Assembly (NCBI RefSeq): GCF_000787775.1
Contig: NZ_BBPM01000029.1
Span: 4,304-68,303 of the forward strand
Reading direction: 5' to 3'
Source of the DNA: Streptacidiphilus carbonis
Lineage (GTDB): Bacteria; Actinomycetota; Actinomycetes; Streptomycetales; Streptomycetaceae
Length of the DNA stretch: 64,000 bases
In this document: piece after piece, positions 1 through 64,000 of the stretch
How the letters are laid out: each line of letters starts with the position of its first letter
Position numbering within the stretch: position 1 is the stretch's first letter
The notes under the pieces: generated by a model
What the model saw: only the letters and a program-made list of their open reading frames with translations
What the model was told of the DNA's origin: nothing
The model's database searches: none
Position numbers and translations under genes: made by a program

Positions 1-1
1 G

Positions 2-463
2 TTGTGGGTGCTGCTCCATGTGGTGACGTCGGTGGGGTGGCTGGGGCTGGATTTCGGGCTGCTGGCGTTGGGGGTGACGGGGCGTTGGTTCACGCCCAGG
101 GTCGGGCAGTTGGGGGTGTACCGGGCTATCGACCTGCTCGGGTACGCGGTGGTGCTGCCGGTGGCGGTGATCGCCGCGGCGTCCGGGGTGGTGCTGTCGC
201 TGGGGACTTACTGGGGGCTGCTGCGGTACCGCTGGGTGGTGATCAAGCTGGTGCTGACGTCGGTCGCGCTGGTCGCGACGGCGTTCGCGCTGCTGCCGCA
301 GATGGACCGGGCGGTGGCCAACTGCGTGGCCGGCGGCGGGCCGGGAGGGTCCGGCAACAGCCTGGTCGCGGCGCCGATTGTGGCGGGGGCGCTCTACACC
401 ACGGCGACTGCGCTCTCGGTCTACAAGCCGAGGGGAGCGCGGAAGCGCGGGTCTGTGTCATAG
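2..463 (+). CDS. Integral membrane protein, DUF2269-like (5' end outside window)
   Basis: The reading frame is open from the first bases of the window. The apparent TTG start at position 2 is probably internal, so the true start is likely upstream. The visible 153 residues contain about four hydrophobic segments (around residues 3-25, 43-68, 79-98 and 121-140) separated by short charged loops, and end in a basic tail. The opening segment, with LHVVTSVGWLG, resembles the small DUF2269-type membrane proteins of actinobacteria. No catalytic motif is visible and the function is unknown. The next gene starts 9 bases after the stop, so the two may be co-transcribed. Confidence 0.6.
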   Translation: MWVLLHVVTSVGWLGLDFGLLALGVTGRWFTPRVGQLGVYRAIDLLGYAVVLPVAVIAAASGVVLSLGTYWGLLRYRWVVIKLVLTSVALVATAFALLPQMDRAVANCVAGGGPGGSGNSLVAAPIVAGALYTTATALSVYKPRGARKRGSVS

Positions 464-472
464 GTTCTGACC

Positions 473-805
473 ATGGATATGTTCGACAAGATCGACATTC
501 GGACGACGGATCAGCGGCTGGCGGAGATCGAGGCCAAGCTCGACGCGATCATGGCGCACCTGGGGATCGGCGCCGGCGGCGCCCTGGCGGGGGCGGGGGC
601 GCCGGTGGATGCGGCTCCGGTTGCGTACTCCGCGACCGATCCGCGGGGGATGCCCGAGGTGATGGCCCTTGTTCGGCAGGACAAGCTGATCCAGGCGATC
701 AAGGCGTACCGGGAGACCACTCGCGTGGGGCTGCGGGAGGCGAAGGAGGCAGTGGACGAGGTGGCCCGGGAGGAGCGGGGAGGCGGGAGCCGCTGGGGGC
801 GCTGA
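473..805 (+). CDS. Small protein with ribosomal L7/L12 C-terminal-like domain
   Basis: This is a 110-residue protein. Residues 1-30 form a charged helix (LAEIEAKLDAIMAHLGI), followed by an Ala/Gly-rich linker. Residues 60-100 match the C-terminal fold of ribosomal protein L7/L12, with VMALVRQDKLIQAIKAYRE and the signature GLREAKEAVDEV. The normal L7/L12 dimerisation domain is absent, so this is not rplL but one of the actinobacterial proteins that reuse the fold. Its role is unknown; a helical or coiled-coil N-terminus suggests self-association. It begins 9 bases after the membrane protein gene with no clear Shine-Dalgarno site, so translational coupling is possible. Confidence 0.75.
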   Translation: MDMFDKIDIRTTDQRLAEIEAKLDAIMAHLGIGAGGALAGAGAPVDAAPVAYSATDPRGMPEVMALVRQDKLIQAIKAYRETTRVGLREAKEAVDEVAREERGGGSRWGR

Positions 806-841
806 CGGGCTTCCGTCTGTTCTCGGGTGCGGGCTGTAGGG

Positions 842-939
842 GGCTTGTCGCGCAGTTCCCCGCGCCCCTGGGGGGCTGCAACTGACCCGCTGTGGGTAAG
901 TTGCACTATCCAGGGGCGCGGGGAACTGCGCGACAAGCC
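842..939. repeat. Composite inverted repeat, copy A (bidirectional terminator-like)
   Basis: The outer arms at 842-871 and 910-939 are perfect 30-bp inverted repeats with the core GCAGTTCCCCGCGCCCC. Nested in the spacer is a second 7-bp stem, TGCAACT (877-883) with AGTTGCA (899-905). The element fills the gap between the convergent L7/L12-like gene and prfC. It would fold into a long branched hairpin in either transcript, so a bidirectional terminator or 3'-end stabiliser is inferred. Related copies lie at 11833-11956 and 55074-55164, with degraded ones near 2.7 and 20.9 kb. Confidence 0.85.
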
Positions 940-963
940 AGGCACACGCCGCGGCCGAAATGC

Positions 964-2577
964 CTAGTCCGCCGTCGCGATCAGGGTCTCCAGCTTCACA
1001 TCCGGGTTGCTGCGGACGAAGCTGTTCATCTGCCACTTGTCGCCGAACAGGGCCAGCAGCACGTCGTCCGAGCGGCGGGTCAGTGCCTCGCCGGTGACGA
1101 GGCGGCTGCGGCCCAGGACGGCCGCGCCCTCGGCGTCGGTGACGCGGGCGATGTTGTAGGGGAGGTAGTCCAGCGCGATGGGGGACGAGAACTCGTGCTC
1201 CATCCGGTGCAGCACGACGTCGAACTGCATGGGGCCGACGGCCGCCAGCACCGGGGCCTGGTCGCCGCGGCGGTCGGAGACCAGGACCTGCACCACGCCT
1301 TCCTCGTCCAGCTGCGAGATGCCCTTGCGGAACTGCTTGGAGCGGCTGATGTCCTTGGGGCGGGCCACCGCGAAGTGCTCCGGGGCGAACGCCGGCAGCG
1401 GCGGGAACTCGGCCTTCCTGCCGGTGTAGAGGGTGTCGCCGACGCGCAGCGCCGTCGCGTTGATCAGGCCGACCACGTCGCCCGGGTAGGAGGTGTCGAC
1501 GACGGTGCGCTCCGCGCCGAAGACGGTGTGGGCGTACTTGGTGGCGAAGGAGCGGCCGCTGGCGGCGCGGGTGACCGACATGCCGCGCTCGAAGACGCCG
1601 GAGCAGACCCGGACGAAGGCGATGCGGTCGCGGTGGGCCGGGTCCATGTTCGCCTGGATCTTGAAGACCAGGCCGGAGAAGTCGGACTCCACCGGACGGG
1701 TGCCGGTGGTCGCCAGCGGGCGCGGGCCGGGGGCCGGGGCCAGGTCGACCACTGCGTCCAGGAGCAGGCCGACACCGATGTTGGTGAGGGCGGCGCCGAA
1801 GAAGACCGGGGTGATGTGACCCGCCCGGAAGGCCTCCTCGTCCCAGCCGGGGCCCGACGAGAGCACCAGCTCCATCTCCTCCAGGGCGGTCTGCCAGAGC
1901 TCGCCCTCCTGCTCCGCGGCCTGATCGGCCGTCAGCTTCTCCTCCTCGGCCTTGTGGGTGCCGCCGGGGACGCGGGTGAAGCGGCGCATCTGCTCGGGGT
2001 TGCCCGCCTCGACCAGTCCGCGCAGGTTGCCGGCGTTGCCGACCGGCCAGACCACCGGGACCGGGGTGATGTCCAGGATGTTCTGGATGTCGTCCAGCAG
2101 CTCCAGCGACTCGCGCCCGCGGCGGTCCCACTTGTTGATGAAGGTGATCACCGGGACGCCGCGGTGGCGGCAGACCGAGAACAGCTTGCGGGTCTGCTCC
2201 TCCAGGCCCTTGGCCGCGTCCACCAGCATGATGGCGCAGTCGACGGCGGAGAGGACGCGGTAGGTGTCCTCGGAGAAGTCGGCGTGGCCGGGGGTGTCGA
2301 CCAGGTTCATCACATGGTCGCGGTGGCCGAACTGGAGCGCGGCGGAGGTGACCGAGATCCCGCGCTCCTTCTCCAGTTCCATCCAGTCGGAGGTGACGCC
2401 CTTGCGTCCGCTCTTGCCGTGGACGGCGCCGGCGGAGGTGATCGCCTGCGCGTGCAGGGCGAGGGCCTCCGTCAGGGTGGACTTACCGGCGTCGGGGTGG
2501 CTGATCACGGCGAAGGTTCGCCGCCGCGAGGCTTCCTGGAGGACCTGGGTCGCGCTGGCGGGCTGATCGGAGCTCAC
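964..2577 (-). CDS. prfC: Peptide chain release factor 3 (RF3)
   Basis: RF3 is a translational GTPase that recycles RF1/RF2 from the ribosome after peptide release. The 537-residue protein shows the G-domain motifs in order: SHPDAGKST (P-loop, near residue 25), a switch region with EKERGISVTSAALQ, DTPGHADF, and NKWDR. The RF3-specific domains II and III follow. The length fits the family. I chose the GTG at 2577 because GAGGA lies about 6 bases upstream and homologous sequence begins just after it; the frame stays open for 40 more unlikely residues. The gene is convergent with the L7/L12-like gene across repeat copy A. Confidence 0.95.
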   Translation of the reverse strand: MSSDQPASATQVLQEASRRRTFAVISHPDAGKSTLTEALALHAQAITSAGAVHGKSGRKGVTSDWMELEKERGISVTSAALQFGHRDHVMNLVDTPGHADFSEDTYRVLSAVDCAIMLVDAAKGLEEQTRKLFSVCRHRGVPVITFINKWDRRGRESLELLDDIQNILDITPVPVVWPVGNAGNLRGLVEAGNPEQMRRFTRVPGGTHKAEEEKLTADQAAEQEGELWQTALEEMELVLSSGPGWDEEAFRAGHITPVFFGAALTNIGVGLLLDAVVDLAPAPGPRPLATTGTRPVESDFSGLVFKIQANMDPAHRDRIAFVRVCSGVFERGMSVTRAASGRSFATKYAHTVFGAERTVVDTSYPGDVVGLINATALRVGDTLYTGRKAEFPPLPAFAPEHFAVARPKDISRSKQFRKGISQLDEEGVVQVLVSDRRGDQAPVLAAVGPMQFDVVLHRMEHEFSSPIALDYLPYNIARVTDAEGAAVLGRSRLVTGEALTRRSDDVLLALFGDKWQMNSFVRSNPDVKLETLIATAD

Positions 2578-2655
2578 GGTGATTTCCTCGGTCCTCGGGC
2601 ATGCGGGGGAACAAACCACCTTAACGAGGAACCAGCCCCGGCGTCGAACCACGCA

Positions 2656-2726
2656 GGGCACGGGGAACTGCTCTGCCAGCCCTCTATGGAGGTGCATGGT
2701 TGGCCGCGCAGTTCCCCGCGCCCCTG
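2656..2726. repeat. Degenerate copy B of the composite repeat
   Basis: The core GGGGAACTGC (2662-2671) pairs with GCAGTTCCCC (2708-2717), but the arm order is inside-out compared with copy A, and the inner TGCAACT/AGTTGCA stem is missing. It lies downstream of the ADH gene and upstream of prfC, both on the minus strand, so it may terminate the ALDH-ADH transcript. The flank GTGCCTGGCTGG at 2732-2743 is also found beside other copies. Confidence 0.55.
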
Positions 2727-2749
2727 GGTCGTGCCTGGCTGGTGTCTGC

Positions 2750-3829
2750 TCAGAAGATCACCAAGGAGCGCCCGCCGCGTCCCGCGGACATGCGGGCGAA
2801 GGCCTCGGGGATCTCGTCGAGGGTGATCCGGTCGGTGATCAGGGCGTCCAGGTCGAGCCGTCCGGCGCGGACGTGCTCGGCGAGGACCGGGATGTCCTTG
2901 ACCGGGTCGCTGTTGCCGTAGACGCAGGCGGTGAGGGTGCGGGCGAAGTGGAAGACCTCCAGGGCCGAGAAGGAGACCATGTCGTCCTTGCCGCCGATGC
3001 CGACCACCGTCGTGCGCCCGCCCTTGCGGGTGGAGGACCAGGCCGCGCGGATGGTCGTGCTGCGGCCCACGCACTCGAAGGCGTGGTCCGCGCCGTTGCC
3101 CCCGGTGAGCCTGCGGACGGCCTTGGGCGTCTGCTCGTCGGCGAGCAGGAACTCGGTGGCGCCGTGCCGCCGGGCCAGCTCCTCCTTCTCGGGGGTGACG
3201 TCCACCGCGATGATCGGGGACGCGCCCGCGATCCTGGCCGCCTGCAGGACGGCCAGGCCGACCCCGCCCAGGCCGAAGACGACCACGGACTCGCCGGCCC
3301 GCACCCGGGCCGAGTTGTGGACCGCGCCGTAGCCGGTGAGCACGGCGCAGCCGAGCAGTGCCGCCGAGGCCAGCGGGACGCCCTCGGGCAGCGGGATGAT
3401 CGCGTTCTCGTTGACGATCGTCTCCTCGGCGAAGGCGGCGACGCCCAGGCCGGGGTAGAGGCCGGTGCCGTCCGGCAGCGCGGCGTAGGTCTCCACCGAG
3501 GCGGCGTACTGGTTCTCGCAGAGCCAGGGCTCGCCGATCGCGCAGAGGTGGCAGTGGCCGCAGGCAGGGGCCCAGTTGAGGACGACCGGGTCGCCGGGGC
3601 GGACCGAGGCCACGCCCTCGCCGACGGAGACCACGGTGCCCGCGCCCTCGTGGCCGAGGACCACCGGGGTCTTGGCCCGGAGCACGCCGTTGGCCAGCGA
3701 GAGGTCGGAGTGGCAGACGCCGGCGGCGGCCAGCTTGACCCGGACCTTGCCGGGGCCGGGCTCGGGAAGGGCGATCCCGATGATGTCGAGCGGGGCTCCC
3801 ACGGAGGAGAGCAGGGCGGCGCGGACCAT
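2750..3829 (-). CDS. Zinc-dependent alcohol dehydrogenase (MDR family)
   Basis: This predicted NAD(P)-dependent, zinc-containing medium-chain dehydrogenase has 359 residues. The catalytic-zinc region is GVCHSDLS (near residue 38) with GHEGAGTV. The structural zinc is bound by CGHCHLCAIGEPWLC (near 90-104). The Rossmann motif is GLGGVGLAVLQAARIAGA (near 185). The sequence is closest in style to the class III / aryl-alcohol group, but the substrate cannot be read from it. The gene lies 50 bases downstream of the aldehyde dehydrogenase gene on the same strand. The two probably act in sequence, alcohol to aldehyde to acid, under the shared promoter near 5.35 kb. Confidence 0.9.
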   Translation of the reverse strand: MVRAALLSSVGAPLDIIGIALPEPGPGKVRVKLAAAGVCHSDLSLANGVLRAKTPVVLGHEGAGTVVSVGEGVASVRPGDPVVLNWAPACGHCHLCAIGEPWLCENQYAASVETYAALPDGTGLYPGLGVAAFAEETIVNENAIIPLPEGVPLASAALLGCAVLTGYGAVHNSARVRAGESVVVFGLGGVGLAVLQAARIAGASPIIAVDVTPEKEELARRHGATEFLLADEQTPKAVRRLTGGNGADHAFECVGRSTTIRAAWSSTRKGGRTTVVGIGGKDDMVSFSALEVFHFARTLTACVYGNSDPVKDIPVLAEHVRAGRLDLDALITDRITLDEIPEAFARMSAGRGGRSLVIF

Positions 3830-3879
3830 GACTCGTGCCTTTCTCAGTACTCAGGGGGCCGGAACGCAGGGGGCCGGGT

Positions 3880-5298
<1,419 letters not shown>

Positions 5299-5328
5299 CA
5301 GGTGGTCCTTCCGTCACGGCTGCCGTCG

Positions 5329-5373
5329 TTAACTAGCAATGCTAATTAATCGCTGCGGGCGGCTCCGACGCAA
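5329..5373 (-). promoter_or_regulatory. ALDH-ADH promoter with near-perfect palindromic operator
   Basis: The AT-rich block at 5329-5349 is a 21-base palindrome: TTAAC-TAGCA (5329-5338), a central base, then TGCTA-ATTAA (5340-5349), with one mismatched pair between the arms. Read on the minus strand, TTGCGT (5368-5373) is followed at 18-19 bases by TTAATT/TAATTA, a plausible -35/-10 pair, so the palindrome covers the -10 region. Its size and symmetry suit a TetR-family dimer; which regulator binds is not shown. It stands out in a genome this GC-rich. Confidence 0.6.
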
Positions 5374-5432
5374 GTGCCGAGGCGCGTGCCGCCCGTCACC
5401 GTCGGCACGCGCCGTCAGGACGGTCGGGACAG

Positions 5433-7469
5433 TCATGACGGGAAGGGCGCCTCCCGCTGCCGTAGCTCCTCCGCTCTGGCCCCGGCCAGCTCCATTCGCA
5501 CGGTGCAGCCGGTCGCCGACGCCCTGACCTCCACGCTCTCGCAGATCTGCCGGGCCAGCCAGAGCCCCTCGCCGGGCCGGGGGCCGTCCGGGCGGGGGAG
5601 GCGGTAGCCGAGGGTGGGATCGTCCAGGACGCTGTCGGCGGGGCGCGGGCCGGGCTGGGTCAGCTCCACGGAGACGGTCCGTGCGCCGGACCAGATCGCG
5701 ACGGTCGCCGTGGAGCCGGAGGGCTCCGGGGCCTCCGGGGTTCCTGGGGCTTCCCCCGGAGTCTCCCGGGCCTCCGGGGATTCCGGAACGTCCGGGATCC
5801 CCGCCTCCGCATCTGCCTCCGCCTCCGCGGCGGCGTGGCCCAGCAGTCGGGCGACCTCCGCCACAGCCAGCACCAGCAGTTCGGCGCGCTCCCGCTCCAG
5901 GCCCAGCTTCATCGCGTGGTCGGCGACGAAGCCGCGCAGCCGGGCGCTGCCGGAGGCAGGCGAGCTCCAGCACAGCCGGGCGGCGCGGGTGGGCGGCGGG
6001 TCCAGCGGTGCGGCGGCCGGGCTCTGGGCGCGGAAGTGGACCGGCTCCAGGTAGTCGTCGGAGGCCGAGATCCTGGTGCCGTCGATCCGCTGCGGGTGGG
6101 TGCGCAGTGCGTCGGCCAGTACGTCGGGGCCGGCGATCCGGGAGTCGTAGGGGCAGATCATCCAGATGTCGGTGTCCGTCAGCAGCGCGTTGAGCTGGGA
6201 CTCCATCTGCTTCCACGCTGCGGCCTCGGCCCGGGAGCGGCCGGCCCACACCGGTTCGGCGATGATCCGGACGTGACGGCGCCGCGCAGCGCCGTTCGCA
6301 CGGCTGGTGCCGCCGCCGTCGGGGGCGCTGCTGTGGCGCCAGTAGCGCTCGAACGCGGCCACGCGCTGGGGCGGGCGTCGGCCGAAGTACGCCGTCTCGG
6401 CGAAGTCGAGGCGGTCGGCCTGCTCGCCCAGGGCCTCGGTCAGCAGCTCCAGATTGGCGGAGGTGGTGGCGGCCAGCACCGGTTCGCCGAGTCGGAAGCC
6501 CTCCTCGACGAAGGGCAGCGCCATCGCCAGGAACTCCTCGTCGGAGCCGTAGACACAGACCTGGTGCCGGAAGTCCGGGGCGGTGGAGCGGAAGCTGTCC
6601 AGGGTGTCCCAGCCGGCCATCCTGATGACCCGTCGGACGTGGGCGGCCGGACGTTCCAGGTGCAGTGAGCGGCCGTCGCTGAGGTCCTGCCTGGTGGCCA
6701 TCAGCAGCCGCAGGCCCTCCAGGTCGATGAAGTCCAGACCTGACATGTCGACATGGAGATCCTGATCGGTCTCGGCTCCGTCAGCCAGGGCCGCCTTCAG
6801 CGCCTGGGCCAGCGGGGAGTGGCCGGTGTCGCCGACCGCACCGCTCAGCCCCAGCCCCGGAGTCGCCCCGTGGCGGCGCAGGATGACCAGTTCGCCGTCC
6901 TCGAACTGCGCGTTCTCGGCGGCCCTGCCGTTGTGGGCCGCGTCCACCTCCGCCATGTCCGCGGCGGCGAAGGCGCGGTGGTCGTACTGACAGAGCGCCA
7001 GCACCTTGCCGCCGACGGCCAGCGGGGAGACCGCCTGCTCGTAGGCGACGATCTGGGCCATGGTGATCCCGTGCCGGGGCACCCAGCCGGTCTCGCCGGT
7101 GACCCGGAGCAGCCGGTAGCCCTCGACGCCGCTCTGCTCGATCAGCGCGTCCATCATGGCGACGGTGCGGTCGATGTCGAAGTAGCCGTCGATCATGTAG
7201 ACCAGGTCGGCCGGGATGATCATCAGCTGACCGGTGGCGGTCAACCCGTCCACGTCGATGCCGGCGCCGGAGAGCGTCTCCCGCACCCGCGCCAGGGCGG
7301 GGCCGTCGTCCTCGGCGATGTAGATGACCTTGTCGTGCCACTGCACCCCGTCGCGGACGAACGCCGCGGTGACCGCGGCGCGTTCGCGTTCGTCGCCGAA
7401 GACGAAGCAGAGGTGGTCGTTGGGCCGCACCGCGCCGACGGGCACGGGCGGCTGCTGGACGGTGGCCAT
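5433..7469 (-). CDS. MEDS-STAS-MEDS-HATPase multidomain sensor/anti-sigma-like protein
   Basis: This 678-residue cytoplasmic protein has four modules. A MEDS (DcmR-like sensory) domain spans about 10-175 (PNDHLCFVFGDERE). A STAS domain spans about 205-290, with MSGLDFIDLEGLRLL and no serine at the usual phosphorylation point. A second MEDS-like domain spans about 305-470 (VCVYGSDEEFLAMALPF). The C-terminal HATPase_c/RsbW-like domain (500-675) contains a Pro/Glu-rich insert. The ATPase motifs are degraded: the N-box reads AVAEVARLLGHAA instead of the usual NE-A-NA pattern, while GLWLARQIC, the late G-box, remains. It is therefore probably a regulatory partner-switching scaffold rather than an active kinase. 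The start at 7469 follows AGGAGG. It is divergent from a TetR gene. Confidence 0.8.
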   Translation of the reverse strand: MATVQQPPVPVGAVRPNDHLCFVFGDERERAAVTAAFVRDGVQWHDKVIYIAEDDGPALARVRETLSGAGIDVDGLTATGQLMIIPADLVYMIDGYFDIDRTVAMMDALIEQSGVEGYRLLRVTGETGWVPRHGITMAQIVAYEQAVSPLAVGGKVLALCQYDHRAFAAADMAEVDAAHNGRAAENAQFEDGELVILRRHGATPGLGLSGAVGDTGHSPLAQALKAALADGAETDQDLHVDMSGLDFIDLEGLRLLMATRQDLSDGRSLHLERPAAHVRRVIRMAGWDTLDSFRSTAPDFRHQVCVYGSDEEFLAMALPFVEEGFRLGEPVLAATTSANLELLTEALGEQADRLDFAETAYFGRRPPQRVAAFERYWRHSSAPDGGGTSRANGAARRRHVRIIAEPVWAGRSRAEAAAWKQMESQLNALLTDTDIWMICPYDSRIAGPDVLADALRTHPQRIDGTRISASDDYLEPVHFRAQSPAAAPLDPPPTRAARLCWSSPASGSARLRGFVADHAMKLGLERERAELLVLAVAEVARLLGHAAAEAEADAEAGIPDVPESPEARETPGEAPGTPEAPEPSGSTATVAIWSGARTVSVELTQPGPRPADSVLDDPTLGYRLPRPDGPRPGEGLWLARQICESVEVRASATGCTVRMELAGARAEELRQREAPFPS

Positions 7470-7521
7470 CAGGCCTCCTCCTGCCGGCGGCATCCGAATG
7501 CCGCGGATGGCCCAAATCTAG

Positions 7522-7590
7522 GGCGGACCGGTAGATCAGGTCAGCAGCTTGGCCGAATTCGATGGCTGCTCCGGGCGAATCCGGTCCGCC
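7522..7590. promoter_or_regulatory. Nested dyad symmetry in the MEDS/TetR divergent promoter region
   Basis: Three inverted repeats share nearly one centre. The outer arms are GGCGGACCGG (7522-7531) and CCGGTCCGCC (7581-7590). The middle arms are AGCAGC (7543-7548) and GCTGCT (7565-7570). The central palindrome is CGAATTCG (7554-7561). Another inverted repeat, GCGGCAT/ATGCCGC, lies at 7487-7504, close to the MEDS gene start. Their position between divergent genes suggests control of both promoters, possibly by the adjacent TetR protein; that link is inference. Confidence 0.5.
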
Positions 7591-7599
7591 GCGAACCCA

Positions 7600-7605
7600 T
7601 AGACT
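7600..7605 (+). promoter_or_regulatory. Candidate -10 element of a leaderless TetR transcript
   Basis: TAGACT ends 6 bases before the ATG at 7612, so a transcript would start at or next to the start codon. No ribosome-binding site precedes that ATG. Leaderless mRNAs are common in actinobacteria. No good -35 hexamer is visible. Confidence 0.4.
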
Positions 7606-7611
7606 CACCCA

Positions 7612-8322
7612 ATGCGATCGGATGCACACCCCGCTGCCAAGAGTGCCACCGGCGCGCCCGCGGACGTGCCCGCGCCCAAGGCCAAGCGGGTGCCGCGGGC
7701 CCAGCGCGAGCAGCAGATGCTGGACGCCGCCGTGCGGGTGTTCTCGCGCTCCGGCTACCACGCGGCCTCGATGGACGAGATCGCCGAGGAATGCCAGGTC
7801 TCCAAGCCGATGCTCTACCTCTACCTGGGGTCCAAGGAGGAGCTCTTCGCCGCGTGTATCCGGCGCGAGGCGGACCGGCTGATCGAGGCCGTCGGCCAGG
7901 CGGCCGAACCGGGTCTGGAGGCGGGGGAGCAGCTGCGGCGCGGGCTCACCGCGTTCTTCGCCTTCGTCGCCGAGCACCGTGAGAGCTGGATCGTGCTCTA
8001 CCAGCAGGCCAGGGCGCAGGGCGAGCCGGTGGTGGAGGAGGTCGCCGCGTGCCGCCGCCAGGTCACCGCAGCGGTCACCGCGCTGGTCCGCAGGGCGGCG
8101 CTGGACTCCGTCCCCGCGCCGCGCGCGGGCGAGCGCCCGGACCGCGGCGAGGCCGCCGCCGTCGCCCAGGCCATCGTCGGCGCCGCCGACGCCCTGGCCG
8201 GCTGGGTCCTGGACACCGGGCCGGAGCCGCCGGAGGAGACCGCCCGCCGGCTGATGTCGGTGATCTGGATCGGCCTGGAACCCCGCCTGCACGGTGCCCG
8301 CTACCGCTCCTCGGGGGAGTGA
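7612..8322 (+). CDS. TetR/AcrR family transcriptional regulator
   Basis: This is a 236-residue DNA-binding repressor of TetR type. An Ala/Pro-rich extension of about 30 residues precedes the helix-turn-helix domain at 35-82, with QQMLDAAVRVFSRSGYHAASMDEIAEE and VSKPMLYLYLGSKEELF. The C-terminal ligand-binding domain is helical. The gene is divergent from the MEDS-STAS-HATPase gene, and the nested dyad between them is its most likely operator. The start lacks a ribosome-binding site and may be leaderless. A role in controlling the MEDS gene or the PYROXD2-like gene is possible; the ligand is unknown. Confidence 0.9.
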   Translation: MRSDAHPAAKSATGAPADVPAPKAKRVPRAQREQQMLDAAVRVFSRSGYHAASMDEIAEECQVSKPMLYLYLGSKEELFAACIRREADRLIEAVGQAAEPGLEAGEQLRRGLTAFFAFVAEHRESWIVLYQQARAQGEPVVEEVAACRRQVTAAVTALVRRAALDSVPAPRAGERPDRGEAAAVAQAIVGAADALAGWVLDTGPEPPEETARRLMSVIWIGLEPRLHGARYRSSGE

Positions 8323-8359
8323 GACGGGAGTTCACGCGCCGGGCTCACCAGCCGAGCGC

Positions 8360-9964
8360 TCACCAGCCCAGCGCCGCCATCGCGGCGTTGTGGCCCGGGA
8401 TGCCGCTGACGCCGCCGCCGCGGACCGCGCCGGCGCCGCAGAGCAGGATGTTGGGGTGGGCGGTCGCGACGCCCCAGCGGCCGGGGGCCGCGTCCGGGTC
8501 GGCGTCGTCCTCGGTGAAGGGGAAGGCCAGATCGCGGTGGAAGATGTTGCCGCCGGGCAGGCCGAGGTCGCGCTCCAGGTCGAGCGGGCTGCGTGCCTCC
8601 AGGCAGGGCCTGCCGTCGGCGTCCACGGCCAGGCAGTCGGCCAGCGGTTCGTCGAGTACGGCGTCGAGTCGGGCGAGCACGGCGCTGAGCGCCGCCTCGC
8701 GGACGGCGTCGTGGTCGGGGCCGGCGAACAGCCGGGCCGGCAGGTGCAGTCCGAACAGGGTCAGCGTCTGGTACCCCTGTGCGCGCAGGTCCGGGCCGAG
8801 GATGGACGGGTCGGTCAGCGAGTGGCAGTACAGCTCGGAGGGCGCCGCCGACGGCACCGCGCCCGCCTCGGCCTCACGGTGGGCCTCGGCCAACTGCCGG
8901 TAGGACTCCGCGACATGGAAGGTGCCGGCGAAGGCGGCGCCTGGATCCACGTCCCGGTCGCGGAGTCGGGGGAGTCGTCGCAGCAGCATGTTGACCTTCA
9001 GCTGTGAGCCCTCTGGATCGGGCCCGGACGGCGATTCGTCCAGCAGCCGTTCCAACTCGCGCGGCGCGGCGTTGCACAGCACCTGGTCCGCGTCGATCCG
9101 CCACTCCTCGCCGCCGCAGCCGAACACCACCTCGGCCGCGGTGCCATCGGTGCGGACCGCGATCACCTCACAGCCCGTCAGCAGTTCGGCCCCGGCCCGG
9201 CGGGCGGCCGACGCCAGCGCGTCGGTGACCGCGCCCATCCCGCCGACCGGGACGTCCCAGTCGCCGGTGCCGTTGCCGATCACGTGGTAGAGGAAGCAGC
9301 GGTTCTGCCGCAGCGAGGGGTCGTGGGCGTGGGTGAAGGTGCCGATCAGGGCGTCGGTGAGGACCACCCCGCGGACCAGGTCGTCGGCGAAGGACGACTC
9401 GACCGCCTCCCCGAGCGGCCGCTCGAACAGCGACTCCCAGGCGTGGTCGTCGCTGATCCGCTTGCGCAGCTCGGACCGGGTCGGCAGCGGCCCGGTCAGG
9501 GTCGGGAACACCGCCCTGGCGACCCGTCCGGTCCGTCCGTAGAACTCCTGCCAGGCCTCGAACTCCCGCCCGGAGCCGGTGAGTCGGCGGAACCCCTCGG
9601 CGGTGGCCCCGCGGTCGCCGTTGTCGACGAGGAGACCTGTCGACCGCCCGTCCCGCTGCACCGGCGTGTACGAGGAGAACCTGCGCCGCCGCAGCTCCAC
9701 GTCCAGGCCCAGATCGGCGCGGATCCGCTCGGGCATCAGGCTGACCAGATAGGAGTAGCGCGACAGCCGGGCGTCCACCCCGGTGAAGGCCTGCTCCGAG
9801 ACGGCCGCGCCGCCGGTGTGCCCCAGCCGCTCCAGCAGCAGCACGCTCCGTCCGGCCCGGGCCAGATAGGCCGCCGCGACCAGACCGTTGTGGCCGCCGC
9901 CGACCACCACCACGTCGTACCGGCGGTGCTGCGGACGCGGGACCGCGGAAGGGGAATCGTCCAT
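8360..9964 (-). CDS. FAD-dependent oxidoreductase, PYROXD2 / phytoene-desaturase-like
   Basis: This 534-residue protein opens with a dinucleotide-binding motif, VVVGGGHNGLVAAAYLARAG (about 17-36), followed by LLLERLGHTGGAA, typical of the NAD(P)/FAD amine-oxidase and phytoene desaturase superfamily. The C-terminal second FAD segment reads CGAGAVRGGGVSGIPGHNAA. The overall pattern fits the PYROXD2-like clade, whose substrate is poorly defined. No carotenoid genes are nearby, so carotenogenesis is not supported. I chose the ATG at 9964 because TAGGAAG sits about 6 bases upstream; the GTG two codons earlier would leave no spacing. The gene is convergent with the TetR gene. Confidence 0.85.
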   Translation of the reverse strand: MDDSPSAVPRPQHRRYDVVVVGGGHNGLVAAAYLARAGRSVLLLERLGHTGGAAVSEQAFTGVDARLSRYSYLVSLMPERIRADLGLDVELRRRRFSSYTPVQRDGRSTGLLVDNGDRGATAEGFRRLTGSGREFEAWQEFYGRTGRVARAVFPTLTGPLPTRSELRKRISDDHAWESLFERPLGEAVESSFADDLVRGVVLTDALIGTFTHAHDPSLRQNRCFLYHVIGNGTGDWDVPVGGMGAVTDALASAARRAGAELLTGCEVIAVRTDGTAAEVVFGCGGEEWRIDADQVLCNAAPRELERLLDESPSGPDPEGSQLKVNMLLRRLPRLRDRDVDPGAAFAGTFHVAESYRQLAEAHREAEAGAVPSAAPSELYCHSLTDPSILGPDLRAQGYQTLTLFGLHLPARLFAGPDHDAVREAALSAVLARLDAVLDEPLADCLAVDADGRPCLEARSPLDLERDLGLPGGNIFHRDLAFPFTEDDADPDAAPGRWGVATAHPNILLCGAGAVRGGGVSGIPGHNAAMAALGW

Positions 9965-10167
9965 TCGCACTTCCTACCAGGCTGCCGAACCCCCGGCCAG
10001 ACCTCTGCGCACGGCCGGACGCACGGCCGGGCGGGCGTCCGGTTGCGCGGCCGGTCGGCGGTGCCGCGAGGCGGTCACCCGTTCGGGCCGTAGCGGGTCG
10101 CCGCCCGGCGGGGCGCGTGTGAGCGTGGGGGAATCCGAGAACAGCAAGCTCTTCCGGAGGATCTGAC

Positions 10168-10752
10168 GTGCTCACGAACACCCGCCTACGCACCCGCAGC
10201 GCGCTCGTGGCGGTGACGCTGGCCGCGTCGCTGCTGGTGCTGCCCGCCTGTTCCAGCAGCAGCAAGAATGCCGGCAGCACCGTCACCGGGGTCGGCGTCG
10301 CGGCCGGGGCGACGCCCACCGGCAGCGCCGACCGGGTCAAGTTGGCCAAGACCAAGTTCGTGGCCAACGCGAGCCTGGCGGCCGGAGCCGCGTACCAGTG
10401 GCTCTACAAGCCGTTCAAGGCGGGGACCTTCAAGAAGGGCGCCAACGGCCGGACGTTCGCCCTGGTCAAGGGCGGCCTGGCGGGCGCCTTCACCTACAAC
10501 CGGCTGAAGGCCGCGCTCAACGACGCCAAGGGCGACCCCACCCTGTCCAAGGCGACGGACGCGCTGTCGTCCGCGGTCGACAGCATCAAGGGCCTGCCGA
10601 GCAAGATCAAGGGCGGCAACGCCACCGACGCCGACTTCAACCAGGTCCAGAGCGTCGTCGACGGGGTGAAGAAGGCCGGCTCGCAGAACGGCCTCAACGT
10701 CACCGACAAGGTTCCCTCGAGCAGCCAGCTCACCCAGATGGTGACGAGCTGA
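10168..10752 (+). CDS. Secreted lipoprotein of unknown function
   Basis: This 194-residue protein has a clear lipoprotein signal: a basic N-terminus (LRTR), a hydrophobic stretch (ALVAVTLAASLLV) and a lipobox L-P-A-C with the modified cysteine at residue 28. A Ser/Gly/Thr-rich tether follows. The mature part is Ala/Lys-rich and predicted helical, with no catalytic motif that I recognise. It is probably anchored to the outer face of the membrane. The GTG start has GGAGGA about 6 bases upstream. Its 3' end overlaps the opposing hypothetical gene by 23 bases. Confidence 0.85.
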   Translation: MLTNTRLRTRSALVAVTLAASLLVLPACSSSSKNAGSTVTGVGVAAGATPTGSADRVKLAKTKFVANASLAAGAAYQWLYKPFKAGTFKKGANGRTFALVKGGLAGAFTYNRLKAALNDAKGDPTLSKATDALSSAVDSIKGLPSKIKGGNATDADFNQVQSVVDGVKKAGSQNGLNVTDKVPSSSQLTQMVTS

Positions 10753-10990
10753 CGTCCTCCGCGTCCGCCGCGCCGGCCTCGGCCCGCGCGAAGGCGTAGC
10801 GCCACTGCCGGCGCCCGTCCGCCGTGCGGTACGGCTCCCGGACGTAGACCAGCGTCTGGGCCGTTCCGCCGTCGCGGGCGGGCACTGTGGTGCGGTGCTC
10901 CGGCGGCACCCGCTCGGCCAGGTTGACCGGGACCGCCGAGACCCTGCCGTCCAGCGGCCCTCCCACGAACTGGACCCGGGCTCGGCGCAT
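10730..10990 (-). CDS. Conserved hypothetical small protein
   Basis: This 86-residue protein has no signal peptide or membrane segment. It starts MRRARVQFVGGPLDGRVSAVP and contains TLVYVREPYRTADGRRQWRYAFA near its C-terminus, giving a likely beta-rich fold. The pattern V-GGPLDGR with a later Y-R-x-Y segment recurs in small actinobacterial proteins of unknown role. I chose the ATG at 10990 because the longer frame runs backwards through the prim-pol gene. It is divergent from the prim-pol gene (115-base gap) and convergent with the lipoprotein gene. Confidence 0.65.
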   Translation of the reverse strand: MRRARVQFVGGPLDGRVSAVPVNLAERVPPEHRTTVPARDGGTAQTLVYVREPYRTADGRRQWRYAFARAEAGAADAEDVSSSPSG

Positions 10991-11104
10991 GGAGCACAGC
11001 TTCCCACTTCCGGCCCTTGGCACACACCACCCCCGTCGCACCCGTATCCTGCTCTGTACACATTCCGGTAACCCTGGAGTGCGTACGGTGGCGAGAGGGG
11101 CTCG

Positions 11105-11830
11105 ATGGAATCCGCGGGCAGGCGATCCAACTGGTGGCGCAGGCGCTCGGTGCTGGGCGCGCGCGAAACCGCTCCGCTGGGCGCCGCGGAGGCTGCGGCC
11201 CGTCTGGAATCCCGCCTGGAACAGCTGCTGCGCGCCGTCCGCGCCGGCTTCCCGGTCGCCCCGGCCGCGCACGCCGTCGACTACCGCTGCTCCTGCGGGC
11301 GGGTCGGCTGTCCGGCCCCCGCCCAGCACCCGCTCTCCTTCGCCTGGCAGTCGCAGGCCTCCAGCGACATCGAACAGGTCACCCGCTGGCTGTCCCGCGA
11401 CCCGGACGCCAACGCCGTCACCGCGACCGGCCGCAGCCACGACGTCCTGGACGTGCCTGCGGAGGCCGGGCGGCTGGCACTGGAGCAGATGGACAGCCTG
11501 GGCGTGGCGGTCGGCCCGGTCGCCGCGATCGGCGAGGACCGCTACCTCTTCTTCACCGCCAGCCGCTCCGTGCTGGACGAGGACGAGTGGTGGACCTCCG
11601 AGCTGGACACCAGCCCCGAGGACGTCTCCGAACACCCCGGCCTGCGGTGGCACACCCGCGGCAGCTACGTCCTGCTCCCGCCGTCCCGTCTAGCCGACGG
11701 CTCGACCGTGAGCTGGGTCCGGGACCCGGACCGCCCCCTGCCGGACCCGCTGCGGGTGCTGGACGTCCTCACGGACGCGTGCACGGCGGTCGGCGCCGTC
11801 GCCGTGGGAGAACACTGGCTCATCGGTTAG
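11105..11830 (+). CDS. Bifunctional DNA primase/polymerase (prim-pol) N-terminal-like protein
   Basis: This 241-residue protein resembles the prim-pol domain of actinobacterial primase-polymerases. Features include the Cys cluster YRCSCGRVGCPAPAQHP (near 60-77), SFAWQSQASSD and a late GSYVLLPPS segment with conserved Trp residues. No helicase domain is attached and no replication or integrase genes are nearby, so it looks like a resident orphan rather than part of an integrated plasmid. The acidic catalytic residues expected near the middle are not obvious (DVLDVPAEAG is the best candidate), so activity is uncertain. The start has GAGAGGGG about 7 bases upstream. Confidence 0.75.
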   Translation: MESAGRRSNWWRRRSVLGARETAPLGAAEAAARLESRLEQLLRAVRAGFPVAPAAHAVDYRCSCGRVGCPAPAQHPLSFAWQSQASSDIEQVTRWLSRDPDANAVTATGRSHDVLDVPAEAGRLALEQMDSLGVAVGPVAAIGEDRYLFFTASRSVLDEDEWWTSELDTSPEDVSEHPGLRWHTRGSYVLLPPSRLADGSTVSWVRDPDRPLPDPLRVLDVLTDACTAVGAVAVGEHWLIG

Positions 11831-11832
11831 CT

Positions 11833-11956
11833 GCGGACCGTGCCTGGTTGGCCGCGCAGTTCCCCGCGCCCCTATGGGGCTGCAACTGACCCGCTGAGGG
11901 CGAGTTGCACCCCTCGGGGGCGCGGGGAACTGCGCGACCAGCCAGGCACGGTCCGC
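11833..11956. repeat. Composite inverted repeat, copy C
   Basis: Arms of 40 bases at 11833-11872 and 11917-11956 pair with only two mismatches and contain the core GCAGTTCCCCGCGCCCC. The inner stem TGCAACT (11881-11887) / AGTTGCA (11903-11909) is intact. This is the longest copy; it begins 2 bases after the prim-pol stop and ends 26 bases before the opposing map stop. Its place between convergent genes matches copies A and E. Confidence 0.85.
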
Positions 11957-11982
11957 ACCCGAAAGCAGAGCAGAACCCCCGC

Positions 11983-12831
11983 TCACGGCAGGGTCAGCAC
12001 CTCGCTGCCGCTCTCCGTCACTACCAGCGTGTGCTCGAACTGCGCGGTGCGCCTGCGGTCCTTGGTGACCACGGTCCAGCCGTCCGCCCACATGTCGTGC
12101 TGGTAGGTGCCCAGGGTGAGCATGGGCTCGATGGTGAAGGTCATCCCCGGCTGCATCACCGTGGTCGCGTACGGGCTGTCGTAGTGCGGCACGATCAGGC
12201 CGGAGTGGAAGGCGGTGTTGATCCCGTGCCCGGTGAAGTCCCGCACGACGCCGTAGTTGAAGCGCTTGGCGTAGGACTCGATGACCCGCCCGATGACATT
12301 GATCTGCCGGCCCGGCTTGACCGCGGCGATGCCGCGCCGGGTGGCCTCCCTGGTGCGCTCGACAAGGAGCTTTGACTCCTCGTCGACATTCCCGACCGGG
12401 TAGGTGGCGTTGAGGTCGCCGTGCACCCCGTGGATGAACGCGGTGACGTCCAGGTTGACGATGTCGCCGTCCTGGAGCACGGTCGAGTCCGGGATGCCGT
12501 GGCAGATCACCTCGTTGACCGAGGTGCAGATGGACTTGGGGAAGCCCCGGTAGCCCAGGTCCGAGGGGTAGGCGTCGTGGTCGCACATGTACTCGTGCGC
12601 GATCCGGTCCAACTCGTCGGTGGTCACCCCGGGTGCGATGGCCGCCGCCGCGGCGTCCATGGCCCTGGCCGCGATCCGGCCGGCGATCCGCATCTTCTCG
12701 ATCGTCTCGGCGGACTGCACCTCGGGGCCGGTGTAGGGGGTGGGCCCCTTGCGGCCGACGTACTCGGGGCGCGGGATGTGCGCAGGGACGCTGCGGGTGG
12801 GCGACAGGGTGCCGGGAACGAGGGGAGCCAT
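11983..12831 (-). CDS. map: Methionine aminopeptidase, type I
   Basis: This enzyme removes the initiator methionine from nascent proteins. The 282-residue protein has a short N-terminal extension ([16 protein letters not shown]) common to actinobacterial type Ic enzymes. The metal-binding residues lie in [20 protein letters not shown] (two Asp), FTGHGI (His), TIEPMLTLG (Glu) and the final [11 protein letters not shown] (Glu). I chose the ATG at 12831; the frame stays open upstream, but that part is low-complexity and matches no family sequence. The gene is convergent with the prim-pol gene across repeat copy C. Confidence 0.95.
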
Positions 12832-12921
12832 ACCGCCAATCCTAGCGAGAGCGGCCCGGCCTCCTGATGCGTCCGGAGTGCGGCGCGACGGGGTGGGCAG
12901 GATGCTGATGGCGGACGAGCG

Positions 12922-12957
12922 GACCGAGGGGACGACCGAGGGGACGACCCGGGGGAC
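12922..12957. repeat. Three 12-bp tandem repeats upstream of the small SPOR-like gene
   Basis: GACCGAGGGGAC occurs twice in tandem (12922-12933, 12934-12945), followed by the variant GACCCGGGGGAC (12946-12957). The block lies just before the ribosome-binding site of the gene at 12983. Read in that gene's frame it would encode a Thr-Glu-Gly-Thr repeat, but the conserved protein seems to begin after it. Confidence 0.5.
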
Positions 12958-12982
12958 GCCCCCGAGGAGAAGGAGAGAGATC

Positions 12983-13171
12983 ATGGCTGACGGTGCGGAC
13001 AAGGCCGAGGGCTGGTTCTACTGCCTCAAGCACAAAACCGTGGAGCAGGGGATGGTCTGCCCGGCGCGCAACCGGCTCGGGCCGTATGCGACCGAGGCAG
13101 AGGCCGCACGGGCGCTGGAGAAGGCCAAGGAGCGCAACGAGGAGTGGGACAACGATCCCCGCTGGCAGTGA
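12983..13171 (+). CDS. Small conserved actinobacterial protein (SPOR-domain-annotated type)
   Basis: This 62-residue charged protein has an aromatic patch, [14 protein letters not shown], followed by [26 protein letters not shown], a pattern like the beta-alpha half of a SPOR repeat. Near-identical short proteins are widespread in Streptomyces, from memory, where they are usually annotated as SPOR-domain proteins. The role is unknown. AGGAGAGAGATC directly precedes the ATG, which supports this start over the longer upstream frame through the 12-bp repeats. Confidence 0.75.
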
Positions 13172-13276
13172 GTGCGCCGGTCAACCCCCGGTGGTCCCCG
13201 GGTGATCCGGCGGTAAGGGGCTGGCATTACGGACATCGCGGACAGTCCTTGGCGTTGAGGTGCTGATCGTGCCAGG

Positions 13277-14542
13277 GTGGCCGTCGAGACCGGTGCGGGT
13301 ACCCAGCTCCCGCCGCCGGTGACGGTACGGGCACGGCGGGGGCGCACGCGGGTGGCGGACAGGTCAGAGGCGGCACGGCGGCGGATCGCTGATTCCAGAT
13401 CAGAGCCTGCCGACGCCCGCCCCGCAGACCCCCGCCCCGCAGACCCGCGTCTCGCGGACCCCCGTCCCGCGGACCCCCGTCCCGCAGACCCGCGTCTCCC
13501 GGACCCCCGTTCTGACTCCGACCGGGCCGGTGCCGCCCACCGCAGCGCCCGCGCCCCCCTGCTGCTGCTCGGCCTGGTCGTCGGCACCGCCGTGGCGGCC
13601 GTGTGCCTGCGCGCCGGGCGCTCCGCCGCGCTCGGCGGGGTGGGTGTGCTGCACGGCCTCTGGCTGCTGGTCGCTCTGGCGGTCTTCGCCGGCGGCTTGT
13701 ACCTCGTCGCGAAGTACCAGGCCCGGCAGGGCGAGCGACCGATGGGGACGCCCCGCGAGGAGCGGCTGCAGAGCCTGACCACCGCGGCCCTCGGCATCAT
13801 CGGCGTGGGCACCACCGCCGCGGTGGCCGTGCTCGGGATGACCCACACCGGTCCGCCGGACCTGCCGCCCGCACCGACCGCGATGCCGCCGACCGGCGCG
13901 GCCCCACCCCCCACCCCGATGCCCCTGCCCAGCATCGCACCGGCCGAGAAGCACGCCTCGCACCCCTTCCCGGTCGGCGAGGTGCTGCTGGTGCTGGTCG
14001 GCCTGCTGGTGATAGCGGCCGTGATCGTGCTGGTGCTCTTCGTCAGCCGCTGGCTGCAGGCGCGCCGAACACCTCCGCCGCCGCTCCGGTCGACGCTCCC
14101 GCTGGAGGACGACGACAGCGCCGCGCTCGGCGACGCGGTCAGGGCCGGGCGGCTGGCGCTGCGCGGCGAGGACGTCCGAGCCGCGGTGATCGCCTGCTAC
14201 GCTGCGATGGAGGAGTCCCTGATCGCCGGCGGGGTGCGCCGCCATGCCGCCGACAGCCCCGCCGACCTGCTGCGCCGGGCCTCGGAGGCAGGACTGCTGA
14301 GCGGTTCCGCGCCGCACCGGCTGGCCGCGCTGTTCCGCGAGGCGCGCTACTCCACCCATCCGATGGCCGAGTCCGATCTGCTCCGGGCGCGCGCCGCGCT
14401 CGACGAGATAAGCGCCCGGCTGGCGGAGCACGCCGCCCGCCAGGAGGCCGAGGCCGCAGCCGCGGCGGCGGTCCTGGCCGAGCAGGCGGTTGCGGCCGGG
14501 GAAGCGGTTGTGACGATGTCGAAGGGGGCCCGGACCCGATGA
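13277..14542 (+). CDS. DUF4129 domain membrane protein with Pro-Asp-Arg repeat region
   Basis: This 421-residue protein has three parts. The cytoplasmic N-terminus contains about seven five-residue repeats of the form R-P-A-D-P or R-L-A-D-P (around residues 48-82). Four hydrophobic segments follow (near 94-114, 121-147, 173-190 and 234-258). The C-terminal DUF4129 domain spans about 280-385 (VIACYAAMEESLIAGG, STHPMAESDLLRAR). DUF4129 proteins occur with MoxR ATPases and DUF58 proteins, as here. The gene overlaps the next one by ATGA and starts a five-gene operon. The GTG start has only a weak ribosome-binding site. A role in envelope protein maturation or stress is inferred from context. Confidence 0.8.
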   Translation: MAVETGAGTQLPPPVTVRARRGRTRVADRSEAARRRIADSRSEPADARPADPRPADPRLADPRPADPRPADPRLPDPRSDSDRAGAAHRSARAPLLLLGLVVGTAVAAVCLRAGRSAALGGVGVLHGLWLLVALAVFAGGLYLVAKYQARQGERPMGTPREERLQSLTTAALGIIGVGTTAAVAVLGMTHTGPPDLPPAPTAMPPTGAAPPPTPMPLPSIAPAEKHASHPFPVGEVLLVLVGLLVIAAVIVLVLFVSRWLQARRTPPPPLRSTLPLEDDDSAALGDAVRAGRLALRGEDVRAAVIACYAAMEESLIAGGVRRHAADSPADLLRRASEAGLLSGSAPHRLAALFREARYSTHPMAESDLLRARAALDEISARLAEHAARQEAEAAAAAAVLAEQAVAAGEAVVTMSKGARTR

Positions 14543-15132
14543 GCCCGCGAGCCGTTCCGCGCCTCGGCGTCCTGCCGGAGTCCCTGCTCTGGCTCGGCGT
14601 CGCGGTGCTCTGCTCCGAGGTGGCGCTGGCCCTGGTCGGCGGACTGCCGGGGGCCGCGACGGGGGCGGGCGTCTTCGTCGTCGCCGGGCTGGTGGGCGTG
14701 CGCTACGTCCACGGCGCCCAGGCCATGGACAGCGACTACCGCCGCAAGGTCCACCTGGTCGGCAGCCGGGAGCCGACCCTGCGCTACTGGGACGCCGCGA
14801 TCGAGGACGCCCGCGACTCCATGAGCGGCTACGAGCTGCACCTGCGCCCACTGCTGCAGCGGCTCTACGCGGTCCGCCTGGCCGAACGGCACGGGGTCTC
14901 CCTGGAGACCCAGCCGCGGCAGGCCGCCGCGATCATCGGCCCGGAGCTGTGGCCCTGGATCGACCCCTCCCGCCGCACCGACCGCCATCCGCTGGACGTC
15001 GGCCGGGCGGCGGCCGCGGGCGCCGCCCGCGGGGCGACCCGCGCCGCCCGCCGGGTCGATCCCCGGCTCGGACCCGAGCCGATCAGCGGAGCCGTCCTCA
15101 CCGCCCTTGTCGAACGCCTGGAAAAGATGTGA
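14539..15132 (+). CDS. Membrane protein of the MoxR operon
   Basis: This 197-residue protein has two N-terminal membrane segments (about 13-32 and 37-54) and a long cytoplasmic domain rich in Arg, Ala and Glu, with the segment ALHLRPLLQRLYAVRL-like after YEL and a basic C-terminus. I recognise no enzymatic motif. It overlaps the DUF4129 gene by four bases, and the MoxR start follows closely, so translational coupling is likely. It is typical of the accessory membrane proteins in MoxR-DUF58 operons and probably links the ATPase to the membrane complex. Confidence 0.75.
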   Translation: MSPRAVPRLGVLPESLLWLGVAVLCSEVALALVGGLPGAATGAGVFVVAGLVGVRYVHGAQAMDSDYRRKVHLVGSREPTLRYWDAAIEDARDSMSGYELHLRPLLQRLYAVRLAERHGVSLETQPRQAAAIIGPELWPWIDPSRRTDRHPLDVGRAAAAGAARGATRAARRVDPRLGPEPISGAVLTALVERLEKM

Positions 15133-15193
15133 CGTGACGCCCGACCTGACACCGTCCACAGCCGAACCGTCCGTCCCGGACATGAGGAGCGCC

Positions 15194-16209
<1,016 letters not shown>

Positions 16210-16213
<4 letters not shown>

Positions 16214-17646
16214 CGGTGGGTCGGATGTCCGGGCGGCAGGACGGCGGGCAGGACCGCAGGCCGGAGCGCAGGTCGGTCCGGGCCGGTGCGGGCGGAGCCG
16301 GCCCCGTCGCGCCCCCGGCGCCGCTGCTCCCGCCGGAGGTGCGCCGCGCCCTCGGCGGCGAGGGGGTGCACCAGCCGAACTCGGAGCCGCCGAACCCCAG
16401 GCCGGAGGGCCCGCGCCCGTCCGAGCGGGCGCTGCGGCTGGCCACCGTCGCGGCGGCGGCCACGGCCGCCGCCGTGCTGACCGGGCAGCCCTGGCTGCTG
16501 GCGCTCGCCGTCGGACCCGCCTGCCTGCTGGTGCTGGCCGGCCTGGGCGGCCGTCCGGACCGGGCCTCGGCCACCGCCGAGGTGGCCTCGCGCCGCTACT
16601 TCGAGGGCGAGACCGTCACCGCGGTGGTCACCGTCCGCTTCGACGGCACGGTCGGCTGGATCGACCCGGGAGTGGCACCGGGCCCCGGCACCGAGCTGGT
16701 CTCGGTGGACGTGTCCGGACCCGCCGTCAAGCTGGGCTTCACCGCTGCCCGTTGGGGCCGCTGGTCGCTCGGGGTGGTCGACCTCGACCTCTACGACGCG
16801 GGCGGCCTGATGCGCAGCACGGTCCGGGTCGACCTCGGCGACATCGAGGTCTTCCCGGTCCCGGCGGACGGCACGCTCACCCCGATCCCGGTCCGGCTGC
16901 CCGACCGGCTGGGCGAGCACACCGCCCGCCAGTCCGGCGAGGGCATCGAGGTCATCGGCGTGCGGCCGCATGTCTGGGGCGAGCGCCAGCGCCGCATCCA
17001 CTGGCCGTCCACCACCCGGCGCGGCTCCATCCAGATCAACCAGTTCGCGGCCGAGCGCACCGCCGACGCCGTGGTGCTGCTGGACGCCTTCAGCGACGTC
17101 GCCGACCCGGTGACCGGGGCCTCCAGCCTGGACGAGTCGCTGCGGGTCGCGGCCGGCCTGGTGCGCACCTATCTGCGCAGCCACGACCGGGTCGGCATCG
17201 TCTCGGTCGGCGGCAAACTGCACTGGCTGCAACCCGGCACCGGCGACGCCTACTTCTACCGCATCGTGCAGACCGTCCTGGACGTCCGCCGCGACCTCAC
17301 CTTCCACACCCCGGACCTCAGCCGGCTCCCCCCGCCCGCGCTGCCGCACGGCGCGCTGGTCTACGCGGTGACGCCGCTCGCCGACAACCGGATCATGGAC
17401 GTACTGGGCGGCCTGGCCGAGCGCGGCAACCCGATAGCGGTGGTCGAGATCCCGGTCGGCGACCCGCGGATCTCCGAGGAGGACGCGGTGGAGCGGCTCG
17501 CCCTGCGACTGTGGCGGCTGGACCGCGAGGCGGTGCGCTTCAGCCTGGTCGAGAAGGGCATCCCGGTCGTCCCCTGGCTGGGCGAGACCCTGGACCTGTC
17601 GCTCGCCCCGCTGCTGCGCAGCCGCCTCTCAGGGAGGGTCAGTTGA
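16210..17646 (+). CDS. DUF58 domain protein
   Basis: This 478-residue protein has a Pro/Arg-rich N-terminus of about 75 residues, two hydrophobic segments (about 76-92 and 96-114) and a long cytoplasmic domain. The DUF58 signature is in GERQRRIHWPSTTRRGSI (about 257-274), followed by a VWA-like beta-alpha region with VVLLDAFSDVADPVTG. DUF58 proteins are regular partners of MoxR ATPases, as in this operon. Start and stop overlap the neighbouring genes by four bases each, showing tight coupling. A direct partnership with the MoxR protein encoded just upstream is likely. Confidence 0.88.
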
Positions 17647-18221
17647 CCACCACCGACGCCCCGGCGCCCAAACCCGCGCCCGCGCCCGCGCCCGCGCCCA
17701 CCCTCGACCGGCCGATCCAGCTCCTCGGCTGCGCGCTGGCGCTGCTGGTCACCGACCCCACCGCATGGGCCGGCCGGCCCGCCCCCGACCTGGTCGTGCC
17801 GCTGGCCGCCCTGGTCCTGGCCTTCGTCGCGGCGGCCCCGCTGACGGCGCGTCCGGTGGCCGGCGGCCACCGCTGGTACGCCAGGCTGGCGCGGCACCGC
17901 AACACCGCCTTCGCGGTGATGTGCGTGGTCCTGGCCGCGACCGACCCGCCGCCGGGCTGGCTCGCCGCCGTTGACGCGGCGCTGCTGCTCACCTATCTGC
18001 TGGCGGTCGACGCCGTGGCAGCCGGTCCGCCCGGGCTCCGCCTGCTGCGCCGCCCGCTCACCCTGCTCGCAGCCTACGGCGCCACCGCGCTGGTCCTGGC
18101 CGCGGCCCTGCTCCCGACCACCGCCATGGGCCCGTCCTCCCGCCTCCTCGCCGCACTGGCCCTGGGCGCCGCGGCCGCGGCGGTCGCGGTCGCGATGACC
18201 GCCCGGGGCCGCCGCCGCTGA
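17643..18221 (+). CDS. Membrane protein ending the MoxR operon
   Basis: This 192-residue protein has a Pro/Ala repeat N-terminus (KPAPAPAPAPAP) and about five hydrophobic segments spread from residue 25 to 185, ending in a basic tail. No domain is recognised. The TTG start overlaps the DUF58 stop (TTGA) and is preceded by GGAGGGTCAG, a good ribosome-binding site. It is the last gene of the operon; no transglutaminase/TgpA gene follows, unlike some related loci. It is probably a structural part of the membrane complex. Confidence 0.72.
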   Translation: MTTTDAPAPKPAPAPAPAPTLDRPIQLLGCALALLVTDPTAWAGRPAPDLVVPLAALVLAFVAAAPLTARPVAGGHRWYARLARHRNTAFAVMCVVLAATDPPPGWLAAVDAALLLTYLLAVDAVAAGPPGLRLLRRPLTLLAAYGATALVLAAALLPTTAMGPSSRLLAALALGAAAAAVAVAMTARGRRR

Positions 18222-18224
18222 CCC

Positions 18225-18860
18225 CTACCAGCGCATCGGCGGGGGCGCGGCGGTCAGCCGCTCGATGGTGCGGGTGAGGGCGCCGCGCAGCACCCGGCCG
18301 CGCCGGGCGGGGACGGACGGTTCGCCGGCGGCGGCGCTGACGAGGTGTTGGACGACGTCGAAGTCCAGTGCGCCGTCGTCGTCGGGGACGATCAGCGACT
18401 CATGGGCCAGGCCGCGCAGCTCGCCGCCGGCCGTGGCCGGCACGGCCTCCAGGGCCAGCACCGTGGCACCGCTGCGCCTGGCTCCGTGGACCCGTTCCAG
18501 CAGGCCGCCGTCGGACGCGCCAGGTGCCACCAGCAGCACCGTCTCGCCGCGTCCGGCCTGCTCCAGTCGCCGCAGCGGGACGGAGAGGTGCGGCGGCGCC
18601 CCGGGCGGAACGGTCCGGCGCAGCAGGGTCGGTGAGAGCTCGGGCAGTCCGCTCCAGGCGGCCTCGTCGTCCAGGTGCGCGGCCAGGTGCCAGGGCTCCT
18701 CCGCGTCGGTGCCGACCAGCAGCAGTCCGCCGGGCGCGGCTGCGGGACGGGTGACCGCCCCGCGCAGCGCGCCGGCGAACCCCTGGGTCCGCTCCAGCCA
18801 GCCCGAACCGGCAAGCAGTTCCCGCAGCACTGTGACCCTGGCCGCATCCATGTCCCTCAT
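18225..18860 (-). CDS. Conserved hypothetical protein
   Basis: This soluble protein of about 211 residues has no known domain that I can name. The N-terminal half has a hydrophobic beta strand, PGGLLLVGTDAEEPWHLAAHL. The centre has ETVLLVAPGASDGGLLERV, resembling an alternating alpha/beta fold. The C-terminal part is basic (RRGRVLRGALTRTIERL). It is conserved in streptomycetes, from memory, next to the F420-NADP reductase gene. It is divergent from npdG with a gap of only about 38 bases and convergent with the MoxR operon with a 3-base gap. The start could be ATG 18860 or ATG 18851. Confidence 0.7.
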   Translation of the reverse strand: MRDMDAARVTVLRELLAGSGWLERTQGFAGALRGAVTRPAAAPGGLLLVGTDAEEPWHLAAHLDDEAAWSGLPELSPTLLRRTVPPGAPPHLSVPLRRLEQAGRGETVLLVAPGASDGGLLERVHGARRSGATVLALEAVPATAGGELRGLAHESLIVPDDDGALDFDVVQHLVSAAAGEPSVPARRGRVLRGALTRTIERLTAAPPPMRW

Positions 18861-18898
18861 GCTGCCGCAGTCGGCGCCGCTGATGGGAGGATTCGGGA

Positions 18899-19609
18899 AT
18901 GACTGCACCTCAAGAGACCACAACCGCCGCCCCGGCCGCGCGCAGCCCGTACGACCTGCCGGACGTCTCCGGCCTGGTGGTCGGCGTCCTCGGCGGCACC
19001 GGGCCGCAGGGCCGCGGCCTGGCCTACCGGCTCGCCAAGGCCGGCCAGCAGGTGGTGATCGGCTCCCGCAGCGCCGAGCGCGCCCAGGAGAAGGCCGACG
19101 AGCTCGGCCATGGCGTGCGTGGGGCGGACAACGCGACCACGGCGGCGGAGAGCGACATCGTCATCGTCGCGGTGCCGTGGGAGGGCCACGCTGAGCTGCT
19201 GGCCTCGCTCCGCAGCGAGCTGGCCGGGAAGATCGTCGTCGACTGCGTCAACCCGCTGGGCTTCGACAAGCAGGGCGCCTACGCGCTCAAGCCCGAGGAG
19301 GGCAGTGCCGCCCAGCAGGCCGCGGCGCTGCTGCCGGACTCGCGGGTGACCGCCGCCTTCCACCACCTCTCGGCGGTGCTGCTGCTGGACCAGGCGGTGG
19401 ACGAGGTCGAGATCGACGTGCTGGTGCTGGGCGAGGAGCGGGCCGCGACCGACGCCGTCCAGGCGCTGGCCAACCGGGTGCCGGGGATGCGCGGCGTGTT
19501 CGCCGGACGGCTGCGCAACGCGCACCAGGTGGAGTCGCTGGTCGCGAACCTGATCTCGGTGAACCGCCGCTACAAGGCCCACGCGGGGCTGCGGGTCACC
19601 GACATCTGA
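18899..19609 (+). CDS. npdG: NADPH-dependent F420 reductase
   Basis: This enzyme transfers hydride between NADP(H) and the deazaflavin cofactor F420, feeding F420-dependent reductases. The 236-residue protein begins with an acidic tail and a Rossmann motif, VVGVLGGTGPQGRGLAYRLA (about 27-46), followed by GSRSAERAQEKADEL, the NADP-specific loop. Later family segments are IVIVAVPWEGH, VDCVNPLGF and AFHHLSAVLL. The length fits the family. GGAGG lies about 8 bases before the ATG. It predicts that the host makes F420, though no F420 biosynthesis genes are in the window. Confidence 0.93.
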   Translation: MTAPQETTTAAPAARSPYDLPDVSGLVVGVLGGTGPQGRGLAYRLAKAGQQVVIGSRSAERAQEKADELGHGVRGADNATTAAESDIVIVAVPWEGHAELLASLRSELAGKIVVDCVNPLGFDKQGAYALKPEEGSAAQQAAALLPDSRVTAAFHHLSAVLLLDQAVDEVEIDVLVLGEERAATDAVQALANRVPGMRGVFAGRLRNAHQVESLVANLISVNRRYKAHAGLRVTDI

Positions 19610-19738
19610 GCCTGCCGGGAGCCCTCAGGGAGAGCTCGGGGAGCCCGCTGGAGCCCCCTGGGCAAGGAGCGGGCCGGACGGTCGGACACAATGGTTCCCG
19701 TCCGGCCCTTCCCGTCGTCCCGCTCCCCGGAGTCCCCG

Positions 19739-19900
19739 ATGCCCCGCTTCGCCCTGCTTGCCTTCGTCCTCGCCGCCCTGGCACTGGTCGCCGCCGTGGT
19801 CTCGGTGCTGGCGGGCTTCTGGATCGGCCTGGTCTGGGTGCTGCTGGCCGGCATCTCCAGCAACGTCGGCTGGGTGCAGCTGCGGCGCGCCCGGAGCTGA
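19739..19900 (+). CDS. Small membrane protein
   Basis: This 53-residue protein has two hydrophobic segments (ALLAFVLAALALVAAVVSVL and a second around IGLVWVLLAGI) and a short basic tail with WVQLRRARS. No function is known. The ATG at 19739 has CCGGAG upstream and begins the conserved-looking part; an in-frame start at 19691 is less likely. It is convergent with the M50 peptidase gene, with a gap of 25 bases. The 129 bases before it hold no clear structure. Confidence 0.6.
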   Translation: MPRFALLAFVLAALALVAAVVSVLAGFWIGLVWVLLAGISSNVGWVQLRRARS

Positions 19901-19925
19901 GCCGCTCCGATCGCGCGCCGGGGGC

Positions 19926-20732
19926 TCAGCTCCCGAAGACGTTGCCGAGGTGGAAGTTGAAGAAGTGGAAGGCGCTGGAGCCCACCGAGGCGAACAGCGC
20001 GCTCTGGCCGAACCAGCCCAGCACCCGGTAGATCACGTCGTTGAAGAACCAGTTGTTGACGGTCGGGTTCCACAGCAGCAGGAAGACGATCATCATCCCG
20101 TACGGGGCCAGGTTCGCGAAAGCCCGCCGGTTCTCGTAGGAGAGCCAGGGCTCGACTATCCCGTAGCCGTCCAGTCCCGGCATCGGCACCAGGTTGAGGA
20201 TGCCGGCCATCAGCTGCAGCAGTGCCAGGTACCCGAGGGCCGAGAAGAACGCCGGATGGGCGGTGTCCAGGCCGACCTGGCTCAACGGGATCAGCAGCAG
20301 CAGTGCCAGCACCAGGTTGACGGCCGGACCGGCGGCCGAGATCAGGCTGTGCTTCCACTTGCCCCGGATCCGTCCGCGCTCGATGAACACCGCACCGCCG
20401 GGCAGCGCGATACCGCCGAGGATGATGAAGATCAGCGGCATCACGAAGCTGTAGATCGGGTGGGTGTACTTCAGCGGGTTCAGGGTGAGGTAGCCCTTGG
20501 TGCCCACCGAGATGTCACCACCGTGCAGCGCGGTCCTGGCGTGGGCGTACTCGTGCAGGCAGAGTGAGATCAGCCAGCCGGCCACCACGAAGAGGAACAC
20601 GCCGACCCTGGCGTTGCCCCATCCGCTCCACAGGGCCCAGCCGGAGGCGACCAGGACGGCTACCAGTACCCAGAAGATCACGCTGATCTTCCGGTCGGCA
20701 GTGGGTGAGCGGCGGGTGTCGTTGAACGTCAT
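19926..20732 (-). CDS. Site-2 protease family (M50) zinc metallopeptidase
   Basis: This 268-residue intramembrane protease has about six hydrophobic segments. The zinc site is the HEYAHA motif (residues about 60-65, LCLHEYAHARTALHGG), with the third ligand in NLVPMPGLDGYGI (about 185). There are no PDZ or CBS domains, so it belongs to the compact site-2 protease group found in actinobacteria. Substrates are probably membrane-bound regulators or signal peptides; none is indicated here. The start ATG at 20732 has a GGAG about 11 bases upstream. Confidence 0.9.
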   Translation of the reverse strand: MTFNDTRRSPTADRKISVIFWVLVAVLVASGWALWSGWGNARVGVFLFVVAGWLISLCLHEYAHARTALHGGDISVGTKGYLTLNPLKYTHPIYSFVMPLIFIILGGIALPGGAVFIERGRIRGKWKHSLISAAGPAVNLVLALLLLIPLSQVGLDTAHPAFFSALGYLALLQLMAGILNLVPMPGLDGYGIVEPWLSYENRRAFANLAPYGMMIVFLLLWNPTVNNWFFNDVIYRVLGWFGQSALFASVGSSAFHFFNFHLGNVFGS

Positions 20733-20912
20733 GAGTGCAGGGCTCCGAAGCGCGGGGGAGTGCCGATCATGCCGTCTCGCCGCCCCCGGCGACAAGCGAC
20801 ACCTGAGTGTCAACCTCTGGAACGACCGTGTTCGGTGGTGCGTTCCGACCGACGGGGTCCGTGCAGGGGAGTGAGAGGATCCGCACCGGCGCGCCACGAG
20901 GTCGGGGCAGAG

Positions 20913-20992
20913 CCCCGCGGCCCCTGGGGTGCTGCAACTGAGCTTCTGACAGCACGTCGCACCTGCATCAGGGGCGCGGGGAACCGCGCGAC
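20913..20992. repeat. Degenerate copy D of the composite repeat in a 302-base gap
   Basis: The outer arms CCCCGCGGCCCCTG (20913-20926) and CAGGGGCGCGGGG (20969-20981) pair with one indel. TGCAACT (20933-20939) survives, but its partner has decayed to GTCGCAC. Next to it, GGGGC-aga-GCCCC (20904-20916) forms a small hairpin. This occupies the panB-proximal half of the 20733-21034 gap. The rest holds the M50 gene promoter region and a GACAC-ctga-GTGTC dyad at 20798-20811, with no further feature seen. Confidence 0.55.
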
Positions 20993-21034
20993 CGACCATC
21001 CATCCGCCGCAGTCGAAACCGGCAGCAACCCCCG

Positions 21035-21934
21035 TCAGTGGAAGGTGTGCTCCGCGGCCGGGAAGCTGCCGCCGATCACGTCCGCCGAGAACGCCCGTGC
21101 CGCGTCGCCGAGCGTCGCCCGCAGGTCCGCGTACTGCTTGACGAACTTCGGGACCCGCCCCCCGGTCATCCCGGCCATGTCCGTCCAGACCAGGACCTGG
21201 GCGTCGCAGCCGACGCCCGCGCCGATGCCGACGGTGGGAATGTGGACGGACGAGGTCACCTGGGTGGCGAGCTCGGCCGGGACGGCCTCCAGGACGACGG
21301 CGAAGGCGCCTGCGGCCTGCGCGGTCTTGGCGTCGCGGAGCAGCTGGTGGGCCGCCTCGTCGCCGCGGCCCTGGACCGGGTAGCCGCCGAAGGCGTGCAC
21401 CGACTGCGGGGTGAGCCCGAGGTGCGCCATCACCGGGACCCCGGCCTGCACCAGCAGCTCCGTCGCCGCGGCGGACCGCTCGCCGCCCTCCAGCTTGACC
21501 GCGCCGACCCCGGCCTCCTTCATCAGCCGCACGGCGTTCCGCAGCGCCTGCGCCGGGGACTCCTGGTACGCGCCGAACGGCAGGTCCGCGACGATCATGG
21601 CGCGCTTGGTGCCGCGCACCACTGCCGCGGACATCATCACCATCTCGTCCATGGTGACCGGCACGGTGTTCTCGTAGCCGAGGTGGCAGTTGCCCGCCGA
21701 GTCCCCGACCAGCAGCACCGGGATGCCCGCTTCGTCGAAGACGGCGGCGGTGGGGGCGTCGTAGGCGGTCAGCATCGGCCAGCGCTCGCCGCGCTGCTTC
21801 GCGGCGGCGAGGTCGCGGACGGTGACCCGGCGGGAGGTGACACCGCCGTAGAGGGACTGCTGCGGCTTGTCGGCGGCGGCCTTCTCGGCGGCGGCGTCGG
21901 ACTTCTGGGCAGGCGGGAGCGAACCGTGCTGCAT
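21035..21934 (-). CDS. panB: 3-methyl-2-oxobutanoate hydroxymethyltransferase
   Basis: PanB is the first enzyme of pantothenate (coenzyme A precursor) synthesis and transfers a hydroxymethyl group from methylene-THF to ketoisovalerate. The 299-residue protein shows MLTAYDAPTAAVFDEAGI, VLLVGDSAGNCHLGYENT (metal-binding Asp-Ser), ADLPFGAYQ, KLEGG, VMAHLGLTPQS and VGIGAGVGCDAQVLVWTD. The N-terminal 30 residues are Ala/Lys-rich, as in other actinobacterial forms. The ATG at 21934 has AGGAGA about 6 bases upstream. It is divergent from the MFS pump gene; panC and panD are not in the window. Confidence 0.95.
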   Translation of the reverse strand: MQHGSLPPAQKSDAAAEKAAADKPQQSLYGGVTSRRVTVRDLAAAKQRGERWPMLTAYDAPTAAVFDEAGIPVLLVGDSAGNCHLGYENTVPVTMDEMVMMSAAVVRGTKRAMIVADLPFGAYQESPAQALRNAVRLMKEAGVGAVKLEGGERSAAATELLVQAGVPVMAHLGLTPQSVHAFGGYPVQGRGDEAAHQLLRDAKTAQAAGAFAVVLEAVPAELATQVTSSVHIPTVGIGAGVGCDAQVLVWTDMAGMTGGRVPKFVKQYADLRATLGDAARAFSADVIGGSFPAAEHTFH

Positions 21935-22044
21935 GGCTGTTCTCCTGTTGGTCGTCTCGTGGCGCCGCGGAGGGCGTCCCCGGATTCCCCTCCATGCTGA
22001 CACGTCGTCGCCTCCCCGCAAAGAGCGGGGGCATTGCCGAATCT

Positions 22045-22075
22045 TTACGATACGAGACGGACCCGTATCGTAAAT
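22045..22075. promoter_or_regulatory. 11-bp inverted repeat operator over the MFS pump promoter
   Basis: TTTACGATACG (22045-22055) and CGTATCGTAAA (22065-22075) are perfect inverted arms around a 9-base spacer. The site ends 17 bases before the MFS start and covers a plausible promoter, TTTACG - 16 bases - TATCGT. TAACGT at 22081-22086 could instead serve as the -10 of a leaderless transcript. This symmetry is typical of TetR-family operators. The TetR gene directly downstream of the pump (23729) is the obvious candidate to bind it. Confidence 0.7.
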
Positions 22076-22092
22076 AGCGGTAACGTGTCCCT

Positions 22093-23724
22093 ATGGCCAC
22101 CACATCCCAGACGTCCGCCGTCGCCGGACGCCGGATCCCCGAGGCGGTGCACCGCCGCAGGTGGGGGATCCTGACCGTACTGATCTTCAGCCTGCTGGTC
22201 GTCGTCCTCGACAACTCGATCCTCAATGTGGCGATGAAGACCATCGCCAGCCCGGCTCCCACCGGTCTCGGCGCCACCCAGAGCCAGCTGGAATGGGCGA
22301 TCAACTCCTACACCCTGGTCTTCGCGGGGCTGCTGTTCACCGCGGGCATGCTGGGCGACCGGCTCGGACGCAAGAAGACCCTGCTGTTCGGCATGGTGGT
22401 GTTCGGCGCCGGGTCGCTGCTCTGCTCGATGGCCGCCTCGCCCGCCGAACTCATCGGCTACCGCGCCGCGATGGGCTTCGGCGGCGCCTTCGTGATGCCG
22501 GCCACCCTCGCCATCATCATGAACGTCTTCGAACGCGAGGAGCAGCCCAAGGCCATCGGCATCTGGTCCGGCGCGGTCGGCCTGGCCATCGCCATCGGGC
22601 CGATCGCGGGCGGGCTGCTGCTGGCGCACTTCTGGTGGGGCTCGGTCTTCCTGGTCAACGTCCCGATCGTGGTGCTGGCGCTGATCGGGATGGTCTGGCT
22701 GGTCCCGGACTCCCGCGACCCCAACCCCGGCCGGCCGGACCCGCTGGGCGTGCTGCTCTCGGTCGTCGGCCTGGTGGCGCTGGTCTACGGGATCATCAAG
22801 GGCGGCCAGGTCGCCGACTTCACCGTCGCCCAGTCCTGGCTGCCGATCCTGGTCGGCATCCTGGTGCTGGCCGGCTTCGTGCTGCACCAGCTGCGCAGCC
22901 GCACGCCGATGCTGGACATGGGCTGGTTCCGCAACCGGCACTTCTCCGCCGCCGTGGTCGCGGTCGGGCTGACCTTCTTCGCGCTGATGGGCGTGACCTT
23001 CTTCGGCGTCTTCTACCTGCAGAGCGTCCGCGGCTACTCGCCGCTGCAGGCCGGCCTGCTACTGCTCCCGCTCGCCGCCGCGCAGCTGCTGGTCTCGCCC
23101 CGGGCCCGCTTCGTGGTCGACCGCTTCGGCGTGCGGGCCACCTGCGCCACCGGGATGCTGCTGATCGCCGCCACCTTCGCCGGCTTCCTGCTGCTGGGAC
23201 GGGACACCGGGATCTGGGTGCTGGAGGTGCTCTCCTTCTTCCAGGGCACCGGCATGGCGCTGGTGATGCCGCCGGCCACGGTCACCATCATGGGCACCCT
23301 GCCCCGGGAGAAGGCCGGCTCCGGATCGGCCGTCAACAACACCTTCCGCCAGGTCGGCGGATCGCTCGGGGTCGCGGTGCTGGGCGCGCTGCTGTCCACC
23401 AGCTACCGCAGCGGCATCCAGGACAAGCTGAGCGCCCTGCCCGCGCAGTACCGCACCCCGGCGGGGGAGTCCATCGAGGGCACCCTGGGGGTGGTGGACC
23501 GGATCGGCCCGCGCGCCGCCGCCCTGGTCGACCCGGCCAAGGACGCCTTCATCCACGCCATGCACATCACCGCGGTGACCGCGGGGTCGGTGGCGGCGAT
23601 CGGCGCCCTGATCGCCTTCTCCTTCCTGCCCGGCCGGCCGCCGGCCGAGGCCCAGCAGGGGGAGGCGGCCGGGGAGGCCGCCGGGGGCGCGGATCCGGCC
23701 GGGGAGCCGAGCAGGGCAGGATAG
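22093..23724 (+). CDS. MFS transporter, DHA2 (EmrB/QacA-type) drug efflux
   Basis: This 543-residue membrane protein has about 14 predicted helices, as in DHA2 drug:proton antiporters. Motif A reads [13 protein letters not shown] (about 94-106), and the helix-1 motif is [14 protein letters not shown]. The C-terminus is a Glu/Ala/Gly-rich cytoplasmic tail. It is followed after 4 bases by a TetR repressor gene, and an 11-bp inverted repeat covers its promoter, so a ligand-inducible pump is likely. The exported compound cannot be named. The start lies very close to the candidate -10, with no ribosome-binding site. Confidence 0.92.
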
Positions 23725-23728
23725 GCCC

Positions 23729-24511
23729 GTGACCAGCACCAGCGACGACAGGACCGGCGCGGCCCGGGCGGCGGCACCCCCCGTGCCGTCCCCCGCCGCG
23801 TCGCCGCAGGCGGGGCCGCCGCCGCTCGCCCCGCGCCGTGGCCGGCCCCGAAGCGAGGCGGCCGAGCAGGCGATCGTGGCGGCGGTGCTGCGGCTGATCG
23901 AGCAGGGCTATCCGCTCCCGCTGCTGTCCGTCGAGGGGATCGCCGCAGAGGCGGGCGTCGGCAAGGCCACCATCTACCGGCGCTGGCCCAACAAGGAGGA
24001 ACTGCTGCTGGACGTGCTGCAGCGGGTCGACGAGCCCGAGCCGCCGCGGCACGACGGCAGCGTGCGGGACGCGCTGGTCGCAGCCCTGGAGTATCTGCGG
24101 CAGGCGGCGCTGGCCCGGCGCGCGCACTCCTCGCTGGCGATCCTGTCGACCGAGCTGCGCTCCATGCCCGAGCTCTACCGCCGCTACCACGAGCAGGTGA
24201 TCGAGCCGCGCCGGGCCCGGACCCGGGCCCTGCTGGCCCGCGGCGTGGCGAACGGCGAGATCCGCGGCGACGTCGACCTCGACCTGCTCGGCGAGCTGGT
24301 CATCGGCCCGATGCTGGCCAGGACGGTGCTGCGGCCGGACTCCCGGCTGGACGACCCGCAGCTCTGCGCGACCATCGTGGACACGGTGCTCCAGGGCATC
24401 GCGCCGCCGACGGCAGCCTCGGCCGCACCGTCCGGGACCGCAGCCGGGACCCAAGCCGGGGACGCGCCCGGGAACACGTCGGGGAGCGCGTCCGGGGCCG
24501 GGGCGGAGTAG
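23729..24511 (+). CDS. TetR/AcrR family regulator of the adjacent MFS pump
   Basis: This 260-residue protein has a Pro/Ala-rich N-terminus of about 38 residues, then the HTH domain (about 39-88) with EQAIVAAVLRLIEQGY, IAAEAGVGKATIYRRWPNKEELL, and a helical TetR_C-type domain. The last 35 residues are a Gly/Ala/Thr-rich disordered tail (GTAAGTQAGDAPGN). The GTG start is 4 bases after the pump stop, so both genes share one transcript and the protein probably represses its own operon through the inverted repeat at 22045-22075. Confidence 0.9.
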   Translation: MTSTSDDRTGAARAAAPPVPSPAASPQAGPPPLAPRRGRPRSEAAEQAIVAAVLRLIEQGYPLPLLSVEGIAAEAGVGKATIYRRWPNKEELLLDVLQRVDEPEPPRHDGSVRDALVAALEYLRQAALARRAHSSLAILSTELRSMPELYRRYHEQVIEPRRARTRALLARGVANGEIRGDVDLDLLGELVIGPMLARTVLRPDSRLDDPQLCATIVDTVLQGIAPPTAASAAPSGTAAGTQAGDAPGNTSGSASGAGAE

Positions 24512-24539
24512 CGTCCGGATCGCCGCATTTGCCATAGAA

Positions 24540-24558
24540 CGGAACCTTTGCCGTTCCG
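24540..24558. promoter_or_regulatory. Short inverted repeat between the TetR gene and the EEP gene
   Basis: CGGAAC (24540-24545) and GTTCCG (24553-24558) are separated by 7 bases in a relatively AT-rich patch. It could be a weak terminator of the MFS-TetR unit or an operator for the following gene. The evidence is limited to the symmetry. Confidence 0.3.
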
Positions 24559-24643
24559 GTGCGCGTCATGGGACTCATAAGGGTCCGGCCCACCGCACCC
24601 TGGGGTTGGCGGCCGGGCACGCGAACGGCGTTGGGGTTCATAC

Positions 24644-25657
24644 ATGGCACAAACAGACACCGCACAGCCGCGCACCGCTGCGAAGTGGTCGCGGGTCCCC
24701 GGCACCGGCGGCTGGGGGCGGGACGGCAGGGGCCGCAGCGCCTGGCACCGCGGCTGGGTGCTCGCGGTGCTGGCCGGGCTGCTTGCGCTGCTGCTGCTGT
24801 TCCACGCCGAGCTCCCCAACCAGGTCGGAAACCTGGGCAGCCTGGTGGAGACCTTCCTGCCCTGGGCCGGCCTGGCCGTCCCGGTGCTGCTGGTGCTGGC
24901 CGTGGTCCGGCGCTCGGCGACGGCGCTGGTGGTGCTGCTGGTACCGGTGCTGGTCTGGGCCAACCTGTTCGGCGCGCTGCTCACCGGCAAGGGCGGCGGC
25001 GGCTACGACTTCACCGTGGTCCAGCACAACGTCAACGCCACCAACTCCGACATCCCCGGCACGGTGGCCACGCTGGAGGCGGCGAAGCCGGACGTGATCG
25101 CTTTGGAGGAGCTGTCCACCGACCAGGTCGGCACCTTTCGGCAGGACCTGGCCGCGGCCTACCCGTACCACGTGATCGAGGGCACGGTCGGGCTGTGGTC
25201 CAAGTACCCGCTGTCCGACAGCAAGCCGGTGGACATCCAGATCGGCTGGACCCGGGCGCTGCGCACCACGGTCGCCTCGCCGCACGGCGACGTGGCCGTC
25301 TATGTCGCCCATATGCCGTCCGTTCGGGTGAAGTTCGACGGCGGATTCACCGCGAACCAGCGGGACAACAGCGCCGAGGCACTGGGGCAGGCGCTGGCCG
25401 CCGAGAAGCTCTCCAAGGTGGTGCTGCTCGGCGACCTCAACGGGACCATGAACGACCGCAGCCTGGCCCCGATCACCTCGCAGATGCGTTCGGCTCAGGG
25501 CTCGGCCGGTTCCGGCTTCGGGTTCAGCTGGCCGGCCGCGTTCCCGATGGCCAGGATCGACCAGATTATGACCAGGGGGGTCACTCCCACCGACGCCTGG
25601 ACCCTCCCGCAGACCGGCAGCGACCACCTCCCCGTCGCCGCCCACATCGAACTCTGA
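24644..25657 (+). CDS. Membrane-anchored endonuclease/exonuclease/phosphatase (EEP) family protein
   Basis: This 337-residue protein has an N-terminal cytoplasmic stretch and three membrane helices (about 38-55, 68-86 and 90-112). An extracellular EEP-fold domain (about 118-337) follows. Catalytic motifs are VQHNVNATN, VIALEELSTDQ (Glu), LLGDLNGTMND (Asp, Asn), RIDQIM and GSDHLPV (Asp-His). The family includes phosphodiesterases acting on nucleic acids, sphingomyelin or phosphoinositides. An outward-facing enzyme acting on a phosphodiester in the envelope or medium is inferred; the substrate is unknown. The start codon follows a weak GGTTCATAC region. Confidence 0.88.
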   Translation: MAQTDTAQPRTAAKWSRVPGTGGWGRDGRGRSAWHRGWVLAVLAGLLALLLLFHAELPNQVGNLGSLVETFLPWAGLAVPVLLVLAVVRRSATALVVLLVPVLVWANLFGALLTGKGGGGYDFTVVQHNVNATNSDIPGTVATLEAAKPDVIALEELSTDQVGTFRQDLAAAYPYHVIEGTVGLWSKYPLSDSKPVDIQIGWTRALRTTVASPHGDVAVYVAHMPSVRVKFDGGFTANQRDNSAEALGQALAAEKLSKVVLLGDLNGTMNDRSLAPITSQMRSAQGSAGSGFGFSWPAAFPMARIDQIMTRGVTPTDAWTLPQTGSDHLPVAAHIEL

Positions 25658-25672
25658 GGTTCCGGGGCCCCG

Positions 25673-27448
25673 TCAGGACGGTTCGCGCCAGCGGTTGGTG
25701 ATGGGCTGGCGGCGGTCCCTGCCGAAGTTCTTGGACGAGATCTTCGTCCCCGGCGGGTACTGCCGCCGCTTGTACTCGGCGGTGTCCACCAGACGGATCA
25801 CCCGGTCCACCACCGCGGCGTCGAACCCCTCGGCGAGGATCTCGGCGCGGCCCCGGTCCCGCTCGACGTAGGCGGTGAGCACCGCGTCCAGCAGGTCGTA
25901 GTCGGGCAGCGAGTCGGTGTCCACCTGGTCCGGGCGCAGCTCGGCGCTGGGCGGCTTGCTGATCGTGTTCTCCGGGATCGGCGGGGTCTCGCCGCGCTCG
26001 GCCGCGGCCTCGTTGCGCCACCTGGCCAGCCGGAAGACCAGCGACTTGTAGACGTCCTTGACCGGCCCGTAGCCGCCGACCGAGTCGCCGTAGAGGGTGG
26101 AGTAGCCGACGGCCAGCTCGCTCTTGTTGCCCGGGGCCAGCACCAGGTGGTTCTCCTGGTTGGAGAGGGCCATCAGCAGGGTGCCGCGCAGCCGCGACTG
26201 CAGGTTCTCCTCGGCCAGGCCGGTCAGTCCCAGCGCGTCCATGTAGGCGTTGAACATCGGTTCGATGGAGACGGTGCGGAAGTGCAGCCCGGTGCGGCGG
26301 GCCAGTTCGGCGGCGTCGTCGCGGGAGTGCTGGGAGGAGTACGCGCTGGGCATCGACACGCAGTGGACGTTGTCCGCGCCGACGGCGTCCACCGCGAGCG
26401 CGGCCACCAGTGCCGAGTCGATGCCGCCGGACAGGCCGATCAGCACCGCCGTGAAGCCGTTCTTCTGGACGTAGGCGCGCAGCCCGACCACCAGCGCGCC
26501 GTAGACCTCCTCCAGCTCGCCGAGGCGGGGGGCCTGACCTGCCGTCACCGGTTCGGCGGGGGCGGGCAGGACGTCCTCGGAGAGCACCGTCCGGACCACC
26601 TCCAGACCGTCGGCGACGAAGCGGCTGCTGTTCGCCTCGGCCTCGCGGCCGGTCGCGGCCGTGGCCTGCGGCAGGTCCAGGTCCAGCAGCAGGCAGCCCT
26701 CCTCGAACTGCGGCGCCCTGGCCAGCACCTCGCCCGAGGCGTCGACCACCAGCGAGTCGCCGTCGAACACCAGCTCGTCCTGGCCGCCCACCTGGTTGAC
26801 GTAGGCCAGGGTGCAGCCCGCCTCGGCGGCCCGGCGCCGCACCAGCTCCAGTCGGAGGTCGTCCTTGTCGGCCTCGTACGGTGAGGCGTTGACCACCAGC
26901 AGCAGTCCGGCCCCCGCCTGCCGGGCGGCCTGGACCCGGCCGCCGTCCTGCCAGATGTCCTCGCAGACGGCCAGGGCGACGTCCACGCCGTGGACCCGGA
27001 AGACCGGCAGGGTGTCGCCGGGGACGAAGTAGCGGAACTCGTCGAACACCCCGTAGTTCGGCAGATGGTGCTTGGCCAGCCGGGTGACCACCCGGCCGCG
27101 GTGCAGCAGGGCGGCGCAGTTCTGCGGCGAGCCCACCGGCAGCCCGAGCCGCTGCGAGGGGGTGGTGGACCGGCCGAGGTAGCCGACCACCACGGCGGTG
27201 TCGCCGAGGCCCTCGGCCGCCAGCCGCTCGGCCAGGGCCACCAGTGCGGCGCGCGAGGCGGCCACGAAGGAGGGGCGCAGCGCCAGGTCCTCCACCGGGT
27301 AGCCGGTGAGCGCCATCTCGGGGAAGGCGACCAGGTGGGCGCCCTGCTCGGCGGCGTGCCGGGTCCAGTGGACCACCAGCTCGCTGTTGCCGGCGATGTC
27401 GCCGACGGTGGTGTCGATCTGGTTCAGCGCGAGGCGGAGAGAAGGCAC
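25673..27448 (-). CDS. nadE: Glutamine-dependent NAD+ synthetase
   Basis: This enzyme makes NAD+ from deamido-NAD with ATP and glutamine. The 591-residue protein joins an N-terminal nitrilase-type glutaminase to a C-terminal synthetase. Glutaminase catalytic residues lie in VAFPEMALTGYP (Glu), RLAKHHLPNYG (Lys) and LAVCEDIWQDG (Cys). The synthetase ATP loop is IGLSGGIDSALVAAL (about 340-354), with NKSELAVGYSTLYGDSVGG near 440. The GTG at 27448 fits the conserved start, S-L-R-L-A-L-N-Q-I-D. Only a weak ribosome-binding site (GAGTGA) precedes it. Three 8-bp tandem repeats lie directly upstream and may be a regulatory site. Confidence 0.96.
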   Translation of the reverse strand: MPSLRLALNQIDTTVGDIAGNSELVVHWTRHAAEQGAHLVAFPEMALTGYPVEDLALRPSFVAASRAALVALAERLAAEGLGDTAVVVGYLGRSTTPSQRLGLPVGSPQNCAALLHRGRVVTRLAKHHLPNYGVFDEFRYFVPGDTLPVFRVHGVDVALAVCEDIWQDGGRVQAARQAGAGLLLVVNASPYEADKDDLRLELVRRRAAEAGCTLAYVNQVGGQDELVFDGDSLVVDASGEVLARAPQFEEGCLLLDLDLPQATAATGREAEANSSRFVADGLEVVRTVLSEDVLPAPAEPVTAGQAPRLGELEEVYGALVVGLRAYVQKNGFTAVLIGLSGGIDSALVAALAVDAVGADNVHCVSMPSAYSSQHSRDDAAELARRTGLHFRTVSIEPMFNAYMDALGLTGLAEENLQSRLRGTLLMALSNQENHLVLAPGNKSELAVGYSTLYGDSVGGYGPVKDVYKSLVFRLARWRNEAAAERGETPPIPENTISKPPSAELRPDQVDTDSLPDYDLLDAVLTAYVERDRGRAEILAEGFDAAVVDRVIRLVDTAEYKRRQYPPGTKISSKNFGRDRRQPITNRWREPS

Positions 27449-27456
27449 CCGTTCAC

Positions 27457-27480
27457 TCTAATCGTCTATTCGTCTAATCG
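27457..27480. promoter_or_regulatory. Three tandem 8-bp repeats upstream of nadE
   Basis: TCTAATCG, TCTATTCG and TCTAATCG follow each other without gaps at 27457-27464, 27465-27472 and 27473-27480, ending 8 bases before the nadE start codon (read on the minus strand as CGATTAGA units). The AT-rich units stand out from the flanks. The position overlaps the start of transcription or the leader, so a regulator-binding array or RNA element is plausible. No known motif was matched. Confidence 0.55.
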
Positions 27481-27550
27481 ACGCTATGTCCCTCGGGTGG
27501 GGGCCGGACGGGTCGTCAGGAGGCGGTTTCGGCCTCCAGTCCGTGCGGGG

Positions 27551-27610
27551 ACACCCTATCTGGGGTGAGATATAGGTGTATTGACGATTTGTCCGAAGTA
27601 AAGGTACGTT
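27551..27610 (+). promoter_or_regulatory. Promoter and imperfect palindrome upstream of the SPFH gene
   Basis: TTGACG (27581-27586) with TACGTT (27605-27610), 18 bases apart, forms a standard housekeeping-type promoter. Just upstream, ACACC-CTATCT (27551-27561) and AGATAT-AGGTGT (27568-27579) form an inverted repeat with one bulge. The palindrome borders the -35 box, so it may bind a regulator. Confidence 0.5.
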
Positions 27611-27646
27611 CGCCCGCCCCGCGGCCCGCAGAGGGAGACCGTCCAC

Positions 27647-28783
27647 GTGGATCAGCACTGGGATCAGCACAGGGATCAGCACACCAGCCCCGCCGAAGCC
27701 CCGTCAGCGGACCCGGCAGTCGACTCGTCCGCCGACCCGTCCACCGGGGGCGTCGCCGCTCTCGGCAGCTCGGCCGTACGGCGACCGCCCCGCGTGGACA
27801 GCGAGCTGAGGGAGCGTCCGGCCAGGGGCGTGCTCCCCGGCTGGGTCGCCCTCACCGCCCTGCTCGCCGCCGGGACCGTCGCCGTCCTGGTCCAGGCCGG
27901 GCGGCAGGCGCTGCCCGGCCGCATCCCCGGCGCGGGCCGCCTCAACGAGGTGCTGACCGGTACGCCGCTGAGCCGCCCGGAGGCGGGCGGCCTGCTGCTC
28001 GGCTGCGCGCTGCTGGCGGGTGTCGCCGTCTTCGGGCTGATGGCCAACCCGGTCGGCGGCGCCAGGGTTCTCACCCGCTGGGGAGGCTACCGGGGCACCG
28101 TCCGCCGGACCGGGTTGATCTGGGTGAACCCGCTGCTCAAGCGGCGCACGGTGGACGTACGGGTGCGGCACTGGCGCAGCGAGCCGATCGCCGCGACCGA
28201 CCGCGAGGGCTCCCCGCTGCGGGCCGAACTGCTGCTGGTCTGGTCGGTGCGGGACACCGCCCGCGCCGGGCTCGCGGTCCCGGACCACCAGGCCTACCTG
28301 TCCGCCGCCGCCGAGGCCGCGCTGTGCCGGGTCGCGGCGACGCTGCCGTGCGACAGCTTCGCCAGCCCCGGCCCCAGCCTGCGCGACGGGCAGTGGCTGG
28401 GCGGCGAACTCACCCGGCTGCTGGCGGTCGAGGCCGCCCCGGTCGGCATCACGGTCTTCTCGGCCCAGGCGCTGACCCTCGACTACACCGAGGAGTTCGC
28501 CACGGCGATGCGCCGCCGCCGGCTGGCCGAGCTGGACGCGGGCACCCGCGAGGTGATCGTCGGCGACGCACTGGAGACCGCCGCCCTGACCGTCTCCCAG
28601 CTGGAGCACAGCCAGGGCCTGGCCCTGCCCCAGGAGGCCCGCACCGCCCTCCTCCGCGACCTGGTCGCCTCCTTCCTCGCACCCCCGCCCCCAGCCGCAC
28701 CTTCGACCGACCTCGCGGCCTCCACCGTCGTCACCCCCCGCACTGCCGCCTCCGTCAACGGAGCCACCCCCACCGGCGGCTGA
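27647..28783 (+). CDS. SPFH/Band 7 domain membrane protein
   Basis: This 378-residue protein has an unusual N-terminus, DQHWDQHRDQH, encoded by three 12-bp DNA repeats. A disordered region and two membrane segments follow (about 65-85 and 111-128). The SPFH (stomatin/flotillin-like) domain spans about 135-300, with GTVRRTGLIWVNPLLKRR and SEPIAATDREGSPLRAE. The C-terminal tail is Pro/Thr-rich. SPFH proteins form membrane microdomain scaffolds. Here it may support envelope proteins such as the NlpC/P60 hydrolase encoded 58 bases downstream. The GTG start follows GGGAGACC. Confidence 0.85.
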   Translation: MDQHWDQHRDQHTSPAEAPSADPAVDSSADPSTGGVAALGSSAVRRPPRVDSELRERPARGVLPGWVALTALLAAGTVAVLVQAGRQALPGRIPGAGRLNEVLTGTPLSRPEAGGLLLGCALLAGVAVFGLMANPVGGARVLTRWGGYRGTVRRTGLIWVNPLLKRRTVDVRVRHWRSEPIAATDREGSPLRAELLLVWSVRDTARAGLAVPDHQAYLSAAAEAALCRVAATLPCDSFASPGPSLRDGQWLGGELTRLLAVEAAPVGITVFSAQALTLDYTEEFATAMRRRRLAELDAGTREVIVGDALETAALTVSQLEHSQGLALPQEARTALLRDLVASFLAPPPPAAPSTDLAASTVVTPRTAASVNGATPTGG

Positions 28784-28841
28784 CCCCCCGTCGTCACCCG
28801 TCCGGCTTACTCCCCTCCGCCCTTGTGAACGGAGCCACCGA

Positions 28842-29777
28842 ATGACCACCGGAACGACCACCGGGTTCATAGAACTCGACGCCACCACTCTCGCCCCCGG
28901 CGTCTGCCGCTGCTCCCGCTGCACCGCCCCCGCCGCCCCGCCCGCATCGGCAGCCCCCGTGCTGCCCTCGCGCTACCGCCCGAGGCTCCGCCTCGCCGCG
29001 ACCGGCGCCCTGGTCGCCGTCGGCGGCGCGGTCGGCGGCACCGCGCTCAGCCTGACCGCCGCGTCGTCGGCCGACGCCCTGCCGGCCCCGTCCCGTCCCG
29101 GCTGGGACGGCCACCGCTACTGGTTCCAGCGCAACGGCGAGTGGCGCTGGACCAGCCACTACGACATCTACCTGAGCGCCACCTCCGGCTCAGGCAGCGC
29201 CTCGCGCGGCACCACCGGACCCGCCACCACCACGAAGCCCGGCTCCGGCGGGATCCACCAGGGCTGGGACGGCCACCGCTACTGGTTCCGGCACAACGGC
29301 GAATGGCGCTGGACCAGCCACTACGACATCTACCTGCACTACATCTCCGGCACCGGCAACCCGGTCCCGCCCAAGCCGCCGGCCCGGCCCAAGCCCCCCG
29401 CCGGTGCCGCCTCGCTCGCCGCCGCCATCGCCTTCGCCCAGGCGCAACTCGGCAAGCCGTACGTCTGGGGCGGCAACGGCCCGAACGGCTACGACTGCTC
29501 CGGCCTGATCCAGCAGGCCTTCCTCCGGGTCGGCCTCAGGCTGCCCAGGTTGGCCGTGGACCAGTACCGGGCCACCCGCCCGATCGCCGCTACCGACCTC
29601 CGCGCCGGCGACCTGCTGTTCTGGTCCTCCAGCAGCCGGGTGAGCGGGATCCACCACGTCGCCCTCTACCTGGGCAGCGGCCGCTACATCGAGGCCCCGC
29701 GCCCCGGCAAGGACGTCAGGATCTCCATCCTGTCCACCGGCTACTACCCGACGTTCTTCGGCCGGGTCACCCGCTGA
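28842..29777 (+). CDS. NlpC/P60 cell-wall hydrolase with two Trp-rich repeats
   Basis: This 311-residue protein has a cytoplasmic N-terminus with a Cys cluster (VCRCSRC, about 21-27), one membrane or signal segment (about 48-75), and two nearly identical modules of about 29 residues (GWDGHRYWF, then NGEWRWTSHYDIYL), around 88-116 and 144-172. A Pro/Lys linker follows. The NlpC/P60 peptidase domain spans about 190-311. The catalytic Cys is in GYDCSGLIQQAF, and the His is in VSGIHHVALYLGSG. It probably cleaves stem peptides in peptidoglycan. The repeated modules may bind cell wall. ATG 28842 has GGAGCC upstream. Confidence 0.88.
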   Translation: MTTGTTTGFIELDATTLAPGVCRCSRCTAPAAPPASAAPVLPSRYRPRLRLAATGALVAVGGAVGGTALSLTAASSADALPAPSRPGWDGHRYWFQRNGEWRWTSHYDIYLSATSGSGSASRGTTGPATTTKPGSGGIHQGWDGHRYWFRHNGEWRWTSHYDIYLHYISGTGNPVPPKPPARPKPPAGAASLAAAIAFAQAQLGKPYVWGGNGPNGYDCSGLIQQAFLRVGLRLPRLAVDQYRATRPIAATDLRAGDLLFWSSSSRVSGIHHVALYLGSGRYIEAPRPGKDVRISILSTGYYPTFFGRVTR

Positions 29778-29899
29778 GGACCGCCCGGTCCCCCACGACC
29801 TGCTCCGTGCGCGGAGTTATTCCTGGCGCTGAATCTGCAATGATGCGACAAGCGGACGAGTCAGCGCGCGGAGCGCTGCCCCCAGGTGGCCGCCTTCAC

Positions 29900-29915
29900 G
29901 TAACGTAATCGTAAA
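29900..29915 (+). promoter_or_regulatory. Possible GlnR-like half site before glnA2
   Basis: GTAAC (29900-29904), six bases, then GTAAA (29911-29915) partly matches the known streptomycete GlnR pattern GTnAC-n6-GAAAC. It sits 22 bases before the glnA2 start. Only one a/b pair is visible and the second element deviates from consensus, so this is weak. Confidence 0.3.
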
Positions 29916-29937
29916 GAGCAGAGGTGAGACTGTCGCC

Positions 29938-31299
29938 ATGGGCAAGCAGCAGGAGTTCGTTCTCCGCACACTCGAAGAGCGCGACATCCGGTTCGTCCGG
30001 CTGTGGTTCACCGACGTCCTGGGCTTCCTGAAGTCCGTGGCCGTCGCCCCCGCCGAGCTGGACCAGGCCTTCGAGGAGGGCATCGGGTTCGACGGCTCGG
30101 CGATCGAGGGCTTCGCCCGGGTCTACGAGTCCGACATGCTCGCCAAGCCGGACCCGGGGACCTTCCAGATACTGCCGTGGCGCTCCGAGGCGCCCGGCAC
30201 GGCCAGGATGTTCTGCGACATCCTGATGCCGGACGGCTCCCCGTCCTACGCCGACCCGCGCTACGTGCTGAAGCGCACCCTGGAGAAGGCCGCCGCGCAG
30301 GGCTTCACCTTCTACACCCACCCGGAGATCGAGTTCTTCCTGCTGAAGGACCTCCCCGGCGACGGCTCGGTGCCCACCCCGGCGGACCACTCCGGCTACT
30401 TCGACCACACCCCGCGCGGCGTCGGCCACGACTTCCGCCGCCAGGCGATCACCATGCTGGAGTCGATGGGCATCTCGGTGGAGTTCAGCCACCACGAGGG
30501 CGCACCGGGCCAGCAGGAGATCGACCTGCGCTACGCCGACGCGCTGTCCACCGCCGACAACATCATGACCTTCCGCTCGGTCATGAAGGAGGTCGCACTG
30601 GAGCAGGGCGTGCACGCCAGCTTCATGCCCAAGCCCTTCTCGCAGTACCCGGGTTCGGGCATGCACACCCACCTCTCGCTGTTCGAGGGCGACCGCAACG
30701 CCTTCCACGAGGCCGGGGCCGAGTTCCAGCTCTCCAAGGTGGGCCGCTCCTTCATCGCCGGGCTGCTGAGGCACTCCGCCGAGTCGGCCGCGATCACCAA
30801 CCAGTGGGTCAACTCCTACAAGCGGATCTGGGGCGGCTCCCAGCGGGCCGCCGGCGCCGGCGGCGAGGCCCCGTCCTACATCTGCTGGGGCCACAACAAC
30901 CGCTCCGCCCTGGTCCGGGTGCCGATGTACAAGCCCAGCAAGCAGGGCTCGACCCGGGTCGAGATCCGCTCGCTGGACACCGGCTGCAACCCCTACCTGG
31001 CCTACTCGGTGATCCTCGCGGCCGGCCTCAAGGGCATCCAGGAGGGCTACGAGCTCCCCCCGGGCGCCGACGACGACGTCTGGGCACTCAGCAGCATGGA
31101 GCGCCGCGCGATGGGCATCGAGCCCCTCCCGCAGAACCTCGGCGAGGCCATCGACCTCATGCAGCGCAGCGAGCTCGTCCGCGAAACCCTCGGCGAACAC
31201 GTCTTCGACTTCTTCCTGCGCAACAAGCGCCAGGAGTGGGAGGAGTACCGCCAGGAGGTCACCGCCTTCGAACTCCGCAAGAACCTCCCGGTGCTCTGA
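29938..31299 (+). CDS. glnA2: Glutamine synthetase-like gamma-glutamylpolyamine synthetase (GlnA2 type)
   Basis: This 453-residue glutamine-synthetase family enzyme has a beta-grasp domain at about 15-100 and the catalytic domain after it. Motifs are THPEIEFFLLK, GAPGQQEIDLRYAD, PGSGMHTHLSLFEG, NRSALVRVPMY and RVEIRSLDTG. The adenylylation loop tyrosine of ordinary GSI is not present (VWALSSMERRAMG occurs instead). The sequence matches the S. coelicolor GlnA2 group as I remember it. Members of that group glutamylate polyamines for their catabolism rather than making glutamine. A strong terminator follows. glnE lies 5.6 kb downstream but probably modifies the main GSI encoded elsewhere. Confidence 0.9.
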   Translation: MGKQQEFVLRTLEERDIRFVRLWFTDVLGFLKSVAVAPAELDQAFEEGIGFDGSAIEGFARVYESDMLAKPDPGTFQILPWRSEAPGTARMFCDILMPDGSPSYADPRYVLKRTLEKAAAQGFTFYTHPEIEFFLLKDLPGDGSVPTPADHSGYFDHTPRGVGHDFRRQAITMLESMGISVEFSHHEGAPGQQEIDLRYADALSTADNIMTFRSVMKEVALEQGVHASFMPKPFSQYPGSGMHTHLSLFEGDRNAFHEAGAEFQLSKVGRSFIAGLLRHSAESAAITNQWVNSYKRIWGGSQRAAGAGGEAPSYICWGHNNRSALVRVPMYKPSKQGSTRVEIRSLDTGCNPYLAYSVILAAGLKGIQEGYELPPGADDDVWALSSMERRAMGIEPLPQNLGEAIDLMQRSELVRETLGEHVFDFFLRNKRQEWEEYRQEVTAFELRKNLPVL

Positions 31300-31328
31300 C
31301 CGGCGGGAAGCGTCAGCTCGAAGCATAG

Positions 31329-31376
31329 GAACGGCCGGTGGCCGGCGGATCGAATCCCGCCGGCCACCGGCCGTTC
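31329..31376 (+). terminator. Terminator of glnA2
   Basis: The arms GAACGGCCGGTGGCCGGCGG (31329-31348) and its exact complement (31357-31376) form a 20-bp perfect stem around an 8-base loop, 29 bases after the glnA2 stop. No U-tract follows, which is usual in streptomycetes. Confidence 0.9.
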
Positions 31377-31549
31377 TGCGTCTCCCGGGGCCGTCCGGGT
31401 CCCCGGCTCCCGCAACCCTGACCGCTTCGTCCAGAACACCGCCGCCGCCGATGGCAGCTTCGGTCCGTCCGGTGCCAGACCTACCTCACGAGGACGCATC
31501 CTGGGCTGCCGCCCCCCGCCGTCATGACCTGCCGGATATGCTCGACTTT

Positions 31550-32119
31550 ATGACTGATGTCGAGGACTATCGCCAGCTCAAGCGGCTGCGCGACCGGCTT
31601 CACGAGGACCTCGCGCGCTGGTCGGAGATCAGTGGGGGGCGCCTGCTCACGATGATGGCCCCCAATCCCATGCACGGATACACGGCGAAGAGGATCGTGC
31701 GGCAGCTCGACGCCCAGCTTCCGCCAGGGCTCGAGGCGTTCGAGAACACTGACACCGAGGAGGAGGCGCTCGGCAAACTGCGCATGCCCGATGTGTTCGT
31801 CGTCCCGAGTGAGTCCATGCTCCAGACCGACGCCATAGATCCGCACGAGGTGAGCCTGGTTGTAGAGGTCGTTTCCAGGTCGAACCCGGACAACGACTAC
31901 ATCGAGAAGAGCATCGACTATCCGGCCATGGGTATCCCGCACTATCTGATCGTGGATCCTCGTAACGGGACTTGCCTGCACCAGTTCGAAATCGGCACCG
32001 AGAACGGCCGTCCTGCCTATCTGGGACGCATCCCGTACAAGTACGGCGACACCATCCCTGTTGGTGACCTGCAGATCGATACGACCGGTTTGCCTTTGTA
32101 CGACGATGGTCGGCAGTAG
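31550..32119 (+). CDS. Uma2 family (DUF820) PD-(D/E)XK nuclease-like protein
   Basis: This protein has about 189 residues from ATG 31550; the frame is open back to 31451, so the start is uncertain and no ribosome-binding site helps. The Uma2 fold motifs are RMPDVFVVPSE (catalytic Asp) and EVSLVVEVVSRSNPDND (Glu-x-Val), then SIDYPAMGIPHYLIVDP. Uma2 proteins are putative restriction-type endonucleases, very abundant in actinobacteria and without settled function. Base composition is clearly less GC-rich than the neighbours and codon use less biased. This suggests a transferred or fast-turnover gene inserted after the glnA2 terminator. Confidence 0.85.
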   Translation: MTDVEDYRQLKRLRDRLHEDLARWSEISGGRLLTMMAPNPMHGYTAKRIVRQLDAQLPPGLEAFENTDTEEEALGKLRMPDVFVVPSESMLQTDAIDPHEVSLVVEVVSRSNPDNDYIEKSIDYPAMGIPHYLIVDPRNGTCLHQFEIGTENGRPAYLGRIPYKYGDTIPVGDLQIDTTGLPLYDDGRQ

Positions 32120-32168
32120 ACCCCTTCTGCGGAGGGATGGACGCCGCCTCCGGTGCGAGGATCGTGGC

Positions 32169-32537
32169 ATGAAGTACATGGTGCTGATGTACGCCGATCC
32201 CGCGGCGACCGCGGCGATGACCGCGGAGGAACGGGCCGACGTGTTCCAGCGGCACGAGGCGCTGCACTCGGACCTGGCCGGTACGGGCGAGATGCTGAAC
32301 GGGGCCGGGCTGGCCTTCCCGGCGGACACCACGACCCTCCGCCGGCACCGCGCCGGCCCCGTCACCGCTGAAGACGGCCCGTTCGCCGAGGCTCCCGAGC
32401 AGCTCACCGCCTACTACGTGATCGACTGCGCGACCCCCGAACGCGCCCGCGAAATCGCCGAGCGCGTCCTCGACTTCCACGTCGTGGCGGTCGAGGTCCG
32501 CCCGATTCACGACGACTTCGGCATGACCGGCAGCTGA
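32169..32537 (+). CDS. YCII-related (DGPF) domain protein
   Basis: This 122-residue single-domain protein starts MKYMVLMYADPAA and has the family motif EDGPFAEAPEQLTAYYVIDC. YCII-like proteins are small dimeric alpha-beta proteins, often encoded with extracytoplasmic-function sigma factors; none is present here. No catalytic role is established. The ATG at 32169 fits the conserved beginning of the family, and the longer upstream frame overlaps the Uma2 gene. It is convergent with the methyltransferase gene. Confidence 0.85.
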   Translation: MKYMVLMYADPAATAAMTAEERADVFQRHEALHSDLAGTGEMLNGAGLAFPADTTTLRRHRAGPVTAEDGPFAEAPEQLTAYYVIDCATPERAREIAERVLDFHVVAVEVRPIHDDFGMTGS

Positions 32538-32566
32538 GATCGGAGCCCCGGACGCGCGAGGCGCCT

Positions 32567-33424
32567 TCAGACGGCGGCGAGGCGGGTGGTGGCGAGGTTG
32601 AGGCGCATGCCGGAGGGGATGCGGCCGGTGGGGTCGAGAAGGGCGGGGGCGGCGGCGAGGAAGTCGGTGCGGAGGCGGGCGGTCTGGTCCTCGTCCAGGG
32701 CTGTCATGTCGTAGAAGGCGTCGGTGAGCGAGATCCAGACGCGTTCGGGGGTGCCGCCCATGTCGATGGTGACGGTCTGCCAGCTGACGGGTTCGAAGCC
32801 GGCCGGGGTCAGGAGTTCGTCCAGCCCCTCGCGGGTGCGGCTGCGGCGGTCGCCGAGCCGCGGCATGGAGCGCTCGGGCGGGACGGCCTTGAAGTAGGGG
32901 CGGGCGAGCTCCAGGAACAGGCTCATCGCCTCGCCCGGTACCGACCCGCCACCGACGGCGACGGCGAACCGGCCGCCGGGGGCGAGCACCCGGGCGGTCT
33001 CGGCGACCACCTGCTCCACCTCGTGCATCAGCATCAGCGCCATGTGGGAGACCACCGCGTCGAACGAGCCGTCAGGAAAGGGGAGCTCCTGGGCCCGTCC
33101 CTGGCGCAGGTCCGCCCGGGCGAGTGCGGGTCGCCGACGTGCGAACTCCAGCTCGCCGTCGGCGAGGTCGATCCCGGCCAGTTCCTCGGCCCCCGCCGCC
33201 GCCAGCACCTCCAGCAGCGCGCCGTCGGCGCACCCCAGGTCCAGCACCCGCCGCGCCCCGGCGACCTCGGCGGCCAGCACCTGGTAGCCGGTGCGACCGT
33301 CGCCCAGCGGTGCGGCCTCCATGTTCACTGACTGCCGACCAGGAGTGCGGTTGTGGAAGTCCCGCAGGAACGCCTCGGCGGCGTCGGCGGAATCGGGACG
33401 GGAGGAGGACGGGGTAGCGGTCAT
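32567..33424 (-). CDS. Class I SAM-dependent methyltransferase
   Basis: This 285-residue protein has SAM-binding motif I, VLDLGCADGALLEVL (about 60-74), an acidic end of strand 2 (AGIDLADGELEFA) and motif IV LPFPDGSFDAVVSHMALML (about 112-130), followed by LAPGGRFAVAVGGGS. The C-terminal half is helical and may bind the substrate. It belongs to the Methyltransf_11/25 group. The acceptor molecule is unknown and the neighbours do not suggest one. The 120-base gap to the DUF1089 gene probably holds divergent promoters, but none is clear. Confidence 0.85.
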   Translation of the reverse strand: MTATPSSSRPDSADAAEAFLRDFHNRTPGRQSVNMEAAPLGDGRTGYQVLAAEVAGARRVLDLGCADGALLEVLAAAGAEELAGIDLADGELEFARRRPALARADLRQGRAQELPFPDGSFDAVVSHMALMLMHEVEQVVAETARVLAPGGRFAVAVGGGSVPGEAMSLFLELARPYFKAVPPERSMPRLGDRRSRTREGLDELLTPAGFEPVSWQTVTIDMGGTPERVWISLTDAFYDMTALDEDQTARLRTDFLAAAPALLDPTGRIPSGMRLNLATTRLAAV

Positions 33425-33544
33425 CCGGGGACCTTAACAAGCGGGGCGAGTGCCCGGCATCCGGGTTCTACGGGTCCGCCCTGGACGCGGGCACGGCGTC
33501 GTCCGACCATGGGAAGGTCACCGGGTGCGGTTGGAGGGGCTGAT

Positions 33545-34192
33545 ATGACGGGAGTGTCGCCGGCGGCGGAGCCGCGGCTGCTGACGTGGCAGGTCGTCGA
33601 GACGGCGGGGTTCGAGTCGGCCTGGCTCTCGCTCGACGGGGCCTCGGTGCAGGCCCGGGGGCGGGCGACCGGGCAGCTGCCCGAACCGTACTGGCTCTCC
33701 TACCGGCTGACGACCGACGCGACCGGCGTCACCACCAGCCTTGAGGTGGAGGCGGAAACCCGGGCCGCCGTCCGCCGGCTCGACCTGCGCCGGGGTGATG
33801 ACGGCTGGACCGTCCAGGGTGAGCCGCGCCCCGATCTCGCCGCCGCCCTGGACTGCGACCTCGGCTGCTGTCCGGTGACGAACACGATGCCGATCCTCCG
33901 GTACCGGCTGCACGAGCAGCCCGGCAGCCGGAACCTGACGATGGCCTTCGTCGAGGTGCCGACCCTGCGGGTGATCGCGGTGCCGCAGACCTACCAGCTG
34001 CTCGAGGTGATCCCGGGCGGCGGCGCGCGCGTCCGGTATGCGTCGGGAACGTTCTCCAGCGACCTCCTGGTCGACCAGGACGGCCTGGTCGTCGACTACC
34101 CGACGATGGCCCGGCGCGTGACGGTTGAAAGCTCCCTGTCCGGCCCCGAACGCGCGGACGGCCCCGGCACGGCACGCCCCGGCGTGGGCTGA
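33545..34192 (+). CDS. DUF1089 (putative glycolipid-binding) family protein
   Basis: This 215-residue soluble protein has a beta-rich pattern: WQVVETAGFESAWLSLDG at the start, YWLSYRLTTDATGVTTSLEVE in alternating strands, then the conserved DCDLGCCPVTNTMPILRY (about 98-115) and LVVDYPTMARR near the end. These are marks of the PF06475 family, named putative glycolipid-binding. The true ligand is untested. The ATG at 33545 has TTGGAGGGG about 6 bases upstream; the longer upstream frame runs into the methyltransferase promoter. Confidence 0.8.
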   Translation: MTGVSPAAEPRLLTWQVVETAGFESAWLSLDGASVQARGRATGQLPEPYWLSYRLTTDATGVTTSLEVEAETRAAVRRLDLRRGDDGWTVQGEPRPDLAAALDCDLGCCPVTNTMPILRYRLHEQPGSRNLTMAFVEVPTLRVIAVPQTYQLLEVIPGGGARVRYASGTFSSDLLVDQDGLVVDYPTMARRVTVESSLSGPERADGPGTARPGVG

Positions 34193-34344
34193 TCCGTCCA
34201 CCGGGGCCGGGTCGGTTGGGGGCGGCTTTTCGCGTGACTGGGGTGGGCGTTGTGGCGGTGCCACTAACGGACCATCAGATCCGGCGGGGGGTGGTTCGTC
34301 GTGTTCGGATGAGGTGTTCCGCCAGTTCGAACCGAGAGGACCCG

Positions 34345-35583
34345 ATGCACCGCAGGACCGCAGTGACGACCCCCCGCTCGCGCAAGCTGATCCGTGCCAC
34401 CGTCGCCCTGACGGTGGCGGGCGCGGCAGCCGCCTCCCAGCTGGTCTTCGCCTCTGGATCGGGCGCACTCGCCCCGGCCCGCCCCGGCCCGCACTCCGCG
34501 CAGCGCGCCGTCGGCGACACCGGGCAGCACCCGATTCCCATGAGCACCCGCTACCAGGCGGACATGAACGGATCCATCACCAGTATCGCCAACACTCTGA
34601 TGACCTGTGACGAGACCAAGCCCCCGGTGACCAAGGGCGTGGCCTCCTGCCTGAACGCGCGCAAGGGCGTCGGCCAGGGCATCTACAACAACAACTACAA
34701 CATGCGGTACGTCAACCAGTACCCGGGGAAGTTCAAGCTGCCCGCTTCCGAGGGCGGGGGCTACGAGACCCTGTACTCCTCCAGCGGCGCGAAGCTGAAG
34801 CTGTCGGCCGGCTCCGACATCAAGTACGCCCGGCTGTACTGGGGCGGCACCCGCGGCATCGGCAACAAGATCCTTCCGCTGACCCAGGTCGACGGGGTGC
34901 TCTTCAAGGGTGCCAAGGACAAGACGTACCACGAGGTCAACACGGACGACAAGGACCTCGGCTACATGACCGGCATCGGCGAGGGCGACGCCATGGAGCA
35001 CGGCTACCAGGCGTCCGCCGATGTCACCGACATCGTCAGGAAGAACGGCAACGGCAACTACATCGTGGCCGACATGGACTCGGTGCTGCGGCCGCACAGC
35101 TGGGGCGGCTGGACCCTGGTCGTGGCGTACGAGAACTGCAACCTGCCCTACCGTCACATCACCCTCGACGACGGCTTCCAGATCGAACTGCCGAAATCGG
35201 CGCCGATCCATGTGGGCGTCTCCGACCTGAAGACCCCGGTGTCCGGTCCGATCAAGTCGGTGCTCGGGTACGTCGCCTACGACGGCGACCGCACCTACAC
35301 CGGTGACACCGTGAGCGTGAAGTCCACCAACGGTCCGCTGACCCAGCTCAGCCTTCCGCAGAAACCGGCGAACGACTTCATGAACTCGACCATCATCGAC
35401 ACTGCCGGCACCGCTGCAGGACCGCGCACGCCCAGCTACGTCAACCAGATGGGCTACGACTCCAACCGCCTCGACCTCTCGTCGCTCATGCGGAACGGGG
35501 ACACCGGCCTGGACTTCACCTTCGACACCAAGCTCGACGGCTACCAGGTCGGCGTGATCTATTCCTACACCGACCTGCAGTAG
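34345..35583 (+). CDS. Secreted protein of unknown function
   Basis: This 412-residue protein has an N-terminal signal peptide: basic (RSRKLIR) and hydrophobic (ATVALTVAGAAAASQLVF), with likely cleavage after ASGSGA. The mature protein is beta-rich, with IANTLMTC, YARLYWGGTRGIGNK, ADVTDIVRKNGNGNY, WGGWTLVVAYENCNLPYRHI in two parts and TLDDGFQIELP. These segments resemble the N-terminal module of large streptomycete surface proteins that carry DUF11 repeats, from memory, but no repeats or sorting signal follow. It has only a few Cys residues. AGAGGA precedes the ATG. Its stop overlaps the opposing acyltransferase gene by 19 bases. Confidence 0.75.
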   Translation: MHRRTAVTTPRSRKLIRATVALTVAGAAAASQLVFASGSGALAPARPGPHSAQRAVGDTGQHPIPMSTRYQADMNGSITSIANTLMTCDETKPPVTKGVASCLNARKGVGQGIYNNNYNMRYVNQYPGKFKLPASEGGGYETLYSSSGAKLKLSAGSDIKYARLYWGGTRGIGNKILPLTQVDGVLFKGAKDKTYHEVNTDDKDLGYMTGIGEGDAMEHGYQASADVTDIVRKNGNGNYIVADMDSVLRPHSWGGWTLVVAYENCNLPYRHITLDDGFQIELPKSAPIHVGVSDLKTPVSGPIKSVLGYVAYDGDRTYTGDTVSVKSTNGPLTQLSLPQKPANDFMNSTIIDTAGTAAGPRTPSYVNQMGYDSNRLDLSSLMRNGDTGLDFTFDTKLDGYQVGVIYSYTDLQ

Positions 35584-36785
35584 CCGGACACGGAGGGGCC
35601 GGCTGCGGACCGGGGCCCCGGGAGACCGGGACCGGGTCCGTCCGGACCCTCGCCGGGAGGCTTCCGGCTCCCACGGAGCGCGGCCTCCAGCGGGCGTTCG
35701 ACCCAGCGGTGCAGTGCGCCCGCGAGGGCCAGACTCAGGGCGGCGACGAGCAACCAGCCCGTCGCCGCCTCCGCCGTGCTCTGCGGACGTCCGAACAGCA
35801 GCAGCGCCAGCCGCAGGCAGGTCTGGTGCACCAGGTACCAGGCGAACGACCAGTGGCCCAGCCGGCGCATCCACGGCCGGGCCAGCAGACCGTTCGCCCG
35901 CCCACCCGCAGCCCGCCCGCCCACACGGCTTCGCCCGCTCGCACGGCTTCGCCCGCCGTCCGTATCGCGTGCCGCGGCCGCCAGCACCAGCGCAGCGAAC
36001 AGCGGCGCCACCAGCAACTGCGAGCCGCTGTACGGTCCGTACCAGCGGCTCTCGGGCACGGCCCCCGACCAGGGCACCAGCGCCAGATGCCACAGCACCA
36101 GCGCGCCCACCGCCGCGCCCACCGGGACCGGCAGCCGCCACCCGCGCCGGAACGCCACCCCGGCGGCGACGCCCAGCAGGAACTGCGGGGTGCGGGTGAG
36201 CGGGAGGTAGTCCAGCAGCCAGTCCCGCAACGCGGGGGAGTCGACGTACGCCCCGGCGAACCACAGGGCGACGCCGCAGCCGCAGGCCGTTGCGGCGAGC
36301 AGCGCCGGAGCGCGGTCGCCGCGCCGCAGCAGGGTGCGCAGCAGCACCGGCAGCAGCAGGTAGAACCAGGCCTCGGCGCTGAGCGACCAGGCCGCCGGGT
36401 TCCCCCCGTACACCGTCGACGGCGCCCAGGCCTGCAGCAGCGGCACCGACCACAGCACCGCCCGCCACGGCAGCACGGCGCCCGTGCCGGCGCCGGCGGT
36501 CACGGCGAGGGCGAACCCGGTGGCCAGGACGTGCAGCGGCCAGACCCGGGCGAAGCGCCGCCGGTAGAACACCTGTGCCGGGACGGCAGCGGCCGCCCCC
36601 GCGTAGGACCAGGCCAGGACGAAGCCGGACAGCACGAAGAAGAAGGTCACCCCGTCCCGTCCGTACCAGACCAGCGAACTGACGACCGGTAGCCGGTGGT
36701 ACTGCCTGCTGAGGTGGTACGTCACCACCAGCAGTGCGGCCCAGAAGCGCAGCCCGGTCAGCGAGGGCAGCCGGTCACGGTCCAT
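35565..36785 (-). CDS. Acyltransferase 3 family membrane protein
   Basis: This 406-residue integral membrane O-acyltransferase has about ten helices. The family motif includes the catalytic His in VVTYHLSRQYH (near residue 24), GVTFFFVLSGFVLAWSY, YRRRFARVWPLHV (near 75-87) and WSLSAEAWFYLLLPVL. It probably transfers acetyl or other acyl groups to exported sugars or cell-wall polymers. An Arg/Gly-rich loop near residues 270-300 is encoded by short direct DNA repeats (35880-35960). The tail is Pro/Gly-rich. It is divergent from glnE. Confidence 0.88.
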   Translation of the reverse strand: MDRDRLPSLTGLRFWAALLVVTYHLSRQYHRLPVVSSLVWYGRDGVTFFFVLSGFVLAWSYAGAAAAVPAQVFYRRRFARVWPLHVLATGFALAVTAGAGTGAVLPWRAVLWSVPLLQAWAPSTVYGGNPAAWSLSAEAWFYLLLPVLLRTLLRRGDRAPALLAATACGCGVALWFAGAYVDSPALRDWLLDYLPLTRTPQFLLGVAAGVAFRRGWRLPVPVGAAVGALVLWHLALVPWSGAVPESRWYGPYSGSQLLVAPLFAALVLAAAARDTDGGRSRASGRSRVGGRAAGGRANGLLARPWMRRLGHWSFAWYLVHQTCLRLALLLFGRPQSTAEAATGWLLVAALSLALAGALHRWVERPLEAALRGSRKPPGEGPDGPGPGLPGPRSAAGPSVSGYCRSV

Positions 36786-36935
36786 ACGCGGTACAACGCC
36801 GCCCGCGACGAGGAGTCACATCGTCCAGTAGGGGAAGAACGGTTTCGTTGCACGTACGCTCGGATCTTGTCAGGTGTTCGAACGCAGCAGTCGTGCAGCA
36901 GGCACGCAGCAGACGTACAGGGGAGGGGCAGCGTC

Positions 36936-39900
36936 TTGGAGCAGGCAGGTGTCGGGTTGAACGGCCCCACGGCCGGCGGTGAGGGCTCTGCACTTCCGGC
37001 GTCCCCCGAGCCGCTGGTCTCCGCGGAGCCCGCGGAGCCCGCGGCGTCCCCGGAATCCCCGGAGCCCGGGGCGACCCGGGGCGCGCGGAGGGTGAACCCG
37101 GCCGCGCGTCTGGTCCGGCGCGGCTTCACCGACCCCGAGTCCGCCGTCAGGCGCCTCGCGGAGCCGGACCTCGCCGCGCACGCCGGCGACAGCGTGCTGC
37201 TCGACGCCCTGGCCGCCACCGCCGATCCCGACCTGGCGCTGCAGAGCCTGGCCAGGATCGCCGAGGCCTGCACCCCGGCCGAGCGGCGGACCCTGCTGGA
37301 CACCGTCACCGCGGCCAAGCCGCTGCGGGACCGCCTGCTCGGCGTCCTCGGCGCCAGCGCCGCCCTCGGCGACCACCTGGCCCGGCACCCTGAGGACTGG
37401 CACGCCCTGGTCACCTTTGAACTCCACGACATCCACCCGGGTCCGGAGGAGTTCCTGCGCACCCTCTACCACCACATCTGGGACGCCCACCCCGACCTCC
37501 CCCGAGCCGACGCGCTCCGCACCGGCTACCGCCGCTGTCTGCTGGGCATCGCCGCCCGGGACCTGACCGGGACCACCCAGATCAGCCAGACCGCCGCCGA
37601 ACTGGCCGACCTCGCCGGGGCCACCCTGCAGGCGGCCCTGGACATCGCCGCCGAGGAGGACCCGGACGCCGCCGCGGCCTGCCGGCTCGCGGTCGTCGCC
37701 ATGGGCAAGTGCGGCGGCCATGAGCTCAACTACGTCTCCGACGTGGACGTGATCTTCGTCGGCGAACCGCGCGAGCCCCGCCCGGAGGGGGAGCACGACG
37801 ACGGCACCGCCGTCCGGGCCGCCACCCGGCTGGCCGCGCGGATGATGCGGATCTGCTCGGAGACCACCCGCGAGGGCGTGATCTGGCCGGTCGACGCCAA
37901 CCTCCGTCCCGAGGGCAAGAACGGGCCGCTGGTGCGCACCCTCGCCAGCCACCTCGCCTACTACCAGCGCTGGGCCAAGACCTGGGAGTTCCAGGCCCTG
38001 CTCAAGGCCCGTCCGGTGGCCGGCGACGCCGAGCTGGGCCGCGCCTACCTGGACGCGGTCACCCCGATGGTCTGGCAGGCCGCCGAACGCGAGAACTTCG
38101 TCCCGGACGTGCAGCAGATGCGCCGCCGGGTGGTCGACGCCATCCCCGCCGCTGAGGTCGAGCGCGAACTCAAGCTGGGCCCCGGTGGGCTGCGTGACGT
38201 GGAATTCTCGGTCCAGCTGCTGCAACTGGTGCACGGCCGGACCGATGTGACGCTGCGCAGCGCCACCACCCTGGACGCGCTCGCCGCGCTCTCGGCAGGC
38301 GGCTACGTGGGCCGCGCCGACGCCGCCGCGCTGGACTCGGCGTACCGCTTCCTGCGGGCGATGGAGCACCGGATCCAGCTCTACCAGCTGCGCCGCACCC
38401 ATCTGGTGCCGACCGGCGAGGACGACCTGCGGCGGCTCGGCCGGTCGCTGGGGATGCGGGCCGACCCGGTCCAGGAGCTGCGCCAGGAGTGGCGGCGGCA
38501 CGCCCGCGAGGTGCGCAGGCTGCACGAGAAGCTGTTCTACCGTCCGCTGCTGGACTCGGTGGCCCGTCTCGACGCCGTGGAGGCCGGTCTGACGAGGGCC
38601 CTGGAAGGCCAGGAGGCCGCCGAGGCCGCCGCGGGCAGCGGCGCCGCGCTCAGCGTGGCGTCCGCGCAGGCCCGGCTGGCCGCCCTCGGCTACCGCGAGC
38701 CGGCCGACTCGCTGCGCCACCTCCGCGCCCTGGCCGGCGGGGTCAGCCGGCGGGCCGCGCTGCAGCGCACCCTGCTGCCGGTGATGCTCGGCTGGTTCGC
38801 CGACTCCGCCGATCCGGACGCCGGGCTGCTGAACTTCCGCAAGGTCTCCGACAGCCTGGGCTCCACCCCCTGGTACCTGCGGCTGCTGCGGGACGAGGGA
38901 GCGGCGGCCGAGAGCCTGGCCCGGATCCTGTCCTCCGGACGGCTCGCCCCCGACCTGCTGCTGCGGGCACCGGAGGCGGTCGCCCTGCTCGGCGACCGGG
39001 ACGGACTGCTGCCGCGCGACCGGCAGGCGCTGGAGCGTGAGATCGACTCCGCCGCGGGCCGTGCGGCCGACGCGCCCGCCGCCGTGGCCGCCGCCCGGTC
39101 GGTGCGTCGCCGGGAGCTCTTCCGTACCGCGGCCGCCGATGTGCTGGGCCGTTTGGGTGACAGTCCGGCCGAGGCGGTCGAGGTGTCCGGCACCGCCCTC
39201 ACCGCGATCACCACCGCCACCATCACCGGCGCCCTGCGCGCCTGCGCCGAGGCCCTGGAGGCCCGGACCGGCGAGCCGCTGCCGACCAGGATCGCGGTCA
39301 TCGGCATGGGCCGGTACGGCGGCGGTGAGCTGGGCTACGGCAGCGACGCCGACGTCATGGTGGTGCACGACCCGGTCCCCGGCGCCGACGAGAGCAAGGC
39401 GGCCAACGCGGCCCGTCAGGTGTTCGAGGAGGTCCGCAGGCTGCTGCAGCTGCCCTCGACCGAGCCGCCGCTGCTGATCGACGCGGATCTGCGCCCCGAG
39501 GGCCGGCAGGGGCCGCTGGTGCGCACCCTGGCCTCCTACGCCGCCTACTACCGGCGCTGGTCGCGGACCTGGGAGAGCCAGGCGCTGCTGCGGGCCGCCC
39601 CGATAGCGGGCGACCCGGACCTCGGCGCCGCCTTCGTCGAGCTGGTCGACCCGTTGCGCTACCCGGCCGCCGGGGTCAGCGACACCGAGCTGCGGGAGAT
39701 CCGGCGGATCAAGGCCCGGGTGGAGACGGAGCGGCTGCCGCGCGGCGCCGACCCGACCACCCACACCAAGCTGGGCCCGGGCGGCCTGGCCGACGTCGAG
39801 TGGACCGTGCAGCTGCTGCAGCTGCAGCACGGGCACCGGGTGCCGGGGCTGCGTACGACCAGGACCAGGCAGGCGCTGGCGGCGGCGGTGGAGGCCGGGC

Positions 39901-40145
39901 TGATGGCGCCGGACCGGGCGAGCGCGCTGGACGCGGCCTGGGTGCAGGCGACGCTGGTCCGCAACGCGGTGATGCTGGTGCGCGGCCGGGCCGGGGACAG
40001 CTTCCCGGGCGACTCGCACGAGCTGGCGGGCGTGGCCCGCTACCTCGGGTACGGGGAGGGGCACGCCGGGGTGATGGTGGACGACTATCGGCGTCGGGCC
40101 CGGCAGGCCCGGATGGTGGTGGAGGAGCTGTTCTACTCGGGCTGA
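36936..40145 (+). CDS. glnE: Bifunctional glutamine synthetase adenylyltransferase/deadenylylase
   Basis: GlnE switches glutamine synthetase I off or on by adding or removing AMP. The protein has about 1069 residues with two nucleotidyltransferase halves. The N-terminal half has MGKCGGHELNYVSDVDVIF (about 256) and the C-terminal half MGRYGGGELGYGSDADVM (about 790). Helical linkers and the repeated GPLVRTLAS and LGPGGL-DVE motifs occur in each half. Both active sites look intact. The chosen TTG at 36936 follows GGGGAGGGG; the frame stays open to 36696, through the opposing acyltransferase start. The N-terminal 50 residues are Pro/Ser/Glu-rich. No PII gene is nearby. Confidence 0.95.
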   Translation: MEQAGVGLNGPTAGGEGSALPASPEPLVSAEPAEPAASPESPEPGATRGARRVNPAARLVRRGFTDPESAVRRLAEPDLAAHAGDSVLLDALAATADPDLALQSLARIAEACTPAERRTLLDTVTAAKPLRDRLLGVLGASAALGDHLARHPEDWHALVTFELHDIHPGPEEFLRTLYHHIWDAHPDLPRADALRTGYRRCLLGIAARDLTGTTQISQTAAELADLAGATLQAALDIAAEEDPDAAAACRLAVVAMGKCGGHELNYVSDVDVIFVGEPREPRPEGEHDDGTAVRAATRLAARMMRICSETTREGVIWPVDANLRPEGKNGPLVRTLASHLAYYQRWAKTWEFQALLKARPVAGDAELGRAYLDAVTPMVWQAAERENFVPDVQQMRRRVVDAIPAAEVERELKLGPGGLRDVEFSVQLLQLVHGRTDVTLRSATTLDALAALSAGGYVGRADAAALDSAYRFLRAMEHRIQLYQLRRTHLVPTGEDDLRRLGRSLGMRADPVQELRQEWRRHAREVRRLHEKLFYRPLLDSVARLDAVEAGLTRALEGQEAAEAAAGSGAALSVASAQARLAALGYREPADSLRHLRALAGGVSRRAALQRTLLPVMLGWFADSADPDAGLLNFRKVSDSLGSTPWYLRLLRDEGAAAESLARILSSGRLAPDLLLRAPEAVALLGDRDGLLPRDRQALEREIDSAAGRAADAPAAVAAARSVRRRELFRTAAADVLGRLGDSPAEAVEVSGTALTAITTATITGALRACAEALEARTGEPLPTRIAVIGMGRYGGGELGYGSDADVMVVHDPVPGADESKAANAARQVFEEVRRLLQLPSTEPPLLIDADLRPEGRQGPLVRTLASYAAYYRRWSRTWESQALLRAAPIAGDPDLGAAFVELVDPLRYPAAGVSDTELREIRRIKARVETERLPRGADPTTHTKLGPGGLADVEWTVQLLQLQHGHRVPGLRTTRTRQALAAAVEAGLMAPDRASALDAAWVQATLVRNAVMLVRGRAGDSFPGDSHELAGVARYLGYGEGHAGVMVDDYRRRARQARMVVEELFYSG

Positions 40146-40199
40146 GGGGGGCCTGAGGGCCGGCGCCTGAGGGTTGCGGACGGGGTGGGCCGACCGCTC

Positions 40200-41297
40200 T
40201 CAGCGGTTGGCGGCGACCGGCGCCCGTTCGGTGTCCTGGTCCGTTTCGGCGTCGCCGTCGGAGTGGGTGCCGGTGCGGCCGTCGGTGCGGGCGTCGGTGC
40301 GGGCGTCACCCGCCGTGGCCGCCACGGCCACGGCGGCGGTGTCCTCGTCGCCCTCGCCCTTCGCCGGCGCGGTGCCGGTCAGCGTGGTCGGCTCGGCGTT
40401 GCTGCGTGGGAAGGCGAACACCCAGCGCCGGTACACCAGCCGCGAGCTCACCAGCCCTATGCCGGTGCAGGTGGCCCCGGCCACCGCGTCCATGAAGAAG
40501 TGGTTGGCGCTGGCCACGATGACAAGCAGGGTGGCCAGCGGGTACAGCAGCGCGACCACGCGCACCCAGCGCCTGCGCGCCAGGAAGGCGAGGGTCAGCC
40601 CGCACCAGAGCGACCAGCCGATGTGCATGGACGGCATCGCGGCGAACTGGTTGGACACCGTGGCCATGTCGCCGGAGGCCATCGAGCCCCAGGTGTGGTG
40701 CTTGGCGACGGTGTCGACGAACCCGCCGCCGTCCATCAGCCGGGGCGGTGCCAGCGGGTAGAAGTAGTACCCGAACAGGGCGATCGCGGTGGTCACGAAC
40801 AGGGCGAACCGCGCTGCCGCGTAACGTCCCGGCTGGGTGCGGAACAGCCACACCAGCACGCCGATGGTCATGATGAAGTGCAGCGTGGCGTAGTAGTAGT
40901 TCATCCCGGTGATCAGCCAGCCCACCGAGTCGAAGGCATGGTTGATCGACTTCTCCCAGGCGAAGCCCAGCGTCTGCTCCAGGTGCCAGACGTCGTGGGC
41001 GTTGCGCTCGGCCCGGTTCTGCATCTCCGGAACGGCGTTGCGCACCAGTGAGTAGACCCAGTAGCTGATGCCGATCAGCAGCAGTTCGAACCAGAGTCTG
41101 GGGTGGCCGGGGGAGCGGAAGTGACCGCGCAGCGGATGCCAGCCCCACTGCCAGGCACGCTTCGCGCGGCTCTCTGCTCCGGCAGTGTCCGTGGTTCCGT
41201 CGGGGGCGACGGAACCGGACGGACGCACCGCTGTGGCGGCGCGTGCGCCGCCCTGCTGGTCCCGCTCAGGTTCCCCCATGGGGCAGTAGTCTGCCAT
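40200..41297 (-). CDS. PAP2-superfamily membrane phosphatase/phosphotransferase
   Basis: This 365-residue membrane protein has about six helices. The phosphatase motifs are AAMPSMHIGWS (PSMH, about 217) and IVASANHFFMDAVAGA (His and Asp, about 262), as in the PAP2/inositol phosphotransferase-like group. The leading Lys-x6-Arg-Pro motif is not clear. The C-terminal tail of about 60 residues is Thr/Asp/Glu/Ala-rich with TDARTDGRTGTHSDGD repeats. It may dephosphorylate a lipid or transfer a phospho-headgroup. The ATG at 41297 has GGGAGG 5 bases upstream. It is convergent with glnE and divergent from pulA. Confidence 0.85.
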   Translation of the reverse strand: MADYCPMGEPERDQQGGARAATAVRPSGSVAPDGTTDTAGAESRAKRAWQWGWHPLRGHFRSPGHPRLWFELLLIGISYWVYSLVRNAVPEMQNRAERNAHDVWHLEQTLGFAWEKSINHAFDSVGWLITGMNYYYATLHFIMTIGVLVWLFRTQPGRYAAARFALFVTTAIALFGYYFYPLAPPRLMDGGGFVDTVAKHHTWGSMASGDMATVSNQFAAMPSMHIGWSLWCGLTLAFLARRRWVRVVALLYPLATLLVIVASANHFFMDAVAGATCTGIGLVSSRLVYRRWVFAFPRSNAEPTTLTGTAPAKGEGDEDTAAVAVAATAGDARTDARTDGRTGTHSDGDAETDQDTERAPVAANR

Positions 41298-41521
41298 GCG
41301 GCCTCCCGGGACCCGATCACCCTCTGGTTGGGGATTCGCTCGCCGATATCCCTCTGAAGTCCTACTGCAGTTCAGCGGAGTCGCACCCACACGAGTCGGA
41401 CGGCGGCTCCGAACACGCACGCGATCCTATCCCCGGCGTGGCAGGGGCGCGTTACTGGGGGCGAAGCGCACGCCCGTGACCAGGGTGATCGGAAGTGACT
41501 GGATGGAAATCGTTTCTGCAT

Positions 41522-41551
41522 CTTGCTGAAACATCTTGCGGACAGTACGGT
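41522..41551 (+). promoter_or_regulatory. pulA promoter with direct-repeat MalR/Reg1-like operator
   Basis: CTTGCTG (41522-41528) and CTTGCGG (41535-41541) form direct repeats 13 bases apart. Streptomycete amylase and maltose promoters carry CTTGCAG-type direct repeats bound by the LacI-family regulator MalR/Reg1. TTGCTG (41523-41528) and TACGGT (41546-41551), 17 bases apart, make a good -35/-10 pair, so the repeats cover the promoter. GTTTC and GAAAC (41512-41516, 41528-41532) add a partial dyad. Maltose induction and glucose repression are inferred. Confidence 0.7.
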
Positions 41552-41588
41552 CCTGGCATTGCTGACGCCGTCTCAAGGGAGGGCCCGC

Positions 41589-44500
41589 GTGGCCACCAGG
41601 TCCCACCGCATCAGATCCAAGCCCGACAGACCCAGGCTCGGCAGATCCAGGCTCGGCAGTTTCGTGACGACAGCCGCGCTGCTCGCACCGGCGTTCGCTG
41701 CGGTCGCGCCGCTCCCGGCAGCCGCCGCCCAGCCTCTGACCGCCACCACGGCGACGACCACCGCCACGGCGTCGACCACCACCACGACCGCCGCCGCCAC
41801 CACCACCCTGGCGAAGCCCCTGGTCGCCGCCCCCTCCGACAAGTCGCTCGCCGCCGCCCCGGACCGGCACGACCTCACCAGGGAGCAGTACTACTTCGTC
41901 CTCCCCGACCGCTTCGCCAACGGGGACACCGGCAACGACACCGGCGGCATCACCGGCAGCCGGATGGACAACGGCCTGGACCCCACCGACTCGGGCTTCT
42001 ACCACGGCGGCGACCTCAAGGGCCTGATCGGCAAGCTCGACTACATCAAGAAGCTGGGCACCACCGCGATCTGGATGGCGCCGATCTTCAAGAACATGCC
42101 GGTGCAGGGCACCGGCAGCAACGCCTCGGCCGGCTACCACGGCTACTGGATCACCGACTTCACCCAGGTCGACCCGCACTTCGGCACCAATGCGCAGCTC
42201 AAGGAGCTGATCCAGAAGGCCCATGCGATGGGCATGAAGGTCTTCTTCGACGTCATCACCAATCACACCGCCGATGTCATCGACTATGCCGAGAAGACCT
42301 ACGACTACCGCTCCACCGGCGCCTACCCGACCCTGGACGCCGGCGGCCGACCGGTCGACACCACGGCCATGGCCGACGCCAACGCGCTGAACGGCACCTC
42401 GCTCTACCCCAAGCTCACCACCAGCTCCTTCCCCTACACCCCGATCTTCAACTCGCCGGCCAACTCCAGCGCCAAGTCGCCGTCCTGGCTGAACGATCCG
42501 ACGCTCTACCACAACCGGGGCAACTCGACCTTCACCGGCGAGTCCGGGACCGAAGGGGACTTCTCCGGCCTCGACGATCTCGACACCCAGAACCCCAAGG
42601 TCGTCAAGGGGATGGAGCAGATCTACGAGGACTGGGTCAGGAACACCGGTGTCGACGGCTTCCGCATCGACACCGTCAAGAATGTCGACATGGCCTTCTG
42701 GGAGCAGTGGGCGCCCACGCTGAAGGCGTACGCCGCCGCCCGGGGCAACAAGAACTTCTTCATGTTCGGCGAGGTCTACGACAGCGACACCTCGACCACC
42801 TCGTCCTATGTCACCCAGGGCAAGCTGCAGGCGACCCTGGACTTCCCGTTCCAGTCGGCCGCGCAGACCTATGCCGCCGACGGCGGCTCGGCCAAGGCGC
42901 TCTCGGCCGTGTACGGGAACGACTACAAGTACACGACCGCCGACACCAACGCCTATGAGCTGCCGACCTTCCTCGGCAACCACGACATGGGCCGGGTCGG
43001 CTACTTCATCCAGTCGGCGAACCCCGGCGACAGCAACGCCCAACTGCTGAAGAAGGACCAGCTGGCGCAGCAGCTCCAGTTCCTGACCCGGGGCCAGCCG
43101 GTCGTCTACTACGGCGACGAGCAGGGCTTCACCGGCTCCGGCGGGGACAAGGCCGCGCGGCAGGACATGTTCGCCTCGCAGACCGCGTCCTACAACACGG
43201 GCACGGTCATCGGCGGTACCTCGGGCTCCGCCGACCGCTACAGCACCAGTACGCCGCTGTACTCGACCATCTCCACCCTCGCCGCGCTGCGCAAGGCCAA
43301 CCCGGCGCTGGAGAACGGCGCCCAGGTCGAGCGCTACGCCGCGGACGGGCCCGGGGTCTACGCCTTCTCCAGGATCGACGAGAAGCAGCAGGTCGAGTAC
43401 CTGGTGGCGGTGAACAACGCGACCACCGCGCAGAGCGTCAGCGTCCCCACCTACTCGGCAGGGATGACCTTCGACCCGATCTACGGCGGCGCCGTCGACG
43501 CGGCCACCACCGGCGGCGACAGCAAGCTGGCGATCACCGTGCCGGCCCAGTCGGCCGTGGTCTACCAGGCGACCGAGCGACTTGCCGCGCCGACCGTCGC
43601 ACCCTCGGTCACCCTCACCGCCCCTGCGGCGGGCTCCACCAGGACCGTCACCGTCGCCGCGACCGTGCCGGGCACCGGCTTCGACCGGGTGACCTTCGCC
43701 GCCGCTGTGGGCGACGGCAAGTGGCAGACCCTGGGCACCGCCGACCACGCCCCGTACCAGGTCACCGAGAACCTGGCGAACGTCGCCAACGGCACCACGG
43801 TCCGCTACAAGGCCGTGGTCGAGGACAGCGCCGGCCGTCTCGCCGACGCCACCGGGTCGACCACCGTGGGCACCGTCCCGCCGGTGGCCAAGCCCACGGC
43901 CACCTCGCGCACCTATGCGGTGGTGCACTACCACCGCGCGGACGGGGACTACAGCAACTGGAACCTCTACGCCTGGGGGGACATCGCCGACGGCGAGAGC
44001 ACCACCTGGCCCGCGGGGCACCCCTTCATCGGCCGTGACGCCTTCGGCGCCTTCGCCTACGTCAAGCTGAAGGCAGGGGCCTCCAACGTCGGCTTCATCG
44101 TGGAGGACAACGGCACCAAGGACGGTGCCGCCGACCGCTCGATCGACCTGTCGTCGACCGGCGAGGTGTGGGTGAACTCCGGCGACACCACCACCTACAC
44201 CACCGACCCCGGCGCGACCTCGACCGTCCCGGCCGGCACCGCGGTCATCCACTACCACCGCACCGACGGGAACTACACCGGCTGGGGCCTGCACGACTGG
44301 ACCGGTGCGGCCACGCCCACCGACTGGAGCAACCCGCTGAGCCCGTCCGGCACCGACGCCTTCGGGGACGTCTTCACCGTGCCGCTGGCCTCCGGGGCGA
44401 CCGTGCTCGACTACATCATCCACAACGGCGACACCAAGGACCTGCCGGACAACCAGGAGCTCAACTTCGCGGTCGACGGCCGCGAGGTCTGGATCACCGA

Positions 44501-47213
44501 CAGCACCCCCGGCTACATCCTGCCGCAGTCCACGGCCTCCGCCGCGGATCTGGACCTGAGCCGGTCCAAGGCCCAGTGGATCGACGGCACCACCGTCGCC
44601 GTCCCCGCCTCCTGGGGCTTCGGCCAGAACCTGGCGGCAGGCGCGTCCGCAGAGATGGTCTACTGCGACTCCTCGGGGGGCGACCCCCGCACCCCCGGAT
44701 GCCTTACCGGCGCGCTGGCGGTCAAGGACGGCGACCTGACCGATCCGGGCTACTGGCTCCGGCTGCTGCCGGTCAGCACCGGGCTGACGGCGGCCCAACT
44801 GGCCGCCCACCCCGAGCTGAAGCGCTATGCCGCCTTCACCGTGGACCCGCGCGACACCGGGCGGATCACGACGGCTCTGCGCGGACAGCTGATCATGACC
44901 GAGCGCGAGGCCAACGGCGCACTGCTGGCGGCCACCGGGGTGCAGATCCCCGGCGTGCTGGACGCGGTCTACGCGACCAAGGCGGTCGACGCCACCCTCG
45001 GCCCGGTCGTCACGCACACCTCGGCCAAGCTCTCGGTCTGGGCCCCCACCGCCCAGTCGGTCAGCCTGGAGCTCTACGACAGCCCCAGCGCCGCCACCGG
45101 CCGCACCGTCGCCATGCGACGCGACGACCGCACCGGCATCTGGTCGGCGACCGGACCCGCTTCGTGGAAGGGCAAGTACTACCTCTACCAGGTCAAGGTC
45201 TGGGCCCCCAGCGTGCAGAAGATCGTGACCAACCAGGTCACCGACCCCTACTCGCTGGCCCTCTCCGCGGATTCCGAGCGGAGCGAGATCGTGGACCTCG
45301 ACGACTCGTCAACGGCCCCGTCCGGCTGGTCCGGTGACACCTCGCCCAAGGCGCTGACCTCCACCCAGCAGGAGATCCAGGAGCTGCACGTCAGCGACTT
45401 CTCCTCGGCCGACACCACTGTCCCGGCCGCCGACCGCGGCACCTACCTGGCCTTCAACGACCTGAACTCGGACGGCATGAAGCACCTCGCCGCCCTCGCC
45501 AGGTCCGGGGTCACCACCGTCCACCTGCTGCCCACCTTCGACTTCTCCTCCGTCCCCGAGAGCAAGTCCGAGCAGTCCACCCCGGCCTGCGACCTGGCCT
45601 CCTACGCCCCCGACTCGCAGTCGCAGCAGGCCTGCGTCAGCGCGAGCGCCGCCACCGACGACTACAACTGGGGTTACGATCCCTACCACTTCACCGTCCC
45701 CGAGGGCTCCTACGCCACCGACGCCGACGGCACCGCCCGCACCGTGCAGTTCCGGCAGATGGTCGCCGCACTGCACAGGATCGGGCTGCGGGTGGTCATG
45801 GACGTGGTCTACAACCACACCGCCGCCTCCGGCGAGGCCGCGACCTCGGTGCTGGACCGGATCGTCCCCGGCTACTACCAGCGGCTCTCCGCGACCGGCG
45901 CGGTGACCACCGACAGCTGCTGCGCGGACACCGCGCCCGAGCACACCATGATGAACAAGCTGGTCGTGGACTCCACCAGGACCTGGGCCGACGAGTACCA
46001 CGTCGACGGCTTCCGGTTCGACCTGATGGGCCTGGACCCCAAGCAGACCATGCTGGACGTCCGGTCCTCGCTCAAGAAGACCGGCCGCTCCGAGTTCCTC
46101 TACGGCGAGGGCTGGAACTTCGGCGTCGTCGCCAACGACGCCCGCTTCGTCCAGGCCACCCAGGCCAATATGGCCGGCACCGGCATCGCCACCTTCAACG
46201 ACCGCCAGCGCGACGCGGTCCGCGGCGGCGGCCCGTTCGACACCGACCCGCGGATCCAGGGCTTCGCCTCCGGCCTCTACACCGATCCCAACGGAGCTGC
46301 CGCCAACGGCACGGCCGCCCAGCAGAAGGCGAACCTGCTGCACGCCATGGACCAGCTCAAGGTCGGCCTGACCGGCGACCTGGCCTCGTACTCCTTCACC
46401 GACAGCGGCGGAAGGACGGTCAAGGGCTCGGAGGTCGACTACAACGGCTCGCCGACCGGATACACCGACGCCCCGGGCGAGGCCGTCACCTATGTGGACG
46501 CCCACGACAACCTGGACCTCTACGACGCGCTGACCTACAAGCTGCCGGCCGGGACCTCGATGGCGGACCGGGCCCGGATGCAGTCGCTGGCGCTGGCCAC
46601 CACCGCCCTGTCCCAGGGCCCCGGCTTCGCCGTCGCCGGCAGCGACCTGCTCCGCTCCAAGTCGCTGGACGCCAACTCCTACGACAGCGGCGACTGGTTC
46701 AACGCGATCCACTGGAACTGCGGCCAGGGCAACGGCTTCGGCCACGGCCTGCCGCTCGCGGCCTCCAACCAGGCCTCCTGGACCTTCGCCCAGCCGCTGC
46801 TGGCGCGGACGGACCTGGTCCCGGGCTGTGCGGCCGAGCAGTCGGCGTCCGCCCAGTACCAGCAGTTCCTGCAGATCAAGAAGTCCACCCCGCTGTTCTC
46901 GCTGACCACCGCGGCCGAGGTGCAGCAGCGGCTCAGCTACCCGCTGTCGGGCACCCCGGGGGAGACCCCGGGTGTGATCACGCTCCACCTCGACGGCAGC
47001 GGCCTGCACACCTACACGTCCGTCACGGTCGTCTTCAACGCGACCCCGACCACCCAGAAGCAGACCCTCAGCACCCTGGCCGGCACCGCCCAGCAGCTCC
47101 ACCCGGCCCAGGCCGACGGTTCGGACGCCGTGGTCAGGACGTCCGCCTTCGACCCCGCCACGGGCACCTTCACCATCCCCGCGAGGACCGTGGCGGTCTT
47201 CGTCCAGCAGTAG
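41589..47213 (+). CDS. pulA: Secreted bifunctional alpha-amylase / pullulanase
   Basis: This 1874-residue exoenzyme joins two starch hydrolases. After a signal peptide (basic, with RSKPDRPRLGRSR, then a hydrophobic run ending AAAAQP) comes a Thr-rich linker. A GH13 alpha-amylase module spans about 100-660, with DGFRIDTVK (nucleophile Asp), MFGEVYDS (acid Glu) and LGNHDMGR. Two CBM41 pullulan-binding domains follow (about 775-870 and 886-985, each starting HYHR-DG-Y). A CBM48-like segment lies near 1143 (KLSVWAPTAQSVSLELYD). The GH13 pullulanase module has YNWGYDPYHFTVPEG, DGFRFDLMGLD, LYGEGWNFG and DAHDNLDL. The chosen GTG at 41589 follows GGGAGGG. It cleaves alpha-1,4 and alpha-1,6 bonds outside the cell. 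Confidence 0.93.
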   Translation: MATRSHRIRSKPDRPRLGRSRLGSFVTTAALLAPAFAAVAPLPAAAAQPLTATTATTTATASTTTTTAAATTTLAKPLVAAPSDKSLAAAPDRHDLTREQYYFVLPDRFANGDTGNDTGGITGSRMDNGLDPTDSGFYHGGDLKGLIGKLDYIKKLGTTAIWMAPIFKNMPVQGTGSNASAGYHGYWITDFTQVDPHFGTNAQLKELIQKAHAMGMKVFFDVITNHTADVIDYAEKTYDYRSTGAYPTLDAGGRPVDTTAMADANALNGTSLYPKLTTSSFPYTPIFNSPANSSAKSPSWLNDPTLYHNRGNSTFTGESGTEGDFSGLDDLDTQNPKVVKGMEQIYEDWVRNTGVDGFRIDTVKNVDMAFWEQWAPTLKAYAAARGNKNFFMFGEVYDSDTSTTSSYVTQGKLQATLDFPFQSAAQTYAADGGSAKALSAVYGNDYKYTTADTNAYELPTFLGNHDMGRVGYFIQSANPGDSNAQLLKKDQLAQQLQFLTRGQPVVYYGDEQGFTGSGGDKAARQDMFASQTASYNTGTVIGGTSGSADRYSTSTPLYSTISTLAALRKANPALENGAQVERYAADGPGVYAFSRIDEKQQVEYLVAVNNATTAQSVSVPTYSAGMTFDPIYGGAVDAATTGGDSKLAITVPAQSAVVYQATERLAAPTVAPSVTLTAPAAGSTRTVTVAATVPGTGFDRVTFAAAVGDGKWQTLGTADHAPYQVTENLANVANGTTVRYKAVVEDSAGRLADATGSTTVGTVPPVAKPTATSRTYAVVHYHRADGDYSNWNLYAWGDIADGESTTWPAGHPFIGRDAFGAFAYVKLKAGASNVGFIVEDNGTKDGAADRSIDLSSTGEVWVNSGDTTTYTTDPGATSTVPAGTAVIHYHRTDGNYTGWGLHDWTGAATPTDWSNPLSPSGTDAFGDVFTVPLASGATVLDYIIHNGDTKDLPDNQELNFAVDGREVWITDSTPGYILPQSTASAADLDLSRSKAQWIDGTTVAVPASWGFGQNLAAGASAEMVYCDSSGGDPRTPGCLTGALAVKDGDLTDPGYWLRLLPVSTGLTAAQLAAHPELKRYAAFTVDPRDTGRITTALRGQLIMTEREANGALLAATGVQIPGVLDAVYATKAVDATLGPVVTHTSAKLSVWAPTAQSVSLELYDSPSAATGRTVAMRRDDRTGIWSATGPASWKGKYYLYQVKVWAPSVQKIVTNQVTDPYSLALSADSERSEIVDLDDSSTAPSGWSGDTSPKALTSTQQEIQELHVSDFSSADTTVPAADRGTYLAFNDLNSDGMKHLAALARSGVTTVHLLPTFDFSSVPESKSEQSTPACDLASYAPDSQSQQACVSASAATDDYNWGYDPYHFTVPEGSYATDADGTARTVQFRQMVAALHRIGLRVVMDVVYNHTAASGEAATSVLDRIVPGYYQRLSATGAVTTDSCCADTAPEHTMMNKLVVDSTRTWADEYHVDGFRFDLMGLDPKQTMLDVRSSLKKTGRSEFLYGEGWNFGVVANDARFVQATQANMAGTGIATFNDRQRDAVRGGGPFDTDPRIQGFASGLYTDPNGAAANGTAAQQKANLLHAMDQLKVGLTGDLASYSFTDSGGRTVKGSEVDYNGSPTGYTDAPGEAVTYVDAHDNLDLYDALTYKLPAGTSMADRARMQSLALATTALSQGPGFAVAGSDLLRSKSLDANSYDSGDWFNAIHWNCGQGNGFGHGLPLAASNQASWTFAQPLLARTDLVPGCAAEQSASAQYQQFLQIKKSTPLFSLTTAAEVQQRLSYPLSGTPGETPGVITLHLDGSGLHTYTSVTVVFNATPTTQKQTLSTLAGTAQQLHPAQADGSDAVVRTSAFDPATGTFTIPARTVAVFVQQ

Positions 47214-47239
47214 CGGTCATGCAGTGACCGCGCGTCAGA

Positions 47240-47277
47240 AGCCCGGCCCCGGATCGCCATTGATCCGGGGCCGGGCT
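47240..47277. terminator. Bidirectional terminator between pulA and the GT39 gene
   Basis: AGCCCGGCCCCGGATC (47240-47255) pairs perfectly with 47262-47277 around a 6-base loop. The 16-bp stem lies between convergent stops at 47213 and 47299, so it can serve both genes. Confidence 0.92.
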
Positions 47278-47298
47278 CCGTCAGGTGCGGTGCGCGGC

Positions 47299-49563
47299 TC
47301 AGATGCTGCTGGAGGTCGTCGCCGGGGTCAGGTCGTAGACGGTGGTGCCGTCCACGGTGGTGGCCTTGTAGTGGGCCTTCACCCAGGCGGTGATCTGGGA
47401 GGCGGCGTCGGTCGTGGCGCCGCTGCCGCCCTGACCGCCGGTGGAGGCGGCGATGAAGTAGTGGATCTTCCCTTCCTTGGCGTACTGCTCGAACTGGGCC
47501 AGGGTCGGCGAGTTGTCGGTCCCGTTGAAGCCGCCGATCGCCATCACCGGGTCCTGGGTGGCCAGTTGGTAGCTGGCGGCGTTCTGGGAGCCGACGGTCG
47601 CGGCGGCCCAGGTGTAGTCGGAGGCGTTCTTCTCCAGCAGGGCCGTCATCGCGGAGCCGACGGTGGTTCCGTTGATCAGACCGCCCCCGCCCCCGCCCCC
47701 GCCCATCGAGCCGCGTTCCGTGCCGGACGGTGCGGTGCCGGTCCTCGTACCGGTGCCGCCGGGGACGGTGCTGCTGCCACCGGTACTGCCGCCGGGCATG
47801 CCGGCCGCCCGCGAGGTACTGCCGCCCGGAGCGCCGGTGCCGGTACCGGTCCCACCGCCGGTGCCGGTCGGGGGCGTTCCGCCGCCACCCGTACCGCCGC
47901 CGCCGAAACCGCCGGTCTTGCCGCCGCCGGGCATTCCGCCGCCCATGCCGCCCATCCCGGTGGCCGGTCCGGCCGACGGGATGGAACCGGTATGACCGGT
48001 GGACACGGTGTCCGCCGCGTACGCGGCCTGACCTGCGGTGATCGAGATCAGCGCGGCCAGCCCGGCGGCCACCATCAGCCGCTTGATGCCTACCGCGGCC
48101 GGTACGAAGGCGTTCCCCAGGAACAGCGCCGCCGCTGCCAGCCCCAGCACCAGCACCAGCCAGCGCACCGCGGGGACGAAGTCCGCGCTGCGGTTCAGCA
48201 GCACGAAGGCCCAGATCGCCGAGACCGCGATGGCCGCCGCGCCGACCGAGGCCGTGCCCGGACGCCTGCGTCCGCGCCGGACGGCCTCGGCGCCCATGCC
48301 GACCAGGGCGGCGATGGAGGGGGCCAGCGCCACGGTGTAGTAGGCGTGGAAGATGCCGCTCATATAGCTGAAGGTGAGGGCGGTGAAGAGGAACGAGCCG
48401 CCCCAGAGCAGGAACGCGGCCCGCGCGGTGTCCGCGCGCGCGGCCCTGCGGGTGGCCCAGACGCCGAGCGCCAGCAGGATCAGCGCCGCCGGGATCAGCC
48501 AGGAGATCTGGCCGCCGATCTCGGAGCCGAACAGTCGGGTGATGCCGGTCGCGCCCCACTGGCCGGTGGAGCCGCCGGTGCCGCCCACGCTGCCGGTCTC
48601 ATTGCCCGTCAGCCGGCCGAAGCCGTTGTAGCCGAACGTCAGTGACAGGAACGAGTTGTCGGTGGAGCCGCCGATGTAGGGGCGGTTCGCCGCGGGCACC
48701 AGCTGCACGATCGCGACCCACCAGCCGCCGGCCAGCAGCATCGCCAGGGTGCCCCAGCCCAGTTGGCCGATCCGCCTGAGCAGCTTGTGCGGGCCGAAGG
48801 CCAGGTAGACGCCGGCGAAGGCCGGCAGTACCAGGAAGGCCTGCAGGGTCTTGGTCAGGAAGGCGAAGCCGATCAGCGCGCCGGTCAGTACCAGCCAGCG
48901 GGTACGGCCGTCCTCGTGGGCCCGCAGCATCGCGTAGGTGGCGACCGTGAGCAGCAGCGCCAGCAGCGCGTCCGGGTTGTTGAAGCGGAACATCAGCACG
49001 GCGACCGGGGTCAGCGCCAGTACCGCGCCGGCGACCAGCCCGGCCATGGCGCTGAAGCGGCGGCGCACCGCCGCGTAGACGGTGCCGACAGTGGCCACGC
49101 CCATCAGCGCCTGCGGGACCAGGATCGACCAGGAGCTCAGACCGAAGACCCGCACCGACAGGCCCATCACCCATAGCGCCGCGGGCGGTTTGTCGACGGT
49201 GATGGAGTTGCCCGCGTCCGAGGAGCCGAAGAAGAACGCCTCCCAGTTCTTCGACCCGGCCTGCGCCGCCGCCGAGTAGAAGGAGTTGGCGTAGCCGGAG
49301 GAGCTGAGGTTCCACAGGTAGAGCACGGCGGTGGCCAGCAGCAGTCCGAGCAGCGCCGGGCGCACCCAGCGGGCGTCCTCGGCCCGACCGCGCCAGACCC
49401 GGCCGGGCAGGGTGCGGACCCGTTCGCCCAGCGGCAGCCGGGGTTGGGGCGGCGGCGGATCCCAGGCCGGGAAGAGCGGTTCCGGGGTGGTCCGGCTGTG
49501 GGACCGGGGTACGGGCGGCTGCTCCGGGAGCGGTGCTGTCGTCTCGGGTGCGTGGACGGTCAT
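47299..49563 (-). CDS. ArnT/PMT-like glycosyltransferase family 39 membrane protein
   Basis: This 754-residue protein has about 11-12 membrane helices (roughly 70-530). The GT39-like motif DKPPAALWVMGLSVRVFG (about 122-139) sits in the first outer loop. A Gly/Thr/Pro-rich low-complexity region spans about 532-624. The C-terminal extracellular domain resembles the YkcA/B C-terminus, with NAASYQLATQDPVMAIGGF and WVKAHYKATTVDGTTVYDL. It probably uses polyprenyl-phosphate sugars to glycosylate an exported acceptor. It overlaps the upstream GT2-GtrA gene by four bases, so the two act together: the GT2 enzyme likely makes the lipid-linked sugar used here. Confidence 0.88.
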   Translation of the reverse strand: MTVHAPETTAPLPEQPPVPRSHSRTTPEPLFPAWDPPPPQPRLPLGERVRTLPGRVWRGRAEDARWVRPALLGLLLATAVLYLWNLSSSGYANSFYSAAAQAGSKNWEAFFFGSSDAGNSITVDKPPAALWVMGLSVRVFGLSSWSILVPQALMGVATVGTVYAAVRRRFSAMAGLVAGAVLALTPVAVLMFRFNNPDALLALLLTVATYAMLRAHEDGRTRWLVLTGALIGFAFLTKTLQAFLVLPAFAGVYLAFGPHKLLRRIGQLGWGTLAMLLAGGWWVAIVQLVPAANRPYIGGSTDNSFLSLTFGYNGFGRLTGNETGSVGGTGGSTGQWGATGITRLFGSEIGGQISWLIPAALILLALGVWATRRAARADTARAAFLLWGGSFLFTALTFSYMSGIFHAYYTVALAPSIAALVGMGAEAVRRGRRRPGTASVGAAAIAVSAIWAFVLLNRSADFVPAVRWLVLVLGLAAAALFLGNAFVPAAVGIKRLMVAAGLAALISITAGQAAYAADTVSTGHTGSIPSAGPATGMGGMGGGMPGGGKTGGFGGGGTGGGGTPPTGTGGGTGTGTGAPGGSTSRAAGMPGGSTGGSSTVPGGTGTRTGTAPSGTERGSMGGGGGGGGLINGTTVGSAMTALLEKNASDYTWAAATVGSQNAASYQLATQDPVMAIGGFNGTDNSPTLAQFEQYAKEGKIHYFIAASTGGQGGSGATTDAASQITAWVKAHYKATTVDGTTVYDLTPATTSSSI

Positions 49564-50864
49564 GCGGAGTTCCTCTGCTCGCTGTTGCTGTGCTCGCTGC
49601 TGCTGTCGGCGCTGTGCTTGCGGAAGACCCAGGTGCGCAGCAGGACGAAGCGCACCAGGGTGGCGGCGAGGTTCGCCGCCACGAGTACGGCCAGCTCCGT
49701 CGCGTGGCCCGGGTCGGGGGAGAGGGCGTGCAGCAGTGCGAGCGAGCCGCTGGTGAGCACCAGGCTCAGCAGGAAGACCACCAGGCCCTGGGCCTGGTGC
49801 CGGCCCGCGCCGGCGCCGCTGACGCCGAAGGTGTGCCGCCGGTTGGCCGCGGTGTTGGCGATCGCGCTGAGCAACAGTGCGGTGAAGTTGGCGGGTTGAG
49901 CACCCATCAGGGTTCCGGCCAGGCCGAACAGCACCAGGTACAGCAGGGTGCTGGCGGCGCCGATCACACCGAAGCGCAGCAGCTGCCCGCCCAGCCCGTG
50001 CGGGACACCCGGGAGTTCCGGCTGCTCGGGCTCGGGCCGGCGCAGTTCGGCGAGCGAGATGGAGCCGGTGGCCAGACCGCGGCCGACCCGCCAGCAGCCC
50101 TTGAGGTCGGCGGTGGCGGTGGCCACGATGTCCACGCTGCTGTCGGGGTCGTCGACCCAGTCGACCGGCACCTCGTGGATCCGGAGCCCGGCGCGCTCGG
50201 CGAGCACCAGCAGTTCGGTGTCGAAGAACCAGCCGGTGTCCTCCACCATCGGCAGCAGCCGCTCGGCCACGTCCGCGCGGATCGCCTTGAACCCGCACTG
50301 GGCGTCACTGAAGCGCACCGACAGGGTCCGCCGCAGGATCTGGTTGTAGGCACGGGAGATGAACTCGCGCTTGGGCCCGCGCACCACCTGTGAGCCGCGG
50401 GCCAGCCGGGAGCCGATGGCGACGTCGGAGTGGCCCGAGATCAGTGGGGCGACCAGCGGCAGCAGTGCGCTGAGGTCGGTGGAGAGGTCGACGTCCATGT
50501 AGGCGAGCACTGGCGCGTCGGACGAGGCCCAGACGCTGTTCAGGGCCCGGCCCCGGCCCTTGAGCGGCAGCGTGCGGACGCAGACGGCGGGCAGCTCGCG
50601 GGCGAGCCGCGCGGCCACCGCCGGGGTCGAGTCGGTGCTGGCGTTGTCCGCGACGGTGATCCGGAAGCCGTACGGGAACGCCTGGTCGAGGTAGGCGTGC
50701 AGCCGGTGCACGCTGGGGGCGAGGTCGCGTTCCTCGTTGTACACGGGGACCACGACGTCGAGCATGGGTGTTTCCAGCTCGGCGGGCAGTGGGTCGCGGC
50801 GCGGCAGTGGCCGTGCCGCGACCCGCTGGGCCGGTGTCGAGGGTGCTGCGACGGTTGCGGACAT
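49560..50864 (-). CDS. Polyprenyl-phosphate glycosyltransferase (GT2) fused to GtrA-like domain
   Basis: This 434-residue fusion has a GT2 domain at about 30-255, with VVVPVYNEERDL, VADNASTDST, the metal-binding MDVDLSTDL and FSDAQCGFKAIRADVAERLLP. It is typical of dolichol/polyprenyl-phosphate mannose or glucose synthases. Four membrane helices form a GtrA-like domain at about 285-415. Such proteins make a lipid-linked sugar and help to flip it outward. The stop overlaps the GT39 start (ATGA), so the pair is translationally coupled. The tail is Ser/Glu/Asn-rich. The start lies in a GC-rich region without a strong ribosome-binding site. Confidence 0.92.
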   Translation of the reverse strand: MSATVAAPSTPAQRVAARPLPRRDPLPAELETPMLDVVVPVYNEERDLAPSVHRLHAYLDQAFPYGFRITVADNASTDSTPAVAARLARELPAVCVRTLPLKGRGRALNSVWASSDAPVLAYMDVDLSTDLSALLPLVAPLISGHSDVAIGSRLARGSQVVRGPKREFISRAYNQILRRTLSVRFSDAQCGFKAIRADVAERLLPMVEDTGWFFDTELLVLAERAGLRIHEVPVDWVDDPDSSVDIVATATADLKGCWRVGRGLATGSISLAELRRPEPEQPELPGVPHGLGGQLLRFGVIGAASTLLYLVLFGLAGTLMGAQPANFTALLLSAIANTAANRRHTFGVSGAGAGRHQAQGLVVFLLSLVLTSGSLALLHALSPDPGHATELAVLVAANLAATLVRFVLLRTWVFRKHSADSSSEHSNSEQRNSA

Positions 50865-50959
50865 GGGGCAACCGTCGCGGCCGGGTGTGAGAGACCGCTG
50901 AGCCGGTGTTGAGATCGGCCTTCAGATCACCGGCCGGTCACGGCCCGATGATGAGGAGT

Positions 50960-52726
50960 TCACTCAGCCGATCCGCCGCCGGAGCCGGTCTCTCCCTCAC
51001 CGGAACCCCCGCCAGGGCCGCCGGCCGAACCGCCCGGGGTGCCCGCGCCGGCCATCGCCGCCAGTTCCAGGTCGACCAGCCGCTGGTGCTCCTCGGCGTC
51101 CTCGCGCGCCTTCCTGGGACTCCAGCGCCCCGCCATCACGAACAGGAAGGGCAGGAACAGCACCTGTCCGGCCAGGCAGACGAACCACCAGGTGCGCCAG
51201 TTGCCCGGGTTGTCCTTGGCGGCCTTCTGCACCGTGGTCCCGTACTGCTGCAGCACCGCGAGCTGGGGCTGGGCCTTCTGCACCGTCTGCAGCCCGGGCA
51301 GGCCGACCTGCTGCACCGCCTGGGCCTGCAGGGCCGGCGGGATCGCCGTCGGGGGGTACTTCGACAGCTCGGCGAACAGCTGCGGATGGGCATTCACGAT
51401 GGCCAGCGCGGGACCGGCCTGCGCCTCCGCGGTCGCCACCGCGGCGCCGTGCTCCACCAGCGGGGTCGCCGAGGTCACCACCACAGGGATGAACGCGGTG
51501 GACACCGCGACCACGATCCGGATGATCCAGCCCCAGACCGCCAGGCCGGTCGCGGTCGCGGCCGGGTTGTGCTTCTCCACGGTCTCGGTGAAGCTCGCCA
51601 TCCACGGCGCGTAGGTGAGGCCGCCGAGCACGCCGATGCCGACGAACATCCAGGCGAAGGTGTAGTACCCCGTCTTGGCGTGGGTCGCGCTGAGGGCGAA
51701 GAGCAGCGTCACCACGATCGAGCCGACGGCGCCCACCAGCATGAACGGTTTGCGTACCTTCAGCCGGTCGGAGGCCAGTCCGGCCACCACCAGGGCGATG
51801 GCGTTCGCTGCCCAGTACCAGTTGGCCAGCGCGTTCACCCGCTGCTCGGAGTAGCCGAAGACGGTGGAGAAGAAGACCACGAAGTTGCCGACGGCGGCGA
51901 AGTACAGCAACAGGAAGATGCTGATGGCGACGGCCGAGCCGACCACGTCCAGGCGCATCATCCGGCGCCAGTGGCTGCGCGACTGCACCTCGCCGAGGTC
52001 CATCCCCTTGGCGCGGGCCTCGATCAGGGCCCGGTCGCGCAGGCTCACCATGATCTGGTCGCGCAGCCGCGGCGACAGCTCGCGCAGCGCGACCAGCGAC
52101 ACCAGGAAGACGATCAGCGTGGCGATGCCGGCATAGCGCAGCTCGTCCTGCCAGCTGGAGGAGTTCAGGGTGTTGCTGGTGACCGTGGTGACCACCAGGC
52201 TGCCCAGCACCGGGCCCATGGTCCAGTAGCCCATCGCCGTGGCGCGGCCCAGCTGAGGGGAGAAGTCCCTTATCAGGGCCGGTGTCGCCACCAGCACGAT
52301 GCCTTCGACGAAGCCGACCAGGGCGAACAGGATCAGATAGGAGAGCTGACCGGAGGCGTTCGGCAGCCCGAACAGCACCAGCAGCCCGGTGACCAGCAGC
52401 CCGTACACCACCATGTTGGCCCGGCCCCAGCGGTCGGCCAGACCCGCGATCAGCGAGGCGAAGGCGCCGACGAGGTTGCCGACCACGGAGACCCAGATGA
52501 AGTAGCGGTAGGTCATGTGGAAGTGGTTGATGATCGAGGTCGCCACCGCGTACTGGATGTACAGGGAGTAGTACAGAACGATCGTGGTCAGCACCACGAT
52601 GGCGAGATAGGCGTAGCGGCGGCCGGTGTCGGGGTAGTGGGCCAGGTCGCGCTGCCACAGCCGGGCGACAGGGGTGGGAGCCGGTCCGGAGACGGGCGCG
52701 TCTGCGGTGGAGGGGGTGGTGGTCAT
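50960..52726 (-). CDS. MFS transporter
   Basis: This 588-residue transporter has 12 predicted helices. The loop after helix 2 contains GLADRWGRANMVVYG, the motif A region. A long outer loop (about 430-520, rich in Ala, Pro and Gln) separates helices 11 and 12. The C-terminal cytoplasmic tail is Gly/Glu-rich. The substrate is unknown; the architecture with a large late loop resembles sugar- or metabolite-type symporters of the MHS style. The ATG at 52726 has GAGGAG about 5 bases upstream. A perfect 8-bp-arm palindrome lies 120 bases upstream and probably binds a TetR regulator encoded elsewhere. Confidence 0.88.
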   Translation of the reverse strand: MTTTPSTADAPVSGPAPTPVARLWQRDLAHYPDTGRRYAYLAIVVLTTIVLYYSLYIQYAVATSIINHFHMTYRYFIWVSVVGNLVGAFASLIAGLADRWGRANMVVYGLLVTGLLVLFGLPNASGQLSYLILFALVGFVEGIVLVATPALIRDFSPQLGRATAMGYWTMGPVLGSLVVTTVTSNTLNSSSWQDELRYAGIATLIVFLVSLVALRELSPRLRDQIMVSLRDRALIEARAKGMDLGEVQSRSHWRRMMRLDVVGSAVAISIFLLLYFAAVGNFVVFFSTVFGYSEQRVNALANWYWAANAIALVVAGLASDRLKVRKPFMLVGAVGSIVVTLLFALSATHAKTGYYTFAWMFVGIGVLGGLTYAPWMASFTETVEKHNPAATATGLAVWGWIIRIVVAVSTAFIPVVVTSATPLVEHGAAVATAEAQAGPALAIVNAHPQLFAELSKYPPTAIPPALQAQAVQQVGLPGLQTVQKAQPQLAVLQQYGTTVQKAAKDNPGNWRTWWFVCLAGQVLFLPFLFVMAGRWSPRKAREDAEEHQRLVDLELAAMAGAGTPGGSAGGPGGGSGEGETGSGGGSAE

Positions 52727-52845
52727 GCTGCTCCTCGGGGCACCGGTGCGTACGGGATGCGGACGGACGGGACGGCGCGCGGTCGCGTCGGGGCGCACGC
52801 CCACAAGGGCACGCGCCTCAGCGGCGAGGGCGTGAACGGAGGGTA

Positions 52846-52863
52846 GTACCGACTGGTCGGTAC
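52846..52863. promoter_or_regulatory. TetR-type operator upstream of the MFS gene
   Basis: GTACCGAC (52846-52853) and GTCGGTAC (52856-52863) are perfect inverted arms around TG. A second short palindrome, GTGCATGCAC, follows at 52875-52884. The site lies 120 bases from the MFS start, in a 265-base gap. No regulator gene is next to it, so the repressor is encoded elsewhere. Confidence 0.6.
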
Positions 52864-52893
52864 GGACCAGATGCGTGCATGCACCAGTTGCGG

Positions 52894-52926
52894 CGAAGGC
52901 GGCCCCGGGGAGCGGGGCCGCCTTCG
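52894..52926. terminator. Terminator downstream of the SatP-type carrier gene
   Basis: CGAAGGCGGCCCCG (52894-52907) pairs with 52913-52926 around a 5-base loop, a 14-bp perfect stem. It lies 66 bases beyond the stop of the carrier gene on the minus strand and insulates the MFS promoter. Confidence 0.82.
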
Positions 52927-52991
52927 TCATTCCTCTCGGAGCGACGTGCGGGGTGACGTGCGGAGTGCCTTCCGGAGTTGCTGGTGAGGCG

Positions 52992-53621
52992 TCAGATCTG
53001 CTTCCTGGGCACCGTTACCGGCAGCACCTGGCGGTTGAAGGTGGTGCTGACCACCCCGGCGAAGGAGGTGTACCAGGCGATCACACCGGTCACCAGGCCC
53101 AGCCATCCGCCGGCCTTGGTGATGTCGGTGTTCTTTGCGAAGTCGCCGATCGCCAGCACCACGAAGGTGATGGTCAGGAAGACGAACACGGCGAGCACCG
53201 CGTGGTTCACCCGTAGTGCGGCGACGGTCATGTAGAGCGTGAAGATGCCCCAGACCAGCAGGAACAGCCCGGTGGCGTTGTGCAGTTCGGATGAGGTGGC
53301 GGTGACCGGCACGACCTCCTTGACCAGGAAGTAGTACGCCAGCCAGAACGCCCCGAACGAGCTGAAGGCCGTTGCGCCGAAGGTGTTGCCCCTGCGGAAC
53401 TCCCACATGCCGGCGAGGAGCTGGGCGAGGCCGCCGTAGACCAGGGCGAGTGGCAGCACCACGGCCTCGACGGACTTGTCGAGGAGTCCGGCGTTGAAGA
53501 CGCTGAGTACGACGGTGGTCATGGCGAACCCGGCCAGGCCCAGTGGGGCGGGGTCGGCGATCGCGGATGCGGTTGCGGGAGGCGGAGTTGCCCGTCCTGA
53601 CTGCGGATCGACTTCGGACAT
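52992..53621 (-). CDS. Acetate uptake transporter, SatP/YaaH (GPR1/FUN34) family
   Basis: This 209-residue protein has six predicted helices and the family signature ADPAPLGLAGFAMTTVVLSV (about 23-42; the NPAPLGL motif with Asp for Asn). Later segments are YGGLAQLLAGMWEFRRGNTFGA and SSFGAFWLAYY. The family imports acetate or succinate with protons. The ATG at 53621 is preceded by GGAAGGGG; the longer frame crosses the divergent P450 gene. The 181-base divergent region holds the dyad CTCAA-cagc-TTGAG (53673-53686). A terminator follows at 52894-52926. Confidence 0.93.
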   Translation of the reverse strand: MSEVDPQSGRATPPPATASAIADPAPLGLAGFAMTTVVLSVFNAGLLDKSVEAVVLPLALVYGGLAQLLAGMWEFRRGNTFGATAFSSFGAFWLAYYFLVKEVVPVTATSSELHNATGLFLLVWGIFTLYMTVAALRVNHAVLAVFVFLTITFVVLAIGDFAKNTDITKAGGWLGLVTGVIAWYTSFAGVVSTTFNRQVLPVTVPRKQI

Positions 53622-53802
53622 GACGATGTGCCCCTTCCGACAAAGAAGCTGACACCATCCATTATGTGGCGGCTCAACAGCTTGAGCACCAGGTAGGAAC
53701 GGGATAAGAGTTGTCATGTATGCGAACAATGGGAACGCTCCCGCTTCACCCGGAGTTCTCCGTCCGGGAGCAGGGACGGGCAACACCGGGGAGGGTCCGG
53801 GG

Positions 53803-55041
53803 ATGGACGCCGCAGAGATCATCGGCCGACTGGCCCACAGGGACGGACGGAACGACCCCTATCCGCTGTACACGCTCGCGCACGGGCTGGGACCGGTGTC
53901 GCCGGTGGCCGAGGGATGGGTGCTGGCCTGCGGTTACGACTCCGTCAACCGGGTGCTGCGCAATCCGGCCTTCGGCGTCGACGACAACGACCTGCGCCGG
54001 TCCCGCTTCGGCGACGTGCCGATGCCGGACTCGCTGGAGCTGCTGGGCCGCTCCATGCTGCAGAGCAATCCACCGTTGCACACCCGGATGCGCGCGCCCG
54101 TCGCGTCCGTCTTCACGCCCCGGCGCGTCGCCGCGCTGGAGCCGGTCGTGGCCGGGATCGTGGAGCGGCTGCTGGACCGGATCGGCGGGCTGAGCGCCGG
54201 CTTGGACGCCGGTGACGGCCGGGGCGTCGACTTCATCGAGGAGTTCGCCTACCAACTGCCGGTCAGCGTGATCTGCGAGCTGCTGGGCGTGCCCGAGGAC
54301 GACCGCGGCCCGTTCCGGTCGCTGGTCCACGACCTCACCCAGGTGTTCGAGTTCATGAGCAGCGAGACCGACCTGACGGCGGCGGACGCCGCCGCCCGCG
54401 AGCTGCGCGGCTACTTCGCGACCCTGGCCGAGCTGCGCCGCGCCGCGCCAGGGGACGACCTGGTCACCGCCCTGGTCCAGTTGGTCGACGCCGAGGACGC
54501 CCGGCTGGACGCGGCCGAACTGCTCGGCAACCTGGTGCTGCTGCTGGTCGCGGGCTTCGAGACGACCACCAACCTGCTGGGAAACGGCCTGGCGCTGCTC
54601 TTCGAGCACCCCGCGGTCCGTGCCGCCCTGATCCGGCAGGCGCTTCCGGTCGGCGACTTCGTCGAGGAGGTGCTGCGCTTCGACTCCCCGGTCCAGCTCA
54701 CCTCCAGGGTCGCGCTCTTCCGCGGCCTGGACGTCGACGGCGTGCCGCTGCCCCAGCACGGCGAGGTCATCCTGATGCTGGGCGCCGCCAACCGCGATCC
54801 GGCCCGCTTCCACGACCCGGACCGCTTCGACCCCTGGCGGGCCGACAACCAGCCGCTGAGCTTCGGCGCCGGGATGCACTACTGCCTGGGCGCGATGCTG
54901 GCCCGCCTGGAGGCCAGGACCGCCTTCGCCGCGCTGCTGCGGCGCTACCCCGCGATCGACGCGGCCAAGGGTGCGGAGCCGGTACGGCAGGACCGGCTGC
55001 TGCTGCGCGGGTACGCGAGCCTGCCGGTAGTTCTCGGCTGA
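53803..55041 (+). CDS. Cytochrome P450
   Basis: This 412-residue soluble bacterial P450 monooxygenase has an I-helix oxygen-activation motif, LLLVAGFETTTNLLGN (AGxET, about 244-259), a K-helix ExxR in EEVLRFD, and a heme-binding loop, FGAGMHYCLGAMLARLEA (Cys axial ligand, about 358). No ferredoxin or reductase gene is adjacent, so electrons come from partners elsewhere. The substrate is unknown; without a biosynthetic cluster it may be a housekeeping or xenobiotic P450. I chose ATG 53803 because GGGAGGG lies upstream; ATG 53716 would add 29 Gly/Pro-rich residues. Confidence 0.93.
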   Translation: MDAAEIIGRLAHRDGRNDPYPLYTLAHGLGPVSPVAEGWVLACGYDSVNRVLRNPAFGVDDNDLRRSRFGDVPMPDSLELLGRSMLQSNPPLHTRMRAPVASVFTPRRVAALEPVVAGIVERLLDRIGGLSAGLDAGDGRGVDFIEEFAYQLPVSVICELLGVPEDDRGPFRSLVHDLTQVFEFMSSETDLTAADAAARELRGYFATLAELRRAAPGDDLVTALVQLVDAEDARLDAAELLGNLVLLLVAGFETTTNLLGNGLALLFEHPAVRAALIRQALPVGDFVEEVLRFDSPVQLTSRVALFRGLDVDGVPLPQHGEVILMLGAANRDPARFHDPDRFDPWRADNQPLSFGAGMHYCLGAMLARLEARTAFAALLRRYPAIDAAKGAEPVRQDRLLLRGYASLPVVLG

Positions 55042-55073
55042 GGTCCGACCCTGGCTGCGGCTTGTGCCTGGCC

Positions 55074-55164
55074 GGTCGCGCAGTTCCCCGCGCCCCTATG
55101 TGGGTGCAACTGAATCGCTGTGGGCAAGTTGCATCTACCTAGGGGCGCGGGGAACTGCGCGACC
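55074..55164. repeat. Composite inverted repeat, copy E
   Basis: Perfect 25-bp arms at 55074-55098 and 55140-55164 contain the core GCAGTTCCCCGCGCCCC. The inner stem TGCAACT (55105-55111) / AGTTGCA (55127-55133) is intact. As in copies A and C, it lies between convergent genes (P450 and MBL hydrolase). The flank TGTGCCTGGCCGG also resembles copy C. Confidence 0.85.
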
Positions 55165-55198
55165 AGCCGTCTACGGTCCGCAGCCGAAGACCCCTGCC

Positions 55199-56008
55199 TT
55201 ACCCCAGCGCCGCGTACCCACGGGCGACGGCGTCAGCCAACCCGCTTGCCGGGTACGGCCACCCACCCTCCGCCAACGCGGCCTCAAGGGGTACCCCACC
55301 GCGGTGCAACGCGGAGATGCGCTCGGCCAGCAGGCCGAGCGCATCGCGCTGGGCCCGGACGAACGCCGCACCCACCGGCGCCCCGTGGCCGGGGACGACG
55401 ACCGTGTCCGGGGTGGTCCGGGTCAGCAGGGTGTCCAGGGTGCCGGCCCAGTCGAGCGGGTGGCTGTCCGGGCCGAGCGCGGGCGGCCCCGACTCCTCGA
55501 CCAGGTCCCCGGCCAGCAGTACATCCGCGTCGGGGACCAGCACGACCAGGTCGCCGTCGGTGTGGCCGCGGCCGGGGTGGAACAGCTCGACGGTGCGGTC
55601 GCCCAGGTCCAGGCTGCTGCTGCGGTCCACCAGCCGCTCCGGGACCACCCGGGGCGGCAGTTCGTACCCTGCCCGGGTCCAGTCCGGGTCGGTCTCCCCG
55701 GCGCGGAGCGCGGCGGCCATCGCGCGGTGGCCCCACAGCTCGGCGGGCGGCAGCTGCCGCGGCGCGACGAACTCGGCGTTGCCGCCGACGTGGTCGAAGT
55801 GGACATGGGTGTTGACGACCCAGCGCACCGGCGCGGGGGAGAGCTGCCGCAGGTGCTCGCGCAGCTCCGCGGCCTCGGCCAGGTCGGTGCGGGTGTCCAC
55901 CACCGCCAGCCCGTCGGCGCCGGCGATGACGGCTACCGTGACGTCGTAGGGGTCGTAGCGGCGCTGGAAGACGCGGTCGGCGACCTCGCGCCAGGTGGAG
56001 TCCGGCAT
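55199..56008 (-). CDS. MBL-fold metallo-hydrolase
   Basis: This 269-residue metallo-beta-lactamase fold protein binds two metals through THVHFDHVGG (HxHxDH, about 82-91), PGRGHTDGDLVV (His, about 150), LLAGDLVEESG (Asp, about 171) and VVPGHGAP (His, about 215). The group includes lactonases and glyoxalase II-like or beta-lactamase-like hydrolases; the substrate is not evident. The start ATG at 56008 has no strong ribosome-binding site. It is divergent from the TPR gene and convergent with the P450 gene across repeat copy E. Confidence 0.88.
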   Translation of the reverse strand: MPDSTWREVADRVFQRRYDPYDVTVAVIAGADGLAVVDTRTDLAEAAELREHLRQLSPAPVRWVVNTHVHFDHVGGNAEFVAPRQLPPAELWGHRAMAAALRAGETDPDWTRAGYELPPRVVPERLVDRSSSLDLGDRTVELFHPGRGHTDGDLVVLVPDADVLLAGDLVEESGPPALGPDSHPLDWAGTLDTLLTRTTPDTVVVPGHGAPVGAAFVRAQRDALGLLAERISALHRGGVPLEAALAEGGWPYPASGLADAVARGYAALG

Positions 56009-56136
56009 GCGGTGATCATGCCAGCCCCCGGCGGCCCCGCGCACGCGGTTTGCGCGACGCGCGTCCGGGCTGGTGGGCGGGCGGCCCCCGGGGACGGCGA
56101 TACTGGACCACGTCGGATCCGAGGAAGGAAGCCACC

Positions 56137-57258
56137 ATGCCCGAAGAGGTTCTCGTGCAGCGCGCGGACCAGGAAGCGGCCCAGGGCCGCCACGCCGCCG
56201 CACTGGAGTTGTACGCGAGGGCATGGGAGAGCCGGCACGACGAGACCGCCGACAAGCTGCTCGACCTGGTCGAGGAGTGGGGCGACGTCGAGGCCTCCCT
56301 GGAGGTGCTGCGGGGCACCGCCGAGAACGGTGTCTCCGGGGCCTACGAGGCGCTCGCCGCGCTGCTCATCGAGATCGAGGAGCCGGAGGAGGCGCTGGAG
56401 GCGCTCACCCTGGCCCACGACGCCGGCCGCGAGGTCACCCTGTGGACGGCCGCGGTGTACGCGGACGAGTTGGGGGAGCGCGAGCGCGCCGAGGAGTGGT
56501 ACCGCAAGGCCATCGCGGCGGAGGAGCCCGGGGCGCTCAACGACTTCGGCGTCTTCCTCAGCGACGACCAGGACCGGCTGGTCGAGGCCGAGGAGGTGCT
56601 GACGCTGGCGGTCGAGCACGGCGACCCGATGGCGCTGGGGAACCTGGGCCGGATGCACCTGGAGGCCGACCGCGCCGAGCAGGCGCTGGAGTGGCTGGGC
56701 CGCGGCCTGGACGCCGGGGTGCGCTCGGTGCTGGTGCCGATGGCCGAGGCCGAGCAGCAGCTCGGCCGCTTCGACCAGGCCCGCGCGCACCTCGCCGCGG
56801 CGCTGGACGAGGAGATCGAGGGCGCCCAGCTGGCCTGGGCCAACTTCTGCGCCGAGCACGGCACCGCGGACGAGAAGTCCTCCGCCGAGGGCGAGTTCCT
56901 GACGGCGCTTCAGCAGGACGAGTACGGTGCGCACTTCGACTACGCCATCTTCCTGGCCGAGCAGGGCCGGATGGACGAGGCGGTCAAGGAGTACGAGGCG
57001 GCGGCCGCTGAGGGCGAGTCCAACGCCTGGCTCAACCTGGCCCTGATCTACGAGGACCGCAAGGACCGCCGCACGGCGGAGGACTGCTACCGCAGCGGCA
57101 TCGAGGCCGGCGACCTGCAGGCGCTGCTCGCCTACGCGGAGTTCCTGCGCCAGTGGGGCCGGCAGAAGGACATCCCGGACCTCTACGCGACCGCCGACGC
57201 CCTGGGCGCCGCCCCCGCCGAGGCAGCCCAACTGCGCACCCTGGCCGGCAACGGCTGA
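56137..57258 (+). CDS. TPR/Sel1-like repeat protein
   Basis: This 373-residue, very acidic soluble protein is built from about nine helix-turn-helix repeats of 34-36 residues, for example ALELYARAWESRHDETADKL, AEEWYRKAIAAEEPGALNDFG, AEQALEWLGRGLDAGV and AVKEYEAAAAEGESNAWLNLA. It has no signal peptide or membrane segment. Such repeat proteins act as protein-protein scaffolds; the partner is not indicated. GGAAGGAAG lies about 6 bases before the ATG. A strong hairpin separates it from the convergent small membrane protein gene. Confidence 0.88.
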   Translation: MPEEVLVQRADQEAAQGRHAAALELYARAWESRHDETADKLLDLVEEWGDVEASLEVLRGTAENGVSGAYEALAALLIEIEEPEEALEALTLAHDAGREVTLWTAAVYADELGERERAEEWYRKAIAAEEPGALNDFGVFLSDDQDRLVEAEEVLTLAVEHGDPMALGNLGRMHLEADRAEQALEWLGRGLDAGVRSVLVPMAEAEQQLGRFDQARAHLAAALDEEIEGAQLAWANFCAEHGTADEKSSAEGEFLTALQQDEYGAHFDYAIFLAEQGRMDEAVKEYEAAAAEGESNAWLNLALIYEDRKDRRTAEDCYRSGIEAGDLQALLAYAEFLRQWGRQKDIPDLYATADALGAAPAEAAQLRTLAGNG

Positions 57259-57275
57259 CCGTTCGGCACGACGGC

Positions 57276-57310
57276 AGCGGACCGGTGCGGGGAACCCGCA
57301 CCGGTCCGCT
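57276..57310. terminator. Bidirectional terminator after the TPR gene
   Basis: AGCGGACCGGTGCGGG (57276-57291) pairs perfectly with 57295-57310 around a GAA loop: a 16-bp stem with a very tight 3-base loop between convergent stops at 57258 and 57331. Confidence 0.92.
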
Positions 57311-57330
57311 TGCTGTAGCACCTGGCCGAA

Positions 57331-57702
57331 TCAGCCCTGCGACGCCACCGGCGCAGCCTGGGCGGCCTGCGCGGCGGCCTGGGCCTGCTGAGCCTGCGCC
57401 TGCTGCGCCCGCATCGCGGCCTCCGTCGCCTGGCGGCGGGCCGCGATCGACTTGATTCCGTTGGCGATCAGCAGCACCGGCAGGATGAACGCCTTGAACA
57501 TGATGAAGTACGTGCCGCCCTCGAAGATGAAGGCGAGGTAGATCGCGTAGCCGAGGAACGCGACGCCGACCAGGGCGTTGAAGACCCGCATGCCGGTGCT
57601 GCCGGACCTGACCGCAGCCAGGGCGATCATCGCGACGCCGCTGACGGCGAGCAGCACGACGTACCAGGAGAACAGCGGCTGCGCGCTGAAGTCGAGATTC
57701 AC
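57331..57702 (-). CDS. Small membrane protein with Ala/Gln-rich tail
   Basis: This 123-residue protein has three hydrophobic segments (about 9-29, 40-60 and 63-83) and a C-terminal cytoplasmic tail of about 35 residues made almost only of Gln, Ala and Arg (MRAQQAQAQQAQAAAQAAQA), probably a helical or coiled segment. No known domain is recognised. The ATG at 57702 opens the frame; a short dyad TAGCTG-atcc-CAGCTA at 57749-57764 lies upstream. Function is unknown; the tail may bind a partner protein. Confidence 0.75.
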   Translation of the reverse strand: MNLDFSAQPLFSWYVVLLAVSGVAMIALAAVRSGSTGMRVFNALVGVAFLGYAIYLAFIFEGGTYFIMFKAFILPVLLIANGIKSIAARRQATEAAMRAQQAQAQQAQAAAQAAQAAPVASQG

Positions 57703-57848
57703 AGGGATCCCCCGAGAGGTAAAGACGAGATAAGGAACGCGCAGACGCTAGCTGATCCCAGCTACCGACGTCGCCTCAGATCCGCCGCCGAAACCACACC
57801 GTGACGCAAATCCCGCTGACGGCGGGCAGGAGCTAGGTTGGGGGGACG

Positions 57849-59027
57849 ATGAATCGACTGATCGCCGCACACGGCTCGTACGACCTCGCCCGTTTTCCGG
57901 CGGACCCGCGTGACACGCTTCGGGCCTGGGACGCCTCCGACGAGTACCTGCTGCGGCAGCTCGACGGGAGTGCGGCCCTGGACGGGACGCCCGCGGAGCC
58001 GGTCGACCTCTCCGGGGAGGTGGTGGTGGTCGGCGACCGGTGGGGGGCGCTCGCCGTCGCCCTGGCCGGGCACCGGCCGGTGCAGGTCAGCGACTCCTAC
58101 CTGGCGCAGCAGGCGACCAGGGCGAGCCTGGCCCGCAACGGCATCGACCCGGGCGCCGTCCGGCTGCTGTCCACCCAGGACGAGCCGCCGGCCAGGATCG
58201 ACGTGCTGCTGGTCCGCGTCCCCAAGAGCCTCGCGCTGCTGGAGGACCAGTTGCACCGGCTCGCGCCGGCCGTCCACGCGGGCACCGTCGTCATCGGCAC
58301 CGGGATGACCACCGAGATCCACACCTCGACGCTCAAGCTCTTCGAGCGGATCATCGGCCCGACCCGAACCTCCCTCGCCGTCCGCAAGGCCCGACTGATC
58401 CACTGCACCCCGGACCCGGCGCTGAAGCCCGGCCCCAGCCCCTGGCCGCACAGCTACGAGCTGCCCGGGGACGTCGCCGGCGGACTGTCCGTCACCAACC
58501 ACGCGGGCGTGTTCTCGGCGGAACGCCTCGACATCGGCACCCGGCTGCTGCTGCAGCACCTCCCGCAGCTCTCAGGACCGACCCGGGCCGTGGACCTCGG
58601 TTGCGGCAACGGCGTCGTCGGCACGGCGGTCGCCGCGCTCGCCGGGCCCGGGACGGAGGCGGAGGTCGTCTTCGCGGACGAGTCCCACCAGGCGATCGCC
58701 TCCGCGCAGGCCACCTTCGCGGCGAACGGCCCGCACCCGGACGCGCAGGCCGAGTTCCTCATCGGCGACGGCCTGTCCGGCCTGCCGCCGGGCTCGGTCG
58801 ACCTGGTGCTCAACAACCCGCCGTTCCACTCGCACCAGGCCACCACCGACGCCATCGCCCGCCGGATGTTCGCCGGCGCCCGCGCGACGCTCCGCCCCGG
58901 CGGCGAACTCAGGGTCGTGGGCAACCGGCACCTCGGCTACCACGTCATGCTGCGCCGACTCTTCGGCAACTGCACGACTGTGGCGAGCAATCCCAAGTTC
59001 GTCGTCCTGAGCGCGATCAAGAAGTAG
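57849..59027 (+). CDS. RlmG/RsmC-like class I methyltransferase
   Basis: This 392-residue protein has a duplicated methyltransferase architecture, as in rRNA guanine-N2 methyltransferases RlmG/RsmC. The N-terminal half is a degenerate Rossmann domain (VVVVGDRWGALAVALAGH, about 57-74). The C-terminal half is the active SAM domain, with VDLGCGNGVVGTAVAAL (motif I, about 245), VFADESHQAIASA and the catalytic NPPF in LVLNNPPFHSHQAT (about 320). rRNA methylation (m2G) is the likely role; the exact nucleotide cannot be read from sequence. It is convergent with the DNA glycosylase gene, with only a 7-base gap. Confidence 0.88.
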   Translation: MNRLIAAHGSYDLARFPADPRDTLRAWDASDEYLLRQLDGSAALDGTPAEPVDLSGEVVVVGDRWGALAVALAGHRPVQVSDSYLAQQATRASLARNGIDPGAVRLLSTQDEPPARIDVLLVRVPKSLALLEDQLHRLAPAVHAGTVVIGTGMTTEIHTSTLKLFERIIGPTRTSLAVRKARLIHCTPDPALKPGPSPWPHSYELPGDVAGGLSVTNHAGVFSAERLDIGTRLLLQHLPQLSGPTRAVDLGCGNGVVGTAVAALAGPGTEAEVVFADESHQAIASAQATFAANGPHPDAQAEFLIGDGLSGLPPGSVDLVLNNPPFHSHQATTDAIARRMFAGARATLRPGGELRVVGNRHLGYHVMLRRLFGNCTTVASNPKFVVLSAIKK

Positions 59028-59034
59028 TGCCGGG

Positions 59035-59901
59035 TCACTTCAGCAGCCGCGACATCCGGCGGTCGGCGAGGATCCTGCCGCCGGTCTGGCAGGTCGGGCA
59101 GTACTGCGTCGACCAGTCGCTGAAGGACACCTCGCGGACGGTGTCCCCGCAGACCGGGCAGGTCTCCCCGGTGCGCCCGTGCACCTGCAGGCCGCTCCTC
59201 TTCTCGGCCTTGAGGTCCTTGAGCGGGAGTCCCCGGGCCCTTTCGACGGCTTCGACGAGCGTGCTGACGACGGTGGCGTGCAGCAGCCCCGCCTCTTCCT
59301 CGGAGAGGTTCGCGGCGGGCTTGAACGGGGACATCCGGGCGGCGTGCAGGATCTCGTCCGAGTAGGCGTTGCCGATGCCCGCGATCACGGCCTGGTCCCG
59401 CAGCACGCCCTTGATCTGGCGGCGCTCGTCCTTCAACAGCGCGGCGAAGGCCCCCGGGGTGAAGTCCGGTGCCAGCGGGTCCGGACCCAGCCGCTGGATC
59501 CCCGGTACCTGCTGCGGGTCGCCGACCAGGTACACCGCGAGCCGCTTCCGGGTGCCGGCCTCGGTCACGTCGAAGCCGGCACCGTCCGGCCCGGCCAGGC
59601 GGACCCGCAGGGCCAGCGGTCCCTTGCCGGGCTTGGGCGGCAGCTCCGGCAGCCCCTCCTTCCAGCGCAGCCAGCCGGCCCGGGCCAGATGGATCACCAG
59701 ATGCAGCCCGTCGGCGTCCAGGTCGAGGAACTTCCCGTGCCGGGTCGCCCCCGCGAACACCCGGCCCGCCAGCGCGTCCGGCGGCGGGTCGTAGGTCTTC
59801 AGCGCCGACACGGCGAGTGGATGCACCCGCTCCACGGTGCGGCCGGCCAGGTGCTCGGCCAGGAATCGGGCTAGGGACTCGACCTCCGGCAGTTCGGGCA
59901 T
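59035..59901 (-). CDS. Fpg/Nei family DNA glycosylase/AP lyase
   Basis: This base-excision repair enzyme has 288 residues. It starts MPELPEVE, where the Pro at position 2 is the catalytic nucleophile and Glu3 assists, so the start must be the ATG at 59901. The Lys of ATRHGKFLDLD (about 57) and an H2TH region with GVLRDQAVIAGIGNAYSDEIL (about 180-200) follow. The zinc finger is CPVCG with CPTC near the C-terminus. It could act on oxidised purines (Fpg) or pyrimidines (Nei). The shortened void-filling loop and the GGDL-like changes do not decide between them. Confidence 0.93.
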   Translation of the reverse strand: MPELPEVESLARFLAEHLAGRTVERVHPLAVSALKTYDPPPDALAGRVFAGATRHGKFLDLDADGLHLVIHLARAGWLRWKEGLPELPPKPGKGPLALRVRLAGPDGAGFDVTEAGTRKRLAVYLVGDPQQVPGIQRLGPDPLAPDFTPGAFAALLKDERRQIKGVLRDQAVIAGIGNAYSDEILHAARMSPFKPAANLSEEEAGLLHATVVSTLVEAVERARGLPLKDLKAEKRSGLQVHGRTGETCPVCGDTVREVSFSDWSTQYCPTCQTGGRILADRRMSRLLK

Positions 59902-60083
59902 ACGACAAGTCTGCCCCAGCCGGCACATCCGGTGCTTCGCGCGGACGGCAACGGCGGACGGCAGCGGACGGCAGCGGAGAGAGGCGCAAAACGGCTGACG
60001 GCGGTGCTGCTGTCGGTACTATTGTTACTGGCCGGTAGCAGCCGGTGCGACTGCCAGAGCCAGAGCGAGAGAAGGAACAGCCC

Positions 60084-60755
60084 ATGCCCACGCTGGACCG
60101 CCAGGACGACGTCTTCGTGCTCGACATAGGCGACACCGAGAACCGCTTCCACCCGGACTGGCTCGCGGCGGTCAACTCGCTGCTGGACCAGGTGGAGCAG
60201 GCCGAGGGGCCGAAGGCCCTGGTGACGGCCGCGAGCGGGAAGTTCTTCTCCAACGGGCTGGACCTGGACTGGCTGTTCGCCCACGGCGACCAGGCGGGGG
60301 AGTACGTCGCCGGGGTGCAGGAGCTGTTCGCGCGGGTGCTGTCGCTGCCGATGGTCACCGTGGCGGCGCTGCAGGGGCACACCTTCGCGGCGGGCGCCAT
60401 GCTCTCGCTGGCGCACGACTTCCGGGTGATGCGGGCCGACCGCGGTTTCTGGAGCCTGCCCGAGGCCGAGATCAACATCCCGTTCAGCGTGGGGATGTCG
60501 GCGCTCATCCAGTCCCGGCTGAGCCCGCGGACCGCGCACGAGGCCATGGTCACCGCCCGCCGCTACGGCGGCCATGACGCGCTGGCCGCCGGTCTGGTCG
60601 ACCGCACGGCGGACGAGGGCGCCGTGCGTGCCGCCGCGATCGAGCTGGCCGCCCCGCACGCGGCCAAGGCCGGCCCGACGGTGGGGACGATCAAGGCCCG
60701 GATGTACGCCGGCGTCCTGGACGCGCTGGGGGAGAAGGACCTCACGCTCGGCTGA
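60084..60755 (+). CDS. Enoyl-CoA hydratase/isomerase family protein (delta3-delta2 isomerase-like)
   Basis: This 223-residue crotonase-fold protein is shorter than standard enoyl-CoA hydratases (about 260). The oxyanion-hole segments are ASGKFFSNGLDLDWL (about 53-67) and LQGHTFAAGAMLSLAHDFRVM (about 98-118). The expected catalytic Glu may be in PEAEINIPF. The sequence resembles plant-type peroxisomal delta3-delta2-enoyl-CoA isomerases more than hydratases. It would help to degrade unsaturated fatty acids. AGAAGGAAC precedes the ATG. Short 10-bp direct repeats (CGGACGGCAG) occur at 59942-59974, and a near-palindrome TACTGGCCGGTA lies at 60026-60037. Confidence 0.85.
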   Translation: MPTLDRQDDVFVLDIGDTENRFHPDWLAAVNSLLDQVEQAEGPKALVTAASGKFFSNGLDLDWLFAHGDQAGEYVAGVQELFARVLSLPMVTVAALQGHTFAAGAMLSLAHDFRVMRADRGFWSLPEAEINIPFSVGMSALIQSRLSPRTAHEAMVTARRYGGHDALAAGLVDRTADEGAVRAAAIELAAPHAAKAGPTVGTIKARMYAGVLDALGEKDLTLG

Positions 60756-60785
60756 GCGGGCGGGCGGTGGGCAACTGCACTGGTT

Positions 60786-60829
60786 GCCGGTGTCCGGCGC
60801 CCGCCTCAGCGGGGGCGCCGGACACCGGC
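60786..60829. terminator. Bidirectional terminator between the enoyl-CoA isomerase and AKR genes
   Basis: GCCGGTGTCCGGCGCCC (60786-60802) pairs perfectly with 60813-60829 around a 10-base loop: a 17-bp stem between convergent stops at 60755 and 60844. Confidence 0.92.
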
Positions 60830-60843
60830 CGGTTCACCGATGC

Positions 60844-61704
60844 TCAGGCTGCGTCGAGGCGGGCCAGCTCCTCGCTGGAGAGCTGCAGGTCCGCCGCCGC
60901 CACCGAGTCGCGGATGGTCTCGGGGCGCGAGGACCCCGGGATCGGGATCACCACCGGCGCCTTGGCGAGCATCCAGGCCAGGCAGACCTGCTGCGGGCTC
61001 ACCCCGTGCGCCTGGCCGACCTGCTGGAAGACGTCGAAGCGCGAGCCCAGCTGCCCCGCGTTGGAGATGCCGCCGAGCGGGCTCCAGGGCAGGAAGGCGA
61101 TGCCCAGCTCCGCGCACAGCTCCAGTTCCGGCTCGCTGGAGCGGAAGGCCGGCGAGAACTGGTTCTGCACGCTGACCAGGCGTCCGCCGAGGATCTCATT
61201 GGCCTGCCGGATCTGCTCCGGATTCGCATTGGAGATCCCGGCGTACCGGATCTTCCCGGCGTCCAGCAGATCGCGGATCGCGCCCACCGAGTCCGCGTAG
61301 GGGACCTTCGGGTCCGGGCGGTGGAACTGGTAGAGGCCGATCGCCTCGACGCCGAGGCGCTTGAGCGAGGCGTCACAGGCCTGCTTCAGGTACTCCGGGT
61401 CGCCGTTCTGGGTCCACGAGCCGTCGCCGGGGCGCAGGTGGCCGCCCTTGGTCGCGATCAGCACGGCAGAGGTGTCGCCGCCGTAACCGGCCACCGCGCG
61501 GGCGATCAGGACCTCGTTGTGGCCGACGTCGGTGGCGGTGAGGTGGTACGCGTCGGCGGTGTCGATCAGCGTGACGCCGGCGTCCAGGGCGGCGTGGATC
61601 GTCGCCACCGAACGCTCCTCGTCGGGCCTTCCCTCGATCGACATCGGCATCCCGCCGAGGCCGATCGCGCCGACCTGGACGTCACCGATGCTGCGAGCCT
61701 GCAT
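60844..61704 (-). CDS. Aldo/keto reductase
   Basis: This 286-residue NADPH-dependent aldo/keto reductase has a TIM barrel. Catalytic residues sit in LIDTADAYHLT (Asp, Tyr), LIATKGGH (Lys) and LYQFHRPDP (His). The NADP-binding end has IPIPGSSRPETIRDSVAAADLQL. The ATG at 61704 follows GGAGGATCC. It is divergent from a LysR regulator gene, a common arrangement in which the regulator controls the enzyme gene. The intergenic region holds GATCTGAGC direct repeats and a CCTCTG/CAGAGG inverted repeat. The substrate is unknown. Confidence 0.93.
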   Translation of the reverse strand: MQARSIGDVQVGAIGLGGMPMSIEGRPDEERSVATIHAALDAGVTLIDTADAYHLTATDVGHNEVLIARAVAGYGGDTSAVLIATKGGHLRPGDGSWTQNGDPEYLKQACDASLKRLGVEAIGLYQFHRPDPKVPYADSVGAIRDLLDAGKIRYAGISNANPEQIRQANEILGGRLVSVQNQFSPAFRSSEPELELCAELGIAFLPWSPLGGISNAGQLGSRFDVFQQVGQAHGVSPQQVCLAWMLAKAPVVIPIPGSSRPETIRDSVAAADLQLSSEELARLDAA

Positions 61705-61719
61705 GGAGGATCCTCCTGG

Positions 61720-61754
61720 GATCTGAGCTGAGCCGATCTGAGCCGATCTGAGCT
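61720..61754. repeat. GATCTGAGC direct repeats upstream of the aldo/keto reductase gene
   Basis: GATCTGAGCT (61720-61729), GATCTGAGCC (61735-61744) and GATCTGAGCT (61745-61754) are three near-identical 10-base units, the first offset by an extra GAGCC. Farther upstream, CCTCTG (61792-61797) and CAGAGG (61814-61819) form a dyad with a 16-base spacer. These may be LysR sites or a random microduplication. Confidence 0.45.
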
Positions 61755-61854
61755 CTGAAACGTTCTTTCCGACTGTCTGCAACAGCCTGCTCCTCTGCCA
61801 TTAAGCTGTCCAACAGAGGCTGATGATCCCTTTGAGCACTGCGGGTGATGAATC

Positions 61855-62733
61855 ATGGAACTGCGGCAGCTCGAGTACTTCGTGGCCGTCGCCGAGGAGC
61901 GCCACTTCACCCGGGCGGCCAAGCGCCTGCAGGTGGCGCAGTCCGGACTCTCGGCCTCGATCCGCACGCTGGAACGGGAGTTGGGCGCCGCCCTGTTCCT
62001 CCGCAGCACGCGCTCGGTCGAGGTGACCCCGGCCGGACAGGCCCTGCTGGTCGAGGCCAGGCGGGCCCTCTCGGCCACCCATGCCGCCAAGGACGCGGTC
62101 GCCGCCGTGCAGGGGCTGCTCCGCGGCAGCCTCACCGTGGGCTCGCTGCAGTGCCTGCACGTGGTCCACCTGCCGGCCGTGCTGGCCAGGTTCAGCGCCG
62201 CCTACCCGGGGCTGGAGATCCGGCTGCGGCAGGGCGGATCCAACGAGCTGACCGAGGAGGTCCGCTCCGGCCGGCTGGACCTGGCCTTCGTCTCCCGTCC
62301 GGCCGGGAGCACCGATGGGGTGCTGGTGGAGCCGCTGGCCGACGAGCCGCTGGTACTGGCCTGCGGCCCGGGCCATCGGCTGGCCGCGCGTACCGAGGTC
62401 GGGCTGACCGAGCTGCCGCAGGAGCAGTTCGTCGACTTCCATCAGGACTGGGGCACCCGGGACCTGGTGGACCAGGTGCTCGGCGCGGCCGGGGTGGCCC
62501 GCCGGGTGGCGCTCGAAGTGACCGATGTGCACTCGCTGCTGGACCTGGTCGCCTTCGGCCTGGGGGTGGCCCTGGTGCCGCAGTCCTTCGCCGCCAAGAC
62601 CGACCAGGTGCGCTTTGTCGCGCTGTCCGGCCGACTGCCGTCGTGGCAGACCGTAAGCGTCACCGGCGACCCGGTCAGCCCCGCCGCGGCGGCGCTGCTG
62701 CGGGAGATCCGGCACGGCCGCGGCGCCCGCTGA
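61855..62733 (+). CDS. LysR family transcriptional regulator
   Basis: This 292-residue regulator has an N-terminal winged HTH (about 1-60: MELRQLEYFVAVAEERHFTRAA and VAQSGLSASIRTLERELG) and a C-terminal co-inducer-binding domain (about 90-290: GSLTVGSLQCLHVVHLPAVL, LDLAFVSRPAG, LVLACGPGHRLA). It is divergent from the aldo/keto reductase gene 150 bases away, which suggests that it regulates this gene and itself in response to a small molecule. The ATG has little ribosome-binding site (GGGTGATGAATC). The stop lies inside a hairpin. Confidence 0.93.
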   Translation: MELRQLEYFVAVAEERHFTRAAKRLQVAQSGLSASIRTLERELGAALFLRSTRSVEVTPAGQALLVEARRALSATHAAKDAVAAVQGLLRGSLTVGSLQCLHVVHLPAVLARFSAAYPGLEIRLRQGGSNELTEEVRSGRLDLAFVSRPAGSTDGVLVEPLADEPLVLACGPGHRLAARTEVGLTELPQEQFVDFHQDWGTRDLVDQVLGAAGVARRVALEVTDVHSLLDLVAFGLGVALVPQSFAAKTDQVRFVALSGRLPSWQTVSVTGDPVSPAAAALLREIRHGRGAR

Positions 62734-62752
62734 GACCGGCTCAGCGGGCGCC
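62722..62752. terminator. Hairpin overlapping the LysR stop codon
   Basis: GGCGCCCGCTGA (62722-62733) pairs with 62741-62752 around a 7-base loop (GACCGGC). The TGA stop is part of the stem. It separates the LysR gene from the convergent AbfB gene. Confidence 0.85.
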
Positions 62753-62755
62753 TGT

Positions 62756-62776
62756 GGGGGTGGGGGTGGGTGGGGG
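62756..62776 (+). other. G-quadruplex-forming tract
   Basis: Four guanine runs of 5, 5, 3 and 5 bases are separated by single T residues, just after the LysR terminator hairpin. This is a textbook parallel G4 motif with single-base loops on the plus strand. It lies between convergent genes, so it may add to termination. Confidence 0.65.
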
Positions 62777-62805
62777 TGTGCGAGCGGGCTACCGGTGCGG
62801 GCCGG

Positions 62806-64000
62806 TCAGGGGGCGATGTTCCACTGCTGGCAGCCGTTGTCCAGCTGCTGCCACTGCCGGACCACGACGCCGTTGGCGGTCCCGCAGTTGGTCACGTCCA
62901 GGACCATGCCGTTGCCGACGTTGGAGATGGTGTAGTGGCTGCCGACCGCGGTGACGTTCCACTCCTGGCAGAGGTTGCCGAGCGAGGCCCAGAGGTCGAT
63001 CGATGTCCCGTTGGACGACCCGCAGTTGACCGAGTCCAGGGTCGTGCCGCTGTTGACGTTGGTGATGGTGTAGCGGTTGCTGCCGAGGCTGGTGAACTTC
63101 CACTGCTGGCAGGTGTTGCCCAGCGACGCCCACTGGTCGATCGAAGTACCGTTGGCGGTACCGCAGTTGACGGCGTCGAGGACCTTGCCGCTGTTGGTGT
63201 TGGTCAGCCGGTAGGCGGTCCCGGCGACCGGGAAGCTCGCGGTCGGGCTGGTGTAGCCGACCGAGACGATGTTGGCCTGGACCGCGTTGTCGGCCGCGTC
63301 GGTCGGGTAGCCGGAGGTCATCACGCCTTCGAAGAAGGAGCCGTCGGACCCGTTGCTGTCGTCGCCGCCGGTGCCGAGGACGATGGCGCCCTCCTGGCTC
63401 ATCGGCGTGTACCCGCCGGTGTTGGGCAGTGCGCCGTTGTACCAGGTGGTGAGTGATCCGGACTGGGCGTTGCCGCCCTTGATGGCGTAGGTGGTGGTGC
63501 CGTTGTTCTTCAGCAGGGCGGTGACGAAGGCGCTGGAGTTGCCCTTGTTGGCGGTGTCGGAGCCGTTGCCCCCGGCGAAGAGGCCGTTCTCCAGGTCGGC
63601 CTGGACCCAGGGGCCGGAGCCGCTGCAGGGCGAGAACCAGCACTCGGTGCCGAAGTTGATGGCGTCCATGTGGCCGTTGCCGGTGTCGTCACTGGAGGTC
63701 TCGGCGTTGCCGTAGTCGAAGCAGCACCGCGCGTTGACGTGGGTGCCGCTGGTCACCATGTAGGCGCCCTGGGCGGTGCTGCCGGTGGGGACGCCGCTGG
63801 TGCTGTTGTCGCGGTAGCCGACCCCGGCCGACACGAAGACCCCGTACACCGAGTGCCCGCCGACGGTCACCGGCAGCGCGTTGGCGATGGCGCCGACGTC
63901 CGCGCCGCCGTTGCCTCCGGCCCCCTCGACGGTGAGGTTGTTGTGCTTCGAGGTCTGGTCGTAGATCTCGGTGATGGTGCAGGTGGCGCCGGAGCAGAAG
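62806..64000 (-). CDS. Secreted alpha-L-arabinofuranosidase B (AbfB catalytic) with ricin-type lectin domain (5' end outside window)
   Basis: The frame is open to the window edge, so the start and signal peptide lie beyond 64000. The visible part reads as the GH54-type AbfB catalytic domain, with TEIYDQTSKHNNLTV, GAGGNGGADVGAIANALP, GYRDNSTSGVPTG, CCFDYGNAETSS, CWFSPCSGSGPWVQADLENG in two parts and MSQEGAIVLGTGGDDSNGS. Many Cys pairs suit a secreted enzyme. The last 130 residues form a CBM13/ricin-B lectin domain with three repeats of the NCG-NGT-QWASLGN-CQQW type. It removes arabinose side chains from arabinoxylan or arabinan. It is convergent with the LysR gene. Confidence 0.92.
   Translation of the reverse strand, partial: FCSGATCTITEIYDQTSKHNNLTVEGAGGNGGADVGAIANALPVTVGGHSVYGVFVSAGVGYRDNSTSGVPTGSTAQGAYMVTSGTHVNARCCFDYGNAETSSDDTGNGHMDAINFGTECWFSPCSGSGPWVQADLENGLFAGGNGSDTANKGNSSAFVTALLKNNGTTTYAIKGGNAQSGSLTTWYNGALPNTGGYTPMSQEGAIVLGTGGDDSNGSDGSFFEGVMTSGYPTDAADNAVQANIVSVGYTSPTASFPVAGTAYRLTNTNSGKVLDAVNCGTANGTSIDQWASLGNTCQQWKFTSLGSNRYTITNVNSGTTLDSVNCGSSNGTSIDLWASLGNLCQEWNVTAVGSHYTISNVGNGMVLDVTNCGTANGVVVRQWQQLDNGCQQWNIAP

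Follow-up and report, generated by a model that had tools for sequence, protein, structure and literature searches.

The MEDS domain reportedly received its name from Anantharaman and Aravind in 2005. Their proposal that it takes part in the control of SigB in actinobacteria is related in PMC11507031, which also describes MEDS domains as thought to sense simple hydrocarbon derivatives. No paper joining MEDS, anti-sigma factors and Streptomyces was found in a literature search outside which most subscription papers lay. Actinomycetes possess dozens of RsbW-like and STAS proteins, most of them without an assigned signal or target, and Streptomyces coelicolor is described as carrying 45 RsbW and 17 RsbV homologues (PMC8346170). 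Rv1364c of Mycobacterium tuberculosis unites a sensor, an RsbW-like part and a STAS part in one chain, arranged as PAS-phosphatase-anti-sigma-anti-anti-sigma (PMC12143880). Additionally, RsbW3 of M. smegmatis, an RsbW homologue of 194 residues, is reported not to bind SigF but to bind RsbW1, while its overexpression raises SigF output; it is described without a STAS or MEDS portion (PMC7693655). In the Streptomyces HATPase SspH, the substitutions N54A and D84A are reported to cause loss of function; the N-box Asn serves Mg and the G1 Asp contacts adenine (PMC9137472).

Here, a gene of Streptacidiphilus carbonis is analysed that encodes two MEDS domains, a STAS domain and an RsbW-like HATPase in one polypeptide, within a window of 64,000 nucleotides, which is the whole stretch of DNA studied (Table 1). 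The protein shares the RsbW/SpoIIAB fold and the STAS domain with the RsbW/SpoIIAB and RsbV/SpoIIAA systems, but it lacks the ATP-site residues and the Ser at the usual place, forms one chain and carries MEDS sensors. Compared at the level of domains, it resembles Rv1364c in joining sensor, RsbW-like part and STAS, whereas Rv1364c has a phosphatase, PAS instead of MEDS and another domain order; PDB 3ke6 (Rv1364c) is among the profile matches of the HATPase columns. Its second half is like the unfused MEDS-HATPases of NCBIfam NF041045, which mostly keep the N-box Asn and the G1 Asp and lack a fused MEDS-STAS. We lean, with some reservation, towards reading the fusion as a ligand-gated, phosphorylation-free partner-binding switch, a variant of partner switching.

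Gene structure and domain composition

Translation begins at the ATG of position 7469 (N-terminus MATVQQ), with GGAGGAGG just 5' of it; an alternative in-frame ATG at 7493 would yield 686 residues, and the ribosome-binding site belongs to the start at 7469. By eye, AGGAGG or GGAGGAGG stands ahead of the fusion-gene starts in the genus genomes G004, G011 and G012, and AGGAGG lies 5' of the start in all four fusion genes. The promoter-like site has an identical 18-base spacing in 4/4 fusion genomes, with CTGAAC in G011 and TATGTT in G012, and a pattern search did not find the promoter-like pattern in G002. The same frame is unbroken in three further genomes (identities of 90, 90 and 69%), so the fusion gene is neither an assembly artefact nor a chance reading.

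The open reading frame and the Pfam matches bear out the original prediction of MEDS-STAS-MEDS-HATPase in a single polypeptide. MEDS (PF14417) matches twice, with 125.4 and 103.8 bits individually and 220.8 bits in total (cut-off 29.8), followed by STAS_2 with 40.4 (29.2), HATPase_c_2 with 33.2 (27.4) and STAS with 26.4 (22.6), while the second half belongs to the anti-sigma factor RsbA family NF041045 with 266.6 bits (cut-off 210). These are four Pfam families in total at E values up to 10; no SpoIIE/PP2C phosphatase matches the fusion, and the chain thus lacks the PP2C part that Rv1364c-type regulators hold in the same chain.

MEDS1 is predicted to have a KaiC-like fold, as its model aligns by VIA-align with FlaH (Z 14.1, rmsd 3.9 over 174) and KaiC CI (Z 12.2, rmsd 3.3 over 170); a sequence-only profile gives this relation of MEDS an E value of merely 0.36-0.5. 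A pattern search for Walker A, GxxxxGK[ST], found none in the whole fusion protein, and the invariant MEDS residues (His, Glu, Cys, Tyr-Asp, His) are retained. Two structure models were built because MAFFT aligned MEDS-STAS and STAS-only rows with MEDS2. Model A4 draws on an alignment with its depth in the C half, and model A5 on one with its depth in the N half; their pTM values are 0.59 and 0.39, and neither gives domain placement or the STAS-HATPase contact reliably.

Table 1. Features of the fusion gene and its surroundings, in window coordinates
Feature	Position	Strand	Basis or remark
Fused MEDS-STAS-MEDS-HATPase CDS	5433..7469	minus	678 aa, ORF reading; intact orthologues in 3/13 other genus genomes
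Ribosome-binding site GGAGGAGG for ATG 7469	7474..7481	minus	direct reading
Promoter-like CTGACC-N18-TAGATT, fusion gene	7515..7544	minus	consensus match only
MEDS domain 1	6933..7418	minus	Pfam PF14417; predicted KaiC-like fold, without Walker A
STAS domain	6606..6848	minus	Pfam STAS_2 and STAS above cut-off
Leu250 at phospho-Ser position of STAS antagonists	6720..6722	minus	Leu in 4/4 fusions
MEDS domain 2	6093..6569	minus	Pfam PF14417
RsbW/SpoIIAB-like HATPase domain, fold predicted to be retained	5493..5948	minus	Pfam HATPase_c_2; VIA-align
Degenerate N-box AVAEVARLLGHAA, residues 535-547	5829..5867	minus	Asn lost, Glu retained
Ala/Glu/Pro-rich insert past N-box, ~45 residues	5706..5840	minus	alignment
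Degenerate G1 ELTQPGPR, residues 602-609	5643..5666	minus	Asp -> Gln605
G2 motif GEGLWL, retained	5556..5573	minus	alignment
Palindrome TTAACTAGC-N3-GCTAATTAA ahead of aldehyde dehydrogenase	5329..5349	unstranded	1 match, 0.00 expected
Aldehyde dehydrogenase, downstream neighbour	3880..5298	minus	
Zinc alcohol dehydrogenase	2750..3829	minus	best match mycothiol-dependent formaldehyde dehydrogenase, below cut-off
TetR-family regulator, divergent	7612..8322	plus	orthologue in 14/14 genus genomes

Loss of the phosphorylation site and the ATP-binding residues

In the STAS motif FIDLEGL, Leu250 immediately follows Asp249. In SpoIIAA, RsbV and BldG the phosphorylated Ser comes immediately behind an Asp, and we take Leu250 to be the equivalent position, so that neither Ser nor Thr succeeds the conserved Asp of the fusion; Glu251 was considered as a phosphomimetic at this site, a reading dropped because it lies one residue too far from the Asp. 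The absence of a phosphorylatable Ser had been foreseen and is real, but it is not peculiar to the fusion. STAS domains encoded just 5' of MEDS-HATPases carry Ser or Thr at this position in 1/60 cases, as against 31/33 of the other, unlinked STAS domains in the same loci, which makes the loss a trait of the sampled MEDS-HATPase operon family and not of the fusion. Ser-less STAS domains are widespread anyway; in the same genome, 14 of the 23 other STAS matches either carry neither Ser nor Thr at this position or show no clear motif.

The RsbW/SpoIIAB fold of the HATPase is intact in the model, where residues ~493-664 align by VIA-align with RsbW 6m37 (Z 15.8, rmsd 1.9 over 115) and SpoIIAB 1th8 (Z 15.2, rmsd 3.0 over 130). 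Both residues of an RsbW-type kinase, the N-box Asn and the G1 Asp, are absent, in agreement with the original prediction. Glu538 of the N-box is retained, and the place of the Asn is taken by Leu when the motif is read without gaps and by Arg when aligned with MAFFT. An intact N-box Asn at a shifted position is not recoverable by moving the alignment, since no Asn occurs past residue 500. The G1 column holds Gln in the fusion versus Asp in most relatives. The comparison with MEDS-HATPases that had been proposed as a check sets these losses against the 75 unfused proteins, of which 71 keep the G1 Asp and 73 the N-box Asn, and the profile places both columns onto SpoIIAB and RsbW of the PDB. 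In the automatic assignment of columns, Glu or Asp from the insert fell at the N-box Asn of the fusions, and the G1 of the unfused locus L127 was displaced; these positions were read by eye. This insert is shorter in the other fusions and does not occur in the aligned unfused relatives.

It might be supposed that ATP binding, or the phosphorylation of a partner, persists through a rearranged site, given the retained N-box Glu and G2 GEGLWL. This is very unlikely, however, with no Asn left in the region, Gln at the G1 Asp position and a cognate STAS lacking Ser at the usual place; moreover, SspH is reported to lose its function on mutation of the corresponding residues (PMC9137472). From sequence and model we infer that the RsbW-like half is inactive.

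Origin from a two-gene operon

The fusion joins the two genes of an operon in which MEDS-STAS precedes MEDS-HATPase. Unfused, this operon is common in streptomycetes and relatives, and its gene order and orientation match the domain order of the fusion. A (MEDS-)STAS gene lies directly upstream of 53 of the 75 unfused MEDS-HATPase genes sampled, 21 with MEDS and 32 with STAS alone. The nearest relatives are the unfused pairs L127 and L131, from two genomes of the same family, to which the C half of the fusion is 46 and 45% identical, most clearly in MEDS2. In the C-half tree, the fusions and these pairs form a single clade (support 100/100), and a tree of MEDS2 only groups them again (100/99), so the grouping is not produced by the ATP-site departures. 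These pairs, together with those of G013, G205, G109, G192 and G233, have the domains, order and Ser-less STAS of the fusion, but they consist of two overlapping or adjacent genes in other neighbourhoods, without the insert past the N-box.

Because L127 and L131 already depart at the N-box and G1 although unfused, the departure of the ATP site, judged from these sequences, most likely predates the fusion. In L131, an Asn stands one residue ahead of the expected N-box place, and both pairs have an Asp 1-2 residues off the G1 column, so their ATP sites may still be alive.

Departure at Asn or Asp occurs in 4/4 fusions and in 9/30 unfused MEDS-linked HATPases from hand-picked loci, compared with 0/32 STAS-linked proteins and 0/22 without a STAS neighbour, or 0/54 without an upstream MEDS gene. 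Fisher's test gives 3.9e-5 for hand-picked loci, with kinship ignored and ~4-5 lineages behind the losses. The 60 loci comprise 25 picked by typical MEDS-STAS gene length and a further 35 taken from the head of the list, and their counts are not general rates. L130, which departs at the N-box Glu only, was left out of the nine. L132 is without a normal G2 motif and that of L165 is abnormal by eye, so both may be decaying genes; excluding them, departures number 7/28.

A wider scenario is possible, though we hold it only tentatively: MEDS-linked STAS/HATPase pairs may form a class of partner switch in which ligand binding replaces phosphorylation, the STAS Ser having been lost class-wide, the gain of MEDS on the STAS side having freed the ATP site to erode in several independent events, and the Streptacidiphilus pair having fused. 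If many MEDS-linked RsbW-like proteins leave their own STAS partner unphosphorylated, the phosphorylation cycle of the textbooks does not describe them. The fusion would also provide a naturally occurring example of an RsbW-type kinase becoming a pseudokinase, with the unfused relative persisting in other genomes.

Distribution and constraint

The fusion gene is intact in 4 of the 14 genus genomes, reduced in G002 to a remnant with large internal deletions and absent from nine, and is thus dispensable. The fusion was found only in this genus across a set of 61 genomes, the 14 genus genomes and the matches listed from 197 genomes; of 28 plasmid records with a match, 0 spanned 80% of the fusion protein.

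The remnant and the nine absences would suit an operon whose function has been lost, with an eroded ATP site and the fusion as a by-product, as would the HATPase being the least conserved region (63% identity between the window and G012, versus 70-74% elsewhere). Such decay is nevertheless quite improbable. The frame is open in four species, 4/4 fusions share the altered motifs RLL.HA and EL.QPG along with the promoter-like spacing and AGGAGG, and dN/dS over six genome pairs is 0.21-0.43 for the HATPase and 0.13-0.45 for the other three domains. All four domains look to be under purifying selection.

Proposed mode of action

With the ATP-site residues and the phosphorylatable residue gone, a kinase/phosphatase cycle should not run inside the fusion, which probably acts by binding a small molecule and changing its shape in response. 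This ligand, possibly an alcohol, an aldehyde or a related metabolite, would be bound by one or both MEDS domains, altering the docking in cis of the STAS half onto the RsbW-like half; this docking would set whether the RsbW-like face holds or releases a partner, for which a sigma factor, another RsbW-like protein and a STAS protein are candidates. Since sensor, antagonist and RsbW-like face share one polypeptide, the phosphorylation question becomes testable on a single protein.

The pseudo-kinase scaffold of the original prediction survives in that the Mg and adenine residues are lost, while the RsbW fold appears to be kept in four species with dN/dS < 0.5; the trapping of anti-sigma factors is one option, no likelier than the holding of a sigma factor, another STAS protein or another RsbW. 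Its premise that partner switching normally uses separate proteins holds insofar as STAS and RsbW-like domains in one chain are unusual, but Rv1364c provides a precedent (PMC12143880).

The RsbW-like half could instead pair with an active RsbW-like protein and silence it, making the fusion an antagonist and not an anti-sigma factor, with its availability set by MEDS and STAS. The RsbW fold without an ATP site would fit such a dimer partner, the behaviour of RsbW3 is comparable, and 39 of the 42 NF041045 matches in the same genome lie outside the fusion gene as candidate HATPase partners. RsbW3 is, however, described as RsbW plus a 30-residue N-terminal extension and so is no MEDS/STAS fusion (PMC7693655), and we consider this explanation rather unlikely.

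Genomic neighbourhood

The fusion gene lies between the TetR gene and the aldehyde/alcohol dehydrogenase genes in 4/4 fusion genomes; the TetR regulator is FasR-like, with a score under the NCBIfam cut-off. An identical or imperfect copy of the palindrome is present, by eye, in 13/13 genus loci, with or without the fusion gene. The adjoining dehydrogenases, together with the hydrocarbon derivatives that MEDS domains are thought to sense (PMC11507031), raise the idea of a regulatory role for the fusion that is dedicated to these genes. This is highly improbable, as the fusion gene has a promoter-like site of its own and, in 8/9 genomes without the fusion, the TetR gene directly adjoins the aldehyde dehydrogenase gene and its palindrome. 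Furthermore, the unfused sister pairs L127 and L131 have a glutamyl-tRNA synthetase gene nearby in both genomes and an adjoining aconitase-family gene in one.

The fusion protein and its ATP site

The MEDS-STAS-MEDS-HATPase fusion protein is real, conserved and unusual, and is a new variation on partner switching, not a new type of system. MEDS, STAS, MEDS and HATPase_c_2 each score above their curated Pfam cut-offs, and the second half takes the protein past the cut-off for the RsbA anti-sigma family in NCBIfam; the only two MEDS matches in its own genome (8.46 Mb, 139 contigs) both lie within the fusion gene. The original prediction described the protein accurately, including an N-box without the usual Asn, a G1 motif without an evident Asp and a STAS domain without an obvious phosphorylatable Ser. 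The N-box, AVAEVARLLGHAA, retains its Glu and has lost its Asn, no Asn being found anywhere after residue 500, and in the G1 motif, ELTQPGPR, Gln takes the place of Asp.

The columns read as N-box and G1 are those of RsbW and SpoIIAB in the printed profile alignments with PDB entries, where the HATPase-domain profile matched RsbW (6m36, E 1.3e-7), SpoIIAB (1th8, 1.5e-4) and Rv1364c (3ke6, 0.0015). The structural model of this domain has ten-residue mean pLDDT values of 71-96 outside the insert and 54-79 inside it. Its superposition gave Z 15.8 against RsbW (rmsd 1.9 over 115 residues) and Z 15.2 against SpoIIAB (rmsd 3.0 over 130 residues). Together with the altered N-box and G1, these superpositions show that the RsbW-type fold has been retained and the ATP site has not, and at this level of sequence and model the earlier pseudo-kinase idea holds.

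MEDS1 retains every residue invariant over 22 aligned MEDS sequences (His, Gly, Leu, Arg, Glu, Cys, Tyr-Asp and His), and MEDS2 retains the equivalents His302, Glu423, Cys439, Tyr441, Asp442 and His458. The modelled MEDS part is similar to KaiC-like RecA folds: its best Foldseek matches are KaiC (E 4.9e-8), at TM-scores of only 0.21 and 0.28 because two domains are matched simultaneously, as was also the case for a second model; MEDS1 alone aligned with FlaH (Z 14.1) and KaiC CI (Z 12.2). The fusion protein contains no Walker A motif and has lost the ATP site, so that no domain of it seems capable of nucleotide hydrolysis.

Linked loss of phosphorylation chemistry

The most interesting part reaches beyond the fusion gene: within the MEDS-STAS/MEDS-HATPase family, losses of phosphorylation chemistry are linked. 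In the fusion STAS motif, FIDLEGL, Asp is followed by Leu250, at the position of the Ser that is phosphorylated in SpoIIAA, RsbV and BldG. Only 1 of 60 STAS domains encoded beside these HATPases has Ser or Thr there (Thr, in L123), and 31 of 33 other STAS domains of the same loci do (16 Ser, 15 Thr). Among the other STAS matches of the fusion's own genome, read by eye, 9 of 23 have Ser or Thr (7 and 2, respectively), and Ser-less STAS domains are therefore generally not rare. In G013, a gene for a PAS-SpoIIE phosphatase adjoins an unfused MEDS-STAS/MEDS-HATPase pair even though the STAS of that pair lacks Ser at the usual position.

Relatives were drawn from 60 loci, hand-picked among the matches listed when 197 genomes of the order were searched, and pooled with loci of earlier searches after removal of duplicates. 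They usually carry the same domains on two neighbouring genes, one for MEDS-HATPase preceded by one for MEDS-STAS or STAS alone; the two share a direction and often overlap. In this hand-picked sample, 53 of 75 unfused MEDS-HATPase genes have a STAS or MEDS-STAS partner immediately upstream. The N-box Asn or G1 Asp departs in all four fusions and, within the same sample, in 9 of 30 unfused genes with a MEDS-bearing upstream neighbour, in none of the 32 preceded by a STAS gene without MEDS and in none of 22 for which no STAS neighbour was found. With relatedness ignored, Fisher's test gave 3.9e-5 for the unfused genes and 0.0012 for MEDS-HATPase genes alone (5/21 vs 0/54). By our reading of the N-half and C-half trees, these departures represent about four or five lineages.

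In the C-half tree (79 rows), for which the program issued a long-branch warning, the four fusions and two unfused pairs, L127 and L131, form one group (100/100), neighboured by five further MEDS-STAS-linked pairs and one STAS-linked pair. The same clade appears in the tree of MEDS2 alone (100/99); the N-half tree did not resolve the position of the fusions. N-box and G1 already depart in both sister pairs, L131 having an Asn one residue ahead of the expected place and both having an Asp one or two residues off the G1 column. The likely order of events is therefore that the STAS partner lost its Ser, the ATP site was then altered, and the genes were finally fused.

Mechanism and possible targets

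Because the normal kinase site and the substrate Ser are both missing, binding should be what drives the switch. In the most likely scheme, MEDS ligands would determine whether the STAS half docks in cis on the RsbW-like half, and this would open or close the face that holds an outside partner. Precedents exist for parts of this scheme: RsbS phosphorylation raises Bacillus subtilis stressosome signalling without being essential for it (PMC3944199), and RsbW3 works by binding another RsbW, not the sigma factor (PMC7693655).

Of the 54 unfused MEDS-HATPase loci that lack an upstream MEDS gene, 18 encode an ANTAR domain close by, and these 18 together make up one clade of the C-half tree with no other member; the output of the family need not be a sigma factor. 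Both of the two ANTAR genes scanned encode STAS-ANTAR proteins, and in 14 of the 18 loci the phospho-position of the STAS was read, with Thr in all 14. The MEDS-HATPase kinase of these loci may act on an RNA-binding STAS-ANTAR regulator.

Distribution and genomic neighbourhood

Nei-Gojobori dN/dS values among the four fusions are 0.13-0.43 for MEDS1, 0.18-0.45 for STAS, 0.20-0.33 for MEDS2 and 0.21-0.43 for the HATPase region, and the motifs standing in for the catalytic ones are conserved among them. A promoter-like CTGACC-N18-TAGATT or near variant, with equal spacing, precedes all four fusion genes, and the gene order TetR, fusion, aldehyde dehydrogenase, alcohol dehydrogenase, prfC is constant.

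On the other hand, a complete copy of the fusion gene is present in just 4 of the 14 genomes of the genus. G002 holds a remnant with big internal deletions in the same genomic place, between the TetR and aldehyde dehydrogenase genes, its recognisable pieces spanning less than 0.5 kb. These two genes are directly adjacent in 8 of the 9 other genomes; in G008, no aldehyde dehydrogenase match was found within 1.5 kb of TetR. In a midpoint-rooted tree of TetR, aldehyde dehydrogenase and PrfC, in which several rows are incomplete, G012 is separate from the other three fusion genomes (forks 100/98 and 100/100) and the G002 remnant falls outside both fusion groups (84/83). The pattern is most simply read as a single old insertion and several later losses. 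In G006 (L085), the aldehyde dehydrogenase gene next to TetR is matched as several fragments in several frames, which suggests frameshifts or errors in sequencing.

The palindrome in the dehydrogenase promoter region is possibly an operator of the TetR gene or of another regulator. It is exact or imperfect (G001, G002, G005, G007, G010) in each of the 13 loci read in the genus, whether or not the fusion is present, and local control of the dehydrogenase genes therefore does not seem to need the fusion. The dehydrogenase neighbours nevertheless fit the idea that MEDS domains sense simple organic molecules (PMC11507031, PMC8784404). A glutamyl-tRNA synthetase gene is found close to both L127 and L131, and an aconitase-family gene adjoins L127.

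Positions of features (window coordinates unless a locus is named) and lists of loci
Feature	Position	Strand	Details
Fusion gene	7469 to 5433	minus	678 residues
TetR gene	7612-8322
Palindrome	5329-5349		TTAACTAGC-N3-GCTAGTTAA; before aldehyde dehydrogenase gene
Palindrome, second listing	5329-5349		TTAACTAGC-N3-GCTAATTAA
Inverted repeat	5381-5413		directly after fusion gene
Repeated element	852-929, 2708-2725, 11856-11933, 20970-20987, 55080-55158		GCAGTTCCCCGCGCCCCT
Fusion remnant, G002	L067, about 6845-7640
PAS-SpoIIE phosphatase gene, G013	L066, 9606-10856
Loci with ANTAR nearby			L134, L136-L140, L142, L143, L145, L147-L149, L152, L153, L155, L157, L160, L166
Departing lineages			fusions + L127/L131; L038, L110 + L113; L052 + L054; L132; L165

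The inverted repeat after the fusion gene (16 bp, 88% complementary, 1-base loop) is possibly a terminator without a T run. Additionally, a repeated element occurs in eight copies in the window with at most two mismatches, against 0.02 expected, including three inverted pairs with arms about 42 bases apart, and is also present in G012 between the fusion and dehydrogenase genes.
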